Source of the DNA: Phaeocystidibacter luteus
GTDB taxonomy: Bacteria > Bacteroidota > Bacteroidia > Flavobacteriales > Schleiferiaceae
DNA length: 64,000 nt
Assembly: GCF_008933115.1 (NCBI RefSeq)
Contig: NZ_WBVO01000002.1
Span: 248,001 to 312,000 of the forward strand
Direction of reading: 5' to 3'
This document shows, piece by piece, positions 1 through 64,000 of this stretch. A program made the position numbers and the translations under genes. Numbering within the stretch: the stretch's first letter is position 1; every line of letters starts with the position of its first letter. The notes under the pieces were generated by a model that was given only the letters and a program-made list of their open reading frames with translations, did no database searches and was not told the DNA's origin.

Positions 1-84
1 GTTGAACTGCGACATGTAGCGACTTTTTGCGAATGGCTTTTCTTAGCTTTGCTTTCGTTTGAAAACGCGGTTGGAAAGTACAAA

Positions 85-678
85 ATGTTTCTCGAAAACA
101 CAGTTAATCATAAGCACCACACTGGCTGGATAGAGGTCATCTGCGGCTCGATGTTTTCCGGTAAAACGGAGGAGTTGTTGCGGAGATTGAATAGAGCTCT
201 AATTGGTAAGCAAAAGGTGCAAATATTTAAGCCTTCGGTAGATAAACGCTATCACGATTCGGCAGTTGTCTCCCATGATAAGAAGTCTGTAAACTCTACC
301 GCGGTAGATAGCGCCGAACACATTCTCCTCCACGTAAGTGAAGATGTGGATGTGGTCGGAATAGATGAGGCACAATTCTTCGATGAGGCTATTGTAGACG
401 TCTGTAACACATTGGCAAATAGAGGAATGCGCGTCGTTGTTGCCGGTCTAGACATGGATTTCAACGGCAAGCCATTTGGTTCGATGCCGCACCTCATGGC
501 TATAGCTGAGTATGTGACGAAAGTGCACGCCATCTGTGTTCACACCGGTAACCTGGCCCATTATTCACACCGCAAGGTGTTGGGTGAATCCGTTGTGCTT
601 CTTGGTGAACAAGACGAGTACGAACCGGTGAGTAGAGCTGCGTTTCTCAAGCTCCAACAAGAGAAAAAAGGCAAATGA
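85..678 (+). CDS. tdk: Thymidine kinase (type II)
   Basis: Phosphorylates thymidine to dTMP in the pyrimidine salvage pathway, in the cytoplasm. The Walker A loop GSMFSGKT lies about 20 residues from the start, and the DEAQFF motif (Walker B and catalytic Glu) is in the middle. The frame is open from a TTG at 49, but the ATG at 85 gives the N-terminus MFLENTVNH typical of Bacteroidota thymidine kinases, so 85 is chosen. The zinc-ribbon cysteines of most type II enzymes are largely missing (ICVHTGN where CxxCG is expected; PVSRAAF at the C-terminus). From memory this is also true of Flavobacteriia homologues, so it is a lineage trait and not damage. It overlaps murF-alr by 4 nt (ATGA), suggesting translational coupling. 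Confidence 0.95.
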   Translation: MFLENTVNHKHHTGWIEVICGSMFSGKTEELLRRLNRALIGKQKVQIFKPSVDKRYHDSAVVSHDKKSVNSTAVDSAEHILLHVSEDVDVVGIDEAQFFDEAIVDVCNTLANRGMRVVVAGLDMDFNGKPFGSMPHLMAIAEYVTKVHAICVHTGNLAHYSHRKVLGESVVLLGEQDEYEPVSRAAFLKLQQEKKGK

Positions 679-3161
679 TCGGCGAAGGTTGGAAGATATC
701 TGACATTGCCTCCGCCATGAACGGAGAAGTTCATGGAAATCCTGATTTGTTGGTAAGACAAGTACTCACGGATTCTCGCCGTTTGAGCTTTCCCAGCGAT
801 ACCATTTTCGTGGCTCTGAAGTCTCTAAAGGATGACGGTCACCGTTATATTCCCGAGCTTTTTGCCAAGGGTGTCCGCGTTTTTGTGGTCGATCACATTC
901 CACAGATTCATCGAGAGGAGGCCACGTTCATTTTAGTGAAGAGTACGTTCGAAGCTCTTCAAGATGCTGCAGCTGCTTGGCGTTCGAGATTCAACTATCC
1001 CGTGCTTGCTATCACGGGTAGCAACGGAAAAACCGTTGTTAAGGAGTGGATACATCAAATGCTGAATTCGGAGTTTCGAATTGTTCGAAGCCCAAGAAGT
1101 TACAATAGCCAAATCGGTGTTCCATTGAGCCTGTTCTACATGCGGGGTACACACCAACTTGGTGTGTTTGAAGCGGGTATTTCCCAGATGGGGGAGATGG
1201 AGAACATCGAAGCCATGGTCCATCCAGAGTGGGGCATTTTTACCAATATCGGGGATGCCCATCAGGAGCACTTTCCAGATTTGGAAACCAAGCTGAATGA
1301 AAAGCTGACCTTATTCGAGCGTTCGAAGCATCTTATATATTGTTCTGATTTCACGATGGTTGCCAATGCCATTCGAACTAAGTTTGGATCAGGCACGGTC
1401 AAACTGGTTTCGTGGGGACGAACACAGGAGGAATCCGACTGCTGGATTGAAAGCCAAAGCGAAGATGCGGAAGGCACCAAACTCAACCTTCGCTGGAAGA
1501 GCTCAAAGTTGGAGGTTCATTTGCCTTTCACCGACGGTGCATCTGTTGAGAATGCAATGCACGCACTCACATTTGCGCTTGCCTTTGGGGTTGGGCCAAA
1601 GATCCTGGTTGATGCTGTAAAGCGTCTTTCTCCAGTAGCGATGCGACTCGAATTGAAGAGCGCTCAACGCGGTTCGTCCCTCATAAATGATGCGTACAAT
1701 TCGGATCCTCAATCGATTCGCATTGCCCTCGATTTTTTGCGTCAACAGCAGCAACACAACCGCAGAATCGTCATCCTATCGGACCTGGAACAGAGCGGTA
1801 TGGACGAGAGCGTGCTTTATCCTCAATTGGCAAGAATGCTGAAGGAGCGCAATATATCCATGCTTATTGGCATCGGACCTGTTATTAGCGCTCATCAAGA
1901 TACATTTGAAATTCCCTCCTATTTCTACCCGAGTACGCAGAGCTTCATCTCCGAAATGCCCATTTACGATTTGAGCGATTCCGCCATTTTGTTAAAAGGA
2001 GCTCGAAATTTTGCTTTCGAAAATATCGCCCACATTTTGGAGGAGCGCGCTCATGATACGGTTCTCGAAATCAACTTATCAGCCATCGCTCATAACCTTG
2101 GTTACTTCCGCAAGTTATTGCGCCCGGAGACCAAAATCATGACCATGGTAAAGGCATTTGGTTATGGAGCTGGGTATCACGAAATCGCCAATGTGCTGGA
2201 GTTTCATCATGTAGATTGGCTTGCGGTTGCTTATGCTGATGAAGGAGTGGAATTGAGAAAAGCTGGGGTTCAGACCAGAATTATGGTGATGAATCCAGGT
2301 GAAGACAGCTTCGACCAGATCATTAAGTACAAACTGGAACCAGAGATTTACAGCTTCAACTTGCTCCGAGCGTTTCATAGGGCTGTTCAACACGCTCAAA
2401 GTGATGTCCTTGCTGCCGCTGTTCCGGTCCATATAAAGATTGAAACCGGTATGAACCGTCTCGGCTTTGAGCCGAATAAGGTTGGTTTGCTAGTCGACGA
2501 GTTACTTGCTATGCCAGGTCTTCGCGTGGCAACTGTATTTTCTCACCTCGCGGCGAGCGATGATACATCTGAGGAAAAATTTACACGTGGACAAATCGCC
2601 AAGTTAGAGAAGGCTTCGGAAGAATTGATGGAGGGATTGGGTTACCCCGTAATCCGACATATCTTGAATTCATCGGGCATTCATAATTATATCGATGCCC
2701 AGTTGGATATGGTTCGACTTGGGATTGGACTCTACGGTGTTTCATCAGTTTCGTGGGAACGACATCACTTGGAAAGGGTGAGTCGATTGACGACGAAGAT
2801 TTCTCAAATTCATCAAATCGGCGCGGGAGATACGGTCGGATATGGAAGGTCATTCAAAGCCGAGCATGCCATGAAAGTGGCTACGCTTCCAGTGGGCTAC
2901 GCCGATGGCATCGATCGAAGACTGGGTAATGGTAGAGGAGAGGTTTGGCTAAAAGGTCAGCGTGCTACCATTCTCGGAAGAGTTTGCATGGACATGATCA
3001 TGGTTGACGTGACCACCATCGATTGCAGAGAAGGCGATCATGTTGAAATCTTCGGAGATCACATTTCAATCTACGAGTTTGCTGAGCGAACTAGAACCAT
3101 TCCGTATGAGATACTTACGTCCATTTCCGGGAGGGTAAAGCGGGTTTACTATCAAGATTAA
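675..3161 (+). CDS. murF-alr: Bifunctional MurF ligase / alanine racemase
   Basis: Fusion of two steps of peptidoglycan precursor synthesis. The N-terminal half (about 1-450) is UDP-MurNAc-tripeptide:D-Ala-D-Ala ligase, with the Mur ATP loop ITGSNGKT near 113-120 and the later NDAYNSDP motif. The C-terminal half (about 455-828) is a PLP-dependent alanine racemase: the Schiff-base lysine is K493 in MVKAFGYGAG, and the VGYGRSF segment should hold the catalytic Tyr. Supplying D-Ala and using D-Ala-D-Ala in one polypeptide is a known arrangement in Bacteroidota. The 828-residue length fits the fusion. It follows tdk with a 4-nt overlap and is one base ahead of the next gene, so the three probably form an operon. 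Confidence 0.95.
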   Translation: MIGEGWKISDIASAMNGEVHGNPDLLVRQVLTDSRRLSFPSDTIFVALKSLKDDGHRYIPELFAKGVRVFVVDHIPQIHREEATFILVKSTFEALQDAAAAWRSRFNYPVLAITGSNGKTVVKEWIHQMLNSEFRIVRSPRSYNSQIGVPLSLFYMRGTHQLGVFEAGISQMGEMENIEAMVHPEWGIFTNIGDAHQEHFPDLETKLNEKLTLFERSKHLIYCSDFTMVANAIRTKFGSGTVKLVSWGRTQEESDCWIESQSEDAEGTKLNLRWKSSKLEVHLPFTDGASVENAMHALTFALAFGVGPKILVDAVKRLSPVAMRLELKSAQRGSSLINDAYNSDPQSIRIALDFLRQQQQHNRRIVILSDLEQSGMDESVLYPQLARMLKERNISMLIGIGPVISAHQDTFEIPSYFYPSTQSFISEMPIYDLSDSAILLKGARNFAFENIAHILEERAHDTVLEINLSAIAHNLGYFRKLLRPETKIMTMVKAFGYGAGYHEIANVLEFHHVDWLAVAYADEGVELRKAGVQTRIMVMNPGEDSFDQIIKYKLEPEIYSFNLLRAFHRAVQHAQSDVLAAAVPVHIKIETGMNRLGFEPNKVGLLVDELLAMPGLRVATVFSHLAASDDTSEEKFTRGQIAKLEKASEELMEGLGYPVIRHILNSSGIHNYIDAQLDMVRLGIGLYGVSSVSWERHHLERVSRLTTKISQIHQIGAGDTVGYGRSFKAEHAMKVATLPVGYADGIDRRLGNGRGEVWLKGQRATILGRVCMDMIMVDVTTIDCREGDHVEIFGDHISIYEFAERTRTIPYEILTSISGRVKRVYYQD

Positions 3162-3162
3162 T

Positions 3163-4317
3163 ATGGCTAGAGCACTGCGCTACATATTTGCCTTCACGCT
3201 TATTGTTTCGGTGGTTTGGCCCACCGGGGCAGCGATAGGTATGGGGCTCTCTACCGCGATGAGCATCCTTCTGCTTATTTTCCAAAAGGTGAAGTTAAAC
3301 GTGCGTTTGCTGTGGCCATTTCTAGGATATTTTGTGTTGCTCTTGAGCAGTATTCTGTGGTCATCTGACGCTCAGAGCGCCACGCGAGGGGTGGAAGTTC
3401 AGCTTAGTTTCCTGCTTCTTCCTTTCATTGCGAATGTGCTTTCGGCTACGGGCTATTCTAGGGCAGATCTTTATGTGGATTTACGTCTTACCCTTCTCGT
3501 TTCATTTGTGTTCATGGGGGTAGATGCATACAATGCAATGGCCGAGTCGAGCTTTATCGAATCAATTGCGGGAAGTCAGTTAAGTCTGCCATTCGTACAT
3601 CGTGCCTACTTCATGAATTACATTGTCCTCGCCATCTTCATCTGGTTGAGCTCAGAATCTAAACACGGAGTGTTGGATTGGGTACTCATTGCATCTATGG
3701 TGTTGATGCTGTGGGTTTTGCAAGGGCGAATGAACATCTTGGCCTTTGCGGCAGCTACTTGTTTAGGGGGCTTTGCGGCAGTTGTAAAGAAGAGCCGGAG
3801 ATTTTTGTTTGGAAGCTTGGCGAGTCTCGTATTGTTGATGGTCTTTTATGTTGCTGATTTCATCCCAACTAGATTCGATGAAGATGTGGCCAAAGAGGTT
3901 CAAACTTCGGATGATGGAGTCCCGCAGTCTAATTCGCGCTTTTTTCTTTGGGAGATGGGCGCTTCAGTTTGGGGAGATAACCTTCTGCTTGGAGTTGGGG
4001 TTGGTGATGTTCAACAGGAGCTCAACAATCAATATGAAGAAGTGGGATATGAGTTTGCCCTTATCCGGAGTTACAATTGCCATAATCAATACTTGCAGAC
4101 CGCTGTAACGATAGGCATTCTGGGTTTGCTCTTCATGATCTCGATCTTCCTTTTGCCTCTTGCTTCAGCGATTAAGAATAGAGATATCCTCTTGTTGTGC
4201 TGGGTGGTTTACATTGGTCTGGCGATTCTTACCGAATCGTACTTCGTGCGTTTTCACGGAGCTTTCTTTATCTCTGGAATCACCTCTCTTCTCTGGTTTA
4301 CAACCAGGAGGGCATAG
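3163..4317 (+). CDS. O-antigen ligase family (WaaL/Wzy-like) membrane protein
   Basis: Polytopic inner-membrane protein of 384 residues with about ten hydrophobic segments. A long periplasmic loop near 230-310 contains the family signature: a GVGVGD segment followed by NCHNQYLQ, whose His-Asn pair matches the H-N of O-antigen ligases and polymerases. It probably joins or polymerises a surface polysaccharide on a lipid carrier; the substrate cannot be read from sequence. It starts one base after murF-alr. Its last 64 nt overlap, tail to tail, the end of a second gene of the same family on the other strand. Confidence 0.8.
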   Translation: MARALRYIFAFTLIVSVVWPTGAAIGMGLSTAMSILLLIFQKVKLNVRLLWPFLGYFVLLLSSILWSSDAQSATRGVEVQLSFLLLPFIANVLSATGYSRADLYVDLRLTLLVSFVFMGVDAYNAMAESSFIESIAGSQLSLPFVHRAYFMNYIVLAIFIWLSSESKHGVLDWVLIASMVLMLWVLQGRMNILAFAAATCLGGFAAVVKKSRRFLFGSLASLVLLMVFYVADFIPTRFDEDVAKEVQTSDDGVPQSNSRFFLWEMGASVWGDNLLLGVGVGDVQQELNNQYEEVGYEFALIRSYNCHNQYLQTAVTIGILGLLFMISIFLLPLASAIKNRDILLLCWVVYIGLAILTESYFVRFHGAFFISGITSLLWFTTRRA

Positions 4318-5522
4318 AAAGCTGCGAACCAAAGCACACCGGCTTGTCGCTCCAACATCGATTCGGTTGCAAAGCTCACTATGGCGAGGATTAGGAATCC
4401 AGCTACCATTTGATCTTTTTGCCTGAGAGCCCTAATCAGTGGGCCAAAGAGAATCAGGATTACTAAGATGAATCCTGCGAGGCCGTGCGTCATCCAAGCT
4501 TGGAGGAACACATTGTGTACGTTGTATTTCTTATCGTAGAGATAGTAGACCTTTTCCCCGTCCCAGAACTTAGCCTGGCAATCTTGCAGTTTGATGTGAA
4601 GGGCTTCATTGGCGCCGCCAGTTCCAGTACCGATTAGCCAGTTTTCTGAAATCACATCAGTTCCATATTTCCACAGGTAAACGCGATGATTCGTTTGCTT
4701 TTTCTCAACGACCCGATTGAACGATCGAATTTCGTGATAGGTTTCCACAATTCTTCTTTGGGTGCCCGGAAGTGAGATGAAAGCCACGACGAGTGCGACG
4801 ATAGAGAGCCCACCGATTCGCTTCATCTTTTTTGTCAGTAATCCGGTCCTGAGACCAGAATAGATAACCGGTAATAATGCCAAAGGAAGGGCGATAAGCT
4901 GAATTCTAACTGAAAGCAGAACCTGCATAGCCAAGAAGACGGAACCGTATAGTAGAATCTCAACGAGACGCAGTTTGTTGATGGTGCTTCGTCGGTTGAT
5001 TACTCGGTTTAGAATGATGAGTAATGCGAAGCTGATGTACATCGACAAGTAGTGTTGAGGTACGAGCTCCCAGGCCGACAAATGCTTGTAAAAGAAGTGC
5101 CGAACTTGACCGTCTTCAAGATAATTAGACAAGGCCAGGCCTAACAGAAGGATGCATGAAAGGGCCGTGGCGCGCACAAAATACCAGAGGATGCGGTGGA
5201 TGGCTTCTGTATTCAAGGCCGCCAGACATCCCAACCCAAATGGCCAGGCAATGAGTGCTATTTGAACCTGCAGGTCTTTAGCGCCTTCATCGGGATATTC
5301 TGAATACGTCAGTCCGATGGCTACCAGTGCATAATAGGCAAGGATGGGCCAAAAGAAGGTGGATTTGCGAAGGTTGGACGCGTAATCTCTATTCAGAAAA
5401 AAGAGAAACACTACGCCCAAAAGCATGATGAATAAAGAGATGGGAGGGAAGTCCCATTGAAAAGGAAGAAGAACAACAAAAGCTGCGGTAACTATCTCCG
5501 TAGAGATAGCTCGCAGCTTCAT
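4254..5522 (-). CDS. O-antigen ligase family membrane protein
   Basis: Second O-antigen-ligase-like polytopic protein, about 422 residues. The conserved loop has GTGTGGANE and then YNVHNVFLQAW, parallel to the HN signature of the convergent neighbour. The start is uncertain. The frame is open to an ATG at 5567, which overlaps the S41 protease gene by 29 nt; the ATG at 5522 lies 17 nt beyond that gene's stop, has a GGAG-like sequence upstream and puts the first membrane segment near the N-terminus, so it is preferred. It follows the S41 protease on the same strand and is probably co-transcribed. Its C-terminal coding region overlaps the 3' end of the plus-strand paralogue by 64 nt. Confidence 0.8.
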   Translation of the reverse strand: MKLRAISTEIVTAAFVVLLPFQWDFPPISLFIMLLGVVFLFFLNRDYASNLRKSTFFWPILAYYALVAIGLTYSEYPDEGAKDLQVQIALIAWPFGLGCLAALNTEAIHRILWYFVRATALSCILLLGLALSNYLEDGQVRHFFYKHLSAWELVPQHYLSMYISFALLIILNRVINRRSTINKLRLVEILLYGSVFLAMQVLLSVRIQLIALPLALLPVIYSGLRTGLLTKKMKRIGGLSIVALVVAFISLPGTQRRIVETYHEIRSFNRVVEKKQTNHRVYLWKYGTDVISENWLIGTGTGGANEALHIKLQDCQAKFWDGEKVYYLYDKKYNVHNVFLQAWMTHGLAGFILVILILFGPLIRALRQKDQMVAGFLILAIVSFATESMLERQAGVLWFAAFYALLVVNQRREVIPEIKKAP

Positions 5523-5538
5523 ATCATTTCTCCACTGA

Positions 5539-7221
5539 CTAACCTTTTGGCGAAAGGATTTCGTCATATGCTGTTCTATCGTTCAGAAGTCGAATGGCTT
5601 CGAGAACTGTTTCATCATCGCGAAGCATGAACTCTATTTCGCCGCTTTCGTAGTAGTATCTGCCTACGATTTCACGCTCGAGAACATGTTTGATTTGGTC
5701 TTTGAAAGCTTGAAGGTCGTCATCCTTACGATCGGCGACAGCTCTTTCTAAAGTGGCGATCTCATCGGCCAAATCTTCGTTGTAGTTTTCTCTTTCGGCG
5801 GCCTTCTTCAAGCGCTCAAGGAACTTTTCCGTTTCCGTATCGTAGTGATACTCTTTGTCAGACAAGAAGTTGACAAACTCGCCGTATTCTGCTTCGGAGA
5901 GGCTGAATTCCGCAGGAGCTGATATTTCAGGATGGGTACGAACGTATTCCGTAGCGTATTCGAATAGGTGACCGTTGATAATAAGTGAATAGAGGATTCC
6001 GCTCATCTTTTCGAACTCGACATCTACGTCGGGATCTATTCCGCCTCCATCGAGAACGGTCCTTCCATTTTGTGTGGTGAAGGAGGTTCTGAGGCTGTCT
6101 GGAATTCTTGCGACCGAACCGTCTTCATTGCGCTCGGCGTAATTAATGGCTTGAATGCATCTTCCTGAAGGGGTGTAGTATTTGGCTATGGTAATCTTCA
6201 CTTGAGCACCGTAGCTGAGAGGGCGACTTTGTTGTACGAGACCTTTTCCGAATGAACGTCGGCCCACAATAACACCTCTGTCTAAATCTTGAATCGTACC
6301 CGCTACAATTTCAGATGCGGAAGCGGAGCTTTGGTCTATGAGTACTGCGAGCTCCATTTCGGTGTCGAGTGGATTTCGTAGAGTGCGATACACTTGGTCA
6401 AGTTCGCGAATTCGACCTCTTGTGCTTACCACTTCTTGGCCTTTGTCGATGAAGAGGTTTGAAACGTTTATGGCCTCATTCAGTAGGCCGCCAGGATTGC
6501 CTCTGAGGTCGAGAACAAGCGATTGCATACCGTGATTATTCTTGAGGTCTTGAATCGCCGCTTTGATTTCAGGGCTTGCCTTGTTTGTGAAGCTACGCAG
6601 GACGATGTATCCGGTAGTTTCGTTGAGCATGCCATAGTATGGAACTGATTTTACTTGAATTTCTTCTCGCGTAAGCGTGATCTGCATGTCCTCTCCGTAC
6701 CGACGTACAGTGAGTTCTGCTGTTGATCCAGGTGTTCCTTTGAGGAGTGCGCTTACGTCAGAGGTTTTGGCGCCTTTCATGTCTTTCCCGTCAATGGAAA
6801 TGATAAGGTCGCCGGCTTTTAGTCCGGAATTGTCGGCAGCAAAGCCTTTATAAGGTTGTTCGATGGCCACGTAATCGCCAATAACGCGAATGGTTGCGCC
6901 GATTCCGCCGTACTGACCTGTTTGTTGGATTCTGAAATTCTCGACATCGTCTTCAGGGATGTAAACGGTGTAAGGGTCGAGATCATTGAGCATTTCGTTG
7001 ATGGCATCTTCCATCAGCATGCTTGGCTCGGTTTCGTCTACATAGTACATATTCACCTCGCGGAATAGGTTGGTGAAAATGTCGAGTTGCTTGTTTATTT
7101 CGAAATAATCGAGCTTCCAGGCTGAGAAGATTCCGGTCATCAGAACCAACGCCCCTACGAAAGCTACTTTTTTCGCTGTGCTGTTAATCAACCTCATAAG
7201 TTGGGAGGAATTTCTATTCAA
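5539..7221 (-). CDS. S41 family C-terminal processing peptidase
   Basis: Periplasmic tail-specific protease of the CtpA/Prc type. A hydrophobic N-terminal anchor covers about residues 17-36. A PDZ domain covers about 95-180 (GIGATIR, GLKAGD), followed by the S41 catalytic core. The nucleophile is S301 in SSASASEI and the general base is K326 in SFGKGLVQ. An extra C-terminal region (about 430-560) is acidic and probably coiled. The length fits the Bacteroidota family. It lies 53 nt downstream of rnpA and leads into an O-antigen-ligase-like gene, all on the minus strand. Confidence 0.93.
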   Translation of the reverse strand: MNRNSSQLMRLINSTAKKVAFVGALVLMTGIFSAWKLDYFEINKQLDIFTNLFREVNMYYVDETEPSMLMEDAINEMLNDLDPYTVYIPEDDVENFRIQQTGQYGGIGATIRVIGDYVAIEQPYKGFAADNSGLKAGDLIISIDGKDMKGAKTSDVSALLKGTPGSTAELTVRRYGEDMQITLTREEIQVKSVPYYGMLNETTGYIVLRSFTNKASPEIKAAIQDLKNNHGMQSLVLDLRGNPGGLLNEAINVSNLFIDKGQEVVSTRGRIRELDQVYRTLRNPLDTEMELAVLIDQSSASASEIVAGTIQDLDRGVIVGRRSFGKGLVQQSRPLSYGAQVKITIAKYYTPSGRCIQAINYAERNEDGSVARIPDSLRTSFTTQNGRTVLDGGGIDPDVDVEFEKMSGILYSLIINGHLFEYATEYVRTHPEISAPAEFSLSEAEYGEFVNFLSDKEYHYDTETEKFLERLKKAAERENYNEDLADEIATLERAVADRKDDDLQAFKDQIKHVLEREIVGRYYYESGEIEFMLRDDETVLEAIRLLNDRTAYDEILSPKG

Positions 7222-7274
7222 GTGCAGAAGTTGAAAGATACGATTTTAACGCTGAAACGTGGGCCTGCAGTATG

Positions 7275-7673
7275 TCACTGCGCTGAGCTACGGGAAATTT
7301 TTTCAAGAATTCGCGCTTGTGCTTTGAAGAGTGCTTTTTCAAGCTTCTCTACAGACTCTTTCTCTTCGCTGGTGTAGACGATGAGGATGGCTAGTTTTTC
7401 AGCGTTGAGAGCTCGGTGAAGCAGGGAGAGGAAGTCCTCTTTGTTTAGGCGCCACGCTTCGCGGAGTCTGCGTTTCATATGATTTCTATCGGTGGCCTTT
7501 TTAAACCTTCTTTTTCCGACGGCAAATGCGATTTGATAGGGAGCTTCGGTAGAAAGTGGAAGCTCTTTGACTATTAAACGGATGGGATATGCGCCAACGG
7601 ATATGCCTCCTTTGATGAGCGATTCAAAGTGAGCTTTGTTGGTGAGGCGTTCTGTTTTGGGAAACCGCGGCAT
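7275..7673 (-). CDS. rnpA: Ribonuclease P protein component
   Basis: Protein subunit of RNase P, which trims the 5' leader of precursor tRNAs with the RNA subunit. The family core is clear: KRRFKKATDRNHMKRRLRE carries the basic RNR-type helix. The length of 132 residues is normal. The start ATG is preceded, at about 7690, by TACCTTCG, one base from the Bacteroidota -7 consensus. The usual partner rpmH is not adjacent. The gene is followed by the S41 protease, an arrangement I associate with Flavobacteriia. Confidence 0.93.
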   Translation of the reverse strand: MPRFPKTERLTNKAHFESLIKGGISVGAYPIRLIVKELPLSTEAPYQIAFAVGKRRFKKATDRNHMKRRLREAWRLNKEDFLSLLHRALNAEKLAILIVYTSEEKESVEKLEKALFKAQARILEKISRSSAQ

Positions 7674-7724
7674 GGGTTCGAAGGTACGGCGAAAGAATAG
7701 TTTGTGTGGTGCTGGCGTGAGGGC

Positions 7725-7762
7725 AAAAAAAATCCAGGCACCTTCGCAGGGCCTGGATTAAT
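7725..7762 (-). terminator. Rho-independent terminator of hemD
   Basis: Read on the minus strand, a 9-bp stem AATCCAGGC/GCCTGGATT with a loop of about 12 nt runs directly into a run of T. It sits about 20 nt after the hemD stop and separates hemD from rnpA. Confidence 0.85.
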
Positions 7763-7780
7763 TGTCAGTTCAAGTGTAAA

Positions 7781-8527
7781 TTACTTATTCACTTGCTTGA
7801 TGTATTCTTCGATGGCCTTGGTCATTGACGGTGCCTCAGGAGTTGGGGCTGGGATGTCGAGACGCAATCCTTCTTGCTCAACGGCGCGGGCGGTAGAAGT
7901 ACCGAAGGCGGCGATGCGCGTGTTGTTTTGTTTGAAATCTGGGAAGTTCTTCATGAGGGAACGAATTCCTTCAGGAGAGAAGAACACGAGGATGTCGTAA
8001 TACACGTCGGCCAAGTCGCTCAAGTCACTTGCAACGGTGTGGTACAGGATGGCGCGAGTGAATTGGATTTTGTTTTCCTCGAGAGTATTCGGGATTTCAG
8101 GCTTGAGAATGTCAGAAGAAGGAAGGAAGAAATTCTCGCCTTTATTCTTCTTGAGCATTGGGATCAAGTCTTTGATAGTTCCGTTTCCGTAATAAATTTT
8201 GCGCTTGCGGTATACTACGTACTTCTGTAGGTAATAAGCAATGGCTTCTGAGATACAGTAGTACTTCAAATCATTACTCACAGCGATGCGCATTTCTTCG
8301 CAGATGCGGAAGAAGTGATCAACGGCATTCTTCGAAGTGAAGATGATCGCGTTGTGATCAGCTGGATTGATTTTCTCCTTTCTTACATCCGAACCAGAAA
8401 CTCCTTCTACGTGAATGAAAGGACGAAAGTCAACTTTCACCTTTTGCTTAGAAGCCAACATGTGGAATGGAGAGTTTTCCGTCTTCGGCTCAGGTTGTGA
8501 CACCAAAATGGTCTTTACCTTCGTCAT
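7781..8527 (-). CDS. hemD: Uroporphyrinogen-III synthase
   Basis: Cyclises hydroxymethylbilane to uroporphyrinogen III in haem synthesis. The 248-residue protein has the two-lobed HemD layout: the segment AIIFTSKNAVDHFF and, in the second lobe, FFSPEGIRSL and AAFGTSTARAVEQ. HemD is poorly conserved, but these motifs and the downstream position relative to a DUF4271 gene are typical of Bacteroidota. The only haem gene in the window. A strong terminator follows. Confidence 0.9.
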   Translation of the reverse strand: MTKVKTILVSQPEPKTENSPFHMLASKQKVKVDFRPFIHVEGVSGSDVRKEKINPADHNAIIFTSKNAVDHFFRICEEMRIAVSNDLKYYCISEAIAYYLQKYVVYRKRKIYYGNGTIKDLIPMLKKNKGENFFLPSSDILKPEIPNTLEENKIQFTRAILYHTVASDLSDLADVYYDILVFFSPEGIRSLMKNFPDFKQNNTRIAAFGTSTARAVEQEGLRLDIPAPTPEAPSMTKAIEEYIKQVNK

Positions 8528-8563
8528 GTTCTAGCGCTGCGTTTCTTGATTATTACACGCCTG

Positions 8564-9196
8564 TCACATCATTAAAGCGATAATGAGTACAGGGCTTATT
8601 TCCAAGGCGCAAAGGTACAAAAGATTGTGATAAGAACGTAGTCGAGATTGTCTGAACAATACGATTGTTAGTCTAGCTAACGACCATAAATAGAGCACGA
8701 TAAGTAGTGTCGCACCCACGTATCCCACGGCCGCTCTGTACTCACCGGCGAATGCCAACCACCAGATTAGGGGTGTAAGCCAGATGGCGGACCATCTTAA
8801 AAACTGACTTTTTTCTCTCCATGCAGCTGCATAAGCCTCTCCATCTTCAAAAATGAAGCCCGCAAGTTGGTAAATAGTGCCTTGAAGTGTGAGAAAAATG
8901 CCGAGCAAAAGGGCATATCGAATCAAAATGGCCCAATCAGAGAACACAACGTGGTCAGATTGAATCAAAAGTACACTCAGTGCGATAGCTAGAATGGCCC
9001 AAATTTCAAGTGACATGTTGAAGGCATCGAACCGTACCTCACGGCGCTGTGCGTCGGTCGGACGAATGGCCGCGCGCCAAAGTCCAGCAAACTGCTGAGG
9101 ATAACTGTAGCGCAACGCCCCCAACAACAAAGTGCCCGCTGCAAGCAGCGAAAACATCCAAATGTTTGGGGTGAGAACTACGGGGATCTGGTCCAT
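8564..9196 (-). CDS. DUF4271 membrane protein
   Basis: Integral membrane protein of 210 residues with about six hydrophobic segments and no catalytic motif that I can see. Its place immediately upstream of hemD, with the same orientation and a 36-nt gap, is the context in which DUF4271 proteins occur across Bacteroidota, and this supports the family call. Function unknown; a link to haem metabolism or to envelope assembly would be guesswork. Upstream, at about 9203-9210, the minus strand reads TACCTTTA, close to the -7 promoter consensus. Confidence 0.75.
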   Translation of the reverse strand: MDQIPVVLTPNIWMFSLLAAGTLLLGALRYSYPQQFAGLWRAAIRPTDAQRREVRFDAFNMSLEIWAILAIALSVLLIQSDHVVFSDWAILIRYALLLGIFLTLQGTIYQLAGFIFEDGEAYAAAWREKSQFLRWSAIWLTPLIWWLAFAGEYRAAVGYVGATLLIVLYLWSLARLTIVLFRQSRLRSYHNLLYLCALEISPVLIIALMM

Positions 9197-9214
9197 GGGG
9201 TAAAGGTAGGGACA

Positions 9215-9497
9215 TGAAAGGCAAGAGGCAACAGGCGATAGGCGATAGGCGAGTTGGCGATTATCAATGAGTGGGAGGCTGGTTGTTTGTGGTGGGGCGG
9301 AACGACGCTGTGAGAAGTGATTGGTAAGGTGTTAATGACGTTGGGTTTGGTGAGTTGAAAGTGACGTGTTAGGCTCAAGCCTGAAGTCTCAAGCCTGAAG
9401 TCTCAAGCCTGAAGTCTCAAGCCTGAAGTCTCAAGCCTGAAGCCTGGAGCCTGAAGCCTGGAGCCTGAAGCCTGAAGCCTCAAGCCTAAGGCCTCAG
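9215..9497 (+). repeat. Dispersed repeat, copy 1: core flanked by heptamer arrays
   Basis: This occupies the first half of the 690-nt gap 9197-9886. Left arm (about 9220-9257): tandem 7-mers of the form AGGCGAT. Core (about 9271-9370): a GTGGGAGGCTGGTT block, then TGAGAAGTGATTGGTAAG and later GTTTGGTGAGT. Right arm (about 9374-9497): at least fifteen 7-bp units of the CCTGAAG/TCTCAAG type, the first ones paired as a 14-bp repeat. The same layout recurs at 56666-56880, where the core aligns without gaps (40 of 50 bases from 9311 against 56771). The arms are roughly inverted complements (AGGC against GCCT). No coding capacity is seen. Strand is arbitrary. Confidence 0.8.
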
Positions 9498-9771
9498 CTG
9501 GGACCACCCCCACCCCCTGTGGCGAAGTTTCAAACTTTTATTGAATGGAGATTGATTCTCAGGTGGACAAAGCGGGGACATCCGGTGGACAAATCGTTGA
9601 CACCTCACTCACACCCCAATAGGTGTATAACTATCCGTTTGTAAACGTTTACCACACGACTATAACCAGCAGAGTGCCGTAGCTTGAGACCGGGGAGGGG
9701 CTAGCCAGCCCCCTAATCGAAGTAACCCTGCAACATGTCCTTGTGAACTTATACCTTACGCCTGTCATCTA
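9498..9771. other. Noncoding stretch between two heptamer arrays
   Basis: No gene is supported here. It holds a perfect 12-bp palindrome GTAAACGTTTAC (9641-9652), embedded in a 33-bp segment that resembles the sequence just after the ccoI stop codon (25818-25850). It also holds a small hairpin GGGGCT-agcc-AGCCCC near 9695-9710, without a T tract. Nothing else recognised. Confidence 0.5.
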
Positions 9772-9828
9772 AGGTCTCAAGCCCATGGTCTGAAGCCTCA
9801 AGCCTCAAGCCTCGCGCCCGACGCCTCA
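9772..9828 (+). repeat. Second heptamer array
   Basis: About six units of the form GCCTCAA/GCCTCGC/GCCCGAC with a 7-bp period. It lies just before the terminator of the 9887-10717 gene. It has the same period and bases as the right arm at 9374-9497, but no core next to it. Confidence 0.65.
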
Positions 9829-9863
9829 AAAAAAAAAAAGTCCCCGCCAAAAAGACGAGGACT
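9828..9863 (-). terminator. Terminator of the T9SS protein gene
   Basis: On the minus strand the stem AGTCCTCG/CGGGGACT, with a loop of about 9 nt, is followed by about a dozen T. It lies about 25 nt downstream of the 9887 stop. Confidence 0.85.
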
Positions 9864-9886
9864 CAAGTGTGAAGCGATAGTTCGTT

Positions 9887-10717
9887 TTATTGAACCATGA
9901 ACCGCTCTGCGAGAACGCGATCGCCTGCTTGAATGTGAATCAAATAGGTTCCGGTTTCAAGCTCTGTAACAGGTACGTTGAGCGTGTGGTCTCCCGTGCC
10001 AAGGAGGCCTTCGTTTTTGTTCATGATTTCTCTTCCATCCATTCCGAAAATGGAGTACACAACCTCGTTAGAAGAAGCAAGGCTAAAGTCCAAGTGCAAT
10101 TCTTCCACCGCTGGATTCGGGTAAAGCTTCATGTCGCTGATTGTGAATTCCTCCACACCAATGCCCGAAGCCTTATCAAGTACCAAGGTTTGTGTTCCTA
10201 CCTGGTCTCCCGAAGTTGTACCATTGCCATTTGCAAAGTTCACGGCAACATATACAGTCGACTGGTCCTCAGCCGTACCACTGTTCCATGTCAAGTCCCA
10301 TGAGTTCACCCCCGCTGTTGGCGAAAGTGAAGTAGAAGTGTGAGTTGCAAAGTCGTTGAATACGTTTGTGCGACCATCCGCTGAGGTCAACGTTCCCTGA
10401 TGTGTTCCACCAGCATTCTCTACACTGGCGGCGAATCCAATGCGCGTACCTTGACCTCCATTGGCGTCAGCCGAAATGGTAATCGTATAGTTGGTGTTTT
10501 CCTCAAATCCCGTAGCGGGAATGTCTGAAGTAATTGTGATGTTTTGTGTTGAAGCCGCACCTCCGGAGTGGCATCCTGAGGATAAACATGTTCTGTTGCT
10601 CGAGGCTGGACTTCCACTTCTGCCAGTTGGAGATCCTCCAGAATTTGAGATACCTACTTGGGATAAACCCAAAATTCCTAAGCCGATTAATGCGACGATG
10701 GGTAAAGATTGTTTCAT
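9887..10717 (-). CDS. Secreted choice-of-anchor V protein with T9SS sorting domain
   Basis: 276 residues. An N-terminal signal peptide (hydrophobic segment IVALIGLGILGLS) is followed by a beta-rich domain of about 150 residues that I match to the 'choice-of-anchor V' family (CLSSGCHSGG near its start, then GFAASVEN and VAVNFANGNG segments). The last 80 residues (KLYPNPAVEEL ... GTYLIHIQ ... ERFMVQ) are a type A T9SS C-terminal sorting domain, so the protein should be exported and anchored at the cell surface or released. The C-x4-CH pattern recalls a haem c site but has one residue too many for CxxxCH, so haem binding is doubtful. Monocistronic: it has its own terminator and diverges from the acyl-CoA dehydrogenase. 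Confidence 0.85.
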   Translation of the reverse strand: MKQSLPIVALIGLGILGLSQVGISNSGGSPTGRSGSPASSNRTCLSSGCHSGGAASTQNITITSDIPATGFEENTNYTITISADANGGQGTRIGFAASVENAGGTHQGTLTSADGRTNVFNDFATHTSTSLSPTAGVNSWDLTWNSGTAEDQSTVYVAVNFANGNGTTSGDQVGTQTLVLDKASGIGVEEFTISDMKLYPNPAVEELHLDFSLASSNEVVYSIFGMDGREIMNKNEGLLGTGDHTLNVPVTELETGTYLIHIQAGDRVLAERFMVQ

Positions 10718-10766
10718 TGATTGAAAGTTTAGTTCTGCTCTAAGTACGGAAACTCCAAAATAAAGG

Positions 10767-10796
10767 TTGCCCTCAGGCTCCTAACTCTTACATTTG
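10767..10796 (+). promoter_or_regulatory. Bacteroidota promoter of the acyl-CoA dehydrogenase
   Basis: TTG at 10767-10769, then 19 nt, then TACATTTG at 10789-10796. This matches the Bacteroidota consensus TTG-N17-23-TAnnTTTG, and the start codon is 19 nt further on. Confidence 0.75.
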
Positions 10797-10815
10797 TCGT
10801 TCAAAATGTAACACA

Positions 10816-11994
10816 ATGGCTCAAGACTTGTTTCAATCTCCGGATTATTACAACATAGACGATCTCCTTAGCGACGAACACAAGTTGGTTCGTCAGGCTA
10901 CTCGCGACTGGGTGAAGAGAGACGTTACTCCTATCATCGAAGACTACGCTCAGCGTGCAGAGTTCCCTAAGCAACTCATTTCTGGTTTAGCAGAAGTTGG
11001 CGCTTTCGGACCCTACATTCCTGAGGAATATGGCGGTCCTGGTCTAGACCAGATTAGCTATGGTCTTATGATGCAAGAGATTGAGCGCGGCGATTCAGGT
11101 GTTCGTTCTACTTGTTCCGTGCAAAGCTCATTGGTGATGTACCCGATCTACGCGTACGGTAACGAAGAGCAGCGCAAAAAGTATCTTCCAAAACTTGCCT
11201 CAGGCGAATTCCTCGGAAGCTTCGGTCTTACCGAGCCTAACTTTGGGTCAAACCCGGGCGGCATGGTCACGAACTTCAAGGACATGGGCGACCATTACTT
11301 GTTGAACGGCGCCAAGATGTGGATTTCGAACGCACCATTCTGTGACGTAGCCGTTGTTTGGGCTAAGAACGAGGAAGGACGCATCCACGGACTTATTGTC
11401 GAGCGAGGTATGGAAGGATTTACTACTCCAGAAACCCACAACAAGTGGAGCCTTCGTGCAAGTGCAACCGGCGAACTTGTGTTTGACAACGTGAAGGTCC
11501 CTAAAGAAAACCTTCTTCCAAATAAGTCTGGACTAGGTGCTCCTTTGGGCTGCTTGGACAGTGCTCGTTTCGGTATTGCTTGGGGTGCAATTGGCGCCGC
11601 AATGGATTGCTACGATACAGCGCTTCGTTACTCAAAAGAACGCATTCAATTCGGCAAGCCGATTGCTGGGTTCCAACTCCAACAGAAGAAATTGGCCGAA
11701 ATGATTACCGAAATTACCAAGGCGCAATTGCTCGCATGGCGACTCGGTGTTCTCAAGAACGAAGGTCGCGCCACAAGTGCACAGATTTCTATGGCTAAGC
11801 GTAACAACGTTGAAATGGCCATCAAAATCGCTCGTGAAGCGCGTCAGATTCTTGGAGGAATGGGTATCTCTGGCGATTACAGCATTATGCGCCACATGAT
11901 GAACCTAGAATCAGTAATCACGTACGAAGGAACACACGATATTCACTTGCTTATCACAGGTTTGGATATCACTGGCGAAAACGCGTTCAAGTGA
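10816..11994 (+). CDS. Acyl-CoA dehydrogenase, glutaryl-CoA dehydrogenase-like
   Basis: FAD-dependent acyl-CoA dehydrogenase of 392 residues. It has the family segments GLTEPNFGSNPGG and WISNAP (FAD and substrate binding), RIQFGKPIAGFQ, and QILGGMGISGDY. The catalytic glutamate should be the one in the C-terminal YEGTHDIH motif. The C-terminal string and the length are closest to glutaryl-CoA dehydrogenase, which oxidises and decarboxylates glutaryl-CoA to crotonyl-CoA in lysine and tryptophan breakdown; exact substrate not provable from sequence. It stands alone between its own promoter and a bidirectional terminator. Confidence 0.88.
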   Translation: MAQDLFQSPDYYNIDDLLSDEHKLVRQATRDWVKRDVTPIIEDYAQRAEFPKQLISGLAEVGAFGPYIPEEYGGPGLDQISYGLMMQEIERGDSGVRSTCSVQSSLVMYPIYAYGNEEQRKKYLPKLASGEFLGSFGLTEPNFGSNPGGMVTNFKDMGDHYLLNGAKMWISNAPFCDVAVVWAKNEEGRIHGLIVERGMEGFTTPETHNKWSLRASATGELVFDNVKVPKENLLPNKSGLGAPLGCLDSARFGIAWGAIGAAMDCYDTALRYSKERIQFGKPIAGFQLQQKKLAEMITEITKAQLLAWRLGVLKNEGRATSAQISMAKRNNVEMAIKIAREARQILGGMGISGDYSIMRHMMNLESVITYEGTHDIHLLITGLDITGENAFK

Positions 11995-12018
11995 TACTAC
12001 ACATAGCACAAAAGAAGA

Positions 12019-12047
12019 ACCCCGCAATTTGCGGGGTTTTTTATTTG
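12019..12047. terminator. Bidirectional terminator
   Basis: Perfect inverted repeat CCCCGCAA-t-TTGCGGGG followed by six T on the plus strand. A/T-rich sequence on the other side may let it also stop the convergent gene at 12041. Confidence 0.85.
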
Positions 12048-12361
12048 GTGCCGTCGAAGCTAATCTGACGAGTTAGCAATTCCCAAAACATGATAAAATC
12101 ACTCGCCAAGGAGTATCCTGGGTATTTGAAGGTAGCGGGTTTGTTCTTCTCGAAGAAAAAGTGACCTACCCATGCAAAGCCGTACCCTATGAAAGGGACT
12201 GCGGCAAAGAACCACCAATTCATTGTGCTCAGAAAAAGCAAGAATGAAATAAGTAAAAGGCCGGTTCCTGTAAAATGTAAGATTCTGGTTGTCTTCTTGA
12301 GATGTTCCGTCAGATAAAAGGGATAGAATTCCCGCAAAGTATTGTACTTCTGATCTGTCAT
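12041..12361 (-). CDS. Mpo1/DUF962-like membrane protein
   Basis: 106-residue protein with two or three hydrophobic segments. It matches the DUF962/Mpo1-like family: FYPFYLTEHLKK near the start, the HFTGT segment, then FAWVGHFFFEKNKPATFKYP with the conserved His and the NKPATF motif. The yeast homologue Mpo1 is an iron-dependent dioxygenase that alpha-oxidises 2-hydroxy fatty acids; the bacterial role is not established. No operon partner. Confidence 0.82.
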   Translation of the reverse strand: MTDQKYNTLREFYPFYLTEHLKKTTRILHFTGTGLLLISFLLFLSTMNWWFFAAVPFIGYGFAWVGHFFFEKNKPATFKYPGYSLASDFIMFWELLTRQISFDGTK

Positions 12362-12406
12362 GTTTGATTGGTTTGAGCAGGCAGAATTTACAAATTTCTC
12401 TGCACT

Positions 12407-13873
12407 CTATGCTTCCGGAAGCTCGGATATGAGTCTGATATAGAACTTAATGGCATTGTCTATTGCTTCAACTCCAACCCTTTCATTCAATCCGTGAAGT
12501 CGAGATAAATCGTCACTTTCATACATAAATGGATAGAAGCGGTAAACCTTGTCGCTCACGGAATACATCTGCCTTCCATCCGTTGCGCCAAGAACTAGAT
12601 AGGGTGCCACAATCAGGTTTTCATCAGCAAAAGTGGTCCTTGCCGTAGCACCTATATATTCAAATGCCTCGGAGTCATATGCGGAAACGGGAGACGGATC
12701 TATACCCAAGTCATCATGAATGGAAATAGTTACGGGCAAACCCACGAGCGCATCCTTGTAATGTTGTAGCACGCTTTCTGCAGATTCGCCCGGCATGATG
12801 CGCGAGTTGCAAGTGAGAATGGCTTTTCCAGGAATTACGTTGTCTTTAATACCCGCCCTGGTTATTGTAGGCGACCAAGTCGTGCGAACTAACGCCGCGC
12901 CGCTTGGCGATTTCATGTAGGTGCTGAGGATCACGCTCTTCAGCAACCATTGGTTGTTAGCAGCCATTTTCATGGTGAATCCGGAATGCGGAGAAACGTA
13001 TTTTAGGAAGCCTTCCATCGGACCTTCGAGTGTGGGTTCGAATGGAGATGCACTTAACCTATCAATCGCATCCGCAAGAACTAGAATAGCATTCGTGTCT
13101 TTCGGCATGCTGCTGTGGCCGCCTTCGTAATTCGCTTCAATATCAATACTGATATAGCCTTTTTCAGCCGTTCCTATTAGACCAACTGGGCTTTCAACCC
13201 CTGGGATGATTCCACTGGAAATTATGCCTCCTTCATCAAGCACCCAATCAAAACGAAGTCCTTTTTCTTCAAGCCATGCGGCCGCAAGCTCTGCGCCATT
13301 CGCTCCTCCAATTTCTTCATCTTGACCAAATACAAACCAAATGTCTCGAGCCGGCTGAAAGTCAGAGCGGATAAGTGCTTCGCACGCTTCCAGAATAGTG
13401 ACTAGAGAGCCCTTGTCATCCAAGGTGCCACGTCCATATACGTAGTTGTCCACGATTTGTCCACTCCAAGGGTCGGCCTTCCATTCACTTGTCCCGCTTT
13501 GGTCCACCGGAACTACGTCTTGATGAGCCATTAGTAAGATGGGATTCTCACTAGTCACCCCATGCCAGTGGAGAATGTAGGTATGCGTACCCACGGTGTC
13601 TACCTCCATGGTGTGAAATATACCGGGATAGCTTTCGCGCATCCAGGCACCGAAACCGTTGAAGGCTTCCAAATCCATCATGGCCGGGTGGTGACTGATC
13701 GTTTTGAATTGAATAGCCTCGCCAAGTCTGTTTGCAGCGCTATCTAGCGGTTGGACTCTCAGTTCGGTCGTTCTGACAGCGGGTTGATAATCCTCGGCCA
13801 TCGATGTCCTAAAAAGAATAATCGCCACCAAAATGATGACGATTATTAATATGCTATAGAGAAGTTTCTTCAT
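12407..13873 (-). CDS. M20 family metallopeptidase (PM20D1-like)
   Basis: Zinc-dependent M20 peptidase or amidohydrolase of 488 residues with an N-terminal membrane anchor or signal (about residues 3-23). Catalytic and metal-binding motifs are in order: LMAHQDVVPVD, GRGTLDDKGS (bridging Asp), DEEIGG (catalytic Glu) and a C-terminal HGLNERV His. The large insertion and the N-terminal segment resemble carboxypeptidase S and PM20D1 proteins, which hydrolyse N-acyl amino acids or peptides. Location is probably periplasmic. Its start overlaps by 4 nt (ATGA) the stop of a 50-codon gene, so the two should be translated together. Confidence 0.9.
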   Translation of the reverse strand: MKKLLYSILIIVIILVAIILFRTSMAEDYQPAVRTTELRVQPLDSAANRLGEAIQFKTISHHPAMMDLEAFNGFGAWMRESYPGIFHTMEVDTVGTHTYILHWHGVTSENPILLMAHQDVVPVDQSGTSEWKADPWSGQIVDNYVYGRGTLDDKGSLVTILEACEALIRSDFQPARDIWFVFGQDEEIGGANGAELAAAWLEEKGLRFDWVLDEGGIISSGIIPGVESPVGLIGTAEKGYISIDIEANYEGGHSSMPKDTNAILVLADAIDRLSASPFEPTLEGPMEGFLKYVSPHSGFTMKMAANNQWLLKSVILSTYMKSPSGAALVRTTWSPTITRAGIKDNVIPGKAILTCNSRIMPGESAESVLQHYKDALVGLPVTISIHDDLGIDPSPVSAYDSEAFEYIGATARTTFADENLIVAPYLVLGATDGRQMYSVSDKVYRFYPFMYESDDLSRLHGLNERVGVEAIDNAIKFYIRLISELPEA

Positions 13874-14022
13874 GGAGATTCAGTCTTCCGCAAACGATTC
13901 TTGATGCGCTTGTATCCCGTAATCAACTTATTGTTATCCGGAGACCATAAGCACATTGGGCCTTCTACGTCGGCGTGACGCATACCCAAACGTTCAAGTA
14001 GAGATGTAGCTTTCGTTTGCAT
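13870..14022 (-). CDS. 50-residue protein of unknown function
   Basis: Short open frame from ATG at 14022 to a TGA that overlaps the M20 peptidase start as ATGA. This coupling is the main support. The peptide begins MQTKATSLLERLG, has a central GPMCLWSPDNN segment with one Cys and one Trp, and a very basic end (KRIKNRLRK). There is no signal peptide and no membrane segment. I do not recognise a family. The motif-like centre and basic tail suggest a real, perhaps nucleic-acid- or anion-binding, small protein, but this is inference. Confidence 0.55.
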   Translation of the reverse strand: MQTKATSLLERLGMRHADVEGPMCLWSPDNNKLITGYKRIKNRLRKTESP

Positions 14023-14078
14023 GGGACATTGAAGTTAGACAATGCCCGTGAACTTTCCTATACTCCGACTTCAGATTT

Positions 14079-16436
14079 TTAGAAATAAATCCTCCATTGG
14101 AACATCGGAAGCATGCCGATGGAGTATATACTTACTTCTTCCTCGGCTGCCGGATCCCAAAGTACATTTTGCACGTTTTGACGATTCGAGACATTCTGAA
14201 CATCTAGCGCCCACTCTTGCGTAGTTCGCTTACCTTGAAGTCGGTACGCAATGCGCACATCCGCTCGGAAATACATTGGAAGCTGAAGCCCATACACGTT
14301 GTCCTCATCATAAACAGTCTGTCCCGCTGCTCTACTTGCGTCTACATCAATCGGAGTATATCGTTGACCACCCGCCACGTTCATGGATGCATCAACCGTT
14401 ATGCTATGGCGCTTTGAGGCATTTGGGTCTTTCGTGATGACGAACTCTTTCCCACCTGCGATGTTGGCTACATAATCACTCGCAAAAGCTCCTTTTCGCC
14501 AAACTCCATCGCTTCCTTTGTACTCGCTATTGAATATGCTAACACTTGTAAAGAGGTAGAATCCGCGAACCATATACTGTTCAAGCGAAAGTTCAATCCC
14601 ATAGTTTCTACCCTCTCCCTTGTTGTTCAAAGCGTCATTAGGCACACCACCAAATGTGCCGCCGTTTAAGAGTGAAAAAGCGCTGGGGGACTCTTGCGTG
14701 ATAGCATCGTAGAGTCTCTGAAAGTAGACCTCAGTTTTAAAACGAAGCGTGGGTGAGAAGGTATACTTATGGGCGAGTACAAAATGATGACTTTTCTGAA
14801 AGTCGAGATCTCGATTCGGCTGATAGCTTCCACCCAGGTCATCTGCCACATTTCTATAATATAGATTCACAGGGGCCATTTGGGAGTGAAGGCCATAAGC
14901 CGCACTTACAGCATTTGCATCATCAATAGCATATTCTGCACCCACCCTCGGCTCCAGCATAGCTGAGCCATTTAAGCTGAGGATTTGAGCATGAAGGCCA
15001 GAGTTCACGGTCCAACGTGTTGCTGGACGATATTGCCATTCAACATAAGGCTGGTGAAGGCTGGTGAAATTCGCGATGTCAGTTGGGTTCACGTATCCAT
15101 CACCAAAGGAGTATACGGAATCAAGCATGTCGAACTCGTGAATGTCGTTCCGAATACCAATCTGTAAGTCGTGCTTTGAATTGATGTGGTATTGCCAGTG
15201 CAAGTTTGCCGAGTACGTAGTGTTTCGGAAGTCCATTCCATAAAAAGCGTGTGCATCACCTTGGGTGTCGAGAGTGTCTAAGTAATCGTTGTCCCAAAGC
15301 GTTCCCGTACCCAGTGTAAGTTTCAGCATCGAATTCTCGCTGGTGTTATGAAAAATGTTGATTCCCATAACCGCTTGTTGACTCCTAGAGTAGGTGTTGG
15401 TTCCGGTTGCACCGTACAGGTCCTCGTCGTCTTCGGGGTCTCTCACGAAGTCAATTTTCGATTTACCCCACAATCCAAAGGCGCTGATACTCGTCTTTTC
15501 GGAAAGGCGCTGTGTAACCTTAAAGGTTAGGTCTTGATATTCCGGAACGGCAGTTCCTGTTCCGAATTCGAGGCCCATGGCAGCCATAATACCTAGAACA
15601 CTGTAGCGGTAGTTCACTAGGTAAGAACCGTTACCCAAGGGGCCTTCAGCGCCTGCTTCGAATCCGTTGAATCCAACCTGACCAATGAATTCATGCCGTT
15701 CGTTGTTTCCACTTCTCATTTGAAGGTCGAACACGCCAGAAAGTGCATTGCCGTATGATGCCGGAAAAGCGCCAGTAAGGAAGTCGGAATTTTGAAGGAC
15801 GTTATTGTTGAGCATGCTTACCGGTCCGCCGGTTTGACCGCTTTTGCCGTAGTGATTTGGATTGGGGATGTCGAGATCTTCAAGTCGCCATAGAAGTCCG
15901 TTGGGACTGTTTCCACGAATCACGATGTCGTTCACCGCGTCATTAGAATTCTGTACTCCTGGAAGTTTGGCGGCCATTCGAGCCACGTCGTTTCTTCCAC
16001 CCGCGAAGCGTTGTGTTTCCTCGATTGAGAAGGTTCGAGCGCTAAGGGTTACCATTTCGTTCTTTGGACGCATAGCCGTGCTGGCGGTCACTTCAACTTC
16101 GCCAAGCGTCTGAGTGCCTTCCTTCATTTTGATTTCCAGGACAGTTTCTCTTGTGGCATTGTGGTCGATGTCGGCGATTTTCACGGATTGATATCCGAAG
16201 TTCTCAGCAAGCAACTCTATTCTTCCGGCGGGGACATTGTCTAGTTTGAACTTGCCGTCCAAATCTGAAACTGCCTCAAAGACGAGTTCCGATTGGTGTG
16301 TGATTGTGATTTTTACTCCAGGGATAGGAGTGGAGGTGAAGTTTTCGGTGATTACTCCTCGGACAGTCTGATTTAGGTCTTGTCCGCTGGCGATGAAGGT
16401 AGCCGCAAGAGCAATGAGGGTTAATAGTCGTTTCAT
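14079..16436 (-). CDS. TonB-dependent receptor with regulatory-like N-terminal domain
   Basis: Outer-membrane transporter of 785 residues. It has a signal peptide (ending about ASG), a carboxypeptidase-regulatory-like Ig domain at about 23-110 (GVITENFTSTPIPGVKI, GKFKLDNVPAG), then the plug (PGVQNSNDAVNDIVIRGNSPNGLLWRLED), then a beta-barrel ending in the aromatic residues QWRIYF. The domain layout is SusC-like/RagA-like, but there is no SusD partner beside it. The substrate is unknown. It lies 124 nt downstream of a LytTR response regulator on the same strand. Confidence 0.88.
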   Translation of the reverse strand: MKRLLTLIALAATFIASGQDLNQTVRGVITENFTSTPIPGVKITITHQSELVFEAVSDLDGKFKLDNVPAGRIELLAENFGYQSVKIADIDHNATRETVLEIKMKEGTQTLGEVEVTASTAMRPKNEMVTLSARTFSIEETQRFAGGRNDVARMAAKLPGVQNSNDAVNDIVIRGNSPNGLLWRLEDLDIPNPNHYGKSGQTGGPVSMLNNNVLQNSDFLTGAFPASYGNALSGVFDLQMRSGNNERHEFIGQVGFNGFEAGAEGPLGNGSYLVNYRYSVLGIMAAMGLEFGTGTAVPEYQDLTFKVTQRLSEKTSISAFGLWGKSKIDFVRDPEDDEDLYGATGTNTYSRSQQAVMGINIFHNTSENSMLKLTLGTGTLWDNDYLDTLDTQGDAHAFYGMDFRNTTYSANLHWQYHINSKHDLQIGIRNDIHEFDMLDSVYSFGDGYVNPTDIANFTSLHQPYVEWQYRPATRWTVNSGLHAQILSLNGSAMLEPRVGAEYAIDDANAVSAAYGLHSQMAPVNLYYRNVADDLGGSYQPNRDLDFQKSHHFVLAHKYTFSPTLRFKTEVYFQRLYDAITQESPSAFSLLNGGTFGGVPNDALNNKGEGRNYGIELSLEQYMVRGFYLFTSVSIFNSEYKGSDGVWRKGAFASDYVANIAGGKEFVITKDPNASKRHSITVDASMNVAGGQRYTPIDVDASRAAGQTVYDEDNVYGLQLPMYFRADVRIAYRLQGKRTTQEWALDVQNVSNRQNVQNVLWDPAAEEEVSIYSIGMLPMFQWRIYF

Positions 16437-16560
16437 GGTCTGTGCTTTGTGTTTTGGTCAAAGTTGAGGTTTGGGAACTTGTTGATAAACCAAAAGCGCA
16501 TGAATAACCGTCAAGATGGAGTGAATGCTCCGCAGCAGGGTTTGAGTCGTCAACCCATTT

Positions 16561-17316
16561 TCAATTACCGAGCCACTCTTTAAATGCTCGGCTCTTATCG
16601 GCACTAATTATGGCTTCCTTTTTTGATGCCGGAACGAGGTCTACAAGTAATCGACTCTGACCATAAGGATGAACCTTGCTCACGCTGTCGATATGGGTGA
16701 TTATCGCACGGTTGAGTCGAAAAAAGATTTTGGGGTTGAGCTTCTCTTCAAGCTGACTAAGATTGTAGTCGATGAGGTACTCCTTGCCTTGTTTGTCGAT
16801 AATGAAGGTAAACTTCCCGTCTCCCAAGAAATGGGCGATTTCGTCTTGTTTGATGAGCGTAAAGTGTTGCCCCTCTGGAACGAGGAACCTCTCTTGATAA
16901 GCGGTTTCTCCCGATTGCAATTTTTTGAGGATTCCGAAGAGTTCTCGGGCTTCGTTCGCTCCACTTCTAAAACGCTCAAGTTTGTTGAATGCGCGTTGCA
17001 AATTCTCCTCGGAAATTGGTTTGAGAAGGTAATCGACGCTCATTAAATCGAATGCCTTTAGTGCGTACTGGTCGAATGCGGTGGTGAATATAACCGGACA
17101 GTTGACCTGTGCGGAATCGAACAATTCGAAGCTCAATCCATCACTCAGATGGATGTCCGCCAACAGCAGATCGGGTTGCCCCTTTTGGAATTTTTCGATG
17201 GCCTCCGAAACGCTCTCAATAGGGTCGGCAACTACCGCTTCTGGAAGTAGTTTTTGTGTGAGGAGTGCGAGCTTTTTACCGGCGAGCTCTTCGTCTTCGA
17301 GTATCCAAACATTCAT
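16561..17316 (-). CDS. LytTR response regulator
   Basis: About 251 residues. The receiver domain covers about 1-115 (acidic pocket LEDEE, phospho-acceptor Asp in LLLADIHLSD, and the later DYLLKPI lysine). A C-terminal LytTR DNA-binding domain covers about 150-250 (FFRLNRAIITHIDSV). The frame is open further upstream, but the ATG at 17316 gives the standard N-terminus MNVWILEDEE and a 4-nt ATGA overlap with the histidine kinase stop. It should act with that kinase; the neighbouring TonB receptor gene is a possible target. Confidence 0.92.
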   Translation of the reverse strand: MNVWILEDEELAGKKLALLTQKLLPEAVVADPIESVSEAIEKFQKGQPDLLLADIHLSDGLSFELFDSAQVNCPVIFTTAFDQYALKAFDLMSVDYLLKPISEENLQRAFNKLERFRSGANEARELFGILKKLQSGETAYQERFLVPEGQHFTLIKQDEIAHFLGDGKFTFIIDKQGKEYLIDYNLSQLEEKLNPKIFFRLNRAIITHIDSVSKVHPYGQSRLLVDLVPASKKEAIISADKSRAFKEWLGN

Positions 17317-18389
17317 GATTCGGTAGGGTTTGATGTCGATGGTTCGTTGCGCAGGCTTTCCGCGGTTAACAAAGGCATGCAAACGCGAAATGTGCTTCCG
17401 TTATCGATGCTCATAACGGGTGCTCCAAGGAGTCGAAGTCTTTTGTTCAGGTTTGATAGACCTGTACCCGTACTTGCCGGGGCATGTGCTTTTGGCTGAT
17501 TAGGGTTGCTAATGCAGAGGTGATGCAACTCGGAAGTGATTCTGATTTTTAGCGGTTCGGCCCTCGACATCCGGTTGTGCTTGATGGCATTTTCAAGTAA
17601 TTCTTGAATAGCCATGGGGAGGATATACTTCTCGCGATCGGCTTCGTCAATATCAATTTGAACATCTAATGCGGTGGAGAATCGCTCTTTTTGAAGTAGG
17701 AGGTAGGCATCGACGAAGCGTAGTTCCTCTTCTAGAGTGACAATGTGCACATCTTTCTTTTCGAGGATGCGTCGGTAGAGAAGCGAAAATTCATCAATAA
17801 ACCGGATTGCTCTTGGAATGTCCTTTTCGATTTCGAGCATGGCCGAAAGCGTGTTCAAGCTGTTGAAAAGGAAATGCGGTTGTACTTGTGCCTTCAGTTG
17901 GTCGAGCTGGGCTTGAAGCTGCTGCTTTTCCATGCGCTGAACGCGCGTCAAACTATCTCTCCAAAGCTTGAAGAAATAGGCCCCTTCCATTATGAGGAGA
18001 ACGAAGAAGGTAATGGCGAGTCCGAATACGATGTTGTTGACGTAATGAGCGCGAACGTTGCGCACTCCGCCCACAAATTCCAAGCTCAAGAAAATTACAA
18101 AGGCCTGCCAGGCGCCACTTAAGATGATGGATAATATCGATTCAAGAATGATTCGTTTGGCAGCTCCATTTTGCCAGGGATGATGAATTTGAAGCCATCG
18201 GACAATCAACGAATTAATGACGTAAAGCCCGATGGTGACAATGGTTGAGTAGGCAATGGTGTAGAGGCCCGACGACAATTCTCTGGATGTTGATCCAGTA
18301 GACAGAAACTCCACAGAAGTGAAAAACACAACTGGGAAGAGGCTGATAAAGATGATGTAGTAGTAATCTTTTCGTCTGAGAAATGCCAT
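17313..18389 (-). CDS. LytS/YehU-type sensor histidine kinase
   Basis: About 358 residues. Four hydrophobic segments cover the first 160 residues. Then a coiled linker and the His_kinase domain follow (QVQPHFLFNSLNTLSAML, with the phospho-accepting His), and an ATPase domain (LLENAIKHN; GTGLSNLNKRL). No separate sensor domain, so the signal is probably sensed in the membrane. The frame is open to 18527, but that start would overlap the divergent gene at 18503; the ATG at 18389 gives the normal N-terminus MAFLRRKDYYY. It forms an operon with the response regulator. Confidence 0.9.
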   Translation of the reverse strand: MAFLRRKDYYYIIFISLFPVVFFTSVEFLSTGSTSRELSSGLYTIAYSTIVTIGLYVINSLIVRWLQIHHPWQNGAAKRIILESILSIILSGAWQAFVIFLSLEFVGGVRNVRAHYVNNIVFGLAITFFVLLIMEGAYFFKLWRDSLTRVQRMEKQQLQAQLDQLKAQVQPHFLFNSLNTLSAMLEIEKDIPRAIRFIDEFSLLYRRILEKKDVHIVTLEEELRFVDAYLLLQKERFSTALDVQIDIDEADREKYILPMAIQELLENAIKHNRMSRAEPLKIRITSELHHLCISNPNQPKAHAPASTGTGLSNLNKRLRLLGAPVMSIDNGSTFRVCMPLLTAESLRNEPSTSNPTES

Positions 18390-18478
18390 GGTGCGAATGT
18401 AGGTCGGCCTGTAGGTTGTTCTAATACCGAATGTAGTGAATGCCCAAAAAAACGGAGTGAGTGATTCTGTATGGTTCG

Positions 18479-18486
18479 TACATTTG
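18479..18486 (+). promoter_or_regulatory. -7 promoter box upstream of the 18503 gene
   Basis: TACATTTG fits the Bacteroidota -7 consensus TAnnTTTG. The start codon is 16 nt downstream. No clear -33 TTG is seen. Confidence 0.5.
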
Positions 18487-18502
18487 TGTAAAATTTTAGA
18501 AG

Positions 18503-18949
18503 ATGTACCAAGGACTACTTCATACACACTGGCTTTTGGCCGTATTGGTTTTGATCGTATTGCTCCTAACTGTGGTAAACATGGTTATGGGAGTTGCAGG
18601 CAAGCGTGAGTTTGGCAAAGGATCACAAAAGCTTTCTCTATTTAGTTTGATTTTCTCCCATCTACAGCTTGTAGTTGGTCTCGTTTTGTATTTCGTTTCA
18701 CCGTTTGGCTTTAAGGCTTTTGAAGCAGGGAATGTGATGTCGGATTCATTCACGCGCTTCTACGCGGTGGAGCACATTGCAGTTAATATTATTGCCATCA
18801 TCCTAATCACTATTGGTAGATCGGGATTGAAGCGCAAGGATACGGATGCGGCGAAATACCGTCACGGTATGATATTCTTCGGACTTGGATTCTTGCTGTT
18901 GCTCAGCAGAGTGCCTTGGGATCGTCTATTTGAACTCCCAGGTGCATGA
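18503..18949 (+). CDS. Four-helix membrane protein, function unknown
   Basis: 148 residues with four predicted membrane helices (about 8-30, 45-65, 85-105, 122-142). Conserved-looking polar residues lie at membrane edges: HTHW near the start and YAVEHIAVN in helix 3. Two well-spaced His residues in a four-helix bundle would allow haem b or metal binding, but this is only a possibility. It overlaps the hflX start by 4 nt (ATGA), so the two are translationally coupled. Confidence 0.75.
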   Translation: MYQGLLHTHWLLAVLVLIVLLLTVVNMVMGVAGKREFGKGSQKLSLFSLIFSHLQLVVGLVLYFVSPFGFKAFEAGNVMSDSFTRFYAVEHIAVNIIAIILITIGRSGLKRKDTDAAKYRHGMIFFGLGFLLLLSRVPWDRLFELPGA

Positions 18950-20142
18950 TAGAGATCAAGCCAAGAACTTCCGAGCGCGAACGGGCCGTCCTGATTGGAA
19001 TCGTCAACAGGTGGCAAGATGAAGAAAAGAGTGCGGAATATCTGGATGAACTCGAATTCTTAGCGGATACCGCAGGAGCAGATTCAATCAAGCGTTTTAC
19101 TCAAAAGTTGGATACTCCTCATCCTAAGACCTTCTTGGGCACGGGTAAAATGGAGGAGATTCAAAGCTATATCAAGAGTGAAGATATTGATGTAGCCATT
19201 TTTGATGATGAGCTTACACCTTCTCAACTGAAGAGCATCGAGCAGATGTTTAAATGCAAGGTGCTCGACAGAACGAACTTGATTCTCGATATTTTCGCGG
19301 CTAGAGCCGAAACGAGCTACGCCCGTACCCAGGTTGAACTTGCACAGTACGAATACCTCCTACCTCGGTTGACCCGAATGTGGACTCACTTGGAGCGACA
19401 AAAAGGGGGTATTGGTATGCGTGGTCCGGGTGAAACCCAGATTGAAACCGACCGTCGGATTATCCAACAAAAAATCAGCTTGCTGAAGAAGAAGTTGGAG
19501 AAAATCGACAAGCAAATGGCTACTCAACGCGGAAATCGCGGTAGCTTGGTTCGTGTGGCACTTGTTGGATATACCAACGTTGGTAAAAGCACCCTGATGA
19601 ACCGTATGGCCAAGAGTGAAGTCTTGGCTGAGAACAAACTCTTCGCGACGCTCGATACGACTGTTCGTAAAGTGGTCATCGGCAATTTGCCATTCTTGTT
19701 ATCTGATACAGTGGGGTTCATCCGGAAGCTTCCAACTCAGCTTGTTGAAAGTTTTAAGAGTACGCTAGATGAGGTTCGCGAAGCAGATGTGTTGCTGCAT
19801 GTGGTAGACATTTCGCACAGTAATTTCATGGAGCACATCGAATCGGTGAACAAGACTATCGGCGAAATTGACGGTCAGGAGAAGCCGACGATTATGGTCT
19901 TCAACAAGATTGACTTGTATAAGCATGAAGAGCCGGAAGTCATTGATCCTGAGGAAGATTTAGAGGAGCGCTACTTTACTATTGACGATTGGAAGCGTAC
20001 ATGGATGGCGAAGATGGACGGAAATGCCGTTTTCATTTCAGCTGAGAAAAAGCAGAACATGGATGCCCTGCGAGAATCTATTTATCGCATTGTTTCAGGA
20101 ATTCATGCCGAAAGATTCCCATTCGAGAACTTCCTCTACTAA
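18946..20142 (+). CDS. hflX: GTPase HflX
   Basis: Ribosome-associated GTPase that splits stalled or idle 70S ribosomes. The 398-residue protein has the HflX N-terminal domain (FLGTGKMEEIQ; glycine-rich GIGMRGPGETQIETDRR), a helical linker, and the G domain: G1 GYTNVGKST, G3 DTVGF, G4 NKID. The signature and length are standard. Cotranscribed with the upstream small membrane protein. Confidence 0.96.
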   Translation: MIEIKPRTSERERAVLIGIVNRWQDEEKSAEYLDELEFLADTAGADSIKRFTQKLDTPHPKTFLGTGKMEEIQSYIKSEDIDVAIFDDELTPSQLKSIEQMFKCKVLDRTNLILDIFAARAETSYARTQVELAQYEYLLPRLTRMWTHLERQKGGIGMRGPGETQIETDRRIIQQKISLLKKKLEKIDKQMATQRGNRGSLVRVALVGYTNVGKSTLMNRMAKSEVLAENKLFATLDTTVRKVVIGNLPFLLSDTVGFIRKLPTQLVESFKSTLDEVREADVLLHVVDISHSNFMEHIESVNKTIGEIDGQEKPTIMVFNKIDLYKHEEPEVIDPEEDLEERYFTIDDWKRTWMAKMDGNAVFISAEKKQNMDALRESIYRIVSGIHAERFPFENFLY

Positions 20143-20167
20143 GAAGGCGTTGTAGAAGACACCTTCG

Positions 20168-20175
20168 TACCTTTG
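20168..20175 (+). promoter_or_regulatory. -7 promoter box of the malic enzyme gene
   Basis: TACCTTTG, with a TTG at 20150-20152 (15-nt spacing, a little short). It rules out the upstream ATG at 20173 as the start and supports 20197. Confidence 0.6.
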
Positions 20176-20196
20176 CACATTACATCCATCCCTACT

Positions 20197-22470
20197 ATGG
20201 CTAAGAAGAATCAGATTCGCAAGCAAGATATATTGGACTATCACGAGGGAGCCAGACCTGGAAAGATCGAGGTCATTCCATCGAAACCGTCCAACTCGCA
20301 GAGAGACCTCAGTATTGCCTATTCACCTGGTGTTGCTGAGCCTTGCAAGGAAATTGAAAAAGATCCTGAAACGGCCTATCAGTATACGGCTAAAGGAAAC
20401 TTGGTTGCCGTTATTTCAAACGGAACCGCCGTGCTTGGATTAGGTGATATAGGTCCGCTTGCCAGTAAGCCTGTGATGGAGGGTAAAGGTGTGCTATTCA
20501 AGATTTTTGCGGATATCGACACGTTCGATTTAGAGCTCGATGCAAAGGATCCGGAGACCTTTATCCAAACGGTAAAAGCGCTCGGACCCACTTTTGGCGG
20601 CATCAACCTCGAAGATATTAAGGCACCTGATTGTTTTGAAATTGAGCAGCGCCTGAAAGAGGAGCTCGATATCCCAGTGATGCACGACGACCAGCACGGT
20701 ACGGCAATCATTTCAGGTGCGGCCTTGCTGAACGCATTATCACTAGTTGAAAAGGATATAGCTAAGGTTCGCGTTGTTTTCAATGGGGCCGGTGCGAGCG
20801 CGGTTAGCTGTGCTTCACTCTATCTTTCATTAGGTGTCAAGAAAGAAAACCTCTTGATGCTCGATAGCAAAGGGGTTATTACGACCGATAGAGAGAATCT
20901 GACTCCCGAGAAACAAAAGTTCGCTGCGGATACCAAGCTGAATACGCTTGAAGAAGCGGTAAAGGATGCAGATGTTTTCGTTGGCTTGTCGCGTGGCGGC
21001 GTTCTTTCCAAGGCCATGGTTAAATCAATGGCTAAGGACCCAATTGTGTTCGCATTGGCGAATCCAGACCCTGAAATCACATACGAAGATGCGATTGCGG
21101 CTCGTAAGGATATTATCATGGCTACAGGCCGAAGCGATAATCCGAATCAGGTAAATAATGTGCTTGGATTCCCATTCATTTTCCGTGGTGCGCTTGATGT
21201 AAGGGCGACCAAGATCAATGAAGAGATGAAGCTGGCAGCAACTTACGCCATTGCGAATTTGGCCAAAGAAACCGTTCCGGAAATTGTGAACCTCGCGTAC
21301 GGTATGCGAAACATGTCTTTCGGCAGAGAGTATATCATTCCAAAGCCTTTTGACCCGCGATTGATTCATACTGTAGCGATGGCCGTTGCCAAAGCTGCTA
21401 TGGAGTCTGGTGTTGCCAAAAAGGAAATCACCAACTGGGACCGCTACAAAGAAGAGTTGATTACTCGTTTGGGAAGGGATGATAAGTTCATTCGCCTAGC
21501 GATGGAAAAAGCACGTGCAAATCCTCAGCGTGTAGTGTTCAGCGAGGCGGATAATTTCAAAATGCTAAAAGCAGCTCAGATCGCCTACGAAGAAGGAATT
21601 GCTATTCCGATTTTGTTGGGTGATGAAAAGCGCATCAAGCAGATTGACAAGCAGTACGATCTTGGTATAGCTGAGAATATGGAGATTGTCGATCCGCGAA
21701 CCATGCCCGAAAAAGGCGAGGTTTATGCGAAACAGTTTTACGATGATCGAAAACGTAAAGGTGTGACGGAGTACGAGGCACGTCGCCTCATGAAGAACCG
21801 CGATTATTATGGTCCAATGATGGTGAAGCACGGCGATGCCGACGCCTTCATTACAGGCCTAACTATAAAGTATCCACGGGCTGTCAGACCCCTACTTGAA
21901 ATCTTTGGTCAGCATGGACAAAACCGCGTTGCTGGCATGTACATCATGCTTACGAAACGCGGACCGTTGTTCTTTGCGGATACGACGATAAACGAGGAGC
22001 CTGACGTAGACGGAATTGTGGATATCGTATTGAGTGTTGCTGAAACGGTCAAGCGAATTAACCTGAAGCCGAAGGTGGCATTGTTGAGCTATTCAAACTT
22101 TGGTAGCCACCATGGGAAGGTTCCGTCCAAGATGAACCAGGCCGTTGAAAAGCTGAAGCAGACACATCCAGATCTTATTGTAGACGGAGAAATGCAAGCC
22201 AACTTTGCGGTGAATAACAAACTTCTAGAGGAGGTTTTCCCATTCTCTGATCTTGTGAATCACAAGCCAAATATTTTCATCTTCCCGGATTTGGCGAGTG
22301 GAAACATTTCTTACAAACTGCTCCAGTCTCTTGGTGCTGCTGAGGCAATTGGTCCGATTCTCATCGGGCTAGACAAGGCTGCCCACGTGTTGCAAATGGG
22401 TGCAAGTGTTCGCGAGATTGTGAACATTGTAGCTATGGCGGTGGTAGACGCCCAAACGAGAAAAGAATAA
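20197..22470 (+). CDS. maeB: NADP-dependent malic enzyme (MaeB type, PTA-like C-terminus)
   Basis: Oxidative decarboxylation of malate to pyruvate with NADP reduction. The 757-residue protein has two parts: the malic enzyme domains at about 1-420 (SIAYSPGVAEPC, MHDDQHGTA, FNGAGASAVS for NAD(P) binding) and a phosphotransacetylase-like domain at about 430-757 (RVVFSEADN, GEMQAN, FPDLASGN). The PTA-like part in MaeB enzymes is regulatory, binding acetyl-CoA, and normally not catalytic. The start at 20197 gives MAKKNQIRK and follows the -7 box; the upstream ATG lies inside the promoter. Monocistronic. Confidence 0.95.
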   Translation: MAKKNQIRKQDILDYHEGARPGKIEVIPSKPSNSQRDLSIAYSPGVAEPCKEIEKDPETAYQYTAKGNLVAVISNGTAVLGLGDIGPLASKPVMEGKGVLFKIFADIDTFDLELDAKDPETFIQTVKALGPTFGGINLEDIKAPDCFEIEQRLKEELDIPVMHDDQHGTAIISGAALLNALSLVEKDIAKVRVVFNGAGASAVSCASLYLSLGVKKENLLMLDSKGVITTDRENLTPEKQKFAADTKLNTLEEAVKDADVFVGLSRGGVLSKAMVKSMAKDPIVFALANPDPEITYEDAIAARKDIIMATGRSDNPNQVNNVLGFPFIFRGALDVRATKINEEMKLAATYAIANLAKETVPEIVNLAYGMRNMSFGREYIIPKPFDPRLIHTVAMAVAKAAMESGVAKKEITNWDRYKEELITRLGRDDKFIRLAMEKARANPQRVVFSEADNFKMLKAAQIAYEEGIAIPILLGDEKRIKQIDKQYDLGIAENMEIVDPRTMPEKGEVYAKQFYDDRKRKGVTEYEARRLMKNRDYYGPMMVKHGDADAFITGLTIKYPRAVRPLLEIFGQHGQNRVAGMYIMLTKRGPLFFADTTINEEPDVDGIVDIVLSVAETVKRINLKPKVALLSYSNFGSHHGKVPSKMNQAVEKLKQTHPDLIVDGEMQANFAVNNKLLEEVFPFSDLVNHKPNIFIFPDLASGNISYKLLQSLGAAEAIGPILIGLDKAAHVLQMGASVREIVNIVAMAVVDAQTRKE

Positions 22471-22476
22471 GGGGAA

Positions 22477-23199
22477 TCAGTCGAAGACCTTGCCTACACG
22501 AACGAGCTGAGCTTCGTCTAGAATGGTAATGTTTCGGCCTTTCACTTCGATGAGGCCGTCACCCTTGAATTCGGAAATGAGTCGGATTACGGATTCGGTG
22601 GCTGTGCCGACCATGTTCGCAATCTCTTCGCGAGTAAGGGTGATGTCGATTGCACCAGTTTCTTCATTCAAGCCGAACTGAGCTTTGAGCATGAGAAGGA
22701 CCTCGGCCAATCTCTCTCGAACGGATTTTTGGGCGATGTCGGTGATCAATTTACCTGCCTCGCCAAGTTCATGACAAGCCATGCGAAGGATGTTCAAAGA
22801 GAACTTGGGGTTTTTCTCGAGGAAGGAGAACAGCACTTGCTTTGGAATGTAGCATGCGTGCACATCTTCGAGAGCTTCAACGGTAGCTGAAAGGGGTTCT
22901 TCACTGAGGAGTGAGCGGTATCCGATAAGGTCACCATTCACTGCAAAGCGAATGATTTGATCCTTGCCGTTTTGTCCAAGACGATGCAGTTTTGCTTTCC
23001 CAGAATGAATACAGAAAACGCCGTTTGGTCGACTCCCTTCGCTCATCATGATTTGGCCCTTCTTGAAGGAAGTGCAAGCCTTGACGTTGTTGAGTTCATC
23101 GACTTCTTCTGAAGTCAAGTCCTTGAAAAGTGAGAGGTGCCTTTTACCGCAATTCGCACAGTCAAAGGGTACTGGGTTGTGTGTGGTCTTACTTGACAT
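22477..23199 (-). CDS. Crp/Fnr family transcriptional regulator
   Basis: 240 residues. A cyclic-nucleotide-binding-like beta-roll covers about 30-145 (GVFCIHSGKAKLHRLG), then a dimerisation helix, then a helix-turn-helix at about 185-225 (TREEIANMVGTATESVIRL). The N-terminus has a CANCGKRH cluster with a preceding Cys-poor tail, recalling FNR-type cysteine motifs, but only two closely spaced cysteines are present, so an Fe-S cluster is uncertain. The E..T.S.IR recognition helix is close to that of FNR. It faces the ccoI gene divergently, a setting in which such regulators control microaerobic respiration. The start ATG at 23199 is preferred to the upstream TTG. Confidence 0.88.
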   Translation of the reverse strand: MSSKTTHNPVPFDCANCGKRHLSLFKDLTSEEVDELNNVKACTSFKKGQIMMSEGSRPNGVFCIHSGKAKLHRLGQNGKDQIIRFAVNGDLIGYRSLLSEEPLSATVEALEDVHACYIPKQVLFSFLEKNPKFSLNILRMACHELGEAGKLITDIAQKSVRERLAEVLLMLKAQFGLNEETGAIDITLTREEIANMVGTATESVIRLISEFKGDGLIEVKGRNITILDEAQLVRVGKVFD

Positions 23200-23205
23200 A
23201 CAACT

Positions 23206-23236
23206 CAAAGATAGAATTGTTCCAAATCATATTCAA
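23206..23236 (-). promoter_or_regulatory. Consensus Bacteroidota promoter of the crp/fnr gene
   Basis: On the minus strand TTG (23236-23234), 20 nt, then TATCTTTG (23213-23206): an exact TTG-N17-23-TAnnTTTG match. The ATG at 23199 is only 6 nt past the -7 box, so the transcript would be nearly leaderless. Confidence 0.8.
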
Positions 23237-23318
23237 GTTATTTTTTAGGTGAATGTGACGTTTGTCATGGTTTCTGGAAATCTCATCCATGACCTTTGGT
23301 ATACAATCGGACACACAC

Positions 23319-25817
23319 ATGTCGGAATCATTAAAATGCGATCACTGCGGGGACCCGTGTACATCGGAGATCACTTTAGACGATAAGGTGTTCTGCTGTC
23401 ACGGTTGCAAATCCGTTTATACCATATTGTGGGCGAACGGGATGGAATCCTTTTATGCGAAGAAGGATAGGAGCGGTAATCCCGTAGCCGACGCTGCCGA
23501 TTTTAGTATTCTTGAGAATGACGAAATACGGTCGGAGGTCATGGACTTCTCCGATGGTAATATAGGTGTGGTTCGACTTTTCCTTCCGGCCATACATTGC
23601 AGTGCTTGCCTGTGGTTACTGGAGCGGTTGCACAAGTTAAACGATGCGGTTATAAGCGTGCGCGTGGAGTTTTCTAAGCGAACGGCGCACATTCGTTTCA
23701 AGGAAAGTGAATTGACTTTGAAGGAGCTCGCTGAACTACTTCAGCAAATCGGGTATCCCCCTCACATTCGCTTGGCTGACGCAGAGGGTGAAGGCGAGAA
23801 AGTAGCCAAGGATAAGCGACTTATTTACCAATTTGGTATTGCGGCTTTTGCATTCGGCAATATCATGCTGATGGCCTTGCCTGAGTATTTTTATCCGGAA
23901 GATGATTCCCTAGCACAGTATTCAACCTTTTTCAGGTGGCTCAGCTGGGCGCTAACCCTTCCAGTTATCACTTATTCTGCTCGGGATTACTTTACCAATG
24001 CCTATCGTGGGATTCGTATTCGTCGAGTTAATATCGATCAACCAATCGCCATCGGAATTCTTGCACTCTTCCTTCAAAGTACTTGGGAAATAACGTCAGG
24101 TTTGGGGAGTGGATATCTTGACTCGCTTGCAGGCTTGATGTTCTTCTTGCTCCTTGGTAAACTATTCCAACGTAAGACCTATGAGTCACTTTCTTTTGAA
24201 CGCGATTATAAGAGTTACTTCCCTTTAGGTATTACGGTGGTCAATAAGGATGACTCACATAGCATCAAGCCTGTTCAAAAGCTAGAAAAGGGAGAGTTGA
24301 TCTACATTAGAAATGAAGAGATTATTCCTGTTGACGGAAAGATTCTTCGTGGAAATGCAGTCATCGACAATGCGTTTGTGACCGGTGAATCGACCCCCGA
24401 AAAGAAGAATATTGGCGACCGTGTTTTTGCGGGAGGGAAGCAGTGCGGCGGAGCTATTGAGATATTAGTTGAAAGACCGATGGATCAGAGTTACCTCACA
24501 CAGCTTTGGAATGATCAGAACTTTGACGGAAACAAGGCGGATAAGTTTCAGACTCTCACCGACAGGGTATCGAAGTACTTCGTTGTGGTGATTCTCACTC
24601 TGGCTCTAGGTGCCTTTGCCTTCTGGGCTTTGAATGAGAGCTGGGTTGTGGGCATAAAAGTATTCACTGCCGTCCTCATCGTTGCCTGCCCTTGTGCGTT
24701 GGCATTGTCTGCTCCATTTGCGAACGGCCATGCTCTTCGCTTGATGGGGCGCAAAGGACTTTACCTGAAGCGGGCTGAAGTTGTAGAAGCGTTAGCGGAC
24801 ATCAATAAGATTGTGTGGGATAAAACGGGTACGCTCACCAGTGTGGCAAAGAGCAAAGTCAAGTGGTTAGGCGAATCGCTAAATGAGGATGATAGAGCCG
24901 CTTTATCTGCGTTAATGCATTCATCAAAACATCCTTTGAGTTTGAGGATATCGGCTTTTCTCGGCAACGGGACGAAACGAGTGTCCTATTTCGAGGAGGT
25001 TGTAGGGAAGGGCGTCATCGGAACGGTTGACGGTGTTGATTATCGCTTGGGCTCTTCTTCCTGGCTCGGAGCTGATGCTACTCCTGAAGCGAATGCGAGT
25101 CAAGTTTGGGTAAAACGGAACGGTACGCTGATAGGTCATTTCCATATTCTTCATGCCTTTAGGTCGGAAACCAAAGCCGTGATAAACCAGATGAAGAATT
25201 GGGCTGGTCAGACTGTGGTAACAGGGGACGATAATGGCGAAGAAATGGCTTTGCGAAGCCTTTTCGGCGCAGGAGTAGAGTTGAAATTCAGACAAAAACC
25301 GCACGATAAGCTCAATGTAATTGCAGATATGCAAAGTGAGGGGAATCAGGTTGTTATGATCGGCGATGGGTTGAATGATGCTGGGGCTTTGAACCAGGCA
25401 GAAGTTGGCATAAGTGTAGCCGAAGATATTAACAACTTCACCCCAGCAAGCGATGCAATTTTGCATGCCAAGTCGTTCGGTCGTTTGCCAGAGTTCTTTA
25501 AACTCTCCAAATACACGCGTAGAATTGTCTACTGGAGTTTTGGCTTGTCATTCGCCTACAATATTGCAGGTCTTTCATTCGCCTTAATGGGATTATTGAG
25601 TCCACTATTGTCTGCTATTCTTATGCCACTGAGTTCGATAACTGTGGTGACATTTGTGTCACTGATGGTGAATCGATTTAGGTTTTCAGAATTGGAGGTT
25701 GTTGAAGGGGAAGATGCATTTTCGTGGGATGAAAATGGGTCTGCGTTTGGGGAGAATCAACCGGGGGCCGCCACTCCTCCTCCCCAGAGATCAAGATACG
25801 AGGGATCCACGACCTAA
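23319..25817 (+). CDS. ccoI: CcoI/FixI-type copper-transporting P-type ATPase
   Basis: About 832 residues. The N-terminus has the CcoI metal-binding region (CDHCGDPC, then CCHGC) and an HMA-like domain with CSACLWLLE. Then come the P1B-type ATPase features: actuator TGES, membrane CPCALAL, phosphorylation site DKTGTLT and hinge GDGLNDAGAL. CcoI exports copper to the periplasm for assembly of cbb3 cytochrome oxidase. The start at 23319 gives MSESLKCDHCG. Two oddities: the usual downstream ccoS and ccoNOP genes are absent, and the last ~35 residues form a Gly/Pro/Glu-rich tail unlike normal CcoI ends, as though the frame reads into new sequence. Confidence 0.9.
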   Translation: MSESLKCDHCGDPCTSEITLDDKVFCCHGCKSVYTILWANGMESFYAKKDRSGNPVADAADFSILENDEIRSEVMDFSDGNIGVVRLFLPAIHCSACLWLLERLHKLNDAVISVRVEFSKRTAHIRFKESELTLKELAELLQQIGYPPHIRLADAEGEGEKVAKDKRLIYQFGIAAFAFGNIMLMALPEYFYPEDDSLAQYSTFFRWLSWALTLPVITYSARDYFTNAYRGIRIRRVNIDQPIAIGILALFLQSTWEITSGLGSGYLDSLAGLMFFLLLGKLFQRKTYESLSFERDYKSYFPLGITVVNKDDSHSIKPVQKLEKGELIYIRNEEIIPVDGKILRGNAVIDNAFVTGESTPEKKNIGDRVFAGGKQCGGAIEILVERPMDQSYLTQLWNDQNFDGNKADKFQTLTDRVSKYFVVVILTLALGAFAFWALNESWVVGIKVFTAVLIVACPCALALSAPFANGHALRLMGRKGLYLKRAEVVEALADINKIVWDKTGTLTSVAKSKVKWLGESLNEDDRAALSALMHSSKHPLSLRISAFLGNGTKRVSYFEEVVGKGVIGTVDGVDYRLGSSSWLGADATPEANASQVWVKRNGTLIGHFHILHAFRSETKAVINQMKNWAGQTVVTGDDNGEEMALRSLFGAGVELKFRQKPHDKLNVIADMQSEGNQVVMIGDGLNDAGALNQAEVGISVAEDINNFTPASDAILHAKSFGRLPEFFKLSKYTRRIVYWSFGLSFAYNIAGLSFALMGLLSPLLSAILMPLSSITVVTFVSLMVNRFRFSELEVVEGEDAFSWDENGSAFGENQPGAATPPPQRSRYEGSTT

Positions 25818-25960
25818 GTCGTATGATAAACGGATACAAACGTTTACTTGCGCTTCGTGCTTCAGCTGCTCACCGCCATATCAACATCTCACAGTGCACA
25901 AACCTCTCCATCACGTGTCAATCACAATGTTTAGTCCCAAATACAAGTGATTCGTGATGG
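25818..25960. other. Noncoding junction downstream of ccoI
   Basis: The short inverted repeat ACGAC-ctaa-GTCGT (25809-25822) spans the ccoI stop codon. From 25818 a 33-nt segment resembles the minus strand of 9628-9660 (25 of 33 bases), with two tandem AAACG(TT/GA)TA motifs. No gene or T-tract terminator is seen. Confidence 0.45.
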
Positions 25961-26569
25961 TCAGGAATTCGGTATTGTTTCCACGTTGGTGCCTATGTGA
26001 AGGTGATTGGAATAGTTGATCACTTCATAGTACCACAATTCATTCTTTAGATGGACATTGATGCCGCTTTCGATGAGGTTCAATCTGTTGTTTAGGTAGA
26101 GACCTACTAATGTGTTGGCGCGAGTATCCTCATAGTCGTATTCAACCGTGACAATAGGTTCGCCAACATTTTCATGTATTGAATTTTGAATGTATCTACC
26201 CCCGAGGTTTCCGCTCAGCACTAGTCCGGCTGTCGGATAAACATTGATACCCTTGTACTCGACGACCTTGAACTGTGCAAGAAGTCTAATCTCATCCATT
26301 CTGCCGGCCATGGTTGTGTCAGACCGACTTCTGTTGGTGTAGCCGATATCTGAGATGTGGAGGTTGAAGAGGTCTTTATGCCACAGTTTAAAGTCAAAAC
26401 CAAAAGAGAGGTAGTTATCGCGATTTGGAGCGAATGAACCATTGAAGGAATCATTGAGCGTGGCTACACTCGCGACTGTTGCCGATTTGTCTATAACTTC
26501 AGATGACGTTCTTTGGCCGTAGATTGCGAGTGCGACGAAAAACAGGGAAACTGTAAAAGAGACTTTCAT
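25961..26569 (-). CDS. Exported protein of unknown function, possibly a beta-barrel
   Basis: 202 residues. A signal peptide (about 1-18, ending IYGQ) is followed by alternating hydrophobic and polar stretches with many aromatic residues (YLSFGFDFKLW, VYPTAGLVLSG, NTLVGLYLNN, HLKNELWYYEV), the pattern of a small outer-membrane beta-barrel. I do not recognise a named family. Its start overlaps the stop of the upstream alpha/beta hydrolase by 4 nt (ATGA), so the two are one operon. Confidence 0.7.
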   Translation of the reverse strand: MKVSFTVSLFFVALAIYGQRTSSEVIDKSATVASVATLNDSFNGSFAPNRDNYLSFGFDFKLWHKDLFNLHISDIGYTNRSRSDTTMAGRMDEIRLLAQFKVVEYKGINVYPTAGLVLSGNLGGRYIQNSIHENVGEPIVTVEYDYEDTRANTLVGLYLNNRLNLIESGINVHLKNELWYYEVINYSNHLHIGTNVETIPNS

Positions 26570-27474
26570 TGCTGTTCTTCTAGTTCATCAAGAAATTGAT
26601 CGATGCTGCTCAAGTATACATCTGGATTATCCAACCATCCGTAGTGTCCAGATTCTGGAACTATGACTAATCTTGAATCGGGTAGGATTTCGTGTTGTAG
26701 CTCTGCAATGGATATGTCAATCATGTCATATTCCCCTTGTATGATTAATACAGGCTGTTGGAATGTTAGCATTTCTTCCTTGACATCGAATTCGATTCTC
26801 TCAAGATCGGCCCAAATAAGTCGATTGACATCTAAGTTGGCTTCCGCAAGTCTTTCACCTATTATTGGAGCGAATTCGTCATTGTACACGTAGGCACAAC
26901 CTAGGTACATGCGATATTTTTCAGCGTAACGATCGTCATTGCTGGTCATTCGCTCTCGAAACCAGGTGAGGGAATCCCGCTGGTCTGAGGTCAGACGTTC
27001 ATTTACAAGAATTTTATCTCGCACCTCTAGGTCCATTCCGCCAGAGCTAGATTGAATCATAGCGGTAATTCGCTCTGGATACTTAACTGCGTAGTGATAG
27101 CTCAAGACCCCACCGAAAGATTGTCCCATCAAAATCCACTTCTCGTAACCGAGATGTTTACGTATGGCTTCGATGTCTTCAACCATGGCCTCCATGGTGA
27201 GGTCGCTTGAATCGAGATCTTCTGATACGGATAATCCAGTTCCGCGCTGATCGTATAGAATGACGGTGTGGTTTTTCGCAAGGATGGAACCGATGTGATC
27301 AAAACCGTTGCAATTCATTCCTGGTCCGCCGTTGATCAGTAGGATAGGACTGCCTTCGCCAGCGATTCTGATATGATGTTTGAAACCGTCGTGCTCAACC
27401 ATCTGTGAGGTGAAAGACTGCGCGGAGACAGTGAACTGGAAAATGAAGGCGAGTGAAAGGAGTGCGATTCTCAT
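26566..27474 (-). CDS. Exported alpha/beta hydrolase, S33 (proline iminopeptidase-like)
   Basis: About 302 residues. The signal peptide is MRIALLSLAFIFQFTVSAQ. Catalytic elements: oxyanion GGPG, then DQRGTGLS, nucleophile in GQSFGG, acid in GEYDMID, and His in PESGHYGW. The GGPG and DQRG motifs place it with proline iminopeptidases and related S33 aminopeptidases, probably in the periplasm. The frame is open to 27579, but that region covers the upstream gene's terminator, so the ATG at 27474 is chosen. Operon with the 25961-26569 gene. Confidence 0.88.
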   Translation of the reverse strand: MRIALLSLAFIFQFTVSAQSFTSQMVEHDGFKHHIRIAGEGSPILLINGGPGMNCNGFDHIGSILAKNHTVILYDQRGTGLSVSEDLDSSDLTMEAMVEDIEAIRKHLGYEKWILMGQSFGGVLSYHYAVKYPERITAMIQSSSGGMDLEVRDKILVNERLTSDQRDSLTWFRERMTSNDDRYAEKYRMYLGCAYVYNDEFAPIIGERLAEANLDVNRLIWADLERIEFDVKEEMLTFQQPVLIIQGEYDMIDISIAELQHEILPDSRLVIVPESGHYGWLDNPDVYLSSIDQFLDELEEQQ

Positions 27475-27496
27475 ATTACCAAGGTAGTGAGAAACG

Positions 27497-27527
27497 AAAA
27501 AAGGCCGACGAACGTCGACCTTTTCAC
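27497..27527 (-). terminator. Terminator of the YqeY-like gene
   Basis: On the minus strand a stem AAGGTCGACG/CGTCGGCCTT (one mismatch, short loop) is followed by six T, about 20 nt after the stop at 27545. Confidence 0.85.
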
Positions 27528-27544
27528 ACTGAAATTCTATAAGG

Positions 27545-27997
27545 TTACGATTGAAGTTGCTTTCTAACTTCGTTCGCAATTTCCTTTCCTTCTGCTTTGC
27601 CAGCGAGTTGGCTTGAGGCTGCTCCCATCACCTTTCCCATGTCACCCATCCCTTGGGCACCAGAGTCGGCAATGATCTTGGCAACTGCGGCCGAAAGTTC
27701 TTCGGCTGACATCATCTCTGGAAGATATTCGCCAATAATTACAGATTGACTTTCTTCAGTTTCGGCAAGGTCAGCACGATTTTGCTCACGGTAGATTGCG
27801 GCGGCATCATCGCGTTGTTTCTTCAACTTTTGAAGAAGTTTCATGCCTTGGTTGTCATCAAACTCTCCGCCTGAACCAACTTCGGTTTTTGCGTTGAGAA
27901 TGGCTGCGCGAATGGAGCGAAGTGCCTCCAATTTCTCACGGTCTTTAGCCTTCATGGCCGTTTTCATGTCGGCTGTGATTCTTTCTTCTAGTGTCAT
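27545..27997 (-). CDS. yqeY: GatB/YqeY domain protein
   Basis: About 150 residues. It matches the stand-alone YqeY family: N-terminal MTLEERITADMKTAMKAKD, a central helical region (LQKLKKQRDDAAAIYREQNR), and the C-terminal GAQGMGDMGKVMG segment shared with the tail domain of GatB. It is thought to bind tRNA or assist amidotransferase-like reactions; the role of the free protein is not well settled. The frame is open to 28063, but the -7 box at 28009-28002 fixes the start at 27997. Confidence 0.9.
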   Translation of the reverse strand: MTLEERITADMKTAMKAKDREKLEALRSIRAAILNAKTEVGSGGEFDDNQGMKLLQKLKKQRDDAAAIYREQNRADLAETEESQSVIIGEYLPEMMSAEELSAAVAKIIADSGAQGMGDMGKVMGAASSQLAGKAEGKEIANEVRKQLQS

Positions 27998-28001
27998 GTT
28001 G

Positions 28002-28009
28002 CAAAGATA
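28002..28009 (-). promoter_or_regulatory. -7 promoter box of yqeY
   Basis: TATCTTTG on the minus strand, 4 nt before the ATG at 27997. The predicted transcript is leaderless. Confidence 0.6.
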
Positions 28010-28025
28010 CGAGCTAATTCTGTGA

Positions 28026-28077
28026 AAAGTCTGGTGATGTGTCGATTGCCTAAATCTCCACAATCACCAGACTAAAA
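28026..28077 (-). terminator. Long-stem terminator of the 28106-31847 operon
   Basis: Perfect 11-bp inverted repeat AGTCTGGTGAT (28029-28039) and ATCACCAGACT (28063-28073). On the minus strand it is followed by TTTT. The loop is about 23 nt, longer than usual. Confidence 0.65.
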
Positions 28078-28105
28078 GTACATGCTGGTTTAACACAAAA
28101 CTTAC

Positions 28106-29323
28106 CTACTTGGGAATTCTAACACAAAGTGCATCCTTCCCATTTTGCATGTACATGACCCCTCGTTCGGGGTCAAGAACTATGTCTCCCTGAATGTACC
28201 CAAGCTTGTCACATACTTCTTTGTCCACGATTCTTTGGCCTGTTTCCAAATCGACAATTGCGAGACCGGCGTTAGAGCAGTAAATCCGGTTTTGGTAAAC
28301 TACAAACCGACTGTTCAGGTTGTGATAATAGCCGTCTTCTGTAGTCCAAAGCAGCGTCCCATCCTCGGCATCCAAACAAGCGAAGTAAGGTGAAGTCCCT
28401 TTGAGGACTATTTTACCAGAGCTTACATGGAAATCTCCGTGTCTTAGATCTGAAGGAAAGCCCATCCAATCTGGTAATGGAGTCTTCCACTTTACACTTC
28501 CGTCTTCCATACTCAAAGCCACAAAGTTGGAGTCGATCATTCCGTAAACTTGAGGTCCGTGTACTTGAAGCGGGACAAATCCGCAGAATGTTTCAAGCCT
28601 TTCACTTTCCCATTGTAGCGAGTCAGCCGTCAAGTTGTAAGCGAAGATGGTCGTCTCACCATTAGCGTTGCTCGATAAATACTCGCTTCTTCTTTTGGCG
28701 ACAAGAACCTCATCCCCTGAGGAGAGCTCACCGAAGTCAAATGCGACGAATGACGGATGTAGACGCGTGGTAGAGCAATACGTGTAAACGGTATCCCAAT
28801 CTGCACTTGCTGCTGGAGTTCTGAGGATGACAGCACAGTACTTGCCGTTGGGGTTTGTATAGTTCATGGTTCGATACAGGTAGCCGTCATGCGTGTATAA
28901 AACCGCATATCCATCGTCAAACATGCTTCCCCATTGGGTAGAGGCATCGCGCATGTCAATGCAATCGACTGCAAATAGTCCTCCTAGGAATAGATAGTCT
29001 CCTATGACGGCCCGATCCTCCTCCGTGTAGTAGTCCCAATGGTACACGTAATCCGACCACATGGTGTCAATTTCTCCCGTGGCCGTATCAAGCCAAATCA
29101 CCGGAGCAGTCAATCCCCTAAAGTTGTATTCGGAATTGACAATGAGATGATCTTCGAATAAAACCGGGCTCATGCTCAGAGAGTTGAATCCTGGGCCATC
29201 TGGGACGATTCGGGTCGACCACAGGATTTCTAGTTCATTGTTTGGCTCGGGTGTAGCTACTTCCGGACGGTCACATGCGATAATCTGGCTAACGCAAAAA
29301 AGAATCAATACCAGCTTCTTCAT
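28106..29323 (-). CDS. PQQ-like beta-propeller lipoprotein
   Basis: 405 residues. A lipoprotein signal (lipobox before Cys17 in SQIIACDRP) is followed by repeats of the kind LDAEDGTLLWTTED, LSMEDGSVKWKTPL and LDTATGEIDTMW, the strand-turn pattern of PQQ/quinoprotein-type propeller blades. No catalytic site is visible, so it is more likely a binding or scaffold protein (compare BamB) than an enzyme. It is the last of three genes joined by ATGA overlaps with a lipase-like protein and a T9SS-like protein. Confidence 0.8.
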   Translation of the reverse strand: MKKLVLILFCVSQIIACDRPEVATPEPNNELEILWSTRIVPDGPGFNSLSMSPVLFEDHLIVNSEYNFRGLTAPVIWLDTATGEIDTMWSDYVYHWDYYTEEDRAVIGDYLFLGGLFAVDCIDMRDASTQWGSMFDDGYAVLYTHDGYLYRTMNYTNPNGKYCAVILRTPAASADWDTVYTYCSTTRLHPSFVAFDFGELSSGDEVLVAKRRSEYLSSNANGETTIFAYNLTADSLQWESERLETFCGFVPLQVHGPQVYGMIDSNFVALSMEDGSVKWKTPLPDWMGFPSDLRHGDFHVSSGKIVLKGTSPYFACLDAEDGTLLWTTEDGYYHNLNSRFVVYQNRIYCSNAGLAIVDLETGQRIVDKEVCDKLGYIQGDIVLDPERGVMYMQNGKDALCVRIPK

Positions 29324-30789
29324 TTTCTTTTGAGTTTGAATTTGTGGCCATGCTTTCCATCGAAGAGGTTGTTGAGTATTCTCATCGTTTCTTTGGAGTT
29401 GCGAGCCTGCATGTGATTGGTGTTCTGCATCGTCAACCTTGTCGCACCTGGGTAATCATGTTGAGAGGATAGGGTTACAACCCCATCACTCGGAACTTCG
29501 GTTGTATGCCATTTGTAGTTGGGTATGGCGTTACATGGCAGAATGGAGTTGCCTCGGCAGTCATTGATAGTATTCACATGGAATGGTTGTGGAGAGTCTA
29601 GACAGATACACCAATATCCATCCACGTAAGCGGAGTCTTCCCTAGCGCCAATGAAGCGTTTCCACCAGATGTTAGATCCTTCGAGCCATTGACGAGCTTC
29701 TCTGTAGATGGTCTCTTTCTCTCGTGCGTTCCAATAGATGTATCGGTAGATTCCCTTCGACCTCGTGTTCCAAAACCTCTCTTTAAAGCGATACAACGAA
29801 ACGAGGTTTGTAATGGTCCGCGGAAGTTCGTCGTCATTGTCCAACCCAAACGGATCGTTGAAAAGGATGTGTCCGCTCAAGGAGGTGTCCTTTGTAAATG
29901 TCATGGAATGGAGCATCCGCCAGAGTACCGGGTCTTCCTCAATTCCCGCAATCGCCACCTTTTTTATGGTGTCAATTACAGCGGCTTGATTTAGGATTTC
30001 AAGATTCGGAGCGCCTACTGCATAATCCGTAGCCACGGGTTTTCGAATGGCGTCGACGAGTATAGGGAGGATGAGTCCGTCCAGTCCGTCACACACCTTC
30101 GACGAGAAGTTTCTAACGACACCTGGGGAAATCAAGAAATCCACCCACCATTTAGACTCAACCAATTGCTGTACTTCAGCTGCTGTGAACGCCTCGCAGC
30201 CGCGGTTAATCCACCTTTGAACCTCACCACTCGAAGGGTGTGTCTGGACGATAATTTCTGCGCCACCATGCGGACTATTGAATGAAGCAAGCGCTCCAAA
30301 TTGTACGGGGTATAATCCATGGTTGTACAGGTTTTGATAGCGCATGGCGCGAGCAACAATACCACCCTGACTATGAGCGATGACAAAGTTGCTATGAACA
30401 GGAAGGGTATCTCGTCTAGGCACCGCGACGCGCCAGGTTTCAATCAAGTTATTGTTTACATAGCCACCAAGAGCGAAAATCCGAAGGTTCTCATGTCCCG
30501 AATAATCCACACAGAGACCTTCCGTTTTCCTTGTCGGATAGCCATTCACAGGGTTCCCCGTCTGATCTTCCGTAGAAGTTTGCACTCTGTTCCATGATTG
30601 TGCATTTCCGGCTAACCCGTGAATCCAATAGATGAGCTTAGTGTTGGTCGTCGTGTTGCTCGATGGAGCATGAAGCGGACCACTTGGACCTCCGCTGTGC
30701 GCGCCAAGCCCAATTGAATCATTGTTCAGCGTAGTCTGCCCTAAGCCTGTCAGGCTGAAACAGATGAAGAATAGGGATAGAAACTTCAT
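29320..30789 (-). CDS. Secreted lipase-like alpha/beta hydrolase (PGAP1-like)
   Basis: 489 residues. The signal peptide is MKFLSLFFICFSLTGLGQ. It has an HG oxyanion motif in WIHGLAGN (about 55-61) and the nucleophile elbow AHSQGG with Ser140, as in PGAP1-like and bacterial lipases or esterases. The C-terminal half is Trp- and Asp-rich and unassigned; a DGVVTLSSQHDYPGA segment near 460 may hold the catalytic His. Substrate unknown (lipid or ester outside the cytoplasm). The ATG at 30789 is chosen over 30822 because it starts the signal peptide and overlaps the preceding stop as ATGA. Middle gene of a three-gene operon. Confidence 0.75.
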   Translation of the reverse strand: MKFLSLFFICFSLTGLGQTTLNNDSIGLGAHSGGPSGPLHAPSSNTTTNTKLIYWIHGLAGNAQSWNRVQTSTEDQTGNPVNGYPTRKTEGLCVDYSGHENLRIFALGGYVNNNLIETWRVAVPRRDTLPVHSNFVIAHSQGGIVARAMRYQNLYNHGLYPVQFGALASFNSPHGGAEIIVQTHPSSGEVQRWINRGCEAFTAAEVQQLVESKWWVDFLISPGVVRNFSSKVCDGLDGLILPILVDAIRKPVATDYAVGAPNLEILNQAAVIDTIKKVAIAGIEEDPVLWRMLHSMTFTKDTSLSGHILFNDPFGLDNDDELPRTITNLVSLYRFKERFWNTRSKGIYRYIYWNAREKETIYREARQWLEGSNIWWKRFIGAREDSAYVDGYWCICLDSPQPFHVNTINDCRGNSILPCNAIPNYKWHTTEVPSDGVVTLSSQHDYPGATRLTMQNTNHMQARNSKETMRILNNLFDGKHGHKFKLKRK

Positions 30790-31847
30790 GGCTTCTCCTT
30801 TTTTGAGAACCGTACGAAGCATTGTCCAAACTTTGACTCCAACTGCAGAAGAAGAACACCTGGTGGGTAGCTGCTTGCATCCAACTGAATATGTCCATTC
30901 ACTACCTCCGGGTGTTCAACTTGGTCTATTAAATCGCCGAACCTGGTACGCACTGAAATCCGCTCTACCATCTTTAACTCAGAACTAATTTCAACCTCAA
31001 GAAGGTCGTCTACAGGTACAGGGTATACTATGGCACAGTCAGATGACTCCTTGGTGAGAATCATGTTGTTGGGGTCATTGACCGTATGGTTTGCGTAGGC
31101 CTTGCGCGTTACGAATGTCAGTGCACCGGGGTTGTCGAGATTCCGAATCCGCGTTGTTTCAGATTCCACAACAATTCCATAGGGTTGGAAGTCGGTATAA
31201 AGTGTGACAACCACATACGATCTGTTGTGGTGTGAGGAAGAGTGTGTCACACTCATGTCTGAATAATCTAGAACGATATAGCCATCAGCCTCTTGCACAA
31301 ACCATCCTGTATCTGTTTCGGTGACCGGACTTTTATTTTCGTGCGCGATACTCAACCAATCGTCCACTACCTCTTGGAAAGACCGGTGAAAAGGAGCGTA
31401 GCCCGAGTTGCGGTGTTGCTCAGAGATTTCTGCTTGCATGCTTATCTCATCTTCGGAATGTTCGAAAGAACTGTGGATCTCACCATTATCGTCGAAAAGG
31501 ATGGTCCTTCTCGGGCCAATAATACACGACCGGTTGGTTCTAAACCATGGTTCAAGTTCCGGCTGTTTGTTGTTGATGATGCATTGGAAGCTGTTGAAGT
31601 TTTCGTCAACTCCTTCTTCAATCCGATACAGACTGTGTCTGGGCGTGATGAACTGACGATCCAAGAAATCGACCGAATCAAGGGACTTGTACGGGTCCAA
31701 TTCAGAATAGGCGAGCTCGTGTACATCATAAGAGAACATCACCTGTACGCTGTCGGAGATGGAAACTTCTGGCAAGTCTTGACCGGTCAAGCTTGTGAAC
31801 GGCATGGTTGCGCATAGAATGCTATGCCATGAATGTGTTGTTATCAT
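30786..31847 (-). CDS. Exported protein with T9SS-type C-terminal domain
   Basis: 353 residues. The N-terminus is weakly signal-like (SILCATMPFTSLTGQ). The middle has no family I recognise. The last 80 residues (VYPVPVDDLLEVEIS ... YPPGVLLLQLE ... CFVRFSKKE) follow the layout of a type A T9SS sorting domain, with YPVP in place of the usual YPNP, so export and surface attachment are likely. First gene of the operon; the 68-bp repeated promoter element starts 46 nt upstream of its ATG. Confidence 0.65.
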   Translation of the reverse strand: MITTHSWHSILCATMPFTSLTGQDLPEVSISDSVQVMFSYDVHELAYSELDPYKSLDSVDFLDRQFITPRHSLYRIEEGVDENFNSFQCIINNKQPELEPWFRTNRSCIIGPRRTILFDDNGEIHSSFEHSEDEISMQAEISEQHRNSGYAPFHRSFQEVVDDWLSIAHENKSPVTETDTGWFVQEADGYIVLDYSDMSVTHSSSHHNRSYVVVTLYTDFQPYGIVVESETTRIRNLDNPGALTFVTRKAYANHTVNDPNNMILTKESSDCAIVYPVPVDDLLEVEISSELKMVERISVRTRFGDLIDQVEHPEVVNGHIQLDASSYPPGVLLLQLESKFGQCFVRFSKKEKP

Positions 31848-31892
31848 GGTTTGATTGGTTTGGTTGGTGATAGTTAGTGGGTGCTAACTGGG

Positions 31893-31960
31893 GGCAAATT
31901 ACCAAGCCAATCACCGTTCAACGACATTTTTTGGTCGTATATATGACCAGTTGGTCGTGT
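31893..31960 (-). promoter_or_regulatory. Repeated promoter/operator element, copy A
   Basis: 68 nt, identical at 66 positions to 33798-33865. Read on the minus strand it has a near-palindrome GACCAACTGGTC, then GGTC-atatac-GACC-type half-sites, a further GTCGT, then TTG-N17-TAATTTG, which is close to the Bacteroidota promoter consensus (one base short in the -7 box). The layout is that of an activator site upstream of a promoter, driving the operon that starts at 31847. Orientation is inferred from this. Confidence 0.7.
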
Positions 31961-31993
31961 GTGGAAAGAAATGTGATTCTGAGTTCAGTGATC

Positions 31994-33640
31994 TTATTCT
32001 CTTAGTGAGGATTGAAATTCTGATAGTAATTGATCAATCTGTGTAACCTGATCAGGAGGGAGAACAGTGGTGTTCGTCACCTTATTTCCATCCCAAATCA
32101 TTAAGGCTGGGTTTGTAATGTTCAATTCCAGAATGTCCTCTAGTCTACCGTTATCAACAATTAGAATGTTTGGCGACTCCACCGTCCTTAATTGAGGGCT
32201 TGCACTTTCATCGGATGCCACCAAGAATACATTTTGTCTTTCCATGCGATTCAGGTTAGCCAGGAAATATTCGGTCGCGTAGTCTAAACAATATGGACAG
32301 GAGGGTGCAGAAATCGTGAGCACGACACAATTAGAAGGAATAGATAGTTCTCTAAAGAGCAAATGGACATCCTCTTCAGAAACAACGGGGGTCATTGAAG
32401 TCGGACTATCTTTCAGTAGTAAGTACTCTGATTGAGCCAAGTTAACCGTGTCAAGTGAGGTAATTTGAATTTTGAACTTCGACCGATCCCCATCTTGTTC
32501 AATGGTAATACATTTCCCATTCACAAGAATTGGTTCAGGATGGAGTTTGAACCAGCTCGGTTTGAGGGCTTGTGCGATGAGCTTTAATTCATCGTCATAA
32601 GCTCCGACCCAAACAAAGTCTGCCCTAAATGCCGAAAGGTCGCCTGGCTTAAGATTCTCATCAGAAGGGTAAGTCGCGAAGCGATAACTGAAATCTGTCT
32701 GGCTATCAAAAATCAGGTTCCGAAAAACAGTACTATTTGGGTTGTATGAAGGTTGCACAACAGAATTCTTCAATGGGGTTGGGTCAGGAATGAATCTCCC
32801 CGTCTCGTTGGACGAACTGAATTGACCTGTATTTTTATTAATGAGGTGTAATTCTGGTAGGTTTGCGTGAGATACCATAATCGTATTTGGGTCTCGCAGA
32901 CAAATGTTCAAACGCTCTTGTTCATGGGCATAGAACTGAGTATCTACTCTTTCATTGGGGTGATATTGAATTCGTTGGAAGTAAAGATCCTTCATACCAT
33001 TTAGGTTGAAGTAGCCAAGTTCAGGCACATCGTGTTTTTCAATGTCCCCCTGTGTCATTCCTGATTTCAGAGGTAGTGGGTTGACAAACAGGGTGTTCCC
33101 CTGCATTTTCATAGGGCTGAAGTGATGAAAAAAAGTCGCCTTTGATGAATCACGATCCATCCAACTCATAATAAATGGGCTGTCATTTAGATTGAAACTA
33201 CCATTCTCAATTCCCTGAATGTTTATAGAGAATAACAGTGAATCATGATATAATCCATGCTCATTGCTGATATCTGGAAGTATCACAATCGTATCCTCGT
33301 TAACATAGTGAAAAGTGAACACAGGATAGCGTCCACGCGCAATCCTTGGCAATGGAATTGACCTCACGAACTTCCCGTGGTTTAAGTCAATCTCAATTAA
33401 CCTTGCCTCCATCATGTCTCCTAGCAACACAAAATCTGTGTCATTTCGTGAGTATGCTTGAGAAGTCAAGTTAAAACCTGCCTCATACTCAAAAGGAAGA
33501 TCTATTTCAATAGTCTTTTCAAGTCTGAAGTTGATAGTCGCGCGTGGCCCTTGGTGTTTATTATTGGAGCCACTTGCGGAGCAACCACCAAAAGATGATA
33601 GAGCACAGATTGCAACTACGAAATTTAGTAGGGTCTTCAT
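31994..33640 (-). CDS. Lipoprotein with propeller-like region and thioredoxin-like C-terminus
   Basis: 548 residues. The N-terminus is lipoprotein-like (Cys20 after SSFGG). The central part (about 40-410), with repeating short beta strands, resembles DUF4221 proteins of Bacteroidota, but I hold this loosely. The last 120 residues look like a thioredoxin fold: a strand VVLTISAPS, then a C-P-Y-C motif at 448-451, then FLVASDE and LIVDNG strands. A redox or reductase role at the outer envelope is possible. It has its own promoter with the repeated element 158 nt upstream, and a long structured leader. Confidence 0.7.
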   Translation of the reverse strand: MKTLLNFVVAICALSSFGGCSASGSNNKHQGPRATINFRLEKTIEIDLPFEYEAGFNLTSQAYSRNDTDFVLLGDMMEARLIEIDLNHGKFVRSIPLPRIARGRYPVFTFHYVNEDTIVILPDISNEHGLYHDSLLFSINIQGIENGSFNLNDSPFIMSWMDRDSSKATFFHHFSPMKMQGNTLFVNPLPLKSGMTQGDIEKHDVPELGYFNLNGMKDLYFQRIQYHPNERVDTQFYAHEQERLNICLRDPNTIMVSHANLPELHLINKNTGQFSSSNETGRFIPDPTPLKNSVVQPSYNPNSTVFRNLIFDSQTDFSYRFATYPSDENLKPGDLSAFRADFVWVGAYDDELKLIAQALKPSWFKLHPEPILVNGKCITIEQDGDRSKFKIQITSLDTVNLAQSEYLLLKDSPTSMTPVVSEEDVHLLFRELSIPSNCVVLTISAPSCPYCLDYATEYFLANLNRMERQNVFLVASDESASPQLRTVESPNILIVDNGRLEDILELNITNPALMIWDGNKVTNTTVLPPDQVTQIDQLLSEFQSSLRE

Positions 33641-33797
33641 AGGGGAGATTAGACGATAGGGATTATACTAGGACAGCCCCTCATACAGGTAAGAAGGGCT
33701 GTTAACTCTGTTATTCTTTAGGCATGAAGCCTTCATTTCCTTCTATTCTGGCTCATCAAGCATCTCAATGAGCAATAGGTTCATGAATTTTGATAAA
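33641..33797 (-). promoter_or_regulatory. Structured 5' leader of the 33640 gene
   Basis: If transcription starts at the copy-B promoter, about 150 nt of untranslated leader results. It can fold at least three hairpins: ACAGCCC/GGGCTGT (33673-33702), AGGC-ttcat-GCCT (about 33720-33732) and GCTCAT/ATGAGC (33751-33773). No T tract follows, and I match none to a known riboswitch. Confidence 0.4.
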
Positions 33798-33865
33798 GGC
33801 AAATTACCAAGCCAATCTCCGTTCAACGACATTTTTTGGTCGCATATATGACCAGTTGGTCGTGT
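33798..33865 (-). promoter_or_regulatory. Repeated promoter/operator element, copy B
   Basis: Second copy of the 68-nt element (two differences from 31893-31960). It lies between the divergent genes starting at 33640 (minus) and 34005 (plus), so its operator half-sites (TGGTCGT/ACGACCA) could serve both, though the promoter motif points to the minus strand. The rest of the 364-nt gap is the leader described separately and about 140 nt before 34005 with an AAACTTTG near-box at 33969. Confidence 0.7.
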
Positions 33866-34004
33866 TGCACATATTTTTCAAGATCGTGTTTCACCTCCTC
33901 CGTAATTCCAACTTAGGGCAGTGTGTTTTCTGGCTAGACCGTTACATAATAACAACTTATCTTAGTCGAAACTTTGCAACCAGCTTCATCTAGATTGCTC
34001 TCTC

Positions 34005-36764
34005 ATGAATAAACGCTTCGTTTTTCTTGCTTGCTTTTGCGCGATTTCCACTCTGGCTCTCGCTCAACAATTAACGTTCGAAAGAATTCACGCCCCGGCA
34101 CCACAGAACCCCATCGAACTGGATGTTTTCATCCCCGAAGGCAGTGATTTCGTTGTAGACGATTTTACGTCAGATGGGTTGAAGGATGTGCTCGTAGTAA
34201 ATCGCGCCGCCAACTATAATCGGGATACATTATCATTCCTACACGTAAATATGGGAGGTGGAAAGTATCAAGTTGATTCCAGTAATGGCATCAGTATGAT
34301 TAGACATTATTCCTGGGTCGATGTGCAGGCATATTCCGCAGATATTGATGGCGATTCTGATGTGGACTTGGTTGTCAATTCGGATACTCGTCTCTATCAG
34401 TTCATTAATGATGGCTCAGGGAACTTTACTAGACGAAGTAACTTTAAAACAGGCGTTTCCAGAAGCTCATTCGCATTCGAAGATCTGAATGGAGATGGGC
34501 TTATAGACATGGTTCAAAGCGGGATCGTCGATTCGCTGAATATCGTCGAAGCGCATGTACACCTCAATGTTGGTAACGGATTTTCTGTAAGTCCAGATTA
34601 CTCATACCCCGGCGCACGATACTGCGATATTGTAATCGAAGACTTAAATCAAGATGGAGCGCTCGAAGTGTATATGATCGGCACTACAAGCCCATACAGC
34701 TCAGGACCTGAAGCCGCTCTTCGGTATGATGTTTCATCCAATGGGCAATGGACTTCAACCTCATCAGCCCCGTTCGTGCCCGGACTTCTTTCGCATAGTT
34801 TTATTTATGATTTCAACGGTGATTCACTTCGTGATTTGATCGTGTTTATCCCTTCAGGGAACAACAAGTCTGTAAAAATTTACCTCACCGATTCGAGCGG
34901 CAGTTTTACCGTACGGTCATCAAGTCCGTTCGATGCCGTAAGGAATCCATCACTTTTCCAACAAGATTTTCTCGGCAATGGACGCCCAGATTTCCTGCTA
35001 ATCGGACAGGGAACTGGATACACTACCCATGCGAAAATCTTTAATAATCGAGGTGGAGGGTTGTTCACAGAAATCGATCAACCCCATATCATCACGAATG
35101 GGAGGACTTTTGAGTTCGATGTGGATTCCGATGGCGATCCAGATTATGTCCAGTTTGATATGAGTTTTCAGAATACCGGACAGTTCTCAACCATCGAACG
35201 AGTTGGGAATCTGGACTTACGTTATAACTGTAACAGTCCATTCACCGTTTCTGCCGGGACGACTTTTTGCTCGGCAGATTTTAATGGCGATGGATTCAAT
35301 GATGCAATAGTTGGGGCCATAGAACCTGAGGGATTCGGGCAATGGCTTTATTTTAATGATGGCACTGGTAATTTCACACGAAGTAATACGAGCACTCCAT
35401 GGGTACAAGATGATCATGGTTTACACTTCGCGGGAGATTTAGACGGCGATGGTGATATCGATTTGATGTCAAGAAAGATAAGTATACGCCTCTACAAGAA
35501 TACGGGCAACGGTGGTTTCGCTGAAGCTCAAGGCATGATGTCAAGCTTGGCATCTTTTACAGGCAATGACTATTACTTTATCGATGTAGATGGTGATGGA
35601 GTTCAGGATTTCCTATCCACCGGTGGAGGATGGAATGTGAACGTAATCAAGAATACCGCAGGAAGTCTTTCGCAACATCAAAGCATTTCAGTTGCTTCGT
35701 CAACATCAAACTGGAGCATTCTCGTGGATGACTTCAACAATGACGGAAAAGAGGGTTTCATTGGGAGACCACCTTATTCACAAGGGGTGTATCAGATCTT
35801 TGAGGTTGACAGCTTTGGAACGCTGACAGAAGTTGTTCAGCCAGATTATTCAAATTTTCGTGTAAACCCCCTGGCAACAGGAGATATGGATGGCGATGGC
35901 GATGTGGATATAGTAGCGGCAGTTGAGCCTCTCGGAGGGACGCCAGATGAGACCTTGCATATTTTCTACAATGACAGCCTCGGAGTCTTTACTTTGGATA
36001 CCGTGCCTTTCTCAACAAAAGGACAATTTCAAAAGCTGGCAGATTTTAATGGTGATGGCGCGATGGAAGTCGTTCTATCTCATGAAGATTGGTCCGGAGT
36101 TAATGGCTACATGAATGATGGTACCGGTAATTTAACTTTCACCACGTTTATATCAGACCCGGCTAACAACACAGATGTCTTGTATTTTCGATTTGGGATT
36201 TTCGATGTCGACAATGATGGCGACGATGACATGTTCGAAGAGAGGCATTTTGAATATCCTCATTCCAACTTGAATTTTCTTTGGAGATCCGTTTATTGCA
36301 CAGATTCCCTCGACGCTCGAATCGGCTATAATGGCACTAAACTATTCGCTCTTGATTCAAACCATACATTCTACCAATGGTATTCATGCGACAGCGCCAA
36401 GGTGGTTGCGGGTGAGGATAACATTTCATTCAGACCTTCAGCAAATGGATTCTATTCCTTGATTGTGAATAAAGGAGGGTGTAGAGATACGAGTAGTTGC
36501 TTTGAAATTACAGGGATAAACGTTCCTGAATACAATCGCCCTAACGCCTTTCTATACCCAAATCCTACCAACGGTGAACTGACAATCTCTTCGTCAGAGA
36601 AATTCGAGGAGTACAAGGTTCTCAGCATTTCTGGGAAGGTGTTGATATCAGAACAAATCGAACGGTCGACCATTTCGCTTGGCAATCTTCCAAAGGGTAT
36701 TTATTTCGTGGCACTGCAGAATGACTCTGGAAACATTGTTGTCGAAAAGGTGATACTTCAGTAA
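34005..36764 (+). CDS. FG-GAP/VCBS-repeat surface protein with T9SS sorting domain
   Basis: 919 residues. The signal peptide is about 1-20 (FVFLACFCAISTLALAQ). Then there are about thirteen repeats with a calcium-loop consensus D-x-N/D-x-D-x-x-D (for example DIDGDSDVDLV, DLNGDGLIDMV, DFNGDGFNDAI, DMDGDGDVDIV), which build an integrin-like seven-bladed propeller or two. The C-terminus has FLYPNPTNGEL and GIYFVALQ, a type A T9SS sorting domain. Likely role: calcium-dependent surface binding or adhesion. Single gene in front of a small exported protein. Confidence 0.9.
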   Translation: MNKRFVFLACFCAISTLALAQQLTFERIHAPAPQNPIELDVFIPEGSDFVVDDFTSDGLKDVLVVNRAANYNRDTLSFLHVNMGGGKYQVDSSNGISMIRHYSWVDVQAYSADIDGDSDVDLVVNSDTRLYQFINDGSGNFTRRSNFKTGVSRSSFAFEDLNGDGLIDMVQSGIVDSLNIVEAHVHLNVGNGFSVSPDYSYPGARYCDIVIEDLNQDGALEVYMIGTTSPYSSGPEAALRYDVSSNGQWTSTSSAPFVPGLLSHSFIYDFNGDSLRDLIVFIPSGNNKSVKIYLTDSSGSFTVRSSSPFDAVRNPSLFQQDFLGNGRPDFLLIGQGTGYTTHAKIFNNRGGGLFTEIDQPHIITNGRTFEFDVDSDGDPDYVQFDMSFQNTGQFSTIERVGNLDLRYNCNSPFTVSAGTTFCSADFNGDGFNDAIVGAIEPEGFGQWLYFNDGTGNFTRSNTSTPWVQDDHGLHFAGDLDGDGDIDLMSRKISIRLYKNTGNGGFAEAQGMMSSLASFTGNDYYFIDVDGDGVQDFLSTGGGWNVNVIKNTAGSLSQHQSISVASSTSNWSILVDDFNNDGKEGFIGRPPYSQGVYQIFEVDSFGTLTEVVQPDYSNFRVNPLATGDMDGDGDVDIVAAVEPLGGTPDETLHIFYNDSLGVFTLDTVPFSTKGQFQKLADFNGDGAMEVVLSHEDWSGVNGYMNDGTGNLTFTTFISDPANNTDVLYFRFGIFDVDNDGDDDMFEERHFEYPHSNLNFLWRSVYCTDSLDARIGYNGTKLFALDSNHTFYQWYSCDSAKVVAGEDNISFRPSANGFYSLIVNKGGCRDTSSCFEITGINVPEYNRPNAFLYPNPTNGELTISSSEKFEEYKVLSISGKVLISEQIERSTISLGNLPKGIYFVALQNDSGNIVVEKVILQ

Positions 36765-36825
36765 GGAGAGCGGCAGGTATTGATAATCGACATATTCGCT
36801 ATCTTCATCAGCAAACCTACTGACT

Positions 36826-37269
36826 ATGATTTCACGGTTATGGGTCGTGTTGACCTTCTGCATGGTTTCCTTCGCCACGTATTCTCAAACCCTAAGCTTT
36901 GCCATGTCCGCCGGGTACGATGATTTTTATGACGCACCTCACGTGGGAATCGGAGTGTATCTTGACGGCAGTATCGTTCAAATGGACTTTGGCTTAGGAG
37001 AGAACCAAACGATTCTCGGAGTTGATACTTATTTCAACGTATATCGCATTACCGACGGTTTTAATTTGATGCTAGGATTAGGGGCGGGAACATCAATTTG
37101 GGACAACGATGGTCCAGCTGGTGCAAATGAATTGTATGCTAAAGGAAATGTTGCTTTAAACCTTCGCCCCTTTTTTATTACCTACGGGTATGGTCTTGTT
37201 TTTCCGAATGAGTTTTCACCTTTTGAATCTGGAGGGATGAATCATTTTGGGTTAATTGTAACCTTATAG
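36826..37269 (+). CDS. Small exported protein, probable outer-membrane beta-barrel
   Basis: 147 residues with signal peptide ending about ATYSQ. The rest is a run of short amphipathic strands (FAMSAGYDDF, HVGIGVYLDG, FNLMLGLGAGTSI, FITYGYGLVF) and a hydrophobic C-terminal strand NHFGLIVTL, as in small outer-membrane barrels. No family recognised. It starts 61 nt after the FG-GAP gene and may be transcribed with it. After the stop there is only a weak hairpin (GAAGC/GCTTC). Confidence 0.65.
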   Translation: MISRLWVVLTFCMVSFATYSQTLSFAMSAGYDDFYDAPHVGIGVYLDGSIVQMDFGLGENQTILGVDTYFNVYRITDGFNLMLGLGAGTSIWDNDGPAGANELYAKGNVALNLRPFFITYGYGLVFPNEFSPFESGGMNHFGLIVTL

Positions 37270-37345
37270 CGATCCGGCACAACCCCGAAGCTCGTAAGGC
37301 TTCAAAGTTTCTTCCGTCGTATCTTACCTTCACAAACTACCCCCG

Positions 37346-38770
37346 ATGGAACAAACCAACCAAAGCACCGAATTGCCGGTCGCGAAAAAATCGCTTCTTC
37401 GCGCACTTGGCGATGCCATTCGCGGAACCGACGCCGATTATACCACCCTCGACCTGAAGAAGGCCATCTTTCTCTTGGCCGTTCCCATGATTCTTGAACT
37501 AGTCATGGAATCGACGTTTGCCGTCGTAGACATCTATTTCGTAGGTCAATTGGGTTCTTCGGCCGTCGCTACAGTAGGACTCACCGAAACATACCTCTTC
37601 TTGCTTTACTCTTTGGCGATGGGTTTGGCCATGGCAGTAACCGCAATCATTGCGCGCCGTATCGGAGAAAAGAAAGTGGAAGACGCGGGTAAATCGGCCG
37701 TGCAAGCCATCCTTCTTTCCATATTGATTTCCGTACCCTTTGCCATTGCTGGTATCTTTTTCGCCCCAGAGCTGCTCGATCTTATGGGGGGCGATGAATG
37801 GAGTCAGACGACCGGTTTCCACTATACTCAGTGGATGTTGGGCGCAAACGGAATTATTATCCTACTGTTCGTTATTAATGCCGTTTTCCGCGGCGCAGGC
37901 GATGCATCAATTGCCATGTGGGTGCTCATTACCGCAAACGGACTCAACATGATTCTCGATCCGCTTCTCATTTTCGGATGGGGACCGATTCCTGCCATGG
38001 GTATTGAAGGTGCTGCAATTGCAACTACCATTGGTCGAAGCATAGCTGTGGCCGTTCAAATCTATATTTTGGCCAAAGGCGGAAAACATATTCGCGTGCT
38101 CCTAAACGACATTAAGTGGCATGGTGAAATGATGCTCAACATCCTCAAAACTTCACTTGGAGGTATTGGTCAGATGCTCATTGCCATGACCTCTTGGATC
38201 TTTGTGATGCGCATTTTAGCTGACGTTGGCAGCGAGGCCGTTGCTGGGGCTACAATTGGGCTTCGAGTGATGCTCTTCACCCTGATGCCTGCATGGGGAA
38301 TGTCGAATGCTGCGGCAACACTTGTGGGGCAAAACCTCGGTGCCGACAGACCTGATCGCGCGGAATCTGCCGTTTGGAAAGTAGGGGTGTACAACATGAT
38401 ATTCCTGATTACAGTCTCGCTGATTTACTACTTCTTCAACTACGATTTGATAGCCATCTTCACCGATGAGCCGCGGGTGATTGAAATAGGCGGAGAATGG
38501 CTACGAATTCTCGCATATGGCTACTTCATCTACGGCTGGTGGATGGTTTCTGTACAGGCGTTTAATGGTTCGGGCGATACTCGAACCCCAACCAAGATCA
38601 ACCTTGTTTTCTTTTGGATGATTCAGATTCCTCTAGCCTACATCTTGGCTATTGAACTCGATTGGGCAGAGTCAGGTGTCTTCTGGGCGGTCTTCTTTTC
38701 CGAAGCCTCAGTAGGAATCTTTACGCTGTGGTTGTTTACAAGAGGGAAGTGGAAGACGGCGAAGGTGTAA
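37346..38770 (+). CDS. MATE family efflux transporter
   Basis: Multidrug and toxin extrusion antiporter, 474 residues, twelve membrane segments. It has the NorM/DinF-type layout of two similar halves: PMILELVMES in helix 1 and VFRGAGDASIAMW and FNGSGDTRTPTKIN, the paired G-x-G-D motifs after helices 5 and 11. It exports cationic compounds using Na+ or H+. Stands alone, ended by a bidirectional hairpin shared with the convergent tRNA gene. Confidence 0.9.
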   Translation: MEQTNQSTELPVAKKSLLRALGDAIRGTDADYTTLDLKKAIFLLAVPMILELVMESTFAVVDIYFVGQLGSSAVATVGLTETYLFLLYSLAMGLAMAVTAIIARRIGEKKVEDAGKSAVQAILLSILISVPFAIAGIFFAPELLDLMGGDEWSQTTGFHYTQWMLGANGIIILLFVINAVFRGAGDASIAMWVLITANGLNMILDPLLIFGWGPIPAMGIEGAAIATTIGRSIAVAVQIYILAKGGKHIRVLLNDIKWHGEMMLNILKTSLGGIGQMLIAMTSWIFVMRILADVGSEAVAGATIGLRVMLFTLMPAWGMSNAAATLVGQNLGADRPDRAESAVWKVGVYNMIFLITVSLIYYFFNYDLIAIFTDEPRVIEIGGEWLRILAYGYFIYGWWMVSVQAFNGSGDTRTPTKINLVFFWMIQIPLAYILAIELDWAESGVFWAVFFSEASVGIFTLWLFTRGKWKTAKV

Positions 38771-38771
38771 A

Positions 38772-38804
38772 CAAAAAAAGCCCGAGTCGAAACTCAGGCT
38801 TTTC
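38772..38804. terminator. Bidirectional terminator
   Basis: Stem AAAAGCCcGAGT-cgaa-ACTCaGGCTTTT with runs of A and T on both sides. It can stop both the MATE gene (plus) and the tRNA-fMet transcript (minus). Confidence 0.85.
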
Positions 38805-38808
38805 CTAG

Positions 38809-38881
<73 letters not shown>

Positions 38882-38975
38882 ATGTATGTTTGACTCCCGC
38901 TTGTGCGGGACTGTCTTCGTGATTGGGACGGCAAATGTAAGACGAGATTTTAAACTGGCAAAATAATGAGGTGAA

Positions 38976-39851
38976 TTAGTAGCCGAATTGTTTCAACTTA
39001 CGCTGGTCATCCCGCCAGTCCTTATTCACCTTCACATATTGCTCCAAGAAAATCTTCTTCTGGAAGAATTTCTCCATCTCTAGTCTCGACTCCGTGCCTA
39101 CCTTCTTCAACTGAGCTCCCTTGTGCCCAATGATAATGCCCTTCTGCGAGTCGCGAGCCACCAAAATAACCGCACGAATGCGAATAATGTCATCCTCTTC
39201 CTTGAACTCCTCAATATTTACTTCTACCGAATACGGAACCTCCTTCTTGTAGTTCATCAAGATCTTCTCGCGAATAATCTCACTGGCCACAAATCGCTCC
39301 GTTCTATCCGTCAACTGATCCTTGCCAAAGTATGGAGGCGATTCCGGCAAGAGCGCTACAATTCGCTCTAACAAGTAGTCTGTATTGAAGCCGTTCAATG
39401 CACTCAACGGAATGATTTCAGCTTCCGGGAATTCTGCCTTCCAATACGCTACTTCAGTCTCCAACTTATCCTGATCTACCTTGTCGATTTTGTTCAAACA
39501 AATCAGCAGCGGAGTGTTGGTCTTCTTGAGCTTCGCGTAAAAGTTCTCATCCTTCAAAGCTCGCTCACCTATCTCAATCAAATAGATGAATATATCGGCA
39601 TCCTCAAAGGCCGATGACACAAACTGCATCATCGATTCCTGCAAGGCATATGCCGGCTTAATCACACCCGGAGTGTCCGAGAATACGATCTGATAGTCCT
39701 CCTCATTGAGGATTCCCATAATGCGGTGACGCGTTGTTTGGGCCTTTGGCGAAATAATCGACAAACGCTCTCCCAACATGGCATTCATGGTGGTTGACTT
39801 CCCCACGTTTGGGTTGCCAATGATGTTTACAAATCCAGATTTGTGTGCCAT
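38976..39851 (-). CDS. era: GTPase Era
   Basis: GTPase for 16S rRNA maturation and 30S assembly. 291 residues: G1 GNPNVGKST, G3 DTPG, G4 NKID, then a KH domain with the conserved GHKGAQLKKVG loop that binds the 3' end of 16S rRNA. The start is 6 nt after the der stop, so the two ribosome-assembly GTPases share a transcript. Confidence 0.97.
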   Translation of the reverse strand: MAHKSGFVNIIGNPNVGKSTTMNAMLGERLSIISPKAQTTRHRIMGILNEEDYQIVFSDTPGVIKPAYALQESMMQFVSSAFEDADIFIYLIEIGERALKDENFYAKLKKTNTPLLICLNKIDKVDQDKLETEVAYWKAEFPEAEIIPLSALNGFNTDYLLERIVALLPESPPYFGKDQLTDRTERFVASEIIREKILMNYKKEVPYSVEVNIEEFKEEDDIIRIRAVILVARDSQKGIIIGHKGAQLKKVGTESRLEMEKFFQKKIFLEQYVKVNKDWRDDQRKLKQFGY

Positions 39852-39857
39852 ATTCTT

Positions 39858-41168
39858 CTACTTCTTTCTCATGAATAGCTGAATAGGAACTCCACTCAAA
39901 TCGAAAATCTTTCGCATCTGATTCTCAATGTAGCGCTTGTACGGCTCCTTGATATACTGCGGCAAGTTCGCGTAAAATGCAAACGATGGCGCGTGTGTCG
40001 GCAACTGCGTAATAAACTTGATTTTGATTTCCTTCCCCTTCGTCATTGGCGGCGGGTTGTCTTTCAAAATCGGTAACAATTTATCATTCAGTTTGCTGGT
40101 AGAAATCTTCGTAATACGTCGCTCATGAACAATCATGGCCTCTTCTACAGCCTTCAATACACGCTGACGTGTAAGTGCCGAGGTGAAGAAAATCGGGATG
40201 TCAACAAATGGAGCGAGACGCTTTCTAACCAAGGCCTCAAAGTCGCGCATGGTGTTGGTTTCCTTGTCGAGAAGGTCCCACTTGTTCACCAATACTACTA
40301 CACCTTTTCTGTTCTTCTGAATCAAGTTGAATATGGCCAAATCTTGCGCCTCTATTCCAAGCGTAGCATCGATCACCAAGAGGCAAACATCAGCGTGTTC
40401 AATGGTTCTAACCGAACGCATAACTGAGTAGAATTCGAGGTCTTCATGCACCTTCGTTTTCTTTCTCAATCCTGCCGTGTCTAGCAACACGAAGTCCATT
40501 CCGAACTTGGTGAAGCGTGTGTTTACAGTATCTCTGGTTGTTCCAGCCACATCCGTTACGATGTTTCGCTCTTCTTGGAACATGGCGTTCACCAGGCTCG
40601 ATTTCCCAACATTCGGACGACCCACAATCGCCAACTTAGGAAGACCTTCTTCTTCGTCCTCCGAGTCTTGTTCCTTCGGCAACTGCTTGACAACTTCATC
40701 GAGAAGTTCTCCTGTTCCAGATCCGTTGATCGAACTAATTGGGAATGGCTCGCCCATACCAATCTGGTAGAAGTCCGCGGCCTCAGCCAATCGTGCAGGG
40801 TTGTCCACTTTATTCGCAATCAGCACCACCGGTTTCTTCGTCTTGCGAAGCAAATCAGCAATCTCCTTGTCGAATTCTGTCAACCCCATTTCCACATCAA
40901 CCACAAACAAAATGAGGTTGCATTCTTCAATAGCCAGGTTAACCTGCTTGCGAATCTCTCCTTCAAAAACGTCGTCCGATCCTTCCACATAACCGCCAGT
41001 GTCGATGATGGAAAACTCACGACCAGTCCAGTCTACACGACCATAGTGACGGTCGCGGGTTACCCCTGCAACGCTATCCGTAATCGCATCTCGTTTCTGT
41101 ACAAGGCGATTGAAAAGTGTAGATTTCCCAACATTGGGACGGCCAACAATGGCTACGATATTCGGCAT
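39858..41168 (-). CDS. der: GTPase Der (EngA)
   Basis: 50S assembly GTPase with two tandem G domains. G1 motifs are GRPNVGKST (about 8-16) and GRPNVGKSS (about 183-191), with NKVD and NKWD as G4 motifs. A C-terminal KH-like domain covers about 350-436. The 436-residue length is standard. Its own -7 box lies at 41195-41188, giving a leader of about 15 nt. Followed directly by era. Confidence 0.97.
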
Positions 41169-41187
41169 GCTTCTAGAATCTTGGGCG

Positions 41188-41195
41188 CAAAGGTA
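41188..41195 (-). promoter_or_regulatory. -7 promoter box of der
   Basis: TACCTTTG on the minus strand, 19 nt before the der ATG. A TTG lies 15 nt upstream, slightly closer than usual. Confidence 0.6.
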
Positions 41196-41256
41196 CGAAT
41201 ACCCATCTCAAGTGTGAGGGGTAATTACAAGAGTTAGAAGTGTTTAGAAGAATAGG

Positions 41257-42159
41257 CTATTTCTGCCCGGTAATCGAACGGAAAATGTCCTCCAATTTCG
41301 CTTTCTCTTGGTGTGATTGAAGAATGAAACGACCATGGTCTACCGCAAACTTAAACACGTCAGATCGAACGTCTCGCGCTTCTGAGGCTTCAATCAAATA
41401 ATGTCCGCCCTCTACGTGCTGAACGCGTTTCACGCCAGCGATTTTTTTCAAGGCGCTCGCGCTTACCGGTTCGTCAAACTCTACATTGAGAATCACGGTT
41501 CCTTCCGAACCTTGCATCTCAGTGGTTTTCTTATCGGTCGCAATTTCACCTTTGTTGATGATGATGACACGGTCACACACGGCCTCAACTTCCTGCATAA
41601 TGTGCGTGCTAAGCATCACCGTTTTTTCTTTCCCGATTTCGCGGATGAGCTTCCGAATATCCACCAATTGGTTTGGGTCCAGTCCGGTCGTAGGTTCATC
41701 GAGAATCAAAACCTCTGGGTCGTGAATCATAGCTTGAGCCAAGCCCACACGCTGGCGATATCCCTTGGAGAGCTCCCCAATTCGCTTGTGCGATTCAGGC
41801 GTGAGCCCCGTCTTTTCAATCATCTCGTCCACCTTCGATTTCGAAGCACCATGAACGCCAGCCACGAAAGCGAGGTATTCGCGAACGTACATGTCGGTGT
41901 AAAGCGGATTGTGCTCAGGCAGGTATCCTACCTTTTTGCGAACGGCTAGGGAGTCCTCGCGCACATCAATACCACAAACTTCTACCGTGCCTGAGCTCTG
42001 AGGGATGTATCCAGTGATAATCTTCATCATGGTAGATTTGCCGGCGCCGTTTGGACCGAGAAATCCGATGACCTCACCAGAATTCACCTTAAAACTCACT
42101 TCGTTGAGCGCCTTTTGCTCGCCATATAGTTTGGTTACGTTCGAAACGTGTATTGACAT
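41257..42159 (-). CDS. gldA: Gliding-motility ABC transporter ATPase GldA
   Basis: ABC transporter ATP-binding protein, 300 residues: Walker A GPNGAGKST, signature LSKGYRQRVGLAQ, Walker B VLILDEPTTGLD. The N-terminus (SIHVSNVTKLYGEQKALNEVSF) and overall length fit GldA, the ATPase that works with membrane subunits GldF and GldG in gliding Bacteroidota. gldF and gldG are not in this window. A generic ABC-2 exporter ATPase is the alternative. Confidence 0.85.
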   Translation of the reverse strand: MSIHVSNVTKLYGEQKALNEVSFKVNSGEVIGFLGPNGAGKSTMMKIITGYIPQSSGTVEVCGIDVREDSLAVRKKVGYLPEHNPLYTDMYVREYLAFVAGVHGASKSKVDEMIEKTGLTPESHKRIGELSKGYRQRVGLAQAMIHDPEVLILDEPTTGLDPNQLVDIRKLIREIGKEKTVMLSTHIMQEVEAVCDRVIIINKGEIATDKKTTEMQGSEGTVILNVEFDEPVSASALKKIAGVKRVQHVEGGHYLIEASEARDVRSDVFKFAVDHGRFILQSHQEKAKLEDIFRSITGQK

Positions 42160-42175
42160 GTGTTTGAGTTTTGCT

Positions 42176-42183
42176 CAAAGATA
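42176..42183 (-). promoter_or_regulatory. -7 promoter box of gldA
   Basis: TATCTTTG on the minus strand, 16 nt before the gldA start codon. Confidence 0.55.
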
Positions 42184-42238
42184 GATATTCATGCGAATGC
42201 AGCACGATTTATGGATAGTAGGCTAACGTCTAATCTTC

Positions 42239-42246
42239 TACCTTTG
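42239..42246 (+). promoter_or_regulatory. -7 promoter box of rsgA
   Basis: TACCTTTG, only 5 nt before the rsgA ATG at 42252. Transcription would begin at or next to the start codon. Confidence 0.6.
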
Positions 42247-42251
42247 TTGGC

Positions 42252-43190
42252 ATGACGGGAACGGTAATTCGAAGCACTGGAAGTTGGTATGTTGTCCGAA
42301 TGGAGGATGGAACTACCATCGACTGTCGCATTAAGGGCAAGTTTAGAATTCAGGGCATTCGAAGCACAAACCCCGTAGCCGTTGGCGATGTGGTCGATTT
42401 CGACCCAGAAGAGGAGCGCGGTGTGATCACCAAAATTCACGACCGAAAGAATTACATCGTTCGTAAGTCAGTGAATCTCTCCAAAAAGACACACATCCTG
42501 GCCGCTAATCTGGATCAGGCAATCCTAGTCACCACAGTCGCTCAACCCAAAACACTTTACGGCTTCATAGATCGATTTCTCGCTACCTGCGAAGCATACG
42601 ACGTTCCGGCAATCATGGTGTTCAATAAAATGGACATATACGGAGAGGAAGAGCTTGCGGAGCTAGAATACATGAAGGCGGCCTACGGAAGAGCGGGCTA
42701 TCAGTACATCGAAACAAGTGCTACCGAAGGGGTGAACTTGGATGCGTTTCACGACCTTATCAAAGGGAAAACTTCCCTAGTAGCGGGACATTCCGGTGTG
42801 GGAAAGAGCACCCTCATCAATGCAGTTGAACCAGATTTGGACTTGAGAACCCAACGCATTTCAGACGCCCATGGTCAAGGTCAGCATACTACAACCTTTG
42901 CAGAGATGTTTCAGCTTTCGGAAGGCGGGGCAATCATCGATACACCGGGAATTCGCGGATTTGGGTTGATAGACATGGAACGTGAAGAGATAGGGGATTA
43001 CTTCCCAGAAATATTTGAGTTGAAAAGCGATTGTAAATTTCACAATTGTTTGCACCTTGAGGAGCCCGGATGCGCAGTTAAAGCCGCATTGGACGACAAT
43101 AAACTGGCTCCTACAAGATATCAGAGTTACTTTTGGATGGTAACTGGAAATGAAGATGATAATCCATACAGACAAGACAACTATGCTTAA
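42252..43190 (+). CDS. rsgA: Small-subunit-dependent GTPase RsgA
   Basis: Circularly permuted GTPase for late 30S maturation. 312 residues: an N-terminal OB fold (about 1-65), then the permuted motifs G4 NKMD, G1 GHSGVGKST and G3 DTPGIRGFG, then the C-terminal zinc domain (C-x4-C-x-H-x5-C, in DCKFHNCLHLEEPGC). Complete and normal in length. It overlaps the next gene by 8 nt. Confidence 0.97.
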   Translation: MTGTVIRSTGSWYVVRMEDGTTIDCRIKGKFRIQGIRSTNPVAVGDVVDFDPEEERGVITKIHDRKNYIVRKSVNLSKKTHILAANLDQAILVTTVAQPKTLYGFIDRFLATCEAYDVPAIMVFNKMDIYGEEELAELEYMKAAYGRAGYQYIETSATEGVNLDAFHDLIKGKTSLVAGHSGVGKSTLINAVEPDLDLRTQRISDAHGQGQHTTTFAEMFQLSEGGAIIDTPGIRGFGLIDMEREEIGDYFPEIFELKSDCKFHNCLHLEEPGCAVKAALDDNKLAPTRYQSYFWMVTGNEDDNPYRQDNYA

Positions 43191-44034
43191 GCACTTGAGA
43201 TTCGCATCAATTATTTTGGCCTCATCGGTATTGATCGCCTGCGGAGGCGAAGCTGGAACACAAAGTTCTGGCGATATGCCTACGAATTCAGTTGAGCTCA
43301 GCCCTACCCAGGTTCTCGCCAACCAGTCGATGGATGCTGTTCTTTGGTTCAACACCTCAGCCGAGGCTAATTACATTTACCGACAGACCTATGCCTTAGC
43401 TCAAATGAAGCTTGAGGAAAACTTGGAAAGTGCTGAACCAGGACATCCCTATGCGGTAGTTTTGGATATCGACGAGACCGTTCTCGATAACAGTCCATAC
43501 CAAGTGCAACTGTTAAAGGATGGAGCGACATTCTCGAACGGCTCATGGACCGAGTGGGTGAGGGCAGAACAAGCAAAAGCACTTCCAGGAGCGCTTGGTT
43601 TTACACTCTTTTGTGAATCTAGGGGAATCGAAGTCTTTTACATTTCGAACCGTTCAAATGAGTTTCTGAAATCCACACTTAACAACTTGGCCAAAGAAGG
43701 ATTTCCTTTTACCGATGAGGACCATATTCTCCTAATGGACGGTCCGGAATCAGACAAAACAGATCGCCGAATGCGTGTGGCTGGGGCATATCAAATCTTG
43801 CTCTATTGCGGGGATAATCTTCGAGATTATAAGGAGGATTTTTCAGCTAGAGATCGCGATTTCGGAAAGGATTACGTCCAACAAATGGAGGCCGACCTAC
43901 AGCGCAATTTCATTCTATTCCCTAATCCGATGTACGGTGAGTGGACGCGTTTCTACGTTCGCGATGAGCCTACTGCAGAAATGGAAGCTAAGCGCGGAGC
44001 AGTTGACCGCATCCTTGAAACCATGGGCGAGTAA
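43183..44034 (+). CDS. Lipoprotein e(P4)-family 5'-nucleotidase / acid phosphatase
   Basis: 283 residues. Lipoprotein signal with lipobox LIAC (Cys20). HAD-type phosphatase motifs: VLDIDETVLDN (nucleophile DxDxT-like), FYISNRS, and GDNLRDY with the later acidic residues. The e(P4) family dephosphorylates nucleotides such as NMN outside the cytoplasm. The start at 43183 gives the signal peptide and overlaps rsgA by 8 nt; the earlier ATG at 43150 would add a non-signal tail. It overlaps dtd by one base (TAATG). Confidence 0.9.
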   Translation: MLKHLRFASIILASSVLIACGGEAGTQSSGDMPTNSVELSPTQVLANQSMDAVLWFNTSAEANYIYRQTYALAQMKLEENLESAEPGHPYAVVLDIDETVLDNSPYQVQLLKDGATFSNGSWTEWVRAEQAKALPGALGFTLFCESRGIEVFYISNRSNEFLKSTLNNLAKEGFPFTDEDHILLMDGPESDKTDRRMRVAGAYQILLYCGDNLRDYKEDFSARDRDFGKDYVQQMEADLQRNFILFPNPMYGEWTRFYVRDEPTAEMEAKRGAVDRILETMGE

Positions 44035-44486
44035 TGCGGGCTTTCCTTCAAAGAACTACTGAGGCCTTTGTTGAAGTGAATGGGAGCGTTCATTCTCAAA
44101 TTGGCACAGGCATGCTAGTTCTCTTGGGGGTAGAGCACGAAGACACCGAGGAAGATGCCGATTGGCTTTGCCAAAAGCTCACGAAGCTTCGCATTTTTCC
44201 AGATGATGAAGGCGTGATGAATCGATCCATTCAAGATGTCCAAGGTGACTTCTTAGTAGTGAGCCAATTCACGCTGTTCGCAAGCTATAAGAAGGGCAAC
44301 CGGCCTAGCTACATCAAGTCGGCAAAGCCAGACCATGCCCAATCGCTTTACGAGTATTTCCTCGATAAACTCTGGCATGTTTCAGACCGCCCCGTGAAGT
44401 CGGGTAGTTTCGGAGCAGATATGCGAGTAAAATTGATAAACGACGGTCCAGTTACAATTCTAATGGACAGTAAAAATAAAGAGTGA
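44034..44486 (+). CDS. dtd: D-aminoacyl-tRNA deacylase
   Basis: Removes D-amino acids (and Gly) mischarged on tRNA. 150 residues with the two signature motifs: SQFTLFASYKKGNRPSY and the cis-Pro-type GPVTI near the C-terminus, with GSFGADM between. Full length. Coupled by single-base overlaps to the genes before (TAATG) and after (TGATG). Confidence 0.95.
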   Translation: MRAFLQRTTEAFVEVNGSVHSQIGTGMLVLLGVEHEDTEEDADWLCQKLTKLRIFPDDEGVMNRSIQDVQGDFLVVSQFTLFASYKKGNRPSYIKSAKPDHAQSLYEYFLDKLWHVSDRPVKSGSFGADMRVKLINDGPVTILMDSKNKE

Positions 44487-44815
44487 TGTTACCTCTAGAA
44501 TCCCTCCAAGCAACGGTAGACGAATGGATTGCGAAGCACGGAGTTCGCTATTTCAACGAGCTTACAAACATGGCTCAACTCACAGAAGAGGTGGGTGAGG
44601 TCGCGCGAATTATTGCCCGCCGATACGGTGAACAAAGCGAAAAGGAAAGCGACAAGGCCAAGGATTTGGGCGAGGAGTTGTCTGATGTGCTCTTCGTTCT
44701 GCTTTGTCTTGCGAATCAAACGGATACCGACTTGCAATCAGCCTTTGATAAGAAGATGAAAATCAAGACAGAGCGGGATCATGACAGGCATCAAAACAAT
44801 CAGAAGTTGAAGTAA
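44486..44815 (+). CDS. MazG-like nucleotide pyrophosphohydrolase
   Basis: 109 residues. All-alpha NTP pyrophosphohydrolase with the metal-binding E-x-x-E...E-x-x-D pattern: LTEEVGEVARII and LGEELSDVLFVLLCLA. It probably hydrolyses noncanonical or excess nucleoside triphosphates to monophosphates. Start chosen at the ATG overlapping the dtd TGA, not the GTG one codon earlier. Last gene of the rsgA-phosphatase-dtd run. Confidence 0.88.
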   Translation: MLPLESLQATVDEWIAKHGVRYFNELTNMAQLTEEVGEVARIIARRYGEQSEKESDKAKDLGEELSDVLFVLLCLANQTDTDLQSAFDKKMKIKTERDHDRHQNNQKLK

Positions 44816-44844
44816 TACGCTTGTGATTTTTTACTTTTAGCGTA

Positions 44845-47800
44845 ATGCAATTGCGCTACAACCTACTACTACTTTGGGGGCTTTGCAGCCCCTTTCTTTT
44901 TGGACAGCAAAAGCAGACGACCAGCCAGCTGGAAACCGTTCAGGTGAACCAGTTGCGTTCTGGAGGATCTGTGGGAGTTGACCTGAAAGGTAGTGGTGTG
45001 CGCATTGGCATGTGGGAAGCGGCGCTTGGCAGTGCATATCTGCCTGATACTTCACTCTCGGATTTGTCGGCTGTCAGTGCCCAACAAGGCACCGGAACCA
45101 GCAGTCACGCTACCACCGTGGCCAAGATTCTCGCATCTCAGGGAAATGCCGTGCCTAGTGAACAAGGCGTGGCTCCAAGTGCTCAAGTTTTCGCATATAC
45201 GTACGACTATCCACACACAACCTTGGGAGCGGAGATCGGAAGCGCAATTGAAGAGTATAACCTGCTCATTTCCAACCATAGTTATGCTGAAGGTAACGGC
45301 TGGGTAAACGATACGTTTTGGTCGGGAGTGATCGATATGTCGGAAACCGAAGACTACAAGTTCGGTTACTACGGCAACGAATCGCGGATGCTGGATTCCA
45401 TCATGGAGGTTTATCCCTACCATTTGGCCGTGAAGGCCGTTGCTAATGAGCGCGGACAATCCAATGGTGGGACGCCTTTCACCGTCTATTCAAGTTCGAG
45501 CTACAACATCGTATCCAGGTCGTCACCTGTGCCTGAGCAAGACGGTGGTGCGGATGGGTACGACGGTCTTTCAAGAGATGCAACTCCAAAAAATGCGCTG
45601 TGCATTGGAGCTGTAAACAACATCTCAGGTGGGTTCAGTTTAATTTCAGATATCAGTTTTTTGAACAGCTCTTCTGCATATGGCCCCACCGATGATGCTC
45701 GTGTAAAGCCAGACCTAGTCGCTCCCGGTCAATTGACCGCTGGCACGGCGTATACCTCCTATGCAACACCCGTTGTATCGGGTTTGGCTGCGCTGATGCA
45801 AGAGCTCTACAGATCCGAGAATGGCAGATGGATGAAATCGTCTACAGCAAAGGCACTCTTAATACATACGGCGGATGCAGGGACAAGCGATGGTTCGCCC
45901 TTGCCAACCATGGGTTGGGGCATCCCCAATGCCGTATCTGCCGCCAATCATGTGCTTAATGCCGATGGAAACCAACGGATGATTGAGGGTGAACTTGAAA
46001 ATGGGGCAACAAAGACGTTTCGATTTTATCTTGATGGCAGTTCTGATTTTAGGGCTACGCTTGTTTGGACCGATCCCGTAGGAACATCGCCCGCATTGGA
46101 TTTCAATTCGAGTGATTTAGATGATAGCGTGGCCATACTTGTGCATGATCTCGACATTGAATTTTGGCAAGAGAGTGGGCCATCCATGCTAGCACAACCG
46201 TGGAAGCTAAGCGCGGCAAATCCCGGAAACAGTGCTTGGCGTGGCGATAATAATGTAGATAATGTGGAACGCATTGATTATCCCTCCGCATCAATATCGG
46301 CGGGTTGGTATACTATCCGACTCTCGCATGACGGGAGCTTGAGTAAGACGCAGGAATTTTCACTTTTGATAAGCGATGCTGGTGGAATCACCTTTTCAGC
46401 TGGGAGTTGGAATACTGCACCTTCATCATGGGGTTCTGATGTTTTTGTGCGGATTACGGATGTGTCAAATGTTGCGAGGATATCAGACGATGTCACAATT
46501 TCATTTTTAGAAATGGAACCGGCAACAGACCTACAAATCAATGAGGCAAATTCGGTAACGATTTCGGGTGAGGCGCTCTTAAAATCAAACTCGACAGGAA
46601 CAGCTCAAATTGCAGGTCCAATAACAGGACTGATTTGTCGTCAATCCTACATCTCGGGCAGTGCCGATTGGCGAAGTTTATCATCTCCGTTGAAAACCAC
46701 AGTAGGTGAATGGGCCGAGGAGCTTAGCCATGTTCGCTGGTCTGGTACAACCACTCCTTCCGTTTATTCGTGGGACGCCTCCAACGTTCAATGGAACGCC
46801 TTGAGTCAGTCTGATTCGATGAATAAGATCGGAGCAGTTTCGCTTTACATGGGGTCAAATTCTCATTCTCAATTCACCATACTTCCGTTTACGAAAACCA
46901 CGAGGGGACGGCCCGTTGAACGTCATATCACGCTGAGTTTAGAAGTGGATGATGATGTGAGTTCTTCCGATGACCACAAAGGGTGGAACTTTATAGGCCA
47001 TCCTTACTTGGCCTCTATAGATTGGCAAGGCTTGGATGTTTCTCAAACTACTGGCTCATTCTACATTTGGAATCAAGCCGAATCTGATTTCGCAACTTCA
47101 GATGGCACAAATTTCACGCTTGGTGGCAGAAGGTACATTCCTTCAGGTCAGGGTTTCTGGGTGTATTGTCCATCAGGGTCCGCCGGTACGTTGCTCATGG
47201 ATTCAGCGGCGGTCAGTGTGTCGATTGATCAGGAGCTGACAAAGAGCATAACCCCACAGCTCAGAGTTTCGTGGTACATGAGCGACGGCCGGGTAGAGGA
47301 TGTCGTGCTACTTCTCGAAAGAGGTGCCAAGTTGGAGTTTGATATTTGGGAGGATATCCCGCTTCGCGATGGAGGCGATCCTTCTCGTGCCGAGCTGTTT
47401 TGGGGAGAGTTAAATGAGCCTTGTGCGATTGCTAGAGTACCGTCGGATAGTGGTGTAATAGCGCTAAATGTTGCCCCTGGCTCCAGTGGGCTAGACAGTG
47501 TGATTGTGGACATTGAAAACGCCGAAACCAAAACGTTTTACTGGGAAGTCGATACGGCAGTTTTTCCTCTTGATGGAGTGCCACTTTCAGTGTGGCAAAA
47601 CGGTGGAAAGATTTTCCTGCATTGGAATAGCTCACGCATTGCTCTCGAGGAGAATGCGCCAGATGGCCGGTTTATCTACTTCGAAGATGCCATATTTTGG
47701 ACTGAGGACGCGGCTGTAGATGTTTCAATCTACGATATGAATGGAGCTGAGGTCGATTCGCTTAAATGGATGGGGGCAGATTGGAAATCAATTGACCTTG

Positions 47801-47862
47801 CGCCAGGAACGTATGTTCTGCGGAGCAATGAAGGCCATGTGGTTAAGTTCGTTGTTCTCTAG
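44845..47862 (+). CDS. Secreted S8 (subtilisin-like) peptidase with T9SS-type tail
   Basis: 1005 residues with signal peptide ending about FLFGQ. The S8 fold is recognisable: SSHATT (His88), SNHSY (oxyanion Asn144), YTSYATP (nucleophile Ser305). The catalytic-Asp position reads GMWEAAL, Glu58 in place of the usual Asp (WDgG). About 650 residues of beta-rich sequence follow. The C-terminal 60 residues (AAVDVSIYDMNGAEVDSL ... LAPGTYVLRS) resemble a T9SS sorting domain without the usual YPNP. Either an altered protease or a non-catalytic binding protein. Its 3' end overlaps the convergent MauG-type gene by 4 nt. Confidence 0.85.
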   Translation: MQLRYNLLLLWGLCSPFLFGQQKQTTSQLETVQVNQLRSGGSVGVDLKGSGVRIGMWEAALGSAYLPDTSLSDLSAVSAQQGTGTSSHATTVAKILASQGNAVPSEQGVAPSAQVFAYTYDYPHTTLGAEIGSAIEEYNLLISNHSYAEGNGWVNDTFWSGVIDMSETEDYKFGYYGNESRMLDSIMEVYPYHLAVKAVANERGQSNGGTPFTVYSSSSYNIVSRSSPVPEQDGGADGYDGLSRDATPKNALCIGAVNNISGGFSLISDISFLNSSSAYGPTDDARVKPDLVAPGQLTAGTAYTSYATPVVSGLAALMQELYRSENGRWMKSSTAKALLIHTADAGTSDGSPLPTMGWGIPNAVSAANHVLNADGNQRMIEGELENGATKTFRFYLDGSSDFRATLVWTDPVGTSPALDFNSSDLDDSVAILVHDLDIEFWQESGPSMLAQPWKLSAANPGNSAWRGDNNVDNVERIDYPSASISAGWYTIRLSHDGSLSKTQEFSLLISDAGGITFSAGSWNTAPSSWGSDVFVRITDVSNVARISDDVTISFLEMEPATDLQINEANSVTISGEALLKSNSTGTAQIAGPITGLICRQSYISGSADWRSLSSPLKTTVGEWAEELSHVRWSGTTTPSVYSWDASNVQWNALSQSDSMNKIGAVSLYMGSNSHSQFTILPFTKTTRGRPVERHITLSLEVDDDVSSSDDHKGWNFIGHPYLASIDWQGLDVSQTTGSFYIWNQAESDFATSDGTNFTLGGRRYIPSGQGFWVYCPSGSAGTLLMDSAAVSVSIDQELTKSITPQLRVSWYMSDGRVEDVVLLLERGAKLEFDIWEDIPLRDGGDPSRAELFWGELNEPCAIARVPSDSGVIALNVAPGSSGLDSVIVDIENAETKTFYWEVDTAVFPLDGVPLSVWQNGGKIFLHWNSSRIALEENAPDGRFIYFEDAIFWTEDAAVDVSIYDMNGAEVDSLKWMGADWKSIDLAPGTYVLRSNEGHVVKFVVL

Positions 47863-48881
47863 CGTCTCGGTTCGGCGAGCTTTGGGTCTGAGATGAAACT
47901 ATAATCCGTAAGTGTTTTGAGGAATTGGATGATGTCTTCCTTCTCGGCTGAAGTGAGATTTAGTGGTTGGGGAAGGCGATGTGACATATTTGGTTCCACT
48001 TCATCGCTGTAGTGATCGAGCACTTCTTCGAGAGTGAAGAACCTTCCATCATGCATGTAGGGATAAGTCAATTCTACATTCCTCAACGTAGGCACCTTGA
48101 ATTTCCCGTCGTCTGCTGGATCAAGCGTTATCCTTCCTCTTCCTAAATCGTCGAATTCGGAATCTATACCATTTCGTTCATAAGAATAGTCTGTGAACAG
48201 GGGCTCGGTGTGACAGTTAGCGCAGTGTGTATTGAAGAGCGAGTATCCTCGCCGTTCGCTATCGCTGAGCAGAGCCTCGCCTTCCAAATATTTGTCAAAC
48301 CGAGAATCGTCCGAAACCATCAGAAGCATGAATTGACTCATGGCGAAGAATATGCGCTGGGAGGTAATTGTATCGGTCCCAAATGCCTTTTCAAACTTTG
48401 AACGGTATTCGGAGTCACACTTCAATCGATCGATGGCCATCTGCATAGGAAGCGCCATCTCAAGCGTATCTGTTATTGGCGCTAAAGGCATAACATCAAG
48501 GTGAACGATTCCACCGTCAGCCATAAACTGAGGCATCCAGGCAAGGTTGATCAATGCGGGTGAATTTCTCTTTCCAAGTTTTCCCCCAACACCCGCACTC
48601 AATGGTACGTTGTGATCAGCAAAGGCGTGCGTTTGAGCGTGACAACTAGAACAGTTTATAGAGCTGTCGAGCGAAAGTCCATTCTCGTAGAACAGATCTC
48701 TTCCAAGTTCAAACCCTTCTCTGGTAATCGGATTCCGAGGGCTAGAATACTCCACAGGCGGAAAATTGCGAGATGGATAGAATCCAAACGCTGGCTCCTC
48801 CGGCTCATAGGAACATGAGCTGAAGAAGTGAAAGCCCCCCGCTAATGCGAGGAGCTTAATGCTGTCGAGTAGCCGATTCAT
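47859..48881 (-). CDS. MauG/cytochrome-c-peroxidase family dihaem protein (MbnH-like)
   Basis: 340 residues with a lipoprotein-like signal (Cys22-Cys24 region FFSSCSYEP). Two haem c sites: CSSCH near residue 73 and CANCH in the second half (HCANCHTEPLF). The YPYMHDGRFFTLEEV segment is the conserved second-domain motif of this family. It lies directly after an MbnP gene with a one-base overlap (TAATG). In methanotrophs MbnH, a MauG-like dihaem enzyme, oxidises a Trp of MbnP to kynurenine to make a copper site, so the same partnership is inferred here. A plain H2O2-reducing peroxidase is the alternative. Confidence 0.85.
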   Translation of the reverse strand: MNRLLDSIKLLALAGGFHFFSSCSYEPEEPAFGFYPSRNFPPVEYSSPRNPITREGFELGRDLFYENGLSLDSSINCSSCHAQTHAFADHNVPLSAGVGGKLGKRNSPALINLAWMPQFMADGGIVHLDVMPLAPITDTLEMALPMQMAIDRLKCDSEYRSKFEKAFGTDTITSQRIFFAMSQFMLLMVSDDSRFDKYLEGEALLSDSERRGYSLFNTHCANCHTEPLFTDYSYERNGIDSEFDDLGRGRITLDPADDGKFKVPTLRNVELTYPYMHDGRFFTLEEVLDHYSDEVEPNMSHRLPQPLNLTSAEKEDIIQFLKTLTDYSFISDPKLAEPRR

Positions 48882-49645
48882 TATTGAGCGTCCGTTAGAC
48901 GAACCCAACTGTTAAAATCTGCGGTCATCATTACCGCGGCAGGACCAGGCATATGGACCATCGCCCCGTTGGACACGCTTCCATATGTGTGAAATAGTCT
49001 CGCAGGGTTTGCTTGCATGGTCACATTTAACTGATCATTGTTGTCAATGGTGATCATGCTGCCATTCGGAAAATCGAAAGATCTTTCGCTTACTGTGTTA
49101 ATTTGACCAGCAAATCCACCAAGGTGATACACGAAATTGCCCGTTCCAGATTGAGGGGATGTGCCTTCCGCCTTGAGCATGATGTAGCCATTGTTCCAGC
49201 TCCAAAACATCTCATTTGCAGGATCTAAGGCTCCAGTTTGTGAACCACTCACATTGCGCGCACTGTCCACACCAAAGGTTATCATAATCCCTTTGTATGT
49301 GTCTGCTGGAATGTTGTTGATGGTAATGGAGGTCGAACTCTCATCCATCAAGTCGATGAGGTGGTAGGACTCTGGAACGTCGTAAGTCGAATTGTCGTCA
49401 GCGATAAGTTTGACGTTACTCACGTAATGCTTGAAGGTCGTATAGGTTAGTGAATCACCAGTCATCGGGTGATAGAGCACAGTCTCCATTTCGAATGGCA
49501 TAGAGCTCATGGCCCACACATAGTCGAAGTTCAGGGAAAGTGTTCCTGTGCCAGAAGGCGATGGAGTTGGTTCTTCTTCAGTTGAACAAGAAGAAAAGGA
49601 TAGAGCAGCCGCAACTACTCCAATTGAAAGGATAAAACGTTTCAT
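48881..49645 (-). CDS. MbnP-like copper-binding lipoprotein
   Basis: 254 residues. Lipoprotein signal (Cys20 after SFSS). It matches the MbnP family: a beta-sandwich with HPMTGDSLTYTTFKHYVSNVKL, the characteristic MFWSWNNGYIMLKAEG (Trp148, Trp150) and FVYHLGG (His174). MbnP proteins bind Cu(I) through His ligands and a kynurenine derived from Trp. The start at 49645 begins the signal peptide; the frame extends 12 codons further upstream. It sits between the small CxGKC protein and the MauG-type partner. Confidence 0.82.
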   Translation of the reverse strand: MKRFILSIGVVAAALSFSSCSTEEEPTPSPSGTGTLSLNFDYVWAMSSMPFEMETVLYHPMTGDSLTYTTFKHYVSNVKLIADDNSTYDVPESYHLIDLMDESSTSITINNIPADTYKGIMITFGVDSARNVSGSQTGALDPANEMFWSWNNGYIMLKAEGTSPQSGTGNFVYHLGGFAGQINTVSERSFDFPNGSMITIDNNDQLNVTMQANPARLFHTYGSVSNGAMVHMPGPAAVMMTADFNSWVRLTDAQ

Positions 49646-49693
49646 TGTAAAAGTGTTTAGCGATAAAAAAATGTGAATCATTGGGTTGAATCA

Positions 49694-50059
49694 CTAAACA
49701 CGCGGCGGCTTGAGGTCAGGAAGGAGGTATGCGTCTAAAAGCCCGTTTTCAATGTTTGATGAACGGTGGTTTGTTTGTTCTTCTGGAAAGGTGTTTCCCT
49801 GTTCCGATTCTGAGTAGAAGAATACTTCAATTTCAACTTCTCTCAAGGTAGGAATGGCTGGCTCTTCTTCGGTATTAGCCTGCTCTACCATGGCGAGTTG
49901 GCATTTACCGTGACACATCGAGTTCGGTTCTTCCTTGTTTTCACAAAGAACGTTCACATAGTAGTCATACCGAACCGCATAATCGGCTAGTACCGAAAGA
50001 TTCAACAGGCTTGGGGCCATGAGAATAACTAGCAATATGTATGCAATCAGTTTTCGCAT
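49694..50059 (-). CDS. Small membrane-anchored CX9CX3C protein (copper-linked)
   Basis: 121 residues. One N-terminal hydrophobic segment (about 4-24), then a periplasmic part with three conserved-looking cysteines in LCENKEEPNSMCHGKCQL (Cys39, 49, 53). I recall short Bacteroidota proteins with an LCEN...C.GKC motif near copper genes, but no formal name. It could hand over Cu(I) or act in the periplasm as a metal sink. Start at 50059 because the -7 box at 50086-50079 would place the transcript start after the upstream ATG at 50077. First gene of the copper operon. Confidence 0.7.
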   Translation of the reverse strand: MRKLIAYILLVILMAPSLLNLSVLADYAVRYDYYVNVLCENKEEPNSMCHGKCQLAMVEQANTEEEPAIPTLREVEIEVFFYSESEQGNTFPEEQTNHRSSNIENGLLDAYLLPDLKPPRV

Positions 50060-50078
50060 CTCTTTTGAGCGGTTCATA

Positions 50079-50086
50079 CAAAGATA
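50079..50086 (-). promoter_or_regulatory. -7 promoter box of the copper operon
   Basis: TATCTTTG on the minus strand, 19 nt before the ATG at 50059. Confidence 0.55.
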
Positions 50087-50150
50087 AGTGCCCACACATG
50101 GCAGTTAGTGATTTAGCTCACAAAGGTGCACCTGGGTTAGTAAACGAGAA

Positions 50151-50178
50151 AACCCCGACAATTGCCGAGGTTTTCAAG
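50151..50178 (-). terminator. Terminator of the TonB receptor gene
   Basis: On the minus strand AAAACCTCGGCAATTGTCGGGGTTTT forms a stem of about 10 bp with one mismatch and ends in a T-rich run. It separates the TonB receptor from the copper operon, though read-through is possible. Confidence 0.8.
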
Positions 50179-50196
50179 TTGATAGTTTCTTAACAA

Positions 50197-52167
50197 TCAG
50201 TATTGGAACGAGTAGCGAACCCCACCTCGAACCCATCTTCCGGGTTGAAGTACGTTGCCTCTATCTTGGTATACTCTATCAAGTAGGTTGTTTCCATCGA
50301 CAAATACCATCCACTGATCGCTCGTCCAGCTTAGTCGAGCGTCAACAAGCACAACTGGAGCATATGGCGTAACCTGACCGGTGCCAAAATCGTTGTATGA
50401 ACCAAGGCGATCCTGACCAGTTACCTGCCAAGAGAGGCCAAATCCATAGCCGAATTCATGCGTAACTCCGAGTGAAACTTTGGCCGCAAGGAAGTCAAGA
50501 ACGTAAAGCGACTGGAAGTCAAATTCGCCCGTAGGTGAATTGAGGAAGGCCGCGCTTAAGCGAATGTTCTTGAGGTAATTCTTGGTGAATTCTCCAACAT
50601 GGAAGTTGATGTCACCATCGACACCGTAAATGGTTAGCTCAGTGATGTTTTGAGCGCGTAGCGTACCTGTGGAGTCTGAAGGCAGAACTACCCAGTCAAT
50701 CATATTTGTTCCATCGCGCAAGAACAAGCTGGCTTGAGCAGAAACGTATTTAGCCCGACCCTTGTATCCAATTTCGTAGTTGTGCGAATACTCAGGTTGA
50801 AGGTCGATTGAACCTTGTGCTCCACCTAGACTGTAGTACAGATCGGTGAATGTAGGAAGGCGGAATGAACGGTTGTAGGAGGCGTAAACCTTTCCGGAAT
50901 TCGGAATTCTGAAGGCTACTTCAAATCCAGGCAACCAAGTGTTTCCGAATGCGGTGTTCATATTGTAGCGAACACTACCTGAAACAGTCCAGTTCTCAAC
51001 ATCAATACGATGGTGAAGGAAGATGCCAGAATTAGTTCGGTTGTCACTCTTCGTATAGTTGAAACGCGTTCCTGGAACTTCGATAGGCGTTTCCATATCC
51101 ATTCCGAGGTTGTTAGAAATGATGTCTTCGTTTCGAAGATCAAATCCAACGAGGGTTTTACCAAGAATACTCTGATGAACCGCGTTCAGTTCACCCCCTT
51201 TTACGCTTGAGCGGTGGAAGTTTGGACCTGCATACCAGCTTGCGGCAGTATCGTTTCCGCGAATGTAGAGACTTGCAGATTCATCGTATTCGTACCATCC
51301 ATCGCCTGTCTCGCGATATAGCTCGAATCTGTCTGTGTGATTGCGGACGTACGCGTTGAAGTTGAAGAGGAATTCTCCAGTGGTGTACGTGCCGTTCAAC
51401 GACCCGAACAGGGTAGAGGTGGCCTCGTATTGATTTGGGAACGCGCTTGTGTAGAAGTTCTGGGCGCCAAATCCTTTGTTGTTGTATCCGCCTTGAAGGT
51501 TTAGAACGAGATCTTCTTTCGAGTAACGAAGCTCTGCGTTTACGTTTCTACGGGCAAAGTCGGTATTGTTGAGGTATCCGTCAGACTCTGCGTAGTTCGC
51601 ACCAACGCGGGCAGATAGTGACTCGCTAAAGCGGTGAGAAGCGCCAAAGCTACCGCCGAAGTAAGCGTATTCGCCGCCTTCTGCTTCAACATACACTTGA
51701 TCGGTGTTAGGGCTTTTGGTGATGATATTGATGGCTCCACTAAAGGCATATGGACCGTAGCGGTGAGAAGCGCCGCCATGAAGTACTTCGATTCGCTCGA
51801 TTTCATCGATGCTGATAGGAAGGTTCATGTTGTGGTGACCCGTTTGGGGATCGTTCATCGGTACTCCGTTGAGGAGGATTAGGGTTTGATCGAATGTACC
51901 GCCGCGGACACTTACATCGGCTTGTACATCGTATGGACCGCGTTGGCGCACATCCACTGCGCTGGCATACTCGAGTAGTTCGTTGATTGATTTTACGGCA
52001 GAAGCCTCGATTTGTTCAGCGGTTAGGATTTCGATGTGTTGGCCTTCGAACAGGTTGCTCGGGGCTTTTTCACCAAAAACATCTACTTGCTGAATCAAGT
52101 TTTCGTCGGATTGGGCATGGGTAAGCACCGACGCGACCAGAAGGCCGGAGGTTAACAGTTTTCTCAT
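50197..52167 (-). CDS. TonB-dependent receptor, BtuB-like
   Basis: 656 residues. Signal peptide about 1-18, no regulatory Ig domain, plug from about 40 (SINELLEYASAVDVRQRG, VSVRGGTFDQTLILLNGVPMND, RIEVLHGGASHRYG), then a barrel ending in GGVRYSFQY. The short N-terminus and barrel length resemble BtuB-type receptors for metal complexes or small cofactors. Its place just upstream of the CxGKC/MbnP/MauG genes suggests a copper chelate as substrate, but it has its own terminator and could carry something else. Confidence 0.88.
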   Translation of the reverse strand: MRKLLTSGLLVASVLTHAQSDENLIQQVDVFGEKAPSNLFEGQHIEILTAEQIEASAVKSINELLEYASAVDVRQRGPYDVQADVSVRGGTFDQTLILLNGVPMNDPQTGHHNMNLPISIDEIERIEVLHGGASHRYGPYAFSGAINIITKSPNTDQVYVEAEGGEYAYFGGSFGASHRFSESLSARVGANYAESDGYLNNTDFARRNVNAELRYSKEDLVLNLQGGYNNKGFGAQNFYTSAFPNQYEATSTLFGSLNGTYTTGEFLFNFNAYVRNHTDRFELYRETGDGWYEYDESASLYIRGNDTAASWYAGPNFHRSSVKGGELNAVHQSILGKTLVGFDLRNEDIISNNLGMDMETPIEVPGTRFNYTKSDNRTNSGIFLHHRIDVENWTVSGSVRYNMNTAFGNTWLPGFEVAFRIPNSGKVYASYNRSFRLPTFTDLYYSLGGAQGSIDLQPEYSHNYEIGYKGRAKYVSAQASLFLRDGTNMIDWVVLPSDSTGTLRAQNITELTIYGVDGDINFHVGEFTKNYLKNIRLSAAFLNSPTGEFDFQSLYVLDFLAAKVSLGVTHEFGYGFGLSWQVTGQDRLGSYNDFGTGQVTPYAPVVLVDARLSWTSDQWMVFVDGNNLLDRVYQDRGNVLQPGRWVRGGVRYSFQY

Positions 52168-52194
52168 GGGTTGAGTTTTTGAAAAAAGTTTAGC

Positions 52195-52227
52195 TCAAAA
52201 AAAAACACTCGCTGTTAACGAGTGTCT
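52195..52227 (-). terminator. Terminator of atpDC
   Basis: Minus-strand stem ACACTCG/CGAGTGT with a TTAACAG loop, followed by nine T, about 30 nt after the atpC stop. Confidence 0.85.
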
Positions 52228-52252
52228 TGGTTTTGCACGGGGCGAAGTTCGC

Positions 52253-52543
52253 TTAATTCGCGAGAAGAATGATGTTGTTGTTCATCATTTCTACTACGCC
52301 GCCTTTGATTTCTACGCGAATCACTTTGTCGTTAGACGTATCTGGGATGATTTCACCGGATAGGTTGTCTAGCGTTTTGTGATTATCAGCGAGGTTTACT
52401 TTCACGCTTCCGCTAGCAAGTGTAGCGATAATAGGGGCGTGATTGTTCAAGATTTGGAATAGGCCATCTGTTCCCGGGAGTTGAACTGCGTCAACTTCTC
52501 CTTGAAAGATGTGCTTTTCCGGTGTGATGATCTCGAGAAACAT
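52253..52543 (-). CDS. atpC: ATP synthase F1 subunit epsilon
   Basis: 96 residues, the N-terminal beta-sandwich only (FLEIITPEKHIFQGEVDAVQLPG; NNHAPIIATL). The C-terminal helical hairpin found in longer epsilon subunits is absent, as is common in Bacteroidota. Couples the central stalk to the rotor. It lies 57 nt after atpD on the same transcript. The remaining atp genes are not in the window. Confidence 0.93.
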   Translation of the reverse strand: MFLEIITPEKHIFQGEVDAVQLPGTDGLFQILNNHAPIIATLASGSVKVNLADNHKTLDNLSGEIIPDTSNDKVIRVEIKGGVVEMMNNNIILLAN

Positions 52544-52600
52544 GCGTATACGTTTGAAAGATGGAGAAGGGGGTTAGCCCTTCTCCAAACTGTTCTTTTA

Positions 52601-54121
<1,521 letters not shown>

Positions 54122-54169
54122 TTAAACAGTTATTTCAAGCCCGTTCATACGAGCCTCTCATTTCGGGCG

Positions 54170-54177
54170 CAAAAATA
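54170..54177 (-). promoter_or_regulatory. -7 promoter box of atpDC
   Basis: TATTTTTG on the minus strand, about 60 nt before the atpD ATG. The leader contains a small GCCCG/CGGGC hairpin. Confidence 0.5.
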
Positions 54178-54237
54178 CGTTTTATTCGTTCATTGTCACC
54201 CTGTTGTTCGGAAAAATTTGGAGTATTCTCTGGAAGT

Positions 54238-55125
54238 CTACTCTACATCTAGAATGTCCTGCAAATCATCTCCTCCTGCACTCACTTCCTGTGGGTCCAT
54301 CTGACGATACATTGCTTGGATAATGCTGAAAACCAGACTTATTATCGCTCCGTACAATAGGAACATCAGTATAGCATACACAACTTCGATGTTTGCAAAT
54401 GCCAAGGAGATCAACCCGAAGATCATGACGATTACGACCAACATGATGCCCAACACAAAGAAGGTTCCGAAATTCACCAAGACATTTTTGAAGCCACTCG
54501 TGAAGCCATGCTGAAGTGCGTCTCCAAATGAGTGATTGCCATAAGCCAAATAGTACGCTGGGAAAATGGTAATCGTTTGTGCCAAGTAGACCAACAAGTA
54601 GAACAAGAAGATTCTTCCTGCGGCGGTCTGCATGATTTCAATCAAAGCCATCTGAGACTCTGACTGCGCATATGGGTCACTCATACTCATACCCTGTGAC
54701 ATCATATCCATGTAAACCTGGAAAATTTGACCAGCAAGATCGCCCAAGGTGAGGTATCCAAAGAGTATCATCACCAAGAAATTAATCACCGTTAGCACCA
54801 AGGATATCCCAATAATTGGAACTGCTTTTTTGAATCCCTTGAAGGCGTCTGAAAAGGATACCTTCCCAAAATAGGCGCTATCAGCGATGTAACCATAACC
54901 ATATAGGAGTGGCGAGATGAGAAGGAATAGCAAAGTCATTACTGAGATGAAAATGCCAAACTGGCCCGCTTGCAATGATGACGAGCCTACCGCTCCGGCT
55001 ATCATTGCTACTACAAAGAAGGCCGCGAATACTACAAGACTAAAAAGCAGATGCCAGCCGATTGACTTTCCGAAAATTTTAAAACCGAGACTGAAGTTCG
55101 TCCCAAAGGATACCTTGTTATTCAT
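54238..55125 (-). CDS. Polytopic membrane protein, function unknown
   Basis: 295 residues with about six membrane segments and a Met/Ser/Gln-rich loop (SQGMSMSDPYAQSESQ, about 145-160). A KAVPIIGISLVLTVINF segment and an acidic C-terminal tail (GGDDLQDILDVE) are notable. It resembles poorly characterised DUF975/DUF4013-type integral membrane proteins, but I cannot assign it firmly. Single gene, divergent from ribF. Confidence 0.7.
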   Translation of the reverse strand: MNNKVSFGTNFSLGFKIFGKSIGWHLLFSLVVFAAFFVVAMIAGAVGSSSLQAGQFGIFISVMTLLFLLISPLLYGYGYIADSAYFGKVSFSDAFKGFKKAVPIIGISLVLTVINFLVMILFGYLTLGDLAGQIFQVYMDMMSQGMSMSDPYAQSESQMALIEIMQTAAGRIFLFYLLVYLAQTITIFPAYYLAYGNHSFGDALQHGFTSGFKNVLVNFGTFFVLGIMLVVIVMIFGLISLAFANIEVVYAILMFLLYGAIISLVFSIIQAMYRQMDPQEVSAGGDDLQDILDVE

Positions 55126-55166
55126 AATTGATTAGTTGTTAGAGATGCCTAAAGCTACTGGATTTT

Positions 55167-55174
55167 TACCTTTG
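55167..55174 (+). promoter_or_regulatory. -7 promoter box of ribF
   Basis: TACCTTTG, 20 nt before the ribF start codon. Confidence 0.6.
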
Positions 55175-55194
55175 GTTTCAAATTACTCGCGTAC

Positions 55195-56124
55195 ATGAAA
55201 GTCTATCACTCCATCGATTCCTTCGAAACGATATCGAATGCGGTCGTTACTACAGGAACTTTTGATGGTGTGCATGTTGGCCACCGGAAGATTATTCAGC
55301 GATTGAACGAAGTCGCCGCCAAGAACAATGGGGAGTCCGTGCTCCTGACTTTTCACCCCCATCCTCGTGTTGTTTTGCAGCCAGACATGGAACTCAAACT
55401 CCTCACCAACCTGGATGAGAAAATTGCGCTTCTCGAAGATGCTGGACTCGATCATCTTATTATCCATCCGTTCACAAGAGAGTTCTCGCGTACGAGCTCA
55501 CTCGAGTTTGTGAGGAATCTAATCGTGAACAAGATTGGCGCGAAGCACCTGGTTATTGGATACGATCACCACTTTGGTAGAAATCGCGAGGGAAGCTTCG
55601 ACCACCTCGTGGAATTTGGTCCCGTTTATGGCTTTGACGTAGAGGAAATACCCGCCCAAGATATCGACGATGTAAACGTGAGCAGCACCAAAATTCGAAA
55701 TGCTTTAACCGAGGGAGACGTAGAAACCGCACACAAGTATCTCACCTATCCTTTTCACGTTTCAGGATGGGTAGTGAAAGGCGATCAAATTGGTCATACC
55801 ATCGGGTTTCCTACCGCTAATGTGGAGATTAACGATGTGAACAAGCTGATTCCAACCGATGGAGTATATGCCGTTCGCGTGAAACTATCCGACGGTTCCG
55901 TTAAAAGTGGAATGTGCAACATCGGACATCGACCAACCGTTCACGGAAGAGAACGCCGCATCGAAGTAAACCTCTTCGACTATAGTGGAGATCTCTACGG
56001 CGAGAAACTTGTCGTACGATTCTACCATCGGATTCGGGCAGAACAGAAGTTTGAAGGAGTGGAAGCGCTCAAAACTCAATTACACAAAGATGAAGTGGAA
56101 GCTCGCCGTTTGTTGGACGCTTAG
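55195..56124 (+). CDS. ribF: Bifunctional riboflavin kinase / FAD synthetase
   Basis: Makes FMN and FAD from riboflavin. 309 residues: an N-terminal adenylyltransferase domain (TFDGVHVGHRKI with the HxGH motif; YDHHFGRNREG; SSTKIRNAL) and a C-terminal riboflavin kinase domain from about 185 (GHTIGFPTANVE; DGVYAVRV; EVNLFDYSGDLYG). Standard length. Its last 35 nt overlap the start of an LRR gene in another frame. Confidence 0.96.
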   Translation: MKVYHSIDSFETISNAVVTTGTFDGVHVGHRKIIQRLNEVAAKNNGESVLLTFHPHPRVVLQPDMELKLLTNLDEKIALLEDAGLDHLIIHPFTREFSRTSSLEFVRNLIVNKIGAKHLVIGYDHHFGRNREGSFDHLVEFGPVYGFDVEEIPAQDIDDVNVSSTKIRNALTEGDVETAHKYLTYPFHVSGWVVKGDQIGHTIGFPTANVEINDVNKLIPTDGVYAVRVKLSDGSVKSGMCNIGHRPTVHGRERRIEVNLFDYSGDLYGEKLVVRFYHRIRAEQKFEGVEALKTQLHKDEVEARRLLDA

Positions 56125-56668
56125 TGTGCTGTCTTTTTCGTCATTCGCTCAAGAGTTGGTGGAGTACGACGACCTAGACGAGGCACTCGAGAATCCGCTA
56201 GAAGTACGCCACCTCGAGCTGAGAAAGGAACACTACACAGAGATTCCGGCCGAGGTTTGGCTCTTCCCAAATTTGGAGGTCCTCGACCTTGGAAAGAACG
56301 ACCTTACCACCCTGCCAGATTCCATCGCTGAGCTGAAGAACCTTCGAGTAATCATTCTGGAGAAGAACGATTTCTCGGTATTTCCCATAGCGCTCCTCGC
56401 AATCGATTCGCTGGAAGAAATTTATTTATCCGACTGCCCAGTAGAAGCCATTCCAGAGAATATCGACGAGCTGACAAACCTTCGAATCCTCGATTTGTGG
56501 CATTCCAATATAGAAGGTATTCCGGCCACAATCGGAAATTTGACAAAACTGGAACGTCTAGACCTCCGTCAAACCTTTTTCTCGCAGCAGGCATTCGACG
56601 AACAGTTTCCCAAAGACTTTACTAAAGCTAACGTGCAACTGACTTCAGGATGTGATTGCCAGGATTGA
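56090..56668 (+). CDS. Exported leucine-rich-repeat protein
   Basis: 192 residues. Signal peptide MKWKLAVCWTLSVLSFSSFA, then about five LRRs of the plant/bacterial 23-residue type (for example FPNLEVLDLGKNDLTTLPDSIAEL, shifted copies at ELKNLRVI, IDSLEEIYL, LTNLRILDLWHSNIEGIP, LTKLERLDL). The C-terminus has a CDCQD tail. Likely a periplasmic or surface protein-binding scaffold. The frame is open from 55985 within ribF, but the ATG at 56090 is the one that makes a signal peptide. The TGA stop coincides with the first bases of the dispersed repeat. Confidence 0.85.
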   Translation: MKWKLAVCWTLSVLSFSSFAQELVEYDDLDEALENPLEVRHLELRKEHYTEIPAEVWLFPNLEVLDLGKNDLTTLPDSIAELKNLRVIILEKNDFSVFPIALLAIDSLEEIYLSDCPVEAIPENIDELTNLRILDLWHSNIEGIPATIGNLTKLERLDLRQTFFSQQAFDEQFPKDFTKANVQLTSGCDCQD

Positions 56669-56880
56669 AAGGCGCGAGGAAGCAGGCGAGAGGCCTGAGG
56701 CGTGAGGCTTGAGGCCGGTTGAGCATGGTTGTAGCGTGGGATGCTGGTTTTCCGGGCTGGAAAATCTAGGTGAGAAGTAATGGGTAAGTTTTTGATGAAG
56801 TGGAGTTTGGTGAGTCAAAAGTGGCTTTCTTAGCCTTTAGCCTTTAGCCTTTAGCCTTTGGCCTTTAGCTTCAAGCCTTT
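56666..56880 (+). repeat. Dispersed repeat, copy 2: core flanked by heptamer arrays
   Basis: It fills most of the 337-nt gap 56669-57005. The left arm begins TGAAAGGC exactly as in copy 1 (24 of 29 bases match 9215-9243) and continues as GAGGCCT/GAGGCGT/GAGGCTT heptamers to about 56718. The core has GTGGGATGCTGGTT (56736) and TGAGAAGTAATGGGTAAG...GTTTGGTGAGT (56771-56815). The right arm (56831-56878) is about six CCTTTAG heptamers. Strand is arbitrary. Confidence 0.8.
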
Positions 56881-56944
56881 TTTTGCGTTTTTGCTTTTGG
56901 CGTTTTTGCGAGAACCACGCAAGAACCACGCAAAAACCACACGA

Positions 56945-56984
56945 CAAAAAAAAGCGCCGCGCAAGTTTCCTCACGCGACGCCAA
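56945..56984 (-). terminator. Terminator of the thiamine-type TonB receptor
   Basis: On the minus strand GCGTCGCGT pairs with GCGCGGCGC (two G-U pairs, loop about 10 nt) and is followed by eight T, 25-60 nt after the receptor stop. Just beyond it, 56881-56944 holds short GCAAAAACCAC-like direct repeats. Confidence 0.75.
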
Positions 56985-57005
56985 TGCAAATTGAGAGCAG
57001 AGGTC

Positions 57006-59375
57006 TTAGAAACTAAACTCTACCCCTAACATATAGTTGATAGGTGCCTGAGGATAGAATCCCATGCCGTAGTACTGTTGGCCACCAAAAGCATAGGAGT
57101 ATGAGTATCCATTTGGTGCATAGCTGGCGCTGAATACATTCAAAGCTGATACATACGCACGTATACGCTTCACATCTTCCAATGCCCATTGTCCCGATAA
57201 TCGCAAGTCGGTCACGAAGTACTCTGGAAGTACCAATCCTTCTAGTCCGGTGTTGCTCAAGTATTGCTTACCTACGTACCTCGGTGTAATGGAAAGATCT
57301 AAGTTCTTCGGCAAGTGCGCCGTTGCCGTTAGGTTCGCAATAATAGAAGGTGAGTAGGAGATTGGCGTGTTACCTCTAGACACGAGGCCTTGTCCAATTA
57401 CTTCTTCCACATAATCAAGGTTGCGGTTGTCACTGAAGGTGATGTTTTCGCTGATCGTAAACTGCGGAATAGGCTTCCAAGTAGATGAAATCTCAATCCC
57501 TGCACGGTACGACTCCCCTACATTTTCACGTATTGGCGCACCTACAGAATTGAGTTCGCCAGTCAGTGCAAGTTGGTTTGTGTAGTACATGAAGTACCCA
57601 TTCACACTCCAACTGAAGTTGGTTGATCGTCCTTCGTAACCAACCTCTACATCCTGCAAACGCTCCGCTTCAGGCATGGCCTCGCCCGTAATCGCCGAGT
57701 TGAAGTAGTCTACACGATTAGGCTCGCGATTCGCTAAGGCGTAACTCGCATAAAGTCGACTGTTTGCCATGCGGTAAACCAATCCAGCCTTTGGGTTGAA
57801 GAACTGAAGGTCATCTTCAAAGTCGAATACCACATTTTCCTCTTCCGTTCCGCCACCACTGTAGTTCACCGTTCTAACTTGCATATCTGCATAAATAGAA
57901 AGCGCATCACTTATGGCGTAATCAGCTTTTACATATGCGTTGATGTTCGTTTTGACGCTGTTGTTGAAGTAAAATTCGTGATTCGGGTCGGCATCATTAA
58001 TCCATCTCGCCCAAATTACGTTGCCATAATGGTCACCGTCATACTGATTCCAACCACCGCCGACAATCACGTTTACATTTCCAATATTACCAGTGGCATT
58101 CGCTACAACACCGTAGAAGTGGTTGTCGAGCCAAAGTCTGCGCGCCAAATCGGTTGTGGCAATGGTCGTGGTGTCAATAACAACGGGTGTTAGACCGTAA
58201 TCCACGTGATTTTCATCTTCTCTAAACTCTTCATAGTAACCTGCGCCTCTAGTGTAGAAACCGGATAATCCGAGTTTCCAACCCGATTCTAAGTTGTGGT
58301 TGATGTGGAGTTGGTAGTAATCCTGACCATAGTTGTCAACCTGATCATCGTAGAACTTCACATTTCCATTTTCGTCAGTGTACAAACCAGCTGGGTTGAA
58401 AGTAGGGTCGGCCTCGTAGGTTGCTGAATCGGTGCCGTACCAAGCCTGATACGTACGCTCTCTACCGCCGAAAACTACAGCTTGGATAGTAGTGTTTTCA
58501 GCCTGATAACCGAGTGCCAAATAGTAACTTCTGAGGTCGCTGCTCGCACGATCAATCCAGCCATCACTCGTGATTCTAGAAGCTCTACCGTCTAGTGTCC
58601 AGTGGCCGTCAATCAACCCAGTACCAAAGTTCAAGGTGTAGCGCTGCGTGTTGAAGGAGCCACCACCGATGTGTACATCAGCATAAGCATCCTTCGTGAA
58701 GCTCTTCGTTTGCATGTTAATACTCGCACCAAATGCACCAGCACCATTCGTAGAGGTTCCTACACCGCGCTGAATCTGCATGCTGCTCAGGCTGGAAGCA
58801 AGATCGGGTGTGTTTACCCAGAATACGCCTTGCGATTCTTGGTCGTTTACCGGTACACCATTGATGGTGACATTGATTCGTGTTTGGTCGCTACCGCGGA
58901 TACGAAGACCCGTATATCCGATGCCTGCGCCGGCGTCAGAAGTAGTCACAACCGATGGAGTGTTTTCCAGAATGTACGGCATGTCACGTGCTACATCATT
59001 CTGTTCGATTTCCTCTTCGCTGTAATCGGTTCTGGCCACAGGGTCATCGTCAGTCGCGCGAATGGCCGAAACTTCTACTGAAGTCAGGACCTGTTCATTC
59101 GGGACGAGGTTCACTGTGATGAAACCAGAAACTTCGGCTCCGATTTCGAAAGTTTCAAAACCGATGGCTCTGACCTTGACCTCTTCTCCGCTCTGTGCCT
59201 CTATGGTAAACGAACCATCTGGCAAGGTTGAAACGCGTTCGGATTGAGTGAAAACAACGGCATAGTCGACAGGTTCGCCGTTGGATTGATTAAGCACTTT
59301 CCCGGATACAGTCCTCTGCGCGAGTGCGCCGACAGACAATAGAAGGAAAATGCCAAGCATAGAAAATTGCTTCAT
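57006..59375 (-). CDS. TonB-dependent receptor under TPP riboswitch, probable thiamine importer
   Basis: 789 residues. Signal peptide about 1-19, a carboxypeptidase-regulatory-like domain at 20-105 (GKVLNQSNGEPVDYAVV; DGSFTIEAQSG), a plug (NTPSVVTTSDAGAGIGYTGLRIRGSDQTRINVTINGVPVND), and a barrel ending in YMLGVEFSF. The TPP riboswitch in its leader implies repression when thiamine pyrophosphate is plentiful, hence uptake of thiamine or a precursor. The usual inner-membrane partner (PnuT) is not adjacent; a NadR-like kinase and a YkoF-like protein lie upstream. Confidence 0.9.
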   Translation of the reverse strand: MKQFSMLGIFLLLSVGALAQRTVSGKVLNQSNGEPVDYAVVFTQSERVSTLPDGSFTIEAQSGEEVKVRAIGFETFEIGAEVSGFITVNLVPNEQVLTSVEVSAIRATDDDPVARTDYSEEEIEQNDVARDMPYILENTPSVVTTSDAGAGIGYTGLRIRGSDQTRINVTINGVPVNDQESQGVFWVNTPDLASSLSSMQIQRGVGTSTNGAGAFGASINMQTKSFTKDAYADVHIGGGSFNTQRYTLNFGTGLIDGHWTLDGRASRITSDGWIDRASSDLRSYYLALGYQAENTTIQAVVFGGRERTYQAWYGTDSATYEADPTFNPAGLYTDENGNVKFYDDQVDNYGQDYYQLHINHNLESGWKLGLSGFYTRGAGYYEEFREDENHVDYGLTPVVIDTTTIATTDLARRLWLDNHFYGVVANATGNIGNVNVIVGGGWNQYDGDHYGNVIWARWINDADPNHEFYFNNSVKTNINAYVKADYAISDALSIYADMQVRTVNYSGGGTEEENVVFDFEDDLQFFNPKAGLVYRMANSRLYASYALANREPNRVDYFNSAITGEAMPEAERLQDVEVGYEGRSTNFSWSVNGYFMYYTNQLALTGELNSVGAPIRENVGESYRAGIEISSTWKPIPQFTISENITFSDNRNLDYVEEVIGQGLVSRGNTPISYSPSIIANLTATAHLPKNLDLSITPRYVGKQYLSNTGLEGLVLPEYFVTDLRLSGQWALEDVKRIRAYVSALNVFSASYAPNGYSYSYAFGGQQYYGMGFYPQAPINYMLGVEFSF

Positions 59376-59439
59376 GATAAGATGCTTATCACGAGAAACA
59401 GGGGCAATTACTCGCTTGGATTTCGTTTGTAGTTAATAA

Positions 59440-59513
59440 TTCCCTTGGCAGCATTACCTGCCCAGGTTCAAAGGGTATAATCTCAGTCCGCTGGTAAGCG
59501 GACACCCCTGTGA
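59440..59513 (-). promoter_or_regulatory. TPP riboswitch (THI element)
   Basis: On the minus strand the conserved parts appear in order: ACAGGGGTG, a variable hairpin TCCGC/GCGGA, CTGAGAttatACCC, TTTGAACCTG, then GGCAGGTAATGCTGCC and AAGGGAA. The receptor ATG is 65 nt further on. Mode (transcription or translation) not determined; no clear terminator stem is seen between it and the ATG. Confidence 0.95.
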
Positions 59514-59607
59514 GATCTGGCGCGAAGGTATTGAGGATATTTTGAAAACGACAAGGTTCCGCGTGGAATAGTGCGCTAAATGGGCGAAGCGGGCGACAAT
59601 CAGCCTC

Positions 59608-60120
59608 TTACAGAAGTGCTTTTAATGCCCGTTTTGCATTGGCAAGCCGATCTTTTCCTTGGCCAGAAACGATGTGATAGGGGGTGTCGACAGTTTTAAG
59701 CTTTTCAACATACCGTTCCATGAGCTCTTCTCTGCGAGTGGGATGCTCACGCAAGGGGTCCTCTTCCCATTCGAGGTCTATGTCCATCAGGAGGTAAACA
59801 TCCGGCTGATTCGACTTCCATAGGTCTACCCACTTTTGTGGACATAAGCCATATTTGACCTCCCACCAAATGATGAAGGTGAGCAGATCGGTATCGCACA
59901 CAAGAATTCCTGCGTCCGATCTAAGCGCCGTAAGCTGTGAGTCAAGCTGAAGAGCGGACATCTTGTGCATGTCGGACTCATCGTATGACCGGCCTAAATT
60001 TTCTAGATATTCTCTTGCCATTTCGTCCACATACGCCGCCTCGAGCTCTGAAGCCATGGCCTTTGCGATGGTAGACTTACCCGTTGATTCGGGTCCGGTT
60101 ATGACAACCGTTTTAGGCAT
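59608..60120 (-). CDS. NadR-like P-loop kinase (AAA_28 family)
   Basis: 170 residues with Walker A GPESTGKST (8-16), the DEMAREYLE segment, CDTDLLTF and DIDLEWEEDPLREHP. This is the ribosylnicotinamide-kinase-type domain of NadR, without the adenylyltransferase domain. Its neighbours are a thiamine-binding-type protein (8-nt overlap) and a TPP-controlled receptor, so a nucleoside-like substrate in the thiamine pathway is as plausible as nicotinamide riboside. Transcribed from upstream with the next two genes. Confidence 0.82.
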   Translation of the reverse strand: MPKTVVITGPESTGKSTIAKAMASELEAAYVDEMAREYLENLGRSYDESDMHKMSALQLDSQLTALRSDAGILVCDTDLLTFIIWWEVKYGLCPQKWVDLWKSNQPDVYLLMDIDLEWEEDPLREHPTRREELMERYVEKLKTVDTPYHIVSGQGKDRLANAKRALKALL

Positions 60121-60385
60121 ACGGGGTTATGTCAACCGACTCAGATAGGTCTCCGCCCAAAACCTTCATCACAAACGAGGCCTTGCCTTCTTCCGTGAAG
60201 GTTCGCTCGATTTCGCGTTGAAGTGCAGGAAATACGACATCGCTTTCTCCGATTATGAGCGTGCTTGAGTAAGAGGTAATCGCTTTAATTCCATCGTATT
60301 CGTTCATTTTAACAATGAAAGAATCGACAATGCGGAGGTAATCCGAGGAAAGCGGATAACAGGAAATTTCTACCGTAAAAATCAT
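60113..60385 (-). CDS. YkoF/MTH1187-like thiamine-binding protein
   Basis: 90 residues, a single ferredoxin-like domain of the YkoF/MTH1187 type: FTVEISCYPLSSDYLRIVDSFIVKMN, then GIKAITSYSSTLIIGESDVVFPAL, then FVMKVLGGDL. Relatives bind the hydroxymethylpyrimidine moiety of thiamine. No signal peptide, so cytoplasmic. It overlaps the NadR-like gene by 8 nt and the GGGP synthase by 4 nt. Confidence 0.8.
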   Translation of the reverse strand: MIFTVEISCYPLSSDYLRIVDSFIVKMNEYDGIKAITSYSSTLIIGESDVVFPALQREIERTFTEEGKASFVMKVLGGDLSESVDITPYA

Positions 60386-61131
60386 GCTTGTGTTTTAGCG
60401 GAAAGTGCATGTAACTGAAGCGCGATGTCTTCTAGAAGTTGAGGGTCCTTTTCAGCTGCATTACCTACCACGACAACGTCCGCTCCTGCGCGGGCCGAGC
60501 GAAGAGCTTCTTCTACACTGCGTATGCCTCCACCAACGATGAGAGGAACATCAACTGCGTTGCGAACTGCGCCAACCATATCTGCTGAAACAGGATTCAT
60601 CGCACCGCTGCCCGCATCTAAGTATATGTGATTCAATCCCAACATTTCTCCAGCCATGGCCGTACATGCGGCAATGTCTGGCTTGTCGGCTGGAAGAGGT
60701 AACGACCCCGATATGTACGAAGCGGTAGTTGGTCTTCCACCGTCAACCAACATATAGCCTGTTGAGATGGTTTCGAGATTGAACTGACGGATAAGTGGTG
60801 CAGCAATTACGTGCTGACCGATAAGGAGTTCCGGGTTTCTTCCAGAGATGAGAGAGAGGAATAGAAGCGCATCGGCTTCGGGAGTAACTTGTAGTGAACT
60901 GCCTGGGAACAGGATAATTTTCGCTTCAGTTAATGACTTAAGCGTCTTTATATGTTCGTCGAGTTCATACTTGGTCAATAAGCTGCCTCCGAAGAAAATC
61001 AACTCAATTCCACTTCGATTGATTACATCGGCAATACGGGAAAGGTAGTCTGTACCTGACTTATCGGGGTCGATAAGCACGGCCAGCGCCTTCTTGTTTT
61101 GCCGACGCAACTCTTTCAAATATGTATTCAT
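60382..61131 (-). CDS. Geranylgeranylglyceryl/heptaprenylglyceryl phosphate synthase
   Basis: About 249 residues, TIM barrel of the PcrB/GGGPS family: VLIDPDKSG near the start, FFGGSLLT, FPGSSLQV, the YMLVDGGRPTTA segment, YLDAGSGA and VGGGIRSVEEA phosphate loop. It joins a polyprenyl diphosphate to glycerol-1-phosphate to make an ether lipid; Bacteroidota encode such enzymes though the final lipid is unclear. An ATG at 61143 is also possible. First gene of the three-gene run with overlaps of 4 and 8 nt. Confidence 0.9.
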   Translation of the reverse strand: MNTYLKELRRQNKKALAVLIDPDKSGTDYLSRIADVINRSGIELIFFGGSLLTKYELDEHIKTLKSLTEAKIILFPGSSLQVTPEADALLFLSLISGRNPELLIGQHVIAAPLIRQFNLETISTGYMLVDGGRPTTASYISGSLPLPADKPDIAACTAMAGEMLGLNHIYLDAGSGAMNPVSADMVGAVRNAVDVPLIVGGGIRSVEEALRSARAGADVVVVGNAAEKDPQLLEDIALQLHALSAKTQA

Positions 61132-61156
61132 CGAGTGGCCCATTGGATGGTTTTTG

Positions 61157-61164
61157 CAAACCTA
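61157..61164 (-). promoter_or_regulatory. -7 promoter box of the GGGPS operon
   Basis: TAGGTTTG on the minus strand fits TAnnTTTG. It lies 13 nt before the ATG at 61143 and 25 nt before that at 61131. Confidence 0.5.
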
Positions 61165-61169
61165 CGAAA

Positions 61170-61814
61170 TCACGGTGAAAGCGGTATTTCACTTACGGCG
61201 TAAACTACATATTGGTTTGCATGAAAAAACCAACCGATTTTGCACGGGATATTTTCATCATCCGTAACTATCGCAGCGTCAACCGTTCCAGATTCAGAAA
61301 CAGTGATTGGGTCAATGAATAAATGTTTCTTGAATTCTATTCCACCCATTCTGTGAAGTTTGAAAAGTGCCTCTTTCGCTCCCCACAGAATTTGAAGCTT
61401 GAATTGCGAATCGCCTCTGGCCACGTCATCAAGTTCGGCCATGTTCAAAAACTTCGTGGCTAAGCGAGATAACTTGGGACGCTCGGGTTCAACGTCTATT
61501 CCAACCCGGCGATTAGGGTGGTGGATGGCTGCTCCGTATTCTTGACTGTGCGCTAGCGAAATATAACCTGGGCCATCGAGAATAGGACATCTCCCTTCGT
61601 AATGCAGCATGTATTGGGGTCGCAATAGGCGTAGTGCGGTACGTGAAGCAATGAACTCTTTGCGCTTATGTTCGTGGTGAATCCTTTCATCAAGCCGACG
61701 GATGTCGTTCGGATGAAGGTTTACAGAATCGGCTTCCGTCACCTGATCAGTAGCGATTAAATTGATGGATACGTGATCCTCAGGATAATAGAGATGATGT
61801 TCAGGGGATTCCAC
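61170..61814 (-). CDS. 4'-phosphopantetheinyl transferase superfamily protein
   Basis: 214 residues. Sfp-like layout with the magnesium-binding motifs GIDVEP and WGAKEALFK, preceded by an SLAHSQE segment. It transfers 4'-phosphopantetheine from CoA to carrier proteins. No AcpP or synthase gene is adjacent. Divergent from ahcY, with the start codons about 70 nt apart. Followed closely by GGGPS, whose promoter box lies about at its stop codon. Confidence 0.9.
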
Positions 61815-61848
61815 TTTGAACTTGGGAGTGATTTCGATGTTAGAGTTG

Positions 61849-61856
61849 TATCTTTG
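61849..61856 (+). promoter_or_regulatory. -7 promoter box of ahcY
   Basis: TATCTTTG, 30 nt before the ahcY ATG, with a TTG 24 nt upstream (61822-61824). Confidence 0.6.
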
Positions 61857-61886
61857 CTAGCCGAAATTCACACAATAATAGATAGA

Positions 61887-63203
61887 ATGAGCGAAACAGC
61901 AACTAAATACATTCCATACAAGGTAAAGGATATTTCCTTGGCCGATTGGGGACGTAAAGAAATTGAATTGGCAGAGGCAGAAATGCCAGGGTTGATGTCA
62001 CTCCGCAAGGAGTATGGTGAGAGCAAGCCACTTAAAGGTGCTCGTATCGCGGGATGTCTTCACATGACCATCCAAACGGCAGTACTCATCGAAACACTCG
62101 TTGAGCTTGGTGCTGACGTTACTTGGTCTTCATGTAACATTTACTCAACTCAAGATCACGCCGCTGCTGCTATTGCTGCCGCTGGAATCCCTGTTTATGC
62201 ATGGAAAGGCATGACCGAAGAGGAGTTTGATTGGTGTATCGAGCAGACGCTTTTCTTTGGTGAAGATCAAGCTCCACTAAATATGATTCTTGACGATGGT
62301 GGTGACCTTACTAATATGGTATTGGATCGCTACCCGCAGTTGATTGACGGAGTAGGAGGCATTTCTGAAGAAACTACTACGGGTGTTCACCGTTTGTACG
62401 AGCGCATGAAGAAGGGAACTCTTCCAATGCCGGCTATCAACGTGAACGATTCTGTAACCAAGTCGAAGTTTGATAACAAGTACGGTTGTCGCGAATCTGC
62501 GGTTGACGCTATTCGCCGTGCAACTGACGTGATGATCGCTGGTAAAGTAGCGGTTGTGGCTGGTTATGGTGACGTAGGTAAGGGAACGGCAGCATCGCTT
62601 CGTGGAAACGGTGCCCGTGTTATCGTTACCGAAATCGATCCAATTTGTGCGCTTCAAGCGGCAATGGACGGATACGAGGTGAAGCGCATGGAGAATGCCA
62701 TTCCACGTGCCGACATCGTGGTTACAGCTACAGGTAATAAAGACATCGTTCGCGGTGAGCACTTCGAGATGATGAACGATAAGACAATCGTTTGTAACAT
62801 CGGCCACTTCGACAATGAAATTGATGTTGCTTGGTTGAAGCAAAACCACGGAAGCTCACATGTTGAGATTAAACCACAGGTTGATAAGTACACGATTAAC
62901 GGAAAAGACATCATCCTTCTCGCAGAGGGACGTCTTGTGAACCTTGGTTGTGCAACGGGTCACCCGAGCTTCGTGATGTCAAACTCATTCACCAATCAGG
63001 TATTGGCTCAAATTGAGCTATACAAGAACGGTGGAGAGTACAAGAATGAGGTTTACACACTTCCGAAGCACCTTGATGAGAAGGTAGCGGCCTTCCACTT
63101 GGAAGCAATTGGAGTGGAATTGGAAACACTTTCTCCAGATCAAGCCGAATACATTGGCGTGACAGTAGAAGGTCCATACAAGCCAGAATACTACAGATAC
63201 TAA
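61887..63203 (+). CDS. ahcY: Adenosylhomocysteinase (SAH hydrolase)
   Basis: Cleaves S-adenosylhomocysteine to adenosine and homocysteine, recycling the methyl cycle, with bound NAD. 438 residues: [19 protein letters not shown] at the start, [13 protein letters not shown], the NAD loop AGYGDVGKG, and the C-terminal signature with KPEYYRY. The frame is open from 61773, but the -7 box and family N-terminus fix the start at 61887. Single gene with a strong terminator. Confidence 0.98.
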
Positions 63204-63220
63204 GTCGAGTATCTCTCAAA

Positions 63221-63252
63221 AAAGAAAGCCACGCATATCGCGTGGCTTTTTT
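63221..63252 (+). terminator. Terminator of ahcY
   Basis: Stem AAAGCCACGC/GCGTGGCTTT with a 5-nt loop, followed by T7. The mirror-image A run may let it serve the minus strand too. Confidence 0.9.
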
Positions 63253-63316
63253 TGTGCTTTTTGGTAAAAGATGGAAAAATACGACGCCCACCTTTATACC
63301 ATATATATATGTCACA

Positions 63317-63742
63317 TTATCGGTTCGTGATGTGAAGTCGGTCTCCCAAATAATCCACTCGGTAGGTTAAAACGGGATAAGTTGAGGATCCTTCAACGAC
63401 GGTTCCGTCGAATAATAGGAACCGTGTATCGTCACAAGAACACTCTAAATACGTGTCCTCTACCACGTCCATTTGTCCGCATCCACGGTCATAATGTTCG
63501 GGACAAGCTCTTTCGTAGGCAACCCAATCATTTCCGTCGTTGTTGTTGTATCGGCGGTAAATGACGAGTCCCTTATACCCTCCGGGATTGTAGATCCAGC
63601 CTCCGATAAAGTTGATGGGCTGGGAGGAAGGGTTGTTCAGGTAGACGTATTCATCCACGAAAACATTGGGGATTTGCTGCGGGACGGAGTCTTCACACGC
63701 AAGCAAAAAAAGTGGGGCTAGAAAAAAAAGTTTTCGAAGCAT
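63317..63742 (-). CDS. Rieske-like lipoprotein, motif degenerate
   Basis: 141 residues. Lipoprotein signal MLRKLFFLAPLFLLACEDS. The later part looks like the small Rieske-type family seen in Bacteroidota: GLVIYRR, then YERACPEHYDRGCGQMDV, VEDTYLECSCDDTRFLLFDGTVVEGSS and a final YRVDY strand. The ligand pattern is CPEH...CSC, not C-x-H...C-x2-H, so a normal [2Fe-2S] site is not assured. Start at 63742 from the signal peptide and the -7 box; the frame runs on to 63841. Confidence 0.75.
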   Translation of the reverse strand: MLRKLFFLAPLFLLACEDSVPQQIPNVFVDEYVYLNNPSSQPINFIGGWIYNPGGYKGLVIYRRYNNNDGNDWVAYERACPEHYDRGCGQMDVVEDTYLECSCDDTRFLLFDGTVVEGSSTYPVLTYRVDYLGDRLHITNR

Positions 63743-63746
63743 GGAA

Positions 63747-63754
63747 CAAAGATA
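63747..63754 (-). promoter_or_regulatory. -7 promoter box of the Rieske-like lipoprotein gene
   Basis: TATCTTTG on the minus strand, 4 nt before the ATG at 63742: again a leaderless arrangement. Confidence 0.6.
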
Positions 63755-63955
63755 CGGCGTATTGCATTTAACATTTTGTTCACACAGAGCCAACCTGTTA
63801 GCGGCTTGGTGCGTCATTTTACCGAGTGCTCTCAGAGCCAAATTAGCTAAACTCCTCAGAATTCGGGGACTTAGCGTTTGGTGTGGCAGGTGAATTTCTT
63901 GTTATATTTACCCCTTTCTAACGACTAGGGTACGTTGATTTAACTACTTGGCTAT

Positions 63956-64000
63956 ATGATGAAACGATTACTCACGCTATTTCTTGTGGTATGTTCTGCA
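63956..64000 (+). CDS. Start of an exported protein (cut by window end)
   Basis: Open frame from ATG-ATG at 63956 to the last base: MMKRLLTLFLVVCSA, the first 15 residues of a signal peptide. Nothing further can be said about function. The 213-nt region before it (63743-63955) shows no other gene. Confidence 0.55.
   Translation, partial: MMKRLLTLFLVVCSA

Follow-up and report, generated by a model that had tools for sequence, protein, structure and literature searches.

What is a small cysteine-containing protein doing at the head of an MbnP/MbnH gene pair? The question is raised by one locus in the window (the whole 64,000-nucleotide stretch of Phaeocystidibacter luteus DNA that was analysed), where a preliminary description had placed three overlapping or adjacent minus-strand genes at 47859-50059 and had read the small protein as a third component of a copper system. 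The three genes were confirmed as a small cysteine protein, MbnP and an MbnH/MauG-like protein, with mbnH overlapping the mbnP stop by 1 nt. On the evidence below, the small gene is probably a cis-acting, copper-sensing arrest leader, similar in kind to CruR or CutF, and not a third structural component.

47859..48881, minus strand: mbnH, 340 aa, MbnH/MauG-like di-haem protein
48881..49645, minus strand: mbnP, 254 aa, MbnP with a PF20243 match
49694..50059, minus strand: small, probable leader-peptide gene, 121 aa, with a hydrophobic N-terminal segment, CX9CX3C, a variable linker and C-terminal KPPRV
50197..52167, minus strand: TonB-dependent receptor, neighbour upstream of the trio

The window MbnP scores 172.4 bits against PF20243 in a profile search (cut-off 27) and 49.5 bits against the TIGR04052 'MbnP_like_WxW' equivalog (cut-off 140). 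It keeps W148 and W150 (WxW) and H174, each conserved in at least 90% of 49 sequences and aligned (profile E 2e-6) with M-x-W-x-W and the His of 7l6g, and its N terminus is lipoprotein-like by eye. An AlphaFold2 model (pLDDT 88.3) has six PDB matches at E ≤0.001, all of them chains of MbnP 7l6g, at a TM by query of only 0.50-0.56 and an rmsd of 5.6-7.6; the predicted structure points to an MbnP fold. MbnH matches best, among PDB sequences, 6e1c 'Di-heme enzyme' (E 8e-47), which we take to be MbnH of M. trichosporium, and, among NCBIfam models, TIGR04039 'MbnH family di-heme enzyme' (213 bits, cut-off 362.85). Since both proteins fall below their NCBIfam cut-offs (TIGR04052 and TIGR04039), they are, judged by sequence, diverged family members. 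MbnH has two CXXCH motifs (at residues 77 and 220) and the Tyr that replaces the Met ligand of peroxidases in MbnH/MauG-type proteins. This residue, Tyr291, corresponds to the Tyr ligand of MauG and is Tyr in 68 of 70 aligned MbnH, a set that includes duplicates (L122 and L123 coincide with L069 and L074, and the L169 and L167 proteins are identical). In the alignment to 3l4m MauG, the last pair is residue 291 with 294, and Tyr294 is presumably the MauG ligand. The window protein has Ala where 45 of the 70 carry Trp before DG, which we take to be the inter-haem Trp. MbnH would be expected to oxidise the first Trp of the WxW in the window MbnP to kynurenine, after which MbnP could bind Cu(I).

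A MbnP/MbnH pair outside methanobactin operons is already known and not new; such pairs were described in 2013 as conserved 'far beyond' Mbn producers (PMC3621798). The preliminary description was right that the window holds an MbnP/MbnH pair without a methanobactin cluster. Its statement that no methanobactin precursor is visible is consistent with the genome, in which no MbnB exceeds the TIGR04159 cut-off (best 55.8 bits versus 325); the gene with that score lies on a different contig and belongs to PF05114 (MNIO). MbnP/MbnH and CorA/CorB pairs share with the window pair the MbnP domain, WxW plus His, a MauG-like partner and adjacent genes (PMC3621798, PMC3912023), whereas the window pair stands without a methanobactin cluster and scores under the NCBIfam equivalog cut-offs.

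The small protein had no match among Pfam and NCBIfam models, and its family was found in 119 of 296 Bacteroidota genomes, counts that, like the other genome counts given below, include the window's own genome; some of the genomes searched for the family had also contributed rows to the query alignment. The sites of the window locus are as follows.

49901..49945, minus strand: CENKEEPNSMCHGKC, CX9CX3C of the leader, presumed copper-sensing Cys motif
49703..49708, minus strand: CCG CCG, Pro-Pro codon pair where arrest is presumed, 64 residues past the last motif Cys
50079..50086, minus strand: TATCTTTG, promoter box match to TAnnTTTG, 19 nt before the leader ATG
49690..49700, minus strand: 5' arm of an 11-bp RNA stem, predicted by folding, spanning the leader stop codon
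49654..49664, minus strand: 3' arm of the same stem, ending 8 nt before the MbnP ATG
50148..50175, minus strand: hairpin 3' of the TonB-receptor gene

The window motif occupies residues 39-53 of the 121-aa protein, PP lies at residues 118-119, and mbnP starts 48 nt behind the gene. Motif positions C1, C11, G13 and C15 are invariant in the 137 of 140 proteins that have the 15-residue motif; the remaining three, with a shorter first spacing, were omitted from spacing and composition counts. PP occurs within the last 25 residues in all 140 distinct complete leaders and within the last 12 in 138, versus 13 of 1433 other genes in the same loci (11 of 1433 for the last 8), and a profile made without the tail recovers the same leader set in the examined loci. 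The distance from the last Cys to PP has a median of 66 residues and an SD of 2.1 (range 62-75; 64-70 in 131 of 137), and identity is only 22% in the linker, 64% in the motif and 77% in the xxPP tail. Most leaders end in F[HR]PP (F 78%, H or R 79%), the window leader in KPP, and a hydrophobic N-terminal segment (17-mer) is present in 130 of 140.

The small gene probably heads its own unit. A TAnnTTTG box, which we take to be the Bacteroidota -7 promoter box, precedes 101 of 135 leader genes, compared with 223 of 1511 other genes and 1 of 82 MbnP genes; leader genes usually have a promoter box of their own. Gaps behind leaders are long (median 106 nt, n=137, versus 32.5 nt for other same-strand pairs, n=1046), and the MbnP-to-MbnH gap has a median of 3 nt (n=63). 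In the window, leader, mbnP and mbnH probably form one operon with its own promoter. The upstream TonB receptor (52167-50197) was rejected as part of it and is probably not in the trio's transcript, because a strong hairpin and a promoter-like box intervene; the hairpin is probably the end of the receptor transcript (91-nt stretch, z -3.2, 0 of 200 shuffles equally stable). A B12 role for this receptor was likewise discarded (best NCBIfam match TIGR01779, 135.6 versus a cut-off of 599.7), and no cobalamin riboswitch was found in the window at the Rfam gathering threshold, a tRNA being the sole match. Sigma-70-type and terminator-like scans of the region gave no clear excess over shuffles (7 versus 5.2 and 5 versus 4.3). 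Gene calls in the analysis scripts were simple longest-frame calls.

The co-occurrence with MbnP that the preliminary description had proposed as a check is present: the leader is found in 57 of 77 MbnP genomes versus 62 of 219 without MbnP (odds ratio 7.2; genome counts were read by hand before the test). Neighbours were counted in L121-L200, a neighbour-independent sample consisting of the top 80 among at least 577 relatives; L122 and L123 in it coincide with L069 and L074, and L169 carries L167's protein. Here 87 of 91 leader copies have MbnP, a TonB receptor, SCO, OMP5 (a recurrent beta-barrel gene behind leaders) or a YtkA-like gene within the next four same-strand genes, with TonB receptors in 39 of 91 and MbnP in 40 of 91. 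Leaders also precede TonB receptors in genomes without MbnP (L081-L100); neighbour counts are biased in this set, picked for absent MbnP, and in L061-L080, picked largely because MbnP adjoins the leader. Of the TonB receptors that follow leaders, the three that were scanned (L096, L081 and L092) came closest to TonB-copper, siderophore and SusC-type models, respectively, all below cut-off. Two leader copies occur in 16 of 126 loci, and in L073, L127, L188 and L199 each heads its own unit, a pattern that argues for cis logic.

In the proposed mechanism, the hydrophobic N-terminal segment would bring the nascent chain to the membrane. With the ribosome at the C-terminal Pro-Pro, CX9CX3C would have just emerged, possibly on the periplasmic side, where it could bind Cu(I); binding would alter arrest at Pro-Pro, and the arrest state would determine how far mbnP and mbnH are expressed. 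With CruR as the model, the likeliest sign would be a stalled ribosome and an operon that is ON at low copper, with copper binding relieving the stall and turning it OFF. Copper as the metal is suggested by the neighbour genes, and arrest is presumed, F[HR]PP and KPP differing from the proven RAPP and RGPP. In the window, stalling at the Pro codons would place the ribosome over the 5' arm of the 11-bp stem and keep it from closing; the 3' arm sits right ahead of mbnP (61-nt fold, -11.7 kcal/mol, z -3.8, 0 of 200 shuffles equally stable). A same-genus locus, L061, also has a predicted stem running from behind the Pro codons to just before the MbnP ATG (z -3.7, 2 of 200 shuffles equally stable), and the two stems differ in sequence. 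As a general mechanism, the stop-spanning stem was set aside, since family-wide tests disagree: in an arm-swap test the own 3' arm was in the best 5% for 23 of 112 leaders versus 11 of 112 control pairs, whereas a bridging-pair count gave 67 of 123 leaders versus 70 of 150 controls (p 0.22). Control sets were drawn at random from the remaining gene pairs (150 pairs, and 112 out of 394), and the window is absent from the 112 leaders of the arm-swap test because, with mbnP called as its longest frame, the gap becomes too short. A C>G bubble, which could be a Rho signature, precedes the leader stop (+0.124 versus -0.028, last 60 nt), and over the last 40 codons the observed value is 0.105 versus an amino-acid expectation of 0.095, a small excess (p 3e-4); it was rejected as independent proof of Rho, since nearly all of it follows from amino-acid content.

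Three published groups of leaders resemble this family; two of them, CruR and CutF, are nascent peptides through which Proteobacteria sense copper. CruR of Bordetella pertussis (DUF2946, PF11162) heads TonB, ScoC/PcuAC and MbnPH-like operons with conserved CXXC-RAPP spacing, and shares with the leader a small exported head-gene product, a Cys motif, a PP arrest motif near the C terminus at a conserved distance and a long gap downstream (PMC9426467). Like a CruR-type leader, the window gene comes first in a copper-related operon and encodes Cys and PP motifs some way apart. CruR has CXXC and RAPP with 45 residues between them (PMC9426467), whereas the leader family has CX9CX3C and mostly F[HR]PP some 66 residues apart, and the window leader lacks a CruR-type CXXC. 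Homology to DUF2946 was not detected: none of 20 leader-family members matched PF11162, and hhalign gave a probability of 0.2% with only the PP tail aligned, against a thin DUF2946 profile of 4 sequences. CruR homologues are reported from Proteobacteria and, in small numbers, from Planctomycetes, Firmicutes and Deinococcus, Bacteroidota not being named there (PMC9426467); DUF2946 exceeded its cut-off in 5 of the 296 Bacteroidota genomes.

CutF and CutF-like proteins (Rhodobacter capsulatus) have a Sec signal, to which the leader's hydrophobic segment may correspond, CxxxC (which the leader's CxGKC fits), PP near the C terminus and a stem-loop behind the gene (PMC9973294). The window leader is 121 aa long (<150), has PP at 118-119, within the 15 C-terminal residues, and mbnP 48 nt behind it; its Sec signal is putative, judged from a hydrophobic 17-mer. 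In the family, PP lies within 12 residues in 138 of 140, the 17-mer is present in 130 of 140, a same-strand gene follows in 137 of 139 and the longest frame exceeds 150 aa in 8 of 140. Many Bacteroidota proteins stand in CutF-like list D (PMC9973294), and the published lists may include the leader family already; 'MbnP' occurs 0 times in the main text of that paper. CutF turns CutO on with copper (PMC9973294), whereas by analogy the likeliest sign for the leader would be the opposite. RAPP/RGPP arrest peptides (SecM, ApdA/ApdP and the RQH family) are likewise small exported products with a C-terminal Pro-containing arrest motif, encoded before the regulated gene (PMC10987492, PMC12992588), but the leaders described here end in F[HR]PP or KPP. 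RAPP/RGPP leaders surveyed across GTDB are reported in all Gram-negatives before TonB-related genes, and as absent from Bacteroidota before Cu-related ones (PMC12992588); the leader family could fill this gap with another tail.

The third-component reading is probably wrong, given that the gene precedes TonB receptors about as often as MbnP in the L121-L200 sample, does so also without MbnP, usually has its own promoter box and bears the marks of an arrest leader. In the form of a stable periplasmic partner that binds or delivers copper for MbnP/MbnH, it would fit the hydrophobic segment, the invariant cysteines and the co-occurrence with MbnP, but we consider it quite improbable: it leaves unexplained the near-universal PP tail, its near-fixed distance from the motif despite a variable linker, the promoter box, the long downstream gap, the repeated copies per locus and the place before TonB receptors where genomes lack MbnP. 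An arrest leader that responds not to copper but to zinc or another metal, to thiol redox state or to export status is just as improbable. It would suit L071, where a leader adjoins a Fur/Zur-like gene and a Zn/Cd-type P-type ATPase; in L071, L075 and L087 a leader comes after a gene belonging to a P-type ATPase cluster, typed as Zn/Cd-like in L071. The TonB receptors behind leaders could carry many substrates, and arrest peptides before sec genes are known, some with C-terminal Pro only in Bacteroidota (PMC10987492). The neighbours MbnP, MbnH and SCO nevertheless point to copper.

Within the copper-sensing arrest leader that we prefer, the sign could be reversed as in CutF, copper promoting the stall, opening the stem and turning the genes ON; we hold this variant to be rather unlikely, if less so than the two readings above. 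It is favoured by the window and L061 stems, which, like the stem of the CutF model (PMC9973294), span the leader stop and reach almost to the start of MbnP, and by gaps behind leaders that are mostly shorter than the 162 nt of CruR (PMC9426467). The stem evidence is mixed family-wide, and CorA, an MbnP relative, is copper-repressible (PMC3912023), which fits the CruR sign.

More broadly, and tentatively, at slightly less than even chances, Bacteroidota may possess, throughout the phylum, metal-sensing arrest leaders of a class of their own, with no sequence relation to DUF2946. Such leaders would combine a new F[HR]PP arrest tail with a ruler of 66 residues that puts the CX9CX3C copper site on the periplasmic face of the membrane, and would control most kinds of copper-uptake and copper-protein operon in the phylum, including MbnP-MbnH. 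If the reading as a copper-sensing leader is right, a protein family without a Pfam or NCBIfam model, found in 119 of 296 sampled Bacteroidota genomes, would gain a function, the leader would serve as a tag for copper operons, including TonB receptors of unassigned substrate, and the puzzle of a third MbnP/MbnH component would become a question of regulation. It would also mean convergence on one design, offer a new di-proline tail for ribosome study and extend nascent-chain copper sensing in a phylum where the RAPP/RGPP survey found none for Cu-related genes (PMC12992588). Other PP-tailed leaders before leaderless MbnP copies (n=20, defined by no family leader in the three preceding genes) were sought and rejected: 17 of the 20 have no PP-tailed small frame within 700 nt, and three look like chance. 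In genome G297, which has no leader match, a DUF2946 gene ending in RGPP lies directly before MbnP and a CCP_MauG gene (L204); on sequence grounds, a CruR-family gene takes the leader's place before MbnP-MbnH in this one Bacteroidota genome.

The best explanation of the 121-aa small protein is that it would act as a copper-sensing arrest leader of an operon of leader, MbnP and MbnH, which lies on the minus strand of the window:

50059-49694, minus strand, small protein (leader), 121 aa
49645-48881, minus strand, MbnP
48881-47859, minus strand, MbnH/MauG-like di-haem protein

The window gene calls place the last two genes one base into each other. Pfam scans of the window gave 172 bits for MbnP against PF20243 and 157.5 bits for the CCP_MauG match of MbnH, and the best NCBIfam families of both proteins agree with Pfam, at scores under the NCBIfam cut-offs. 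A profile of 49 MbnP relatives had a single convincing match among solved structures, 7l6g (E 2e-6), titled MbnP from Methylosinus trichosporium, with M-x-W-x-W and His aligned. An AlphaFold2 model of MbnP (pLDDT 88.3) likewise reached E <0.001 only for 7l6g chains, at moderate similarity (TM 0.50-0.56, rmsd 5.6-7.6). These matches bear out the identification of an MbnP and MauG-type pair in the preliminary description. In methanotrophs, the first Trp of the MbnP WxW is the one converted by MbnH. MbnP/MbnH pairs far beyond methanobactin clusters were published in 2013 (PMC3621798).

The small protein had zero matches in Pfam and NCBIfam scans, and its family shares a conserved motif and tail. 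A strongly hydrophobic 17-residue stretch precedes the motif in 130 of 140 members, against a comparable stretch near the start in 180/496 other small genes, for which the scan range differed from that of the leaders. The motif runs C-x-N-x7-C-x-G-x-C, with N in 96%, and is 15 residues long in 137/140, the remaining three having a shorter first spacing. Pro-Pro falls within the last 12 residues in 138/140 and, for the full set of 140, no further than 25 residues from the end, compared with 13/1433 (last 12 residues) for other genes of the same loci; it is preceded by His (61%) or Arg (18%) at position -1 and by Phe (78%) at position -2. A profile built from the N-terminal part and motif alone recovers the identical set in the examined loci, so the Pro-Pro tail is not a profile artefact. 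Mean pairwise identity of the linker between motif and Pro-Pro is 22%, and its length is nearly constant (64-70 in 131/137), with a median of 66 (SD 2.1, n=132). The window leader has its motif at residues 39-53, a C-terminal KPPRV and a spacing of 64.

The family was found in 37 of 60 genomes comprising the window's own genome and its relatives, in 119/296 genomes across Bacteroidota, and as at least 577 relatives in GTDB contigs. The best 80 of these are Bacteroidota by title except one short contig labelled Oligoflexia, which is probably mis-binned: its leader protein is identical, and its upstream gene sizes match, to those of a Bacteroidia contig. The co-occurrence with MbnP to which the preliminary description had looked is seen at genome level, the family being present in 57/77 genomes with MbnP and 62/219 without. 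The small protein is not an exclusive MbnP partner, because in genomes without MbnP it mostly precedes TonB receptors.

Genomic position was assessed in the loci of the best 80 of at least 577 relatives, selected independently of neighbours and carrying 91 leader copies. The next gene encodes a TonB receptor (27), MbnP (26), the recurrent beta-barrel-like family OMP5 (14), a YtkA-like protein (9), another leader (1) or something else (13), with none in one case; in 87/91, MbnP, TonB, SCO, OMP5 or YtkA lies at most four genes behind the leader. The exceptions are a contig end (L146), an unknown 139-aa gene after a second copy (L180), DJ-1/PfpI plus acetolactate decarboxylase (L182), and an unknown gene plus integrase (L190). 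A TAnnTTTG box, which is the Bacteroidota -7 promoter motif, lies upstream of 101/135 leaders, 223/1511 other genes and 1/82 MbnP genes. Leaders are separated from the next gene by a median of 106 nt; among other same-strand pairs the median is 32.5 nt, and between MbnP and MbnH it is 3 nt. Two leaders occur in 16/126 loci; in several (for example, L073, L127, L188 and L199) each heads its own unit, and in L086, L115 and L192 both are adjacent. A single copy per transcription unit is a requirement of a cis-acting element.

This design has precedents in Proteobacteria. A TonB operon of B. pertussis that is repressed by copper begins with the gene for the nascent peptide CruR (DUF2946). Copper is sensed by the CXXC of CruR and the ribosome is arrested at its C-terminal RAPP; once the arrest is relieved, Rho-dependent termination follows. 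The CXXC-RAPP spacing is conserved and functionally important, and operons headed by CruR homologues contain TonB receptors, ScoC, PcuAC and MbnPH-like genes (PMC9426467). Arrest at RAPP was demonstrated in vitro (PMC12992588). CutF of R. capsulatus has the opposite sign, acting via a stem-loop, and in that study Bacteroidota make up 19% of the CutF-like list D, or 40% after normalising (PMC9973294). The CxGKC of the small protein satisfies the CxxxC rule of that study, so that members of our family may well already be in this list, without further study. We found no description of the family in the open-licence literature searched. The small protein fits the design of these precedents in motifs, spacing and neighbours; the CruR spacing is 45 residues versus about 66 here. 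Given the geometry of ribosome tunnel and translocon, the longer spacing would put the Cys motif past the tunnel, perhaps through the translocon, which would suit periplasmic copper sensing. DUF2946 itself exceeded its cut-off in 5/296 Bacteroidota genomes. Among four loci examined, it precedes a TonB receptor in two (L201 and L203) and, after a gap, a periplasmic binding protein in L202; in L204 a DUF2946 protein with an RGPP tail is encoded directly ahead of MbnP (92.3 bits) and a CCP_MauG gene. The L204 genome had zero matches in the family profile search, and its DUF2946 gene is a natural replacement of the leader at the equivalent position.

Copper is the putative sensed metal on the basis of neighbours; none of three TonB receptors scanned reached an NCBIfam cut-off, and their best models were of copper, siderophore and SusC type. 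Either sign of regulation may apply. That of CruR, on at low copper, fits both a role in uptake or scavenging and the finding that copper represses the MbnP relative CorA (PMC3912023), and that of CutF would fit RNA stems in the window and in the same-genus locus L061. The window stem (11 bp) begins right after the Pro codons and runs across the leader stop to a point 8 nt short of the MbnP ATG; its 61-nt fold has z -3.8, with 0/200 shuffles equally stable. Given its footprint size, a ribosome stalled at the Pro codons would sit over the 5' arm. The L061 stem differs in sequence and shares this layout (z -3.7, 2/200 shuffles equally stable). Across relatives, evidence for a stop-spanning stem is mixed. 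True arms out-paired swapped arms (p 4e-9 for leaders, 0.01 for control gene pairs), the own arm was in the best 5% for 23/112 leaders versus 11/112 controls, and intergenic folds exceeded controls modestly in stability (median z -2.3 vs -1.2, p 0.003), whereas folds with at least 7 bridging pairs did not differ significantly (67/123 vs 70/150, p 0.22). A C>G excess in leaders peaks in the last 60 nt; a codon-usage control predicted it almost fully from amino-acid content, leaving a small residue, so that it is compatible with, and not proof of, Rho.

Several further features were observed. The window MbnH has Ala (A120, QFMADG) before DG, a site occupied by Trp, the inter-haem Trp, in 45/70 aligned MbnH and by Ala in 8 others; the L061 copy has Trp. 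The window's own genome has five MbnP matches, including tandem copies followed by MbnH on contig C1 (L080:8080-9568), one of which (L080:8813-9568) has IYRGTEGY in place of WxW. Convergent with MbnH, and overlapping its end by 4 bases, is a subtilase-type peptidase (window 44845-47862) that weakly matches a T9SS C-terminal tail; in L061 a 1009-aa frame, similar in size, lies on the opposite side and diverges from the leader. OMP5 (L062:4714-5643, L080:13236-14153 and 10 further loci of the cluster) is about 310 aa long and follows MbnH or the leader directly; one member matched PF13557 weakly (20.2 bits, cut-off 22) and another had no match. In L071:4910-12986, a Fur/Zur-like gene, a Zn/Cd-type P-type ATPase, a leader, a YHS protein, SCO and a Mn/Fe superoxide dismutase are followed by a second leader with MbnP-MbnH-OMP5; L075 has a similar row, as does L087 without the second leader. 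On contig C3 of the window's own genome (L205:2916-5856), a PF05114 (MNIO) gene adjoins a PF09836 DUF2063 gene, together with a small protein in which KCGEGSCG recurs and a sigma-factor-like gene with its partner-like gene, an arrangement resembling a bufferin-type copper RiPP cluster.
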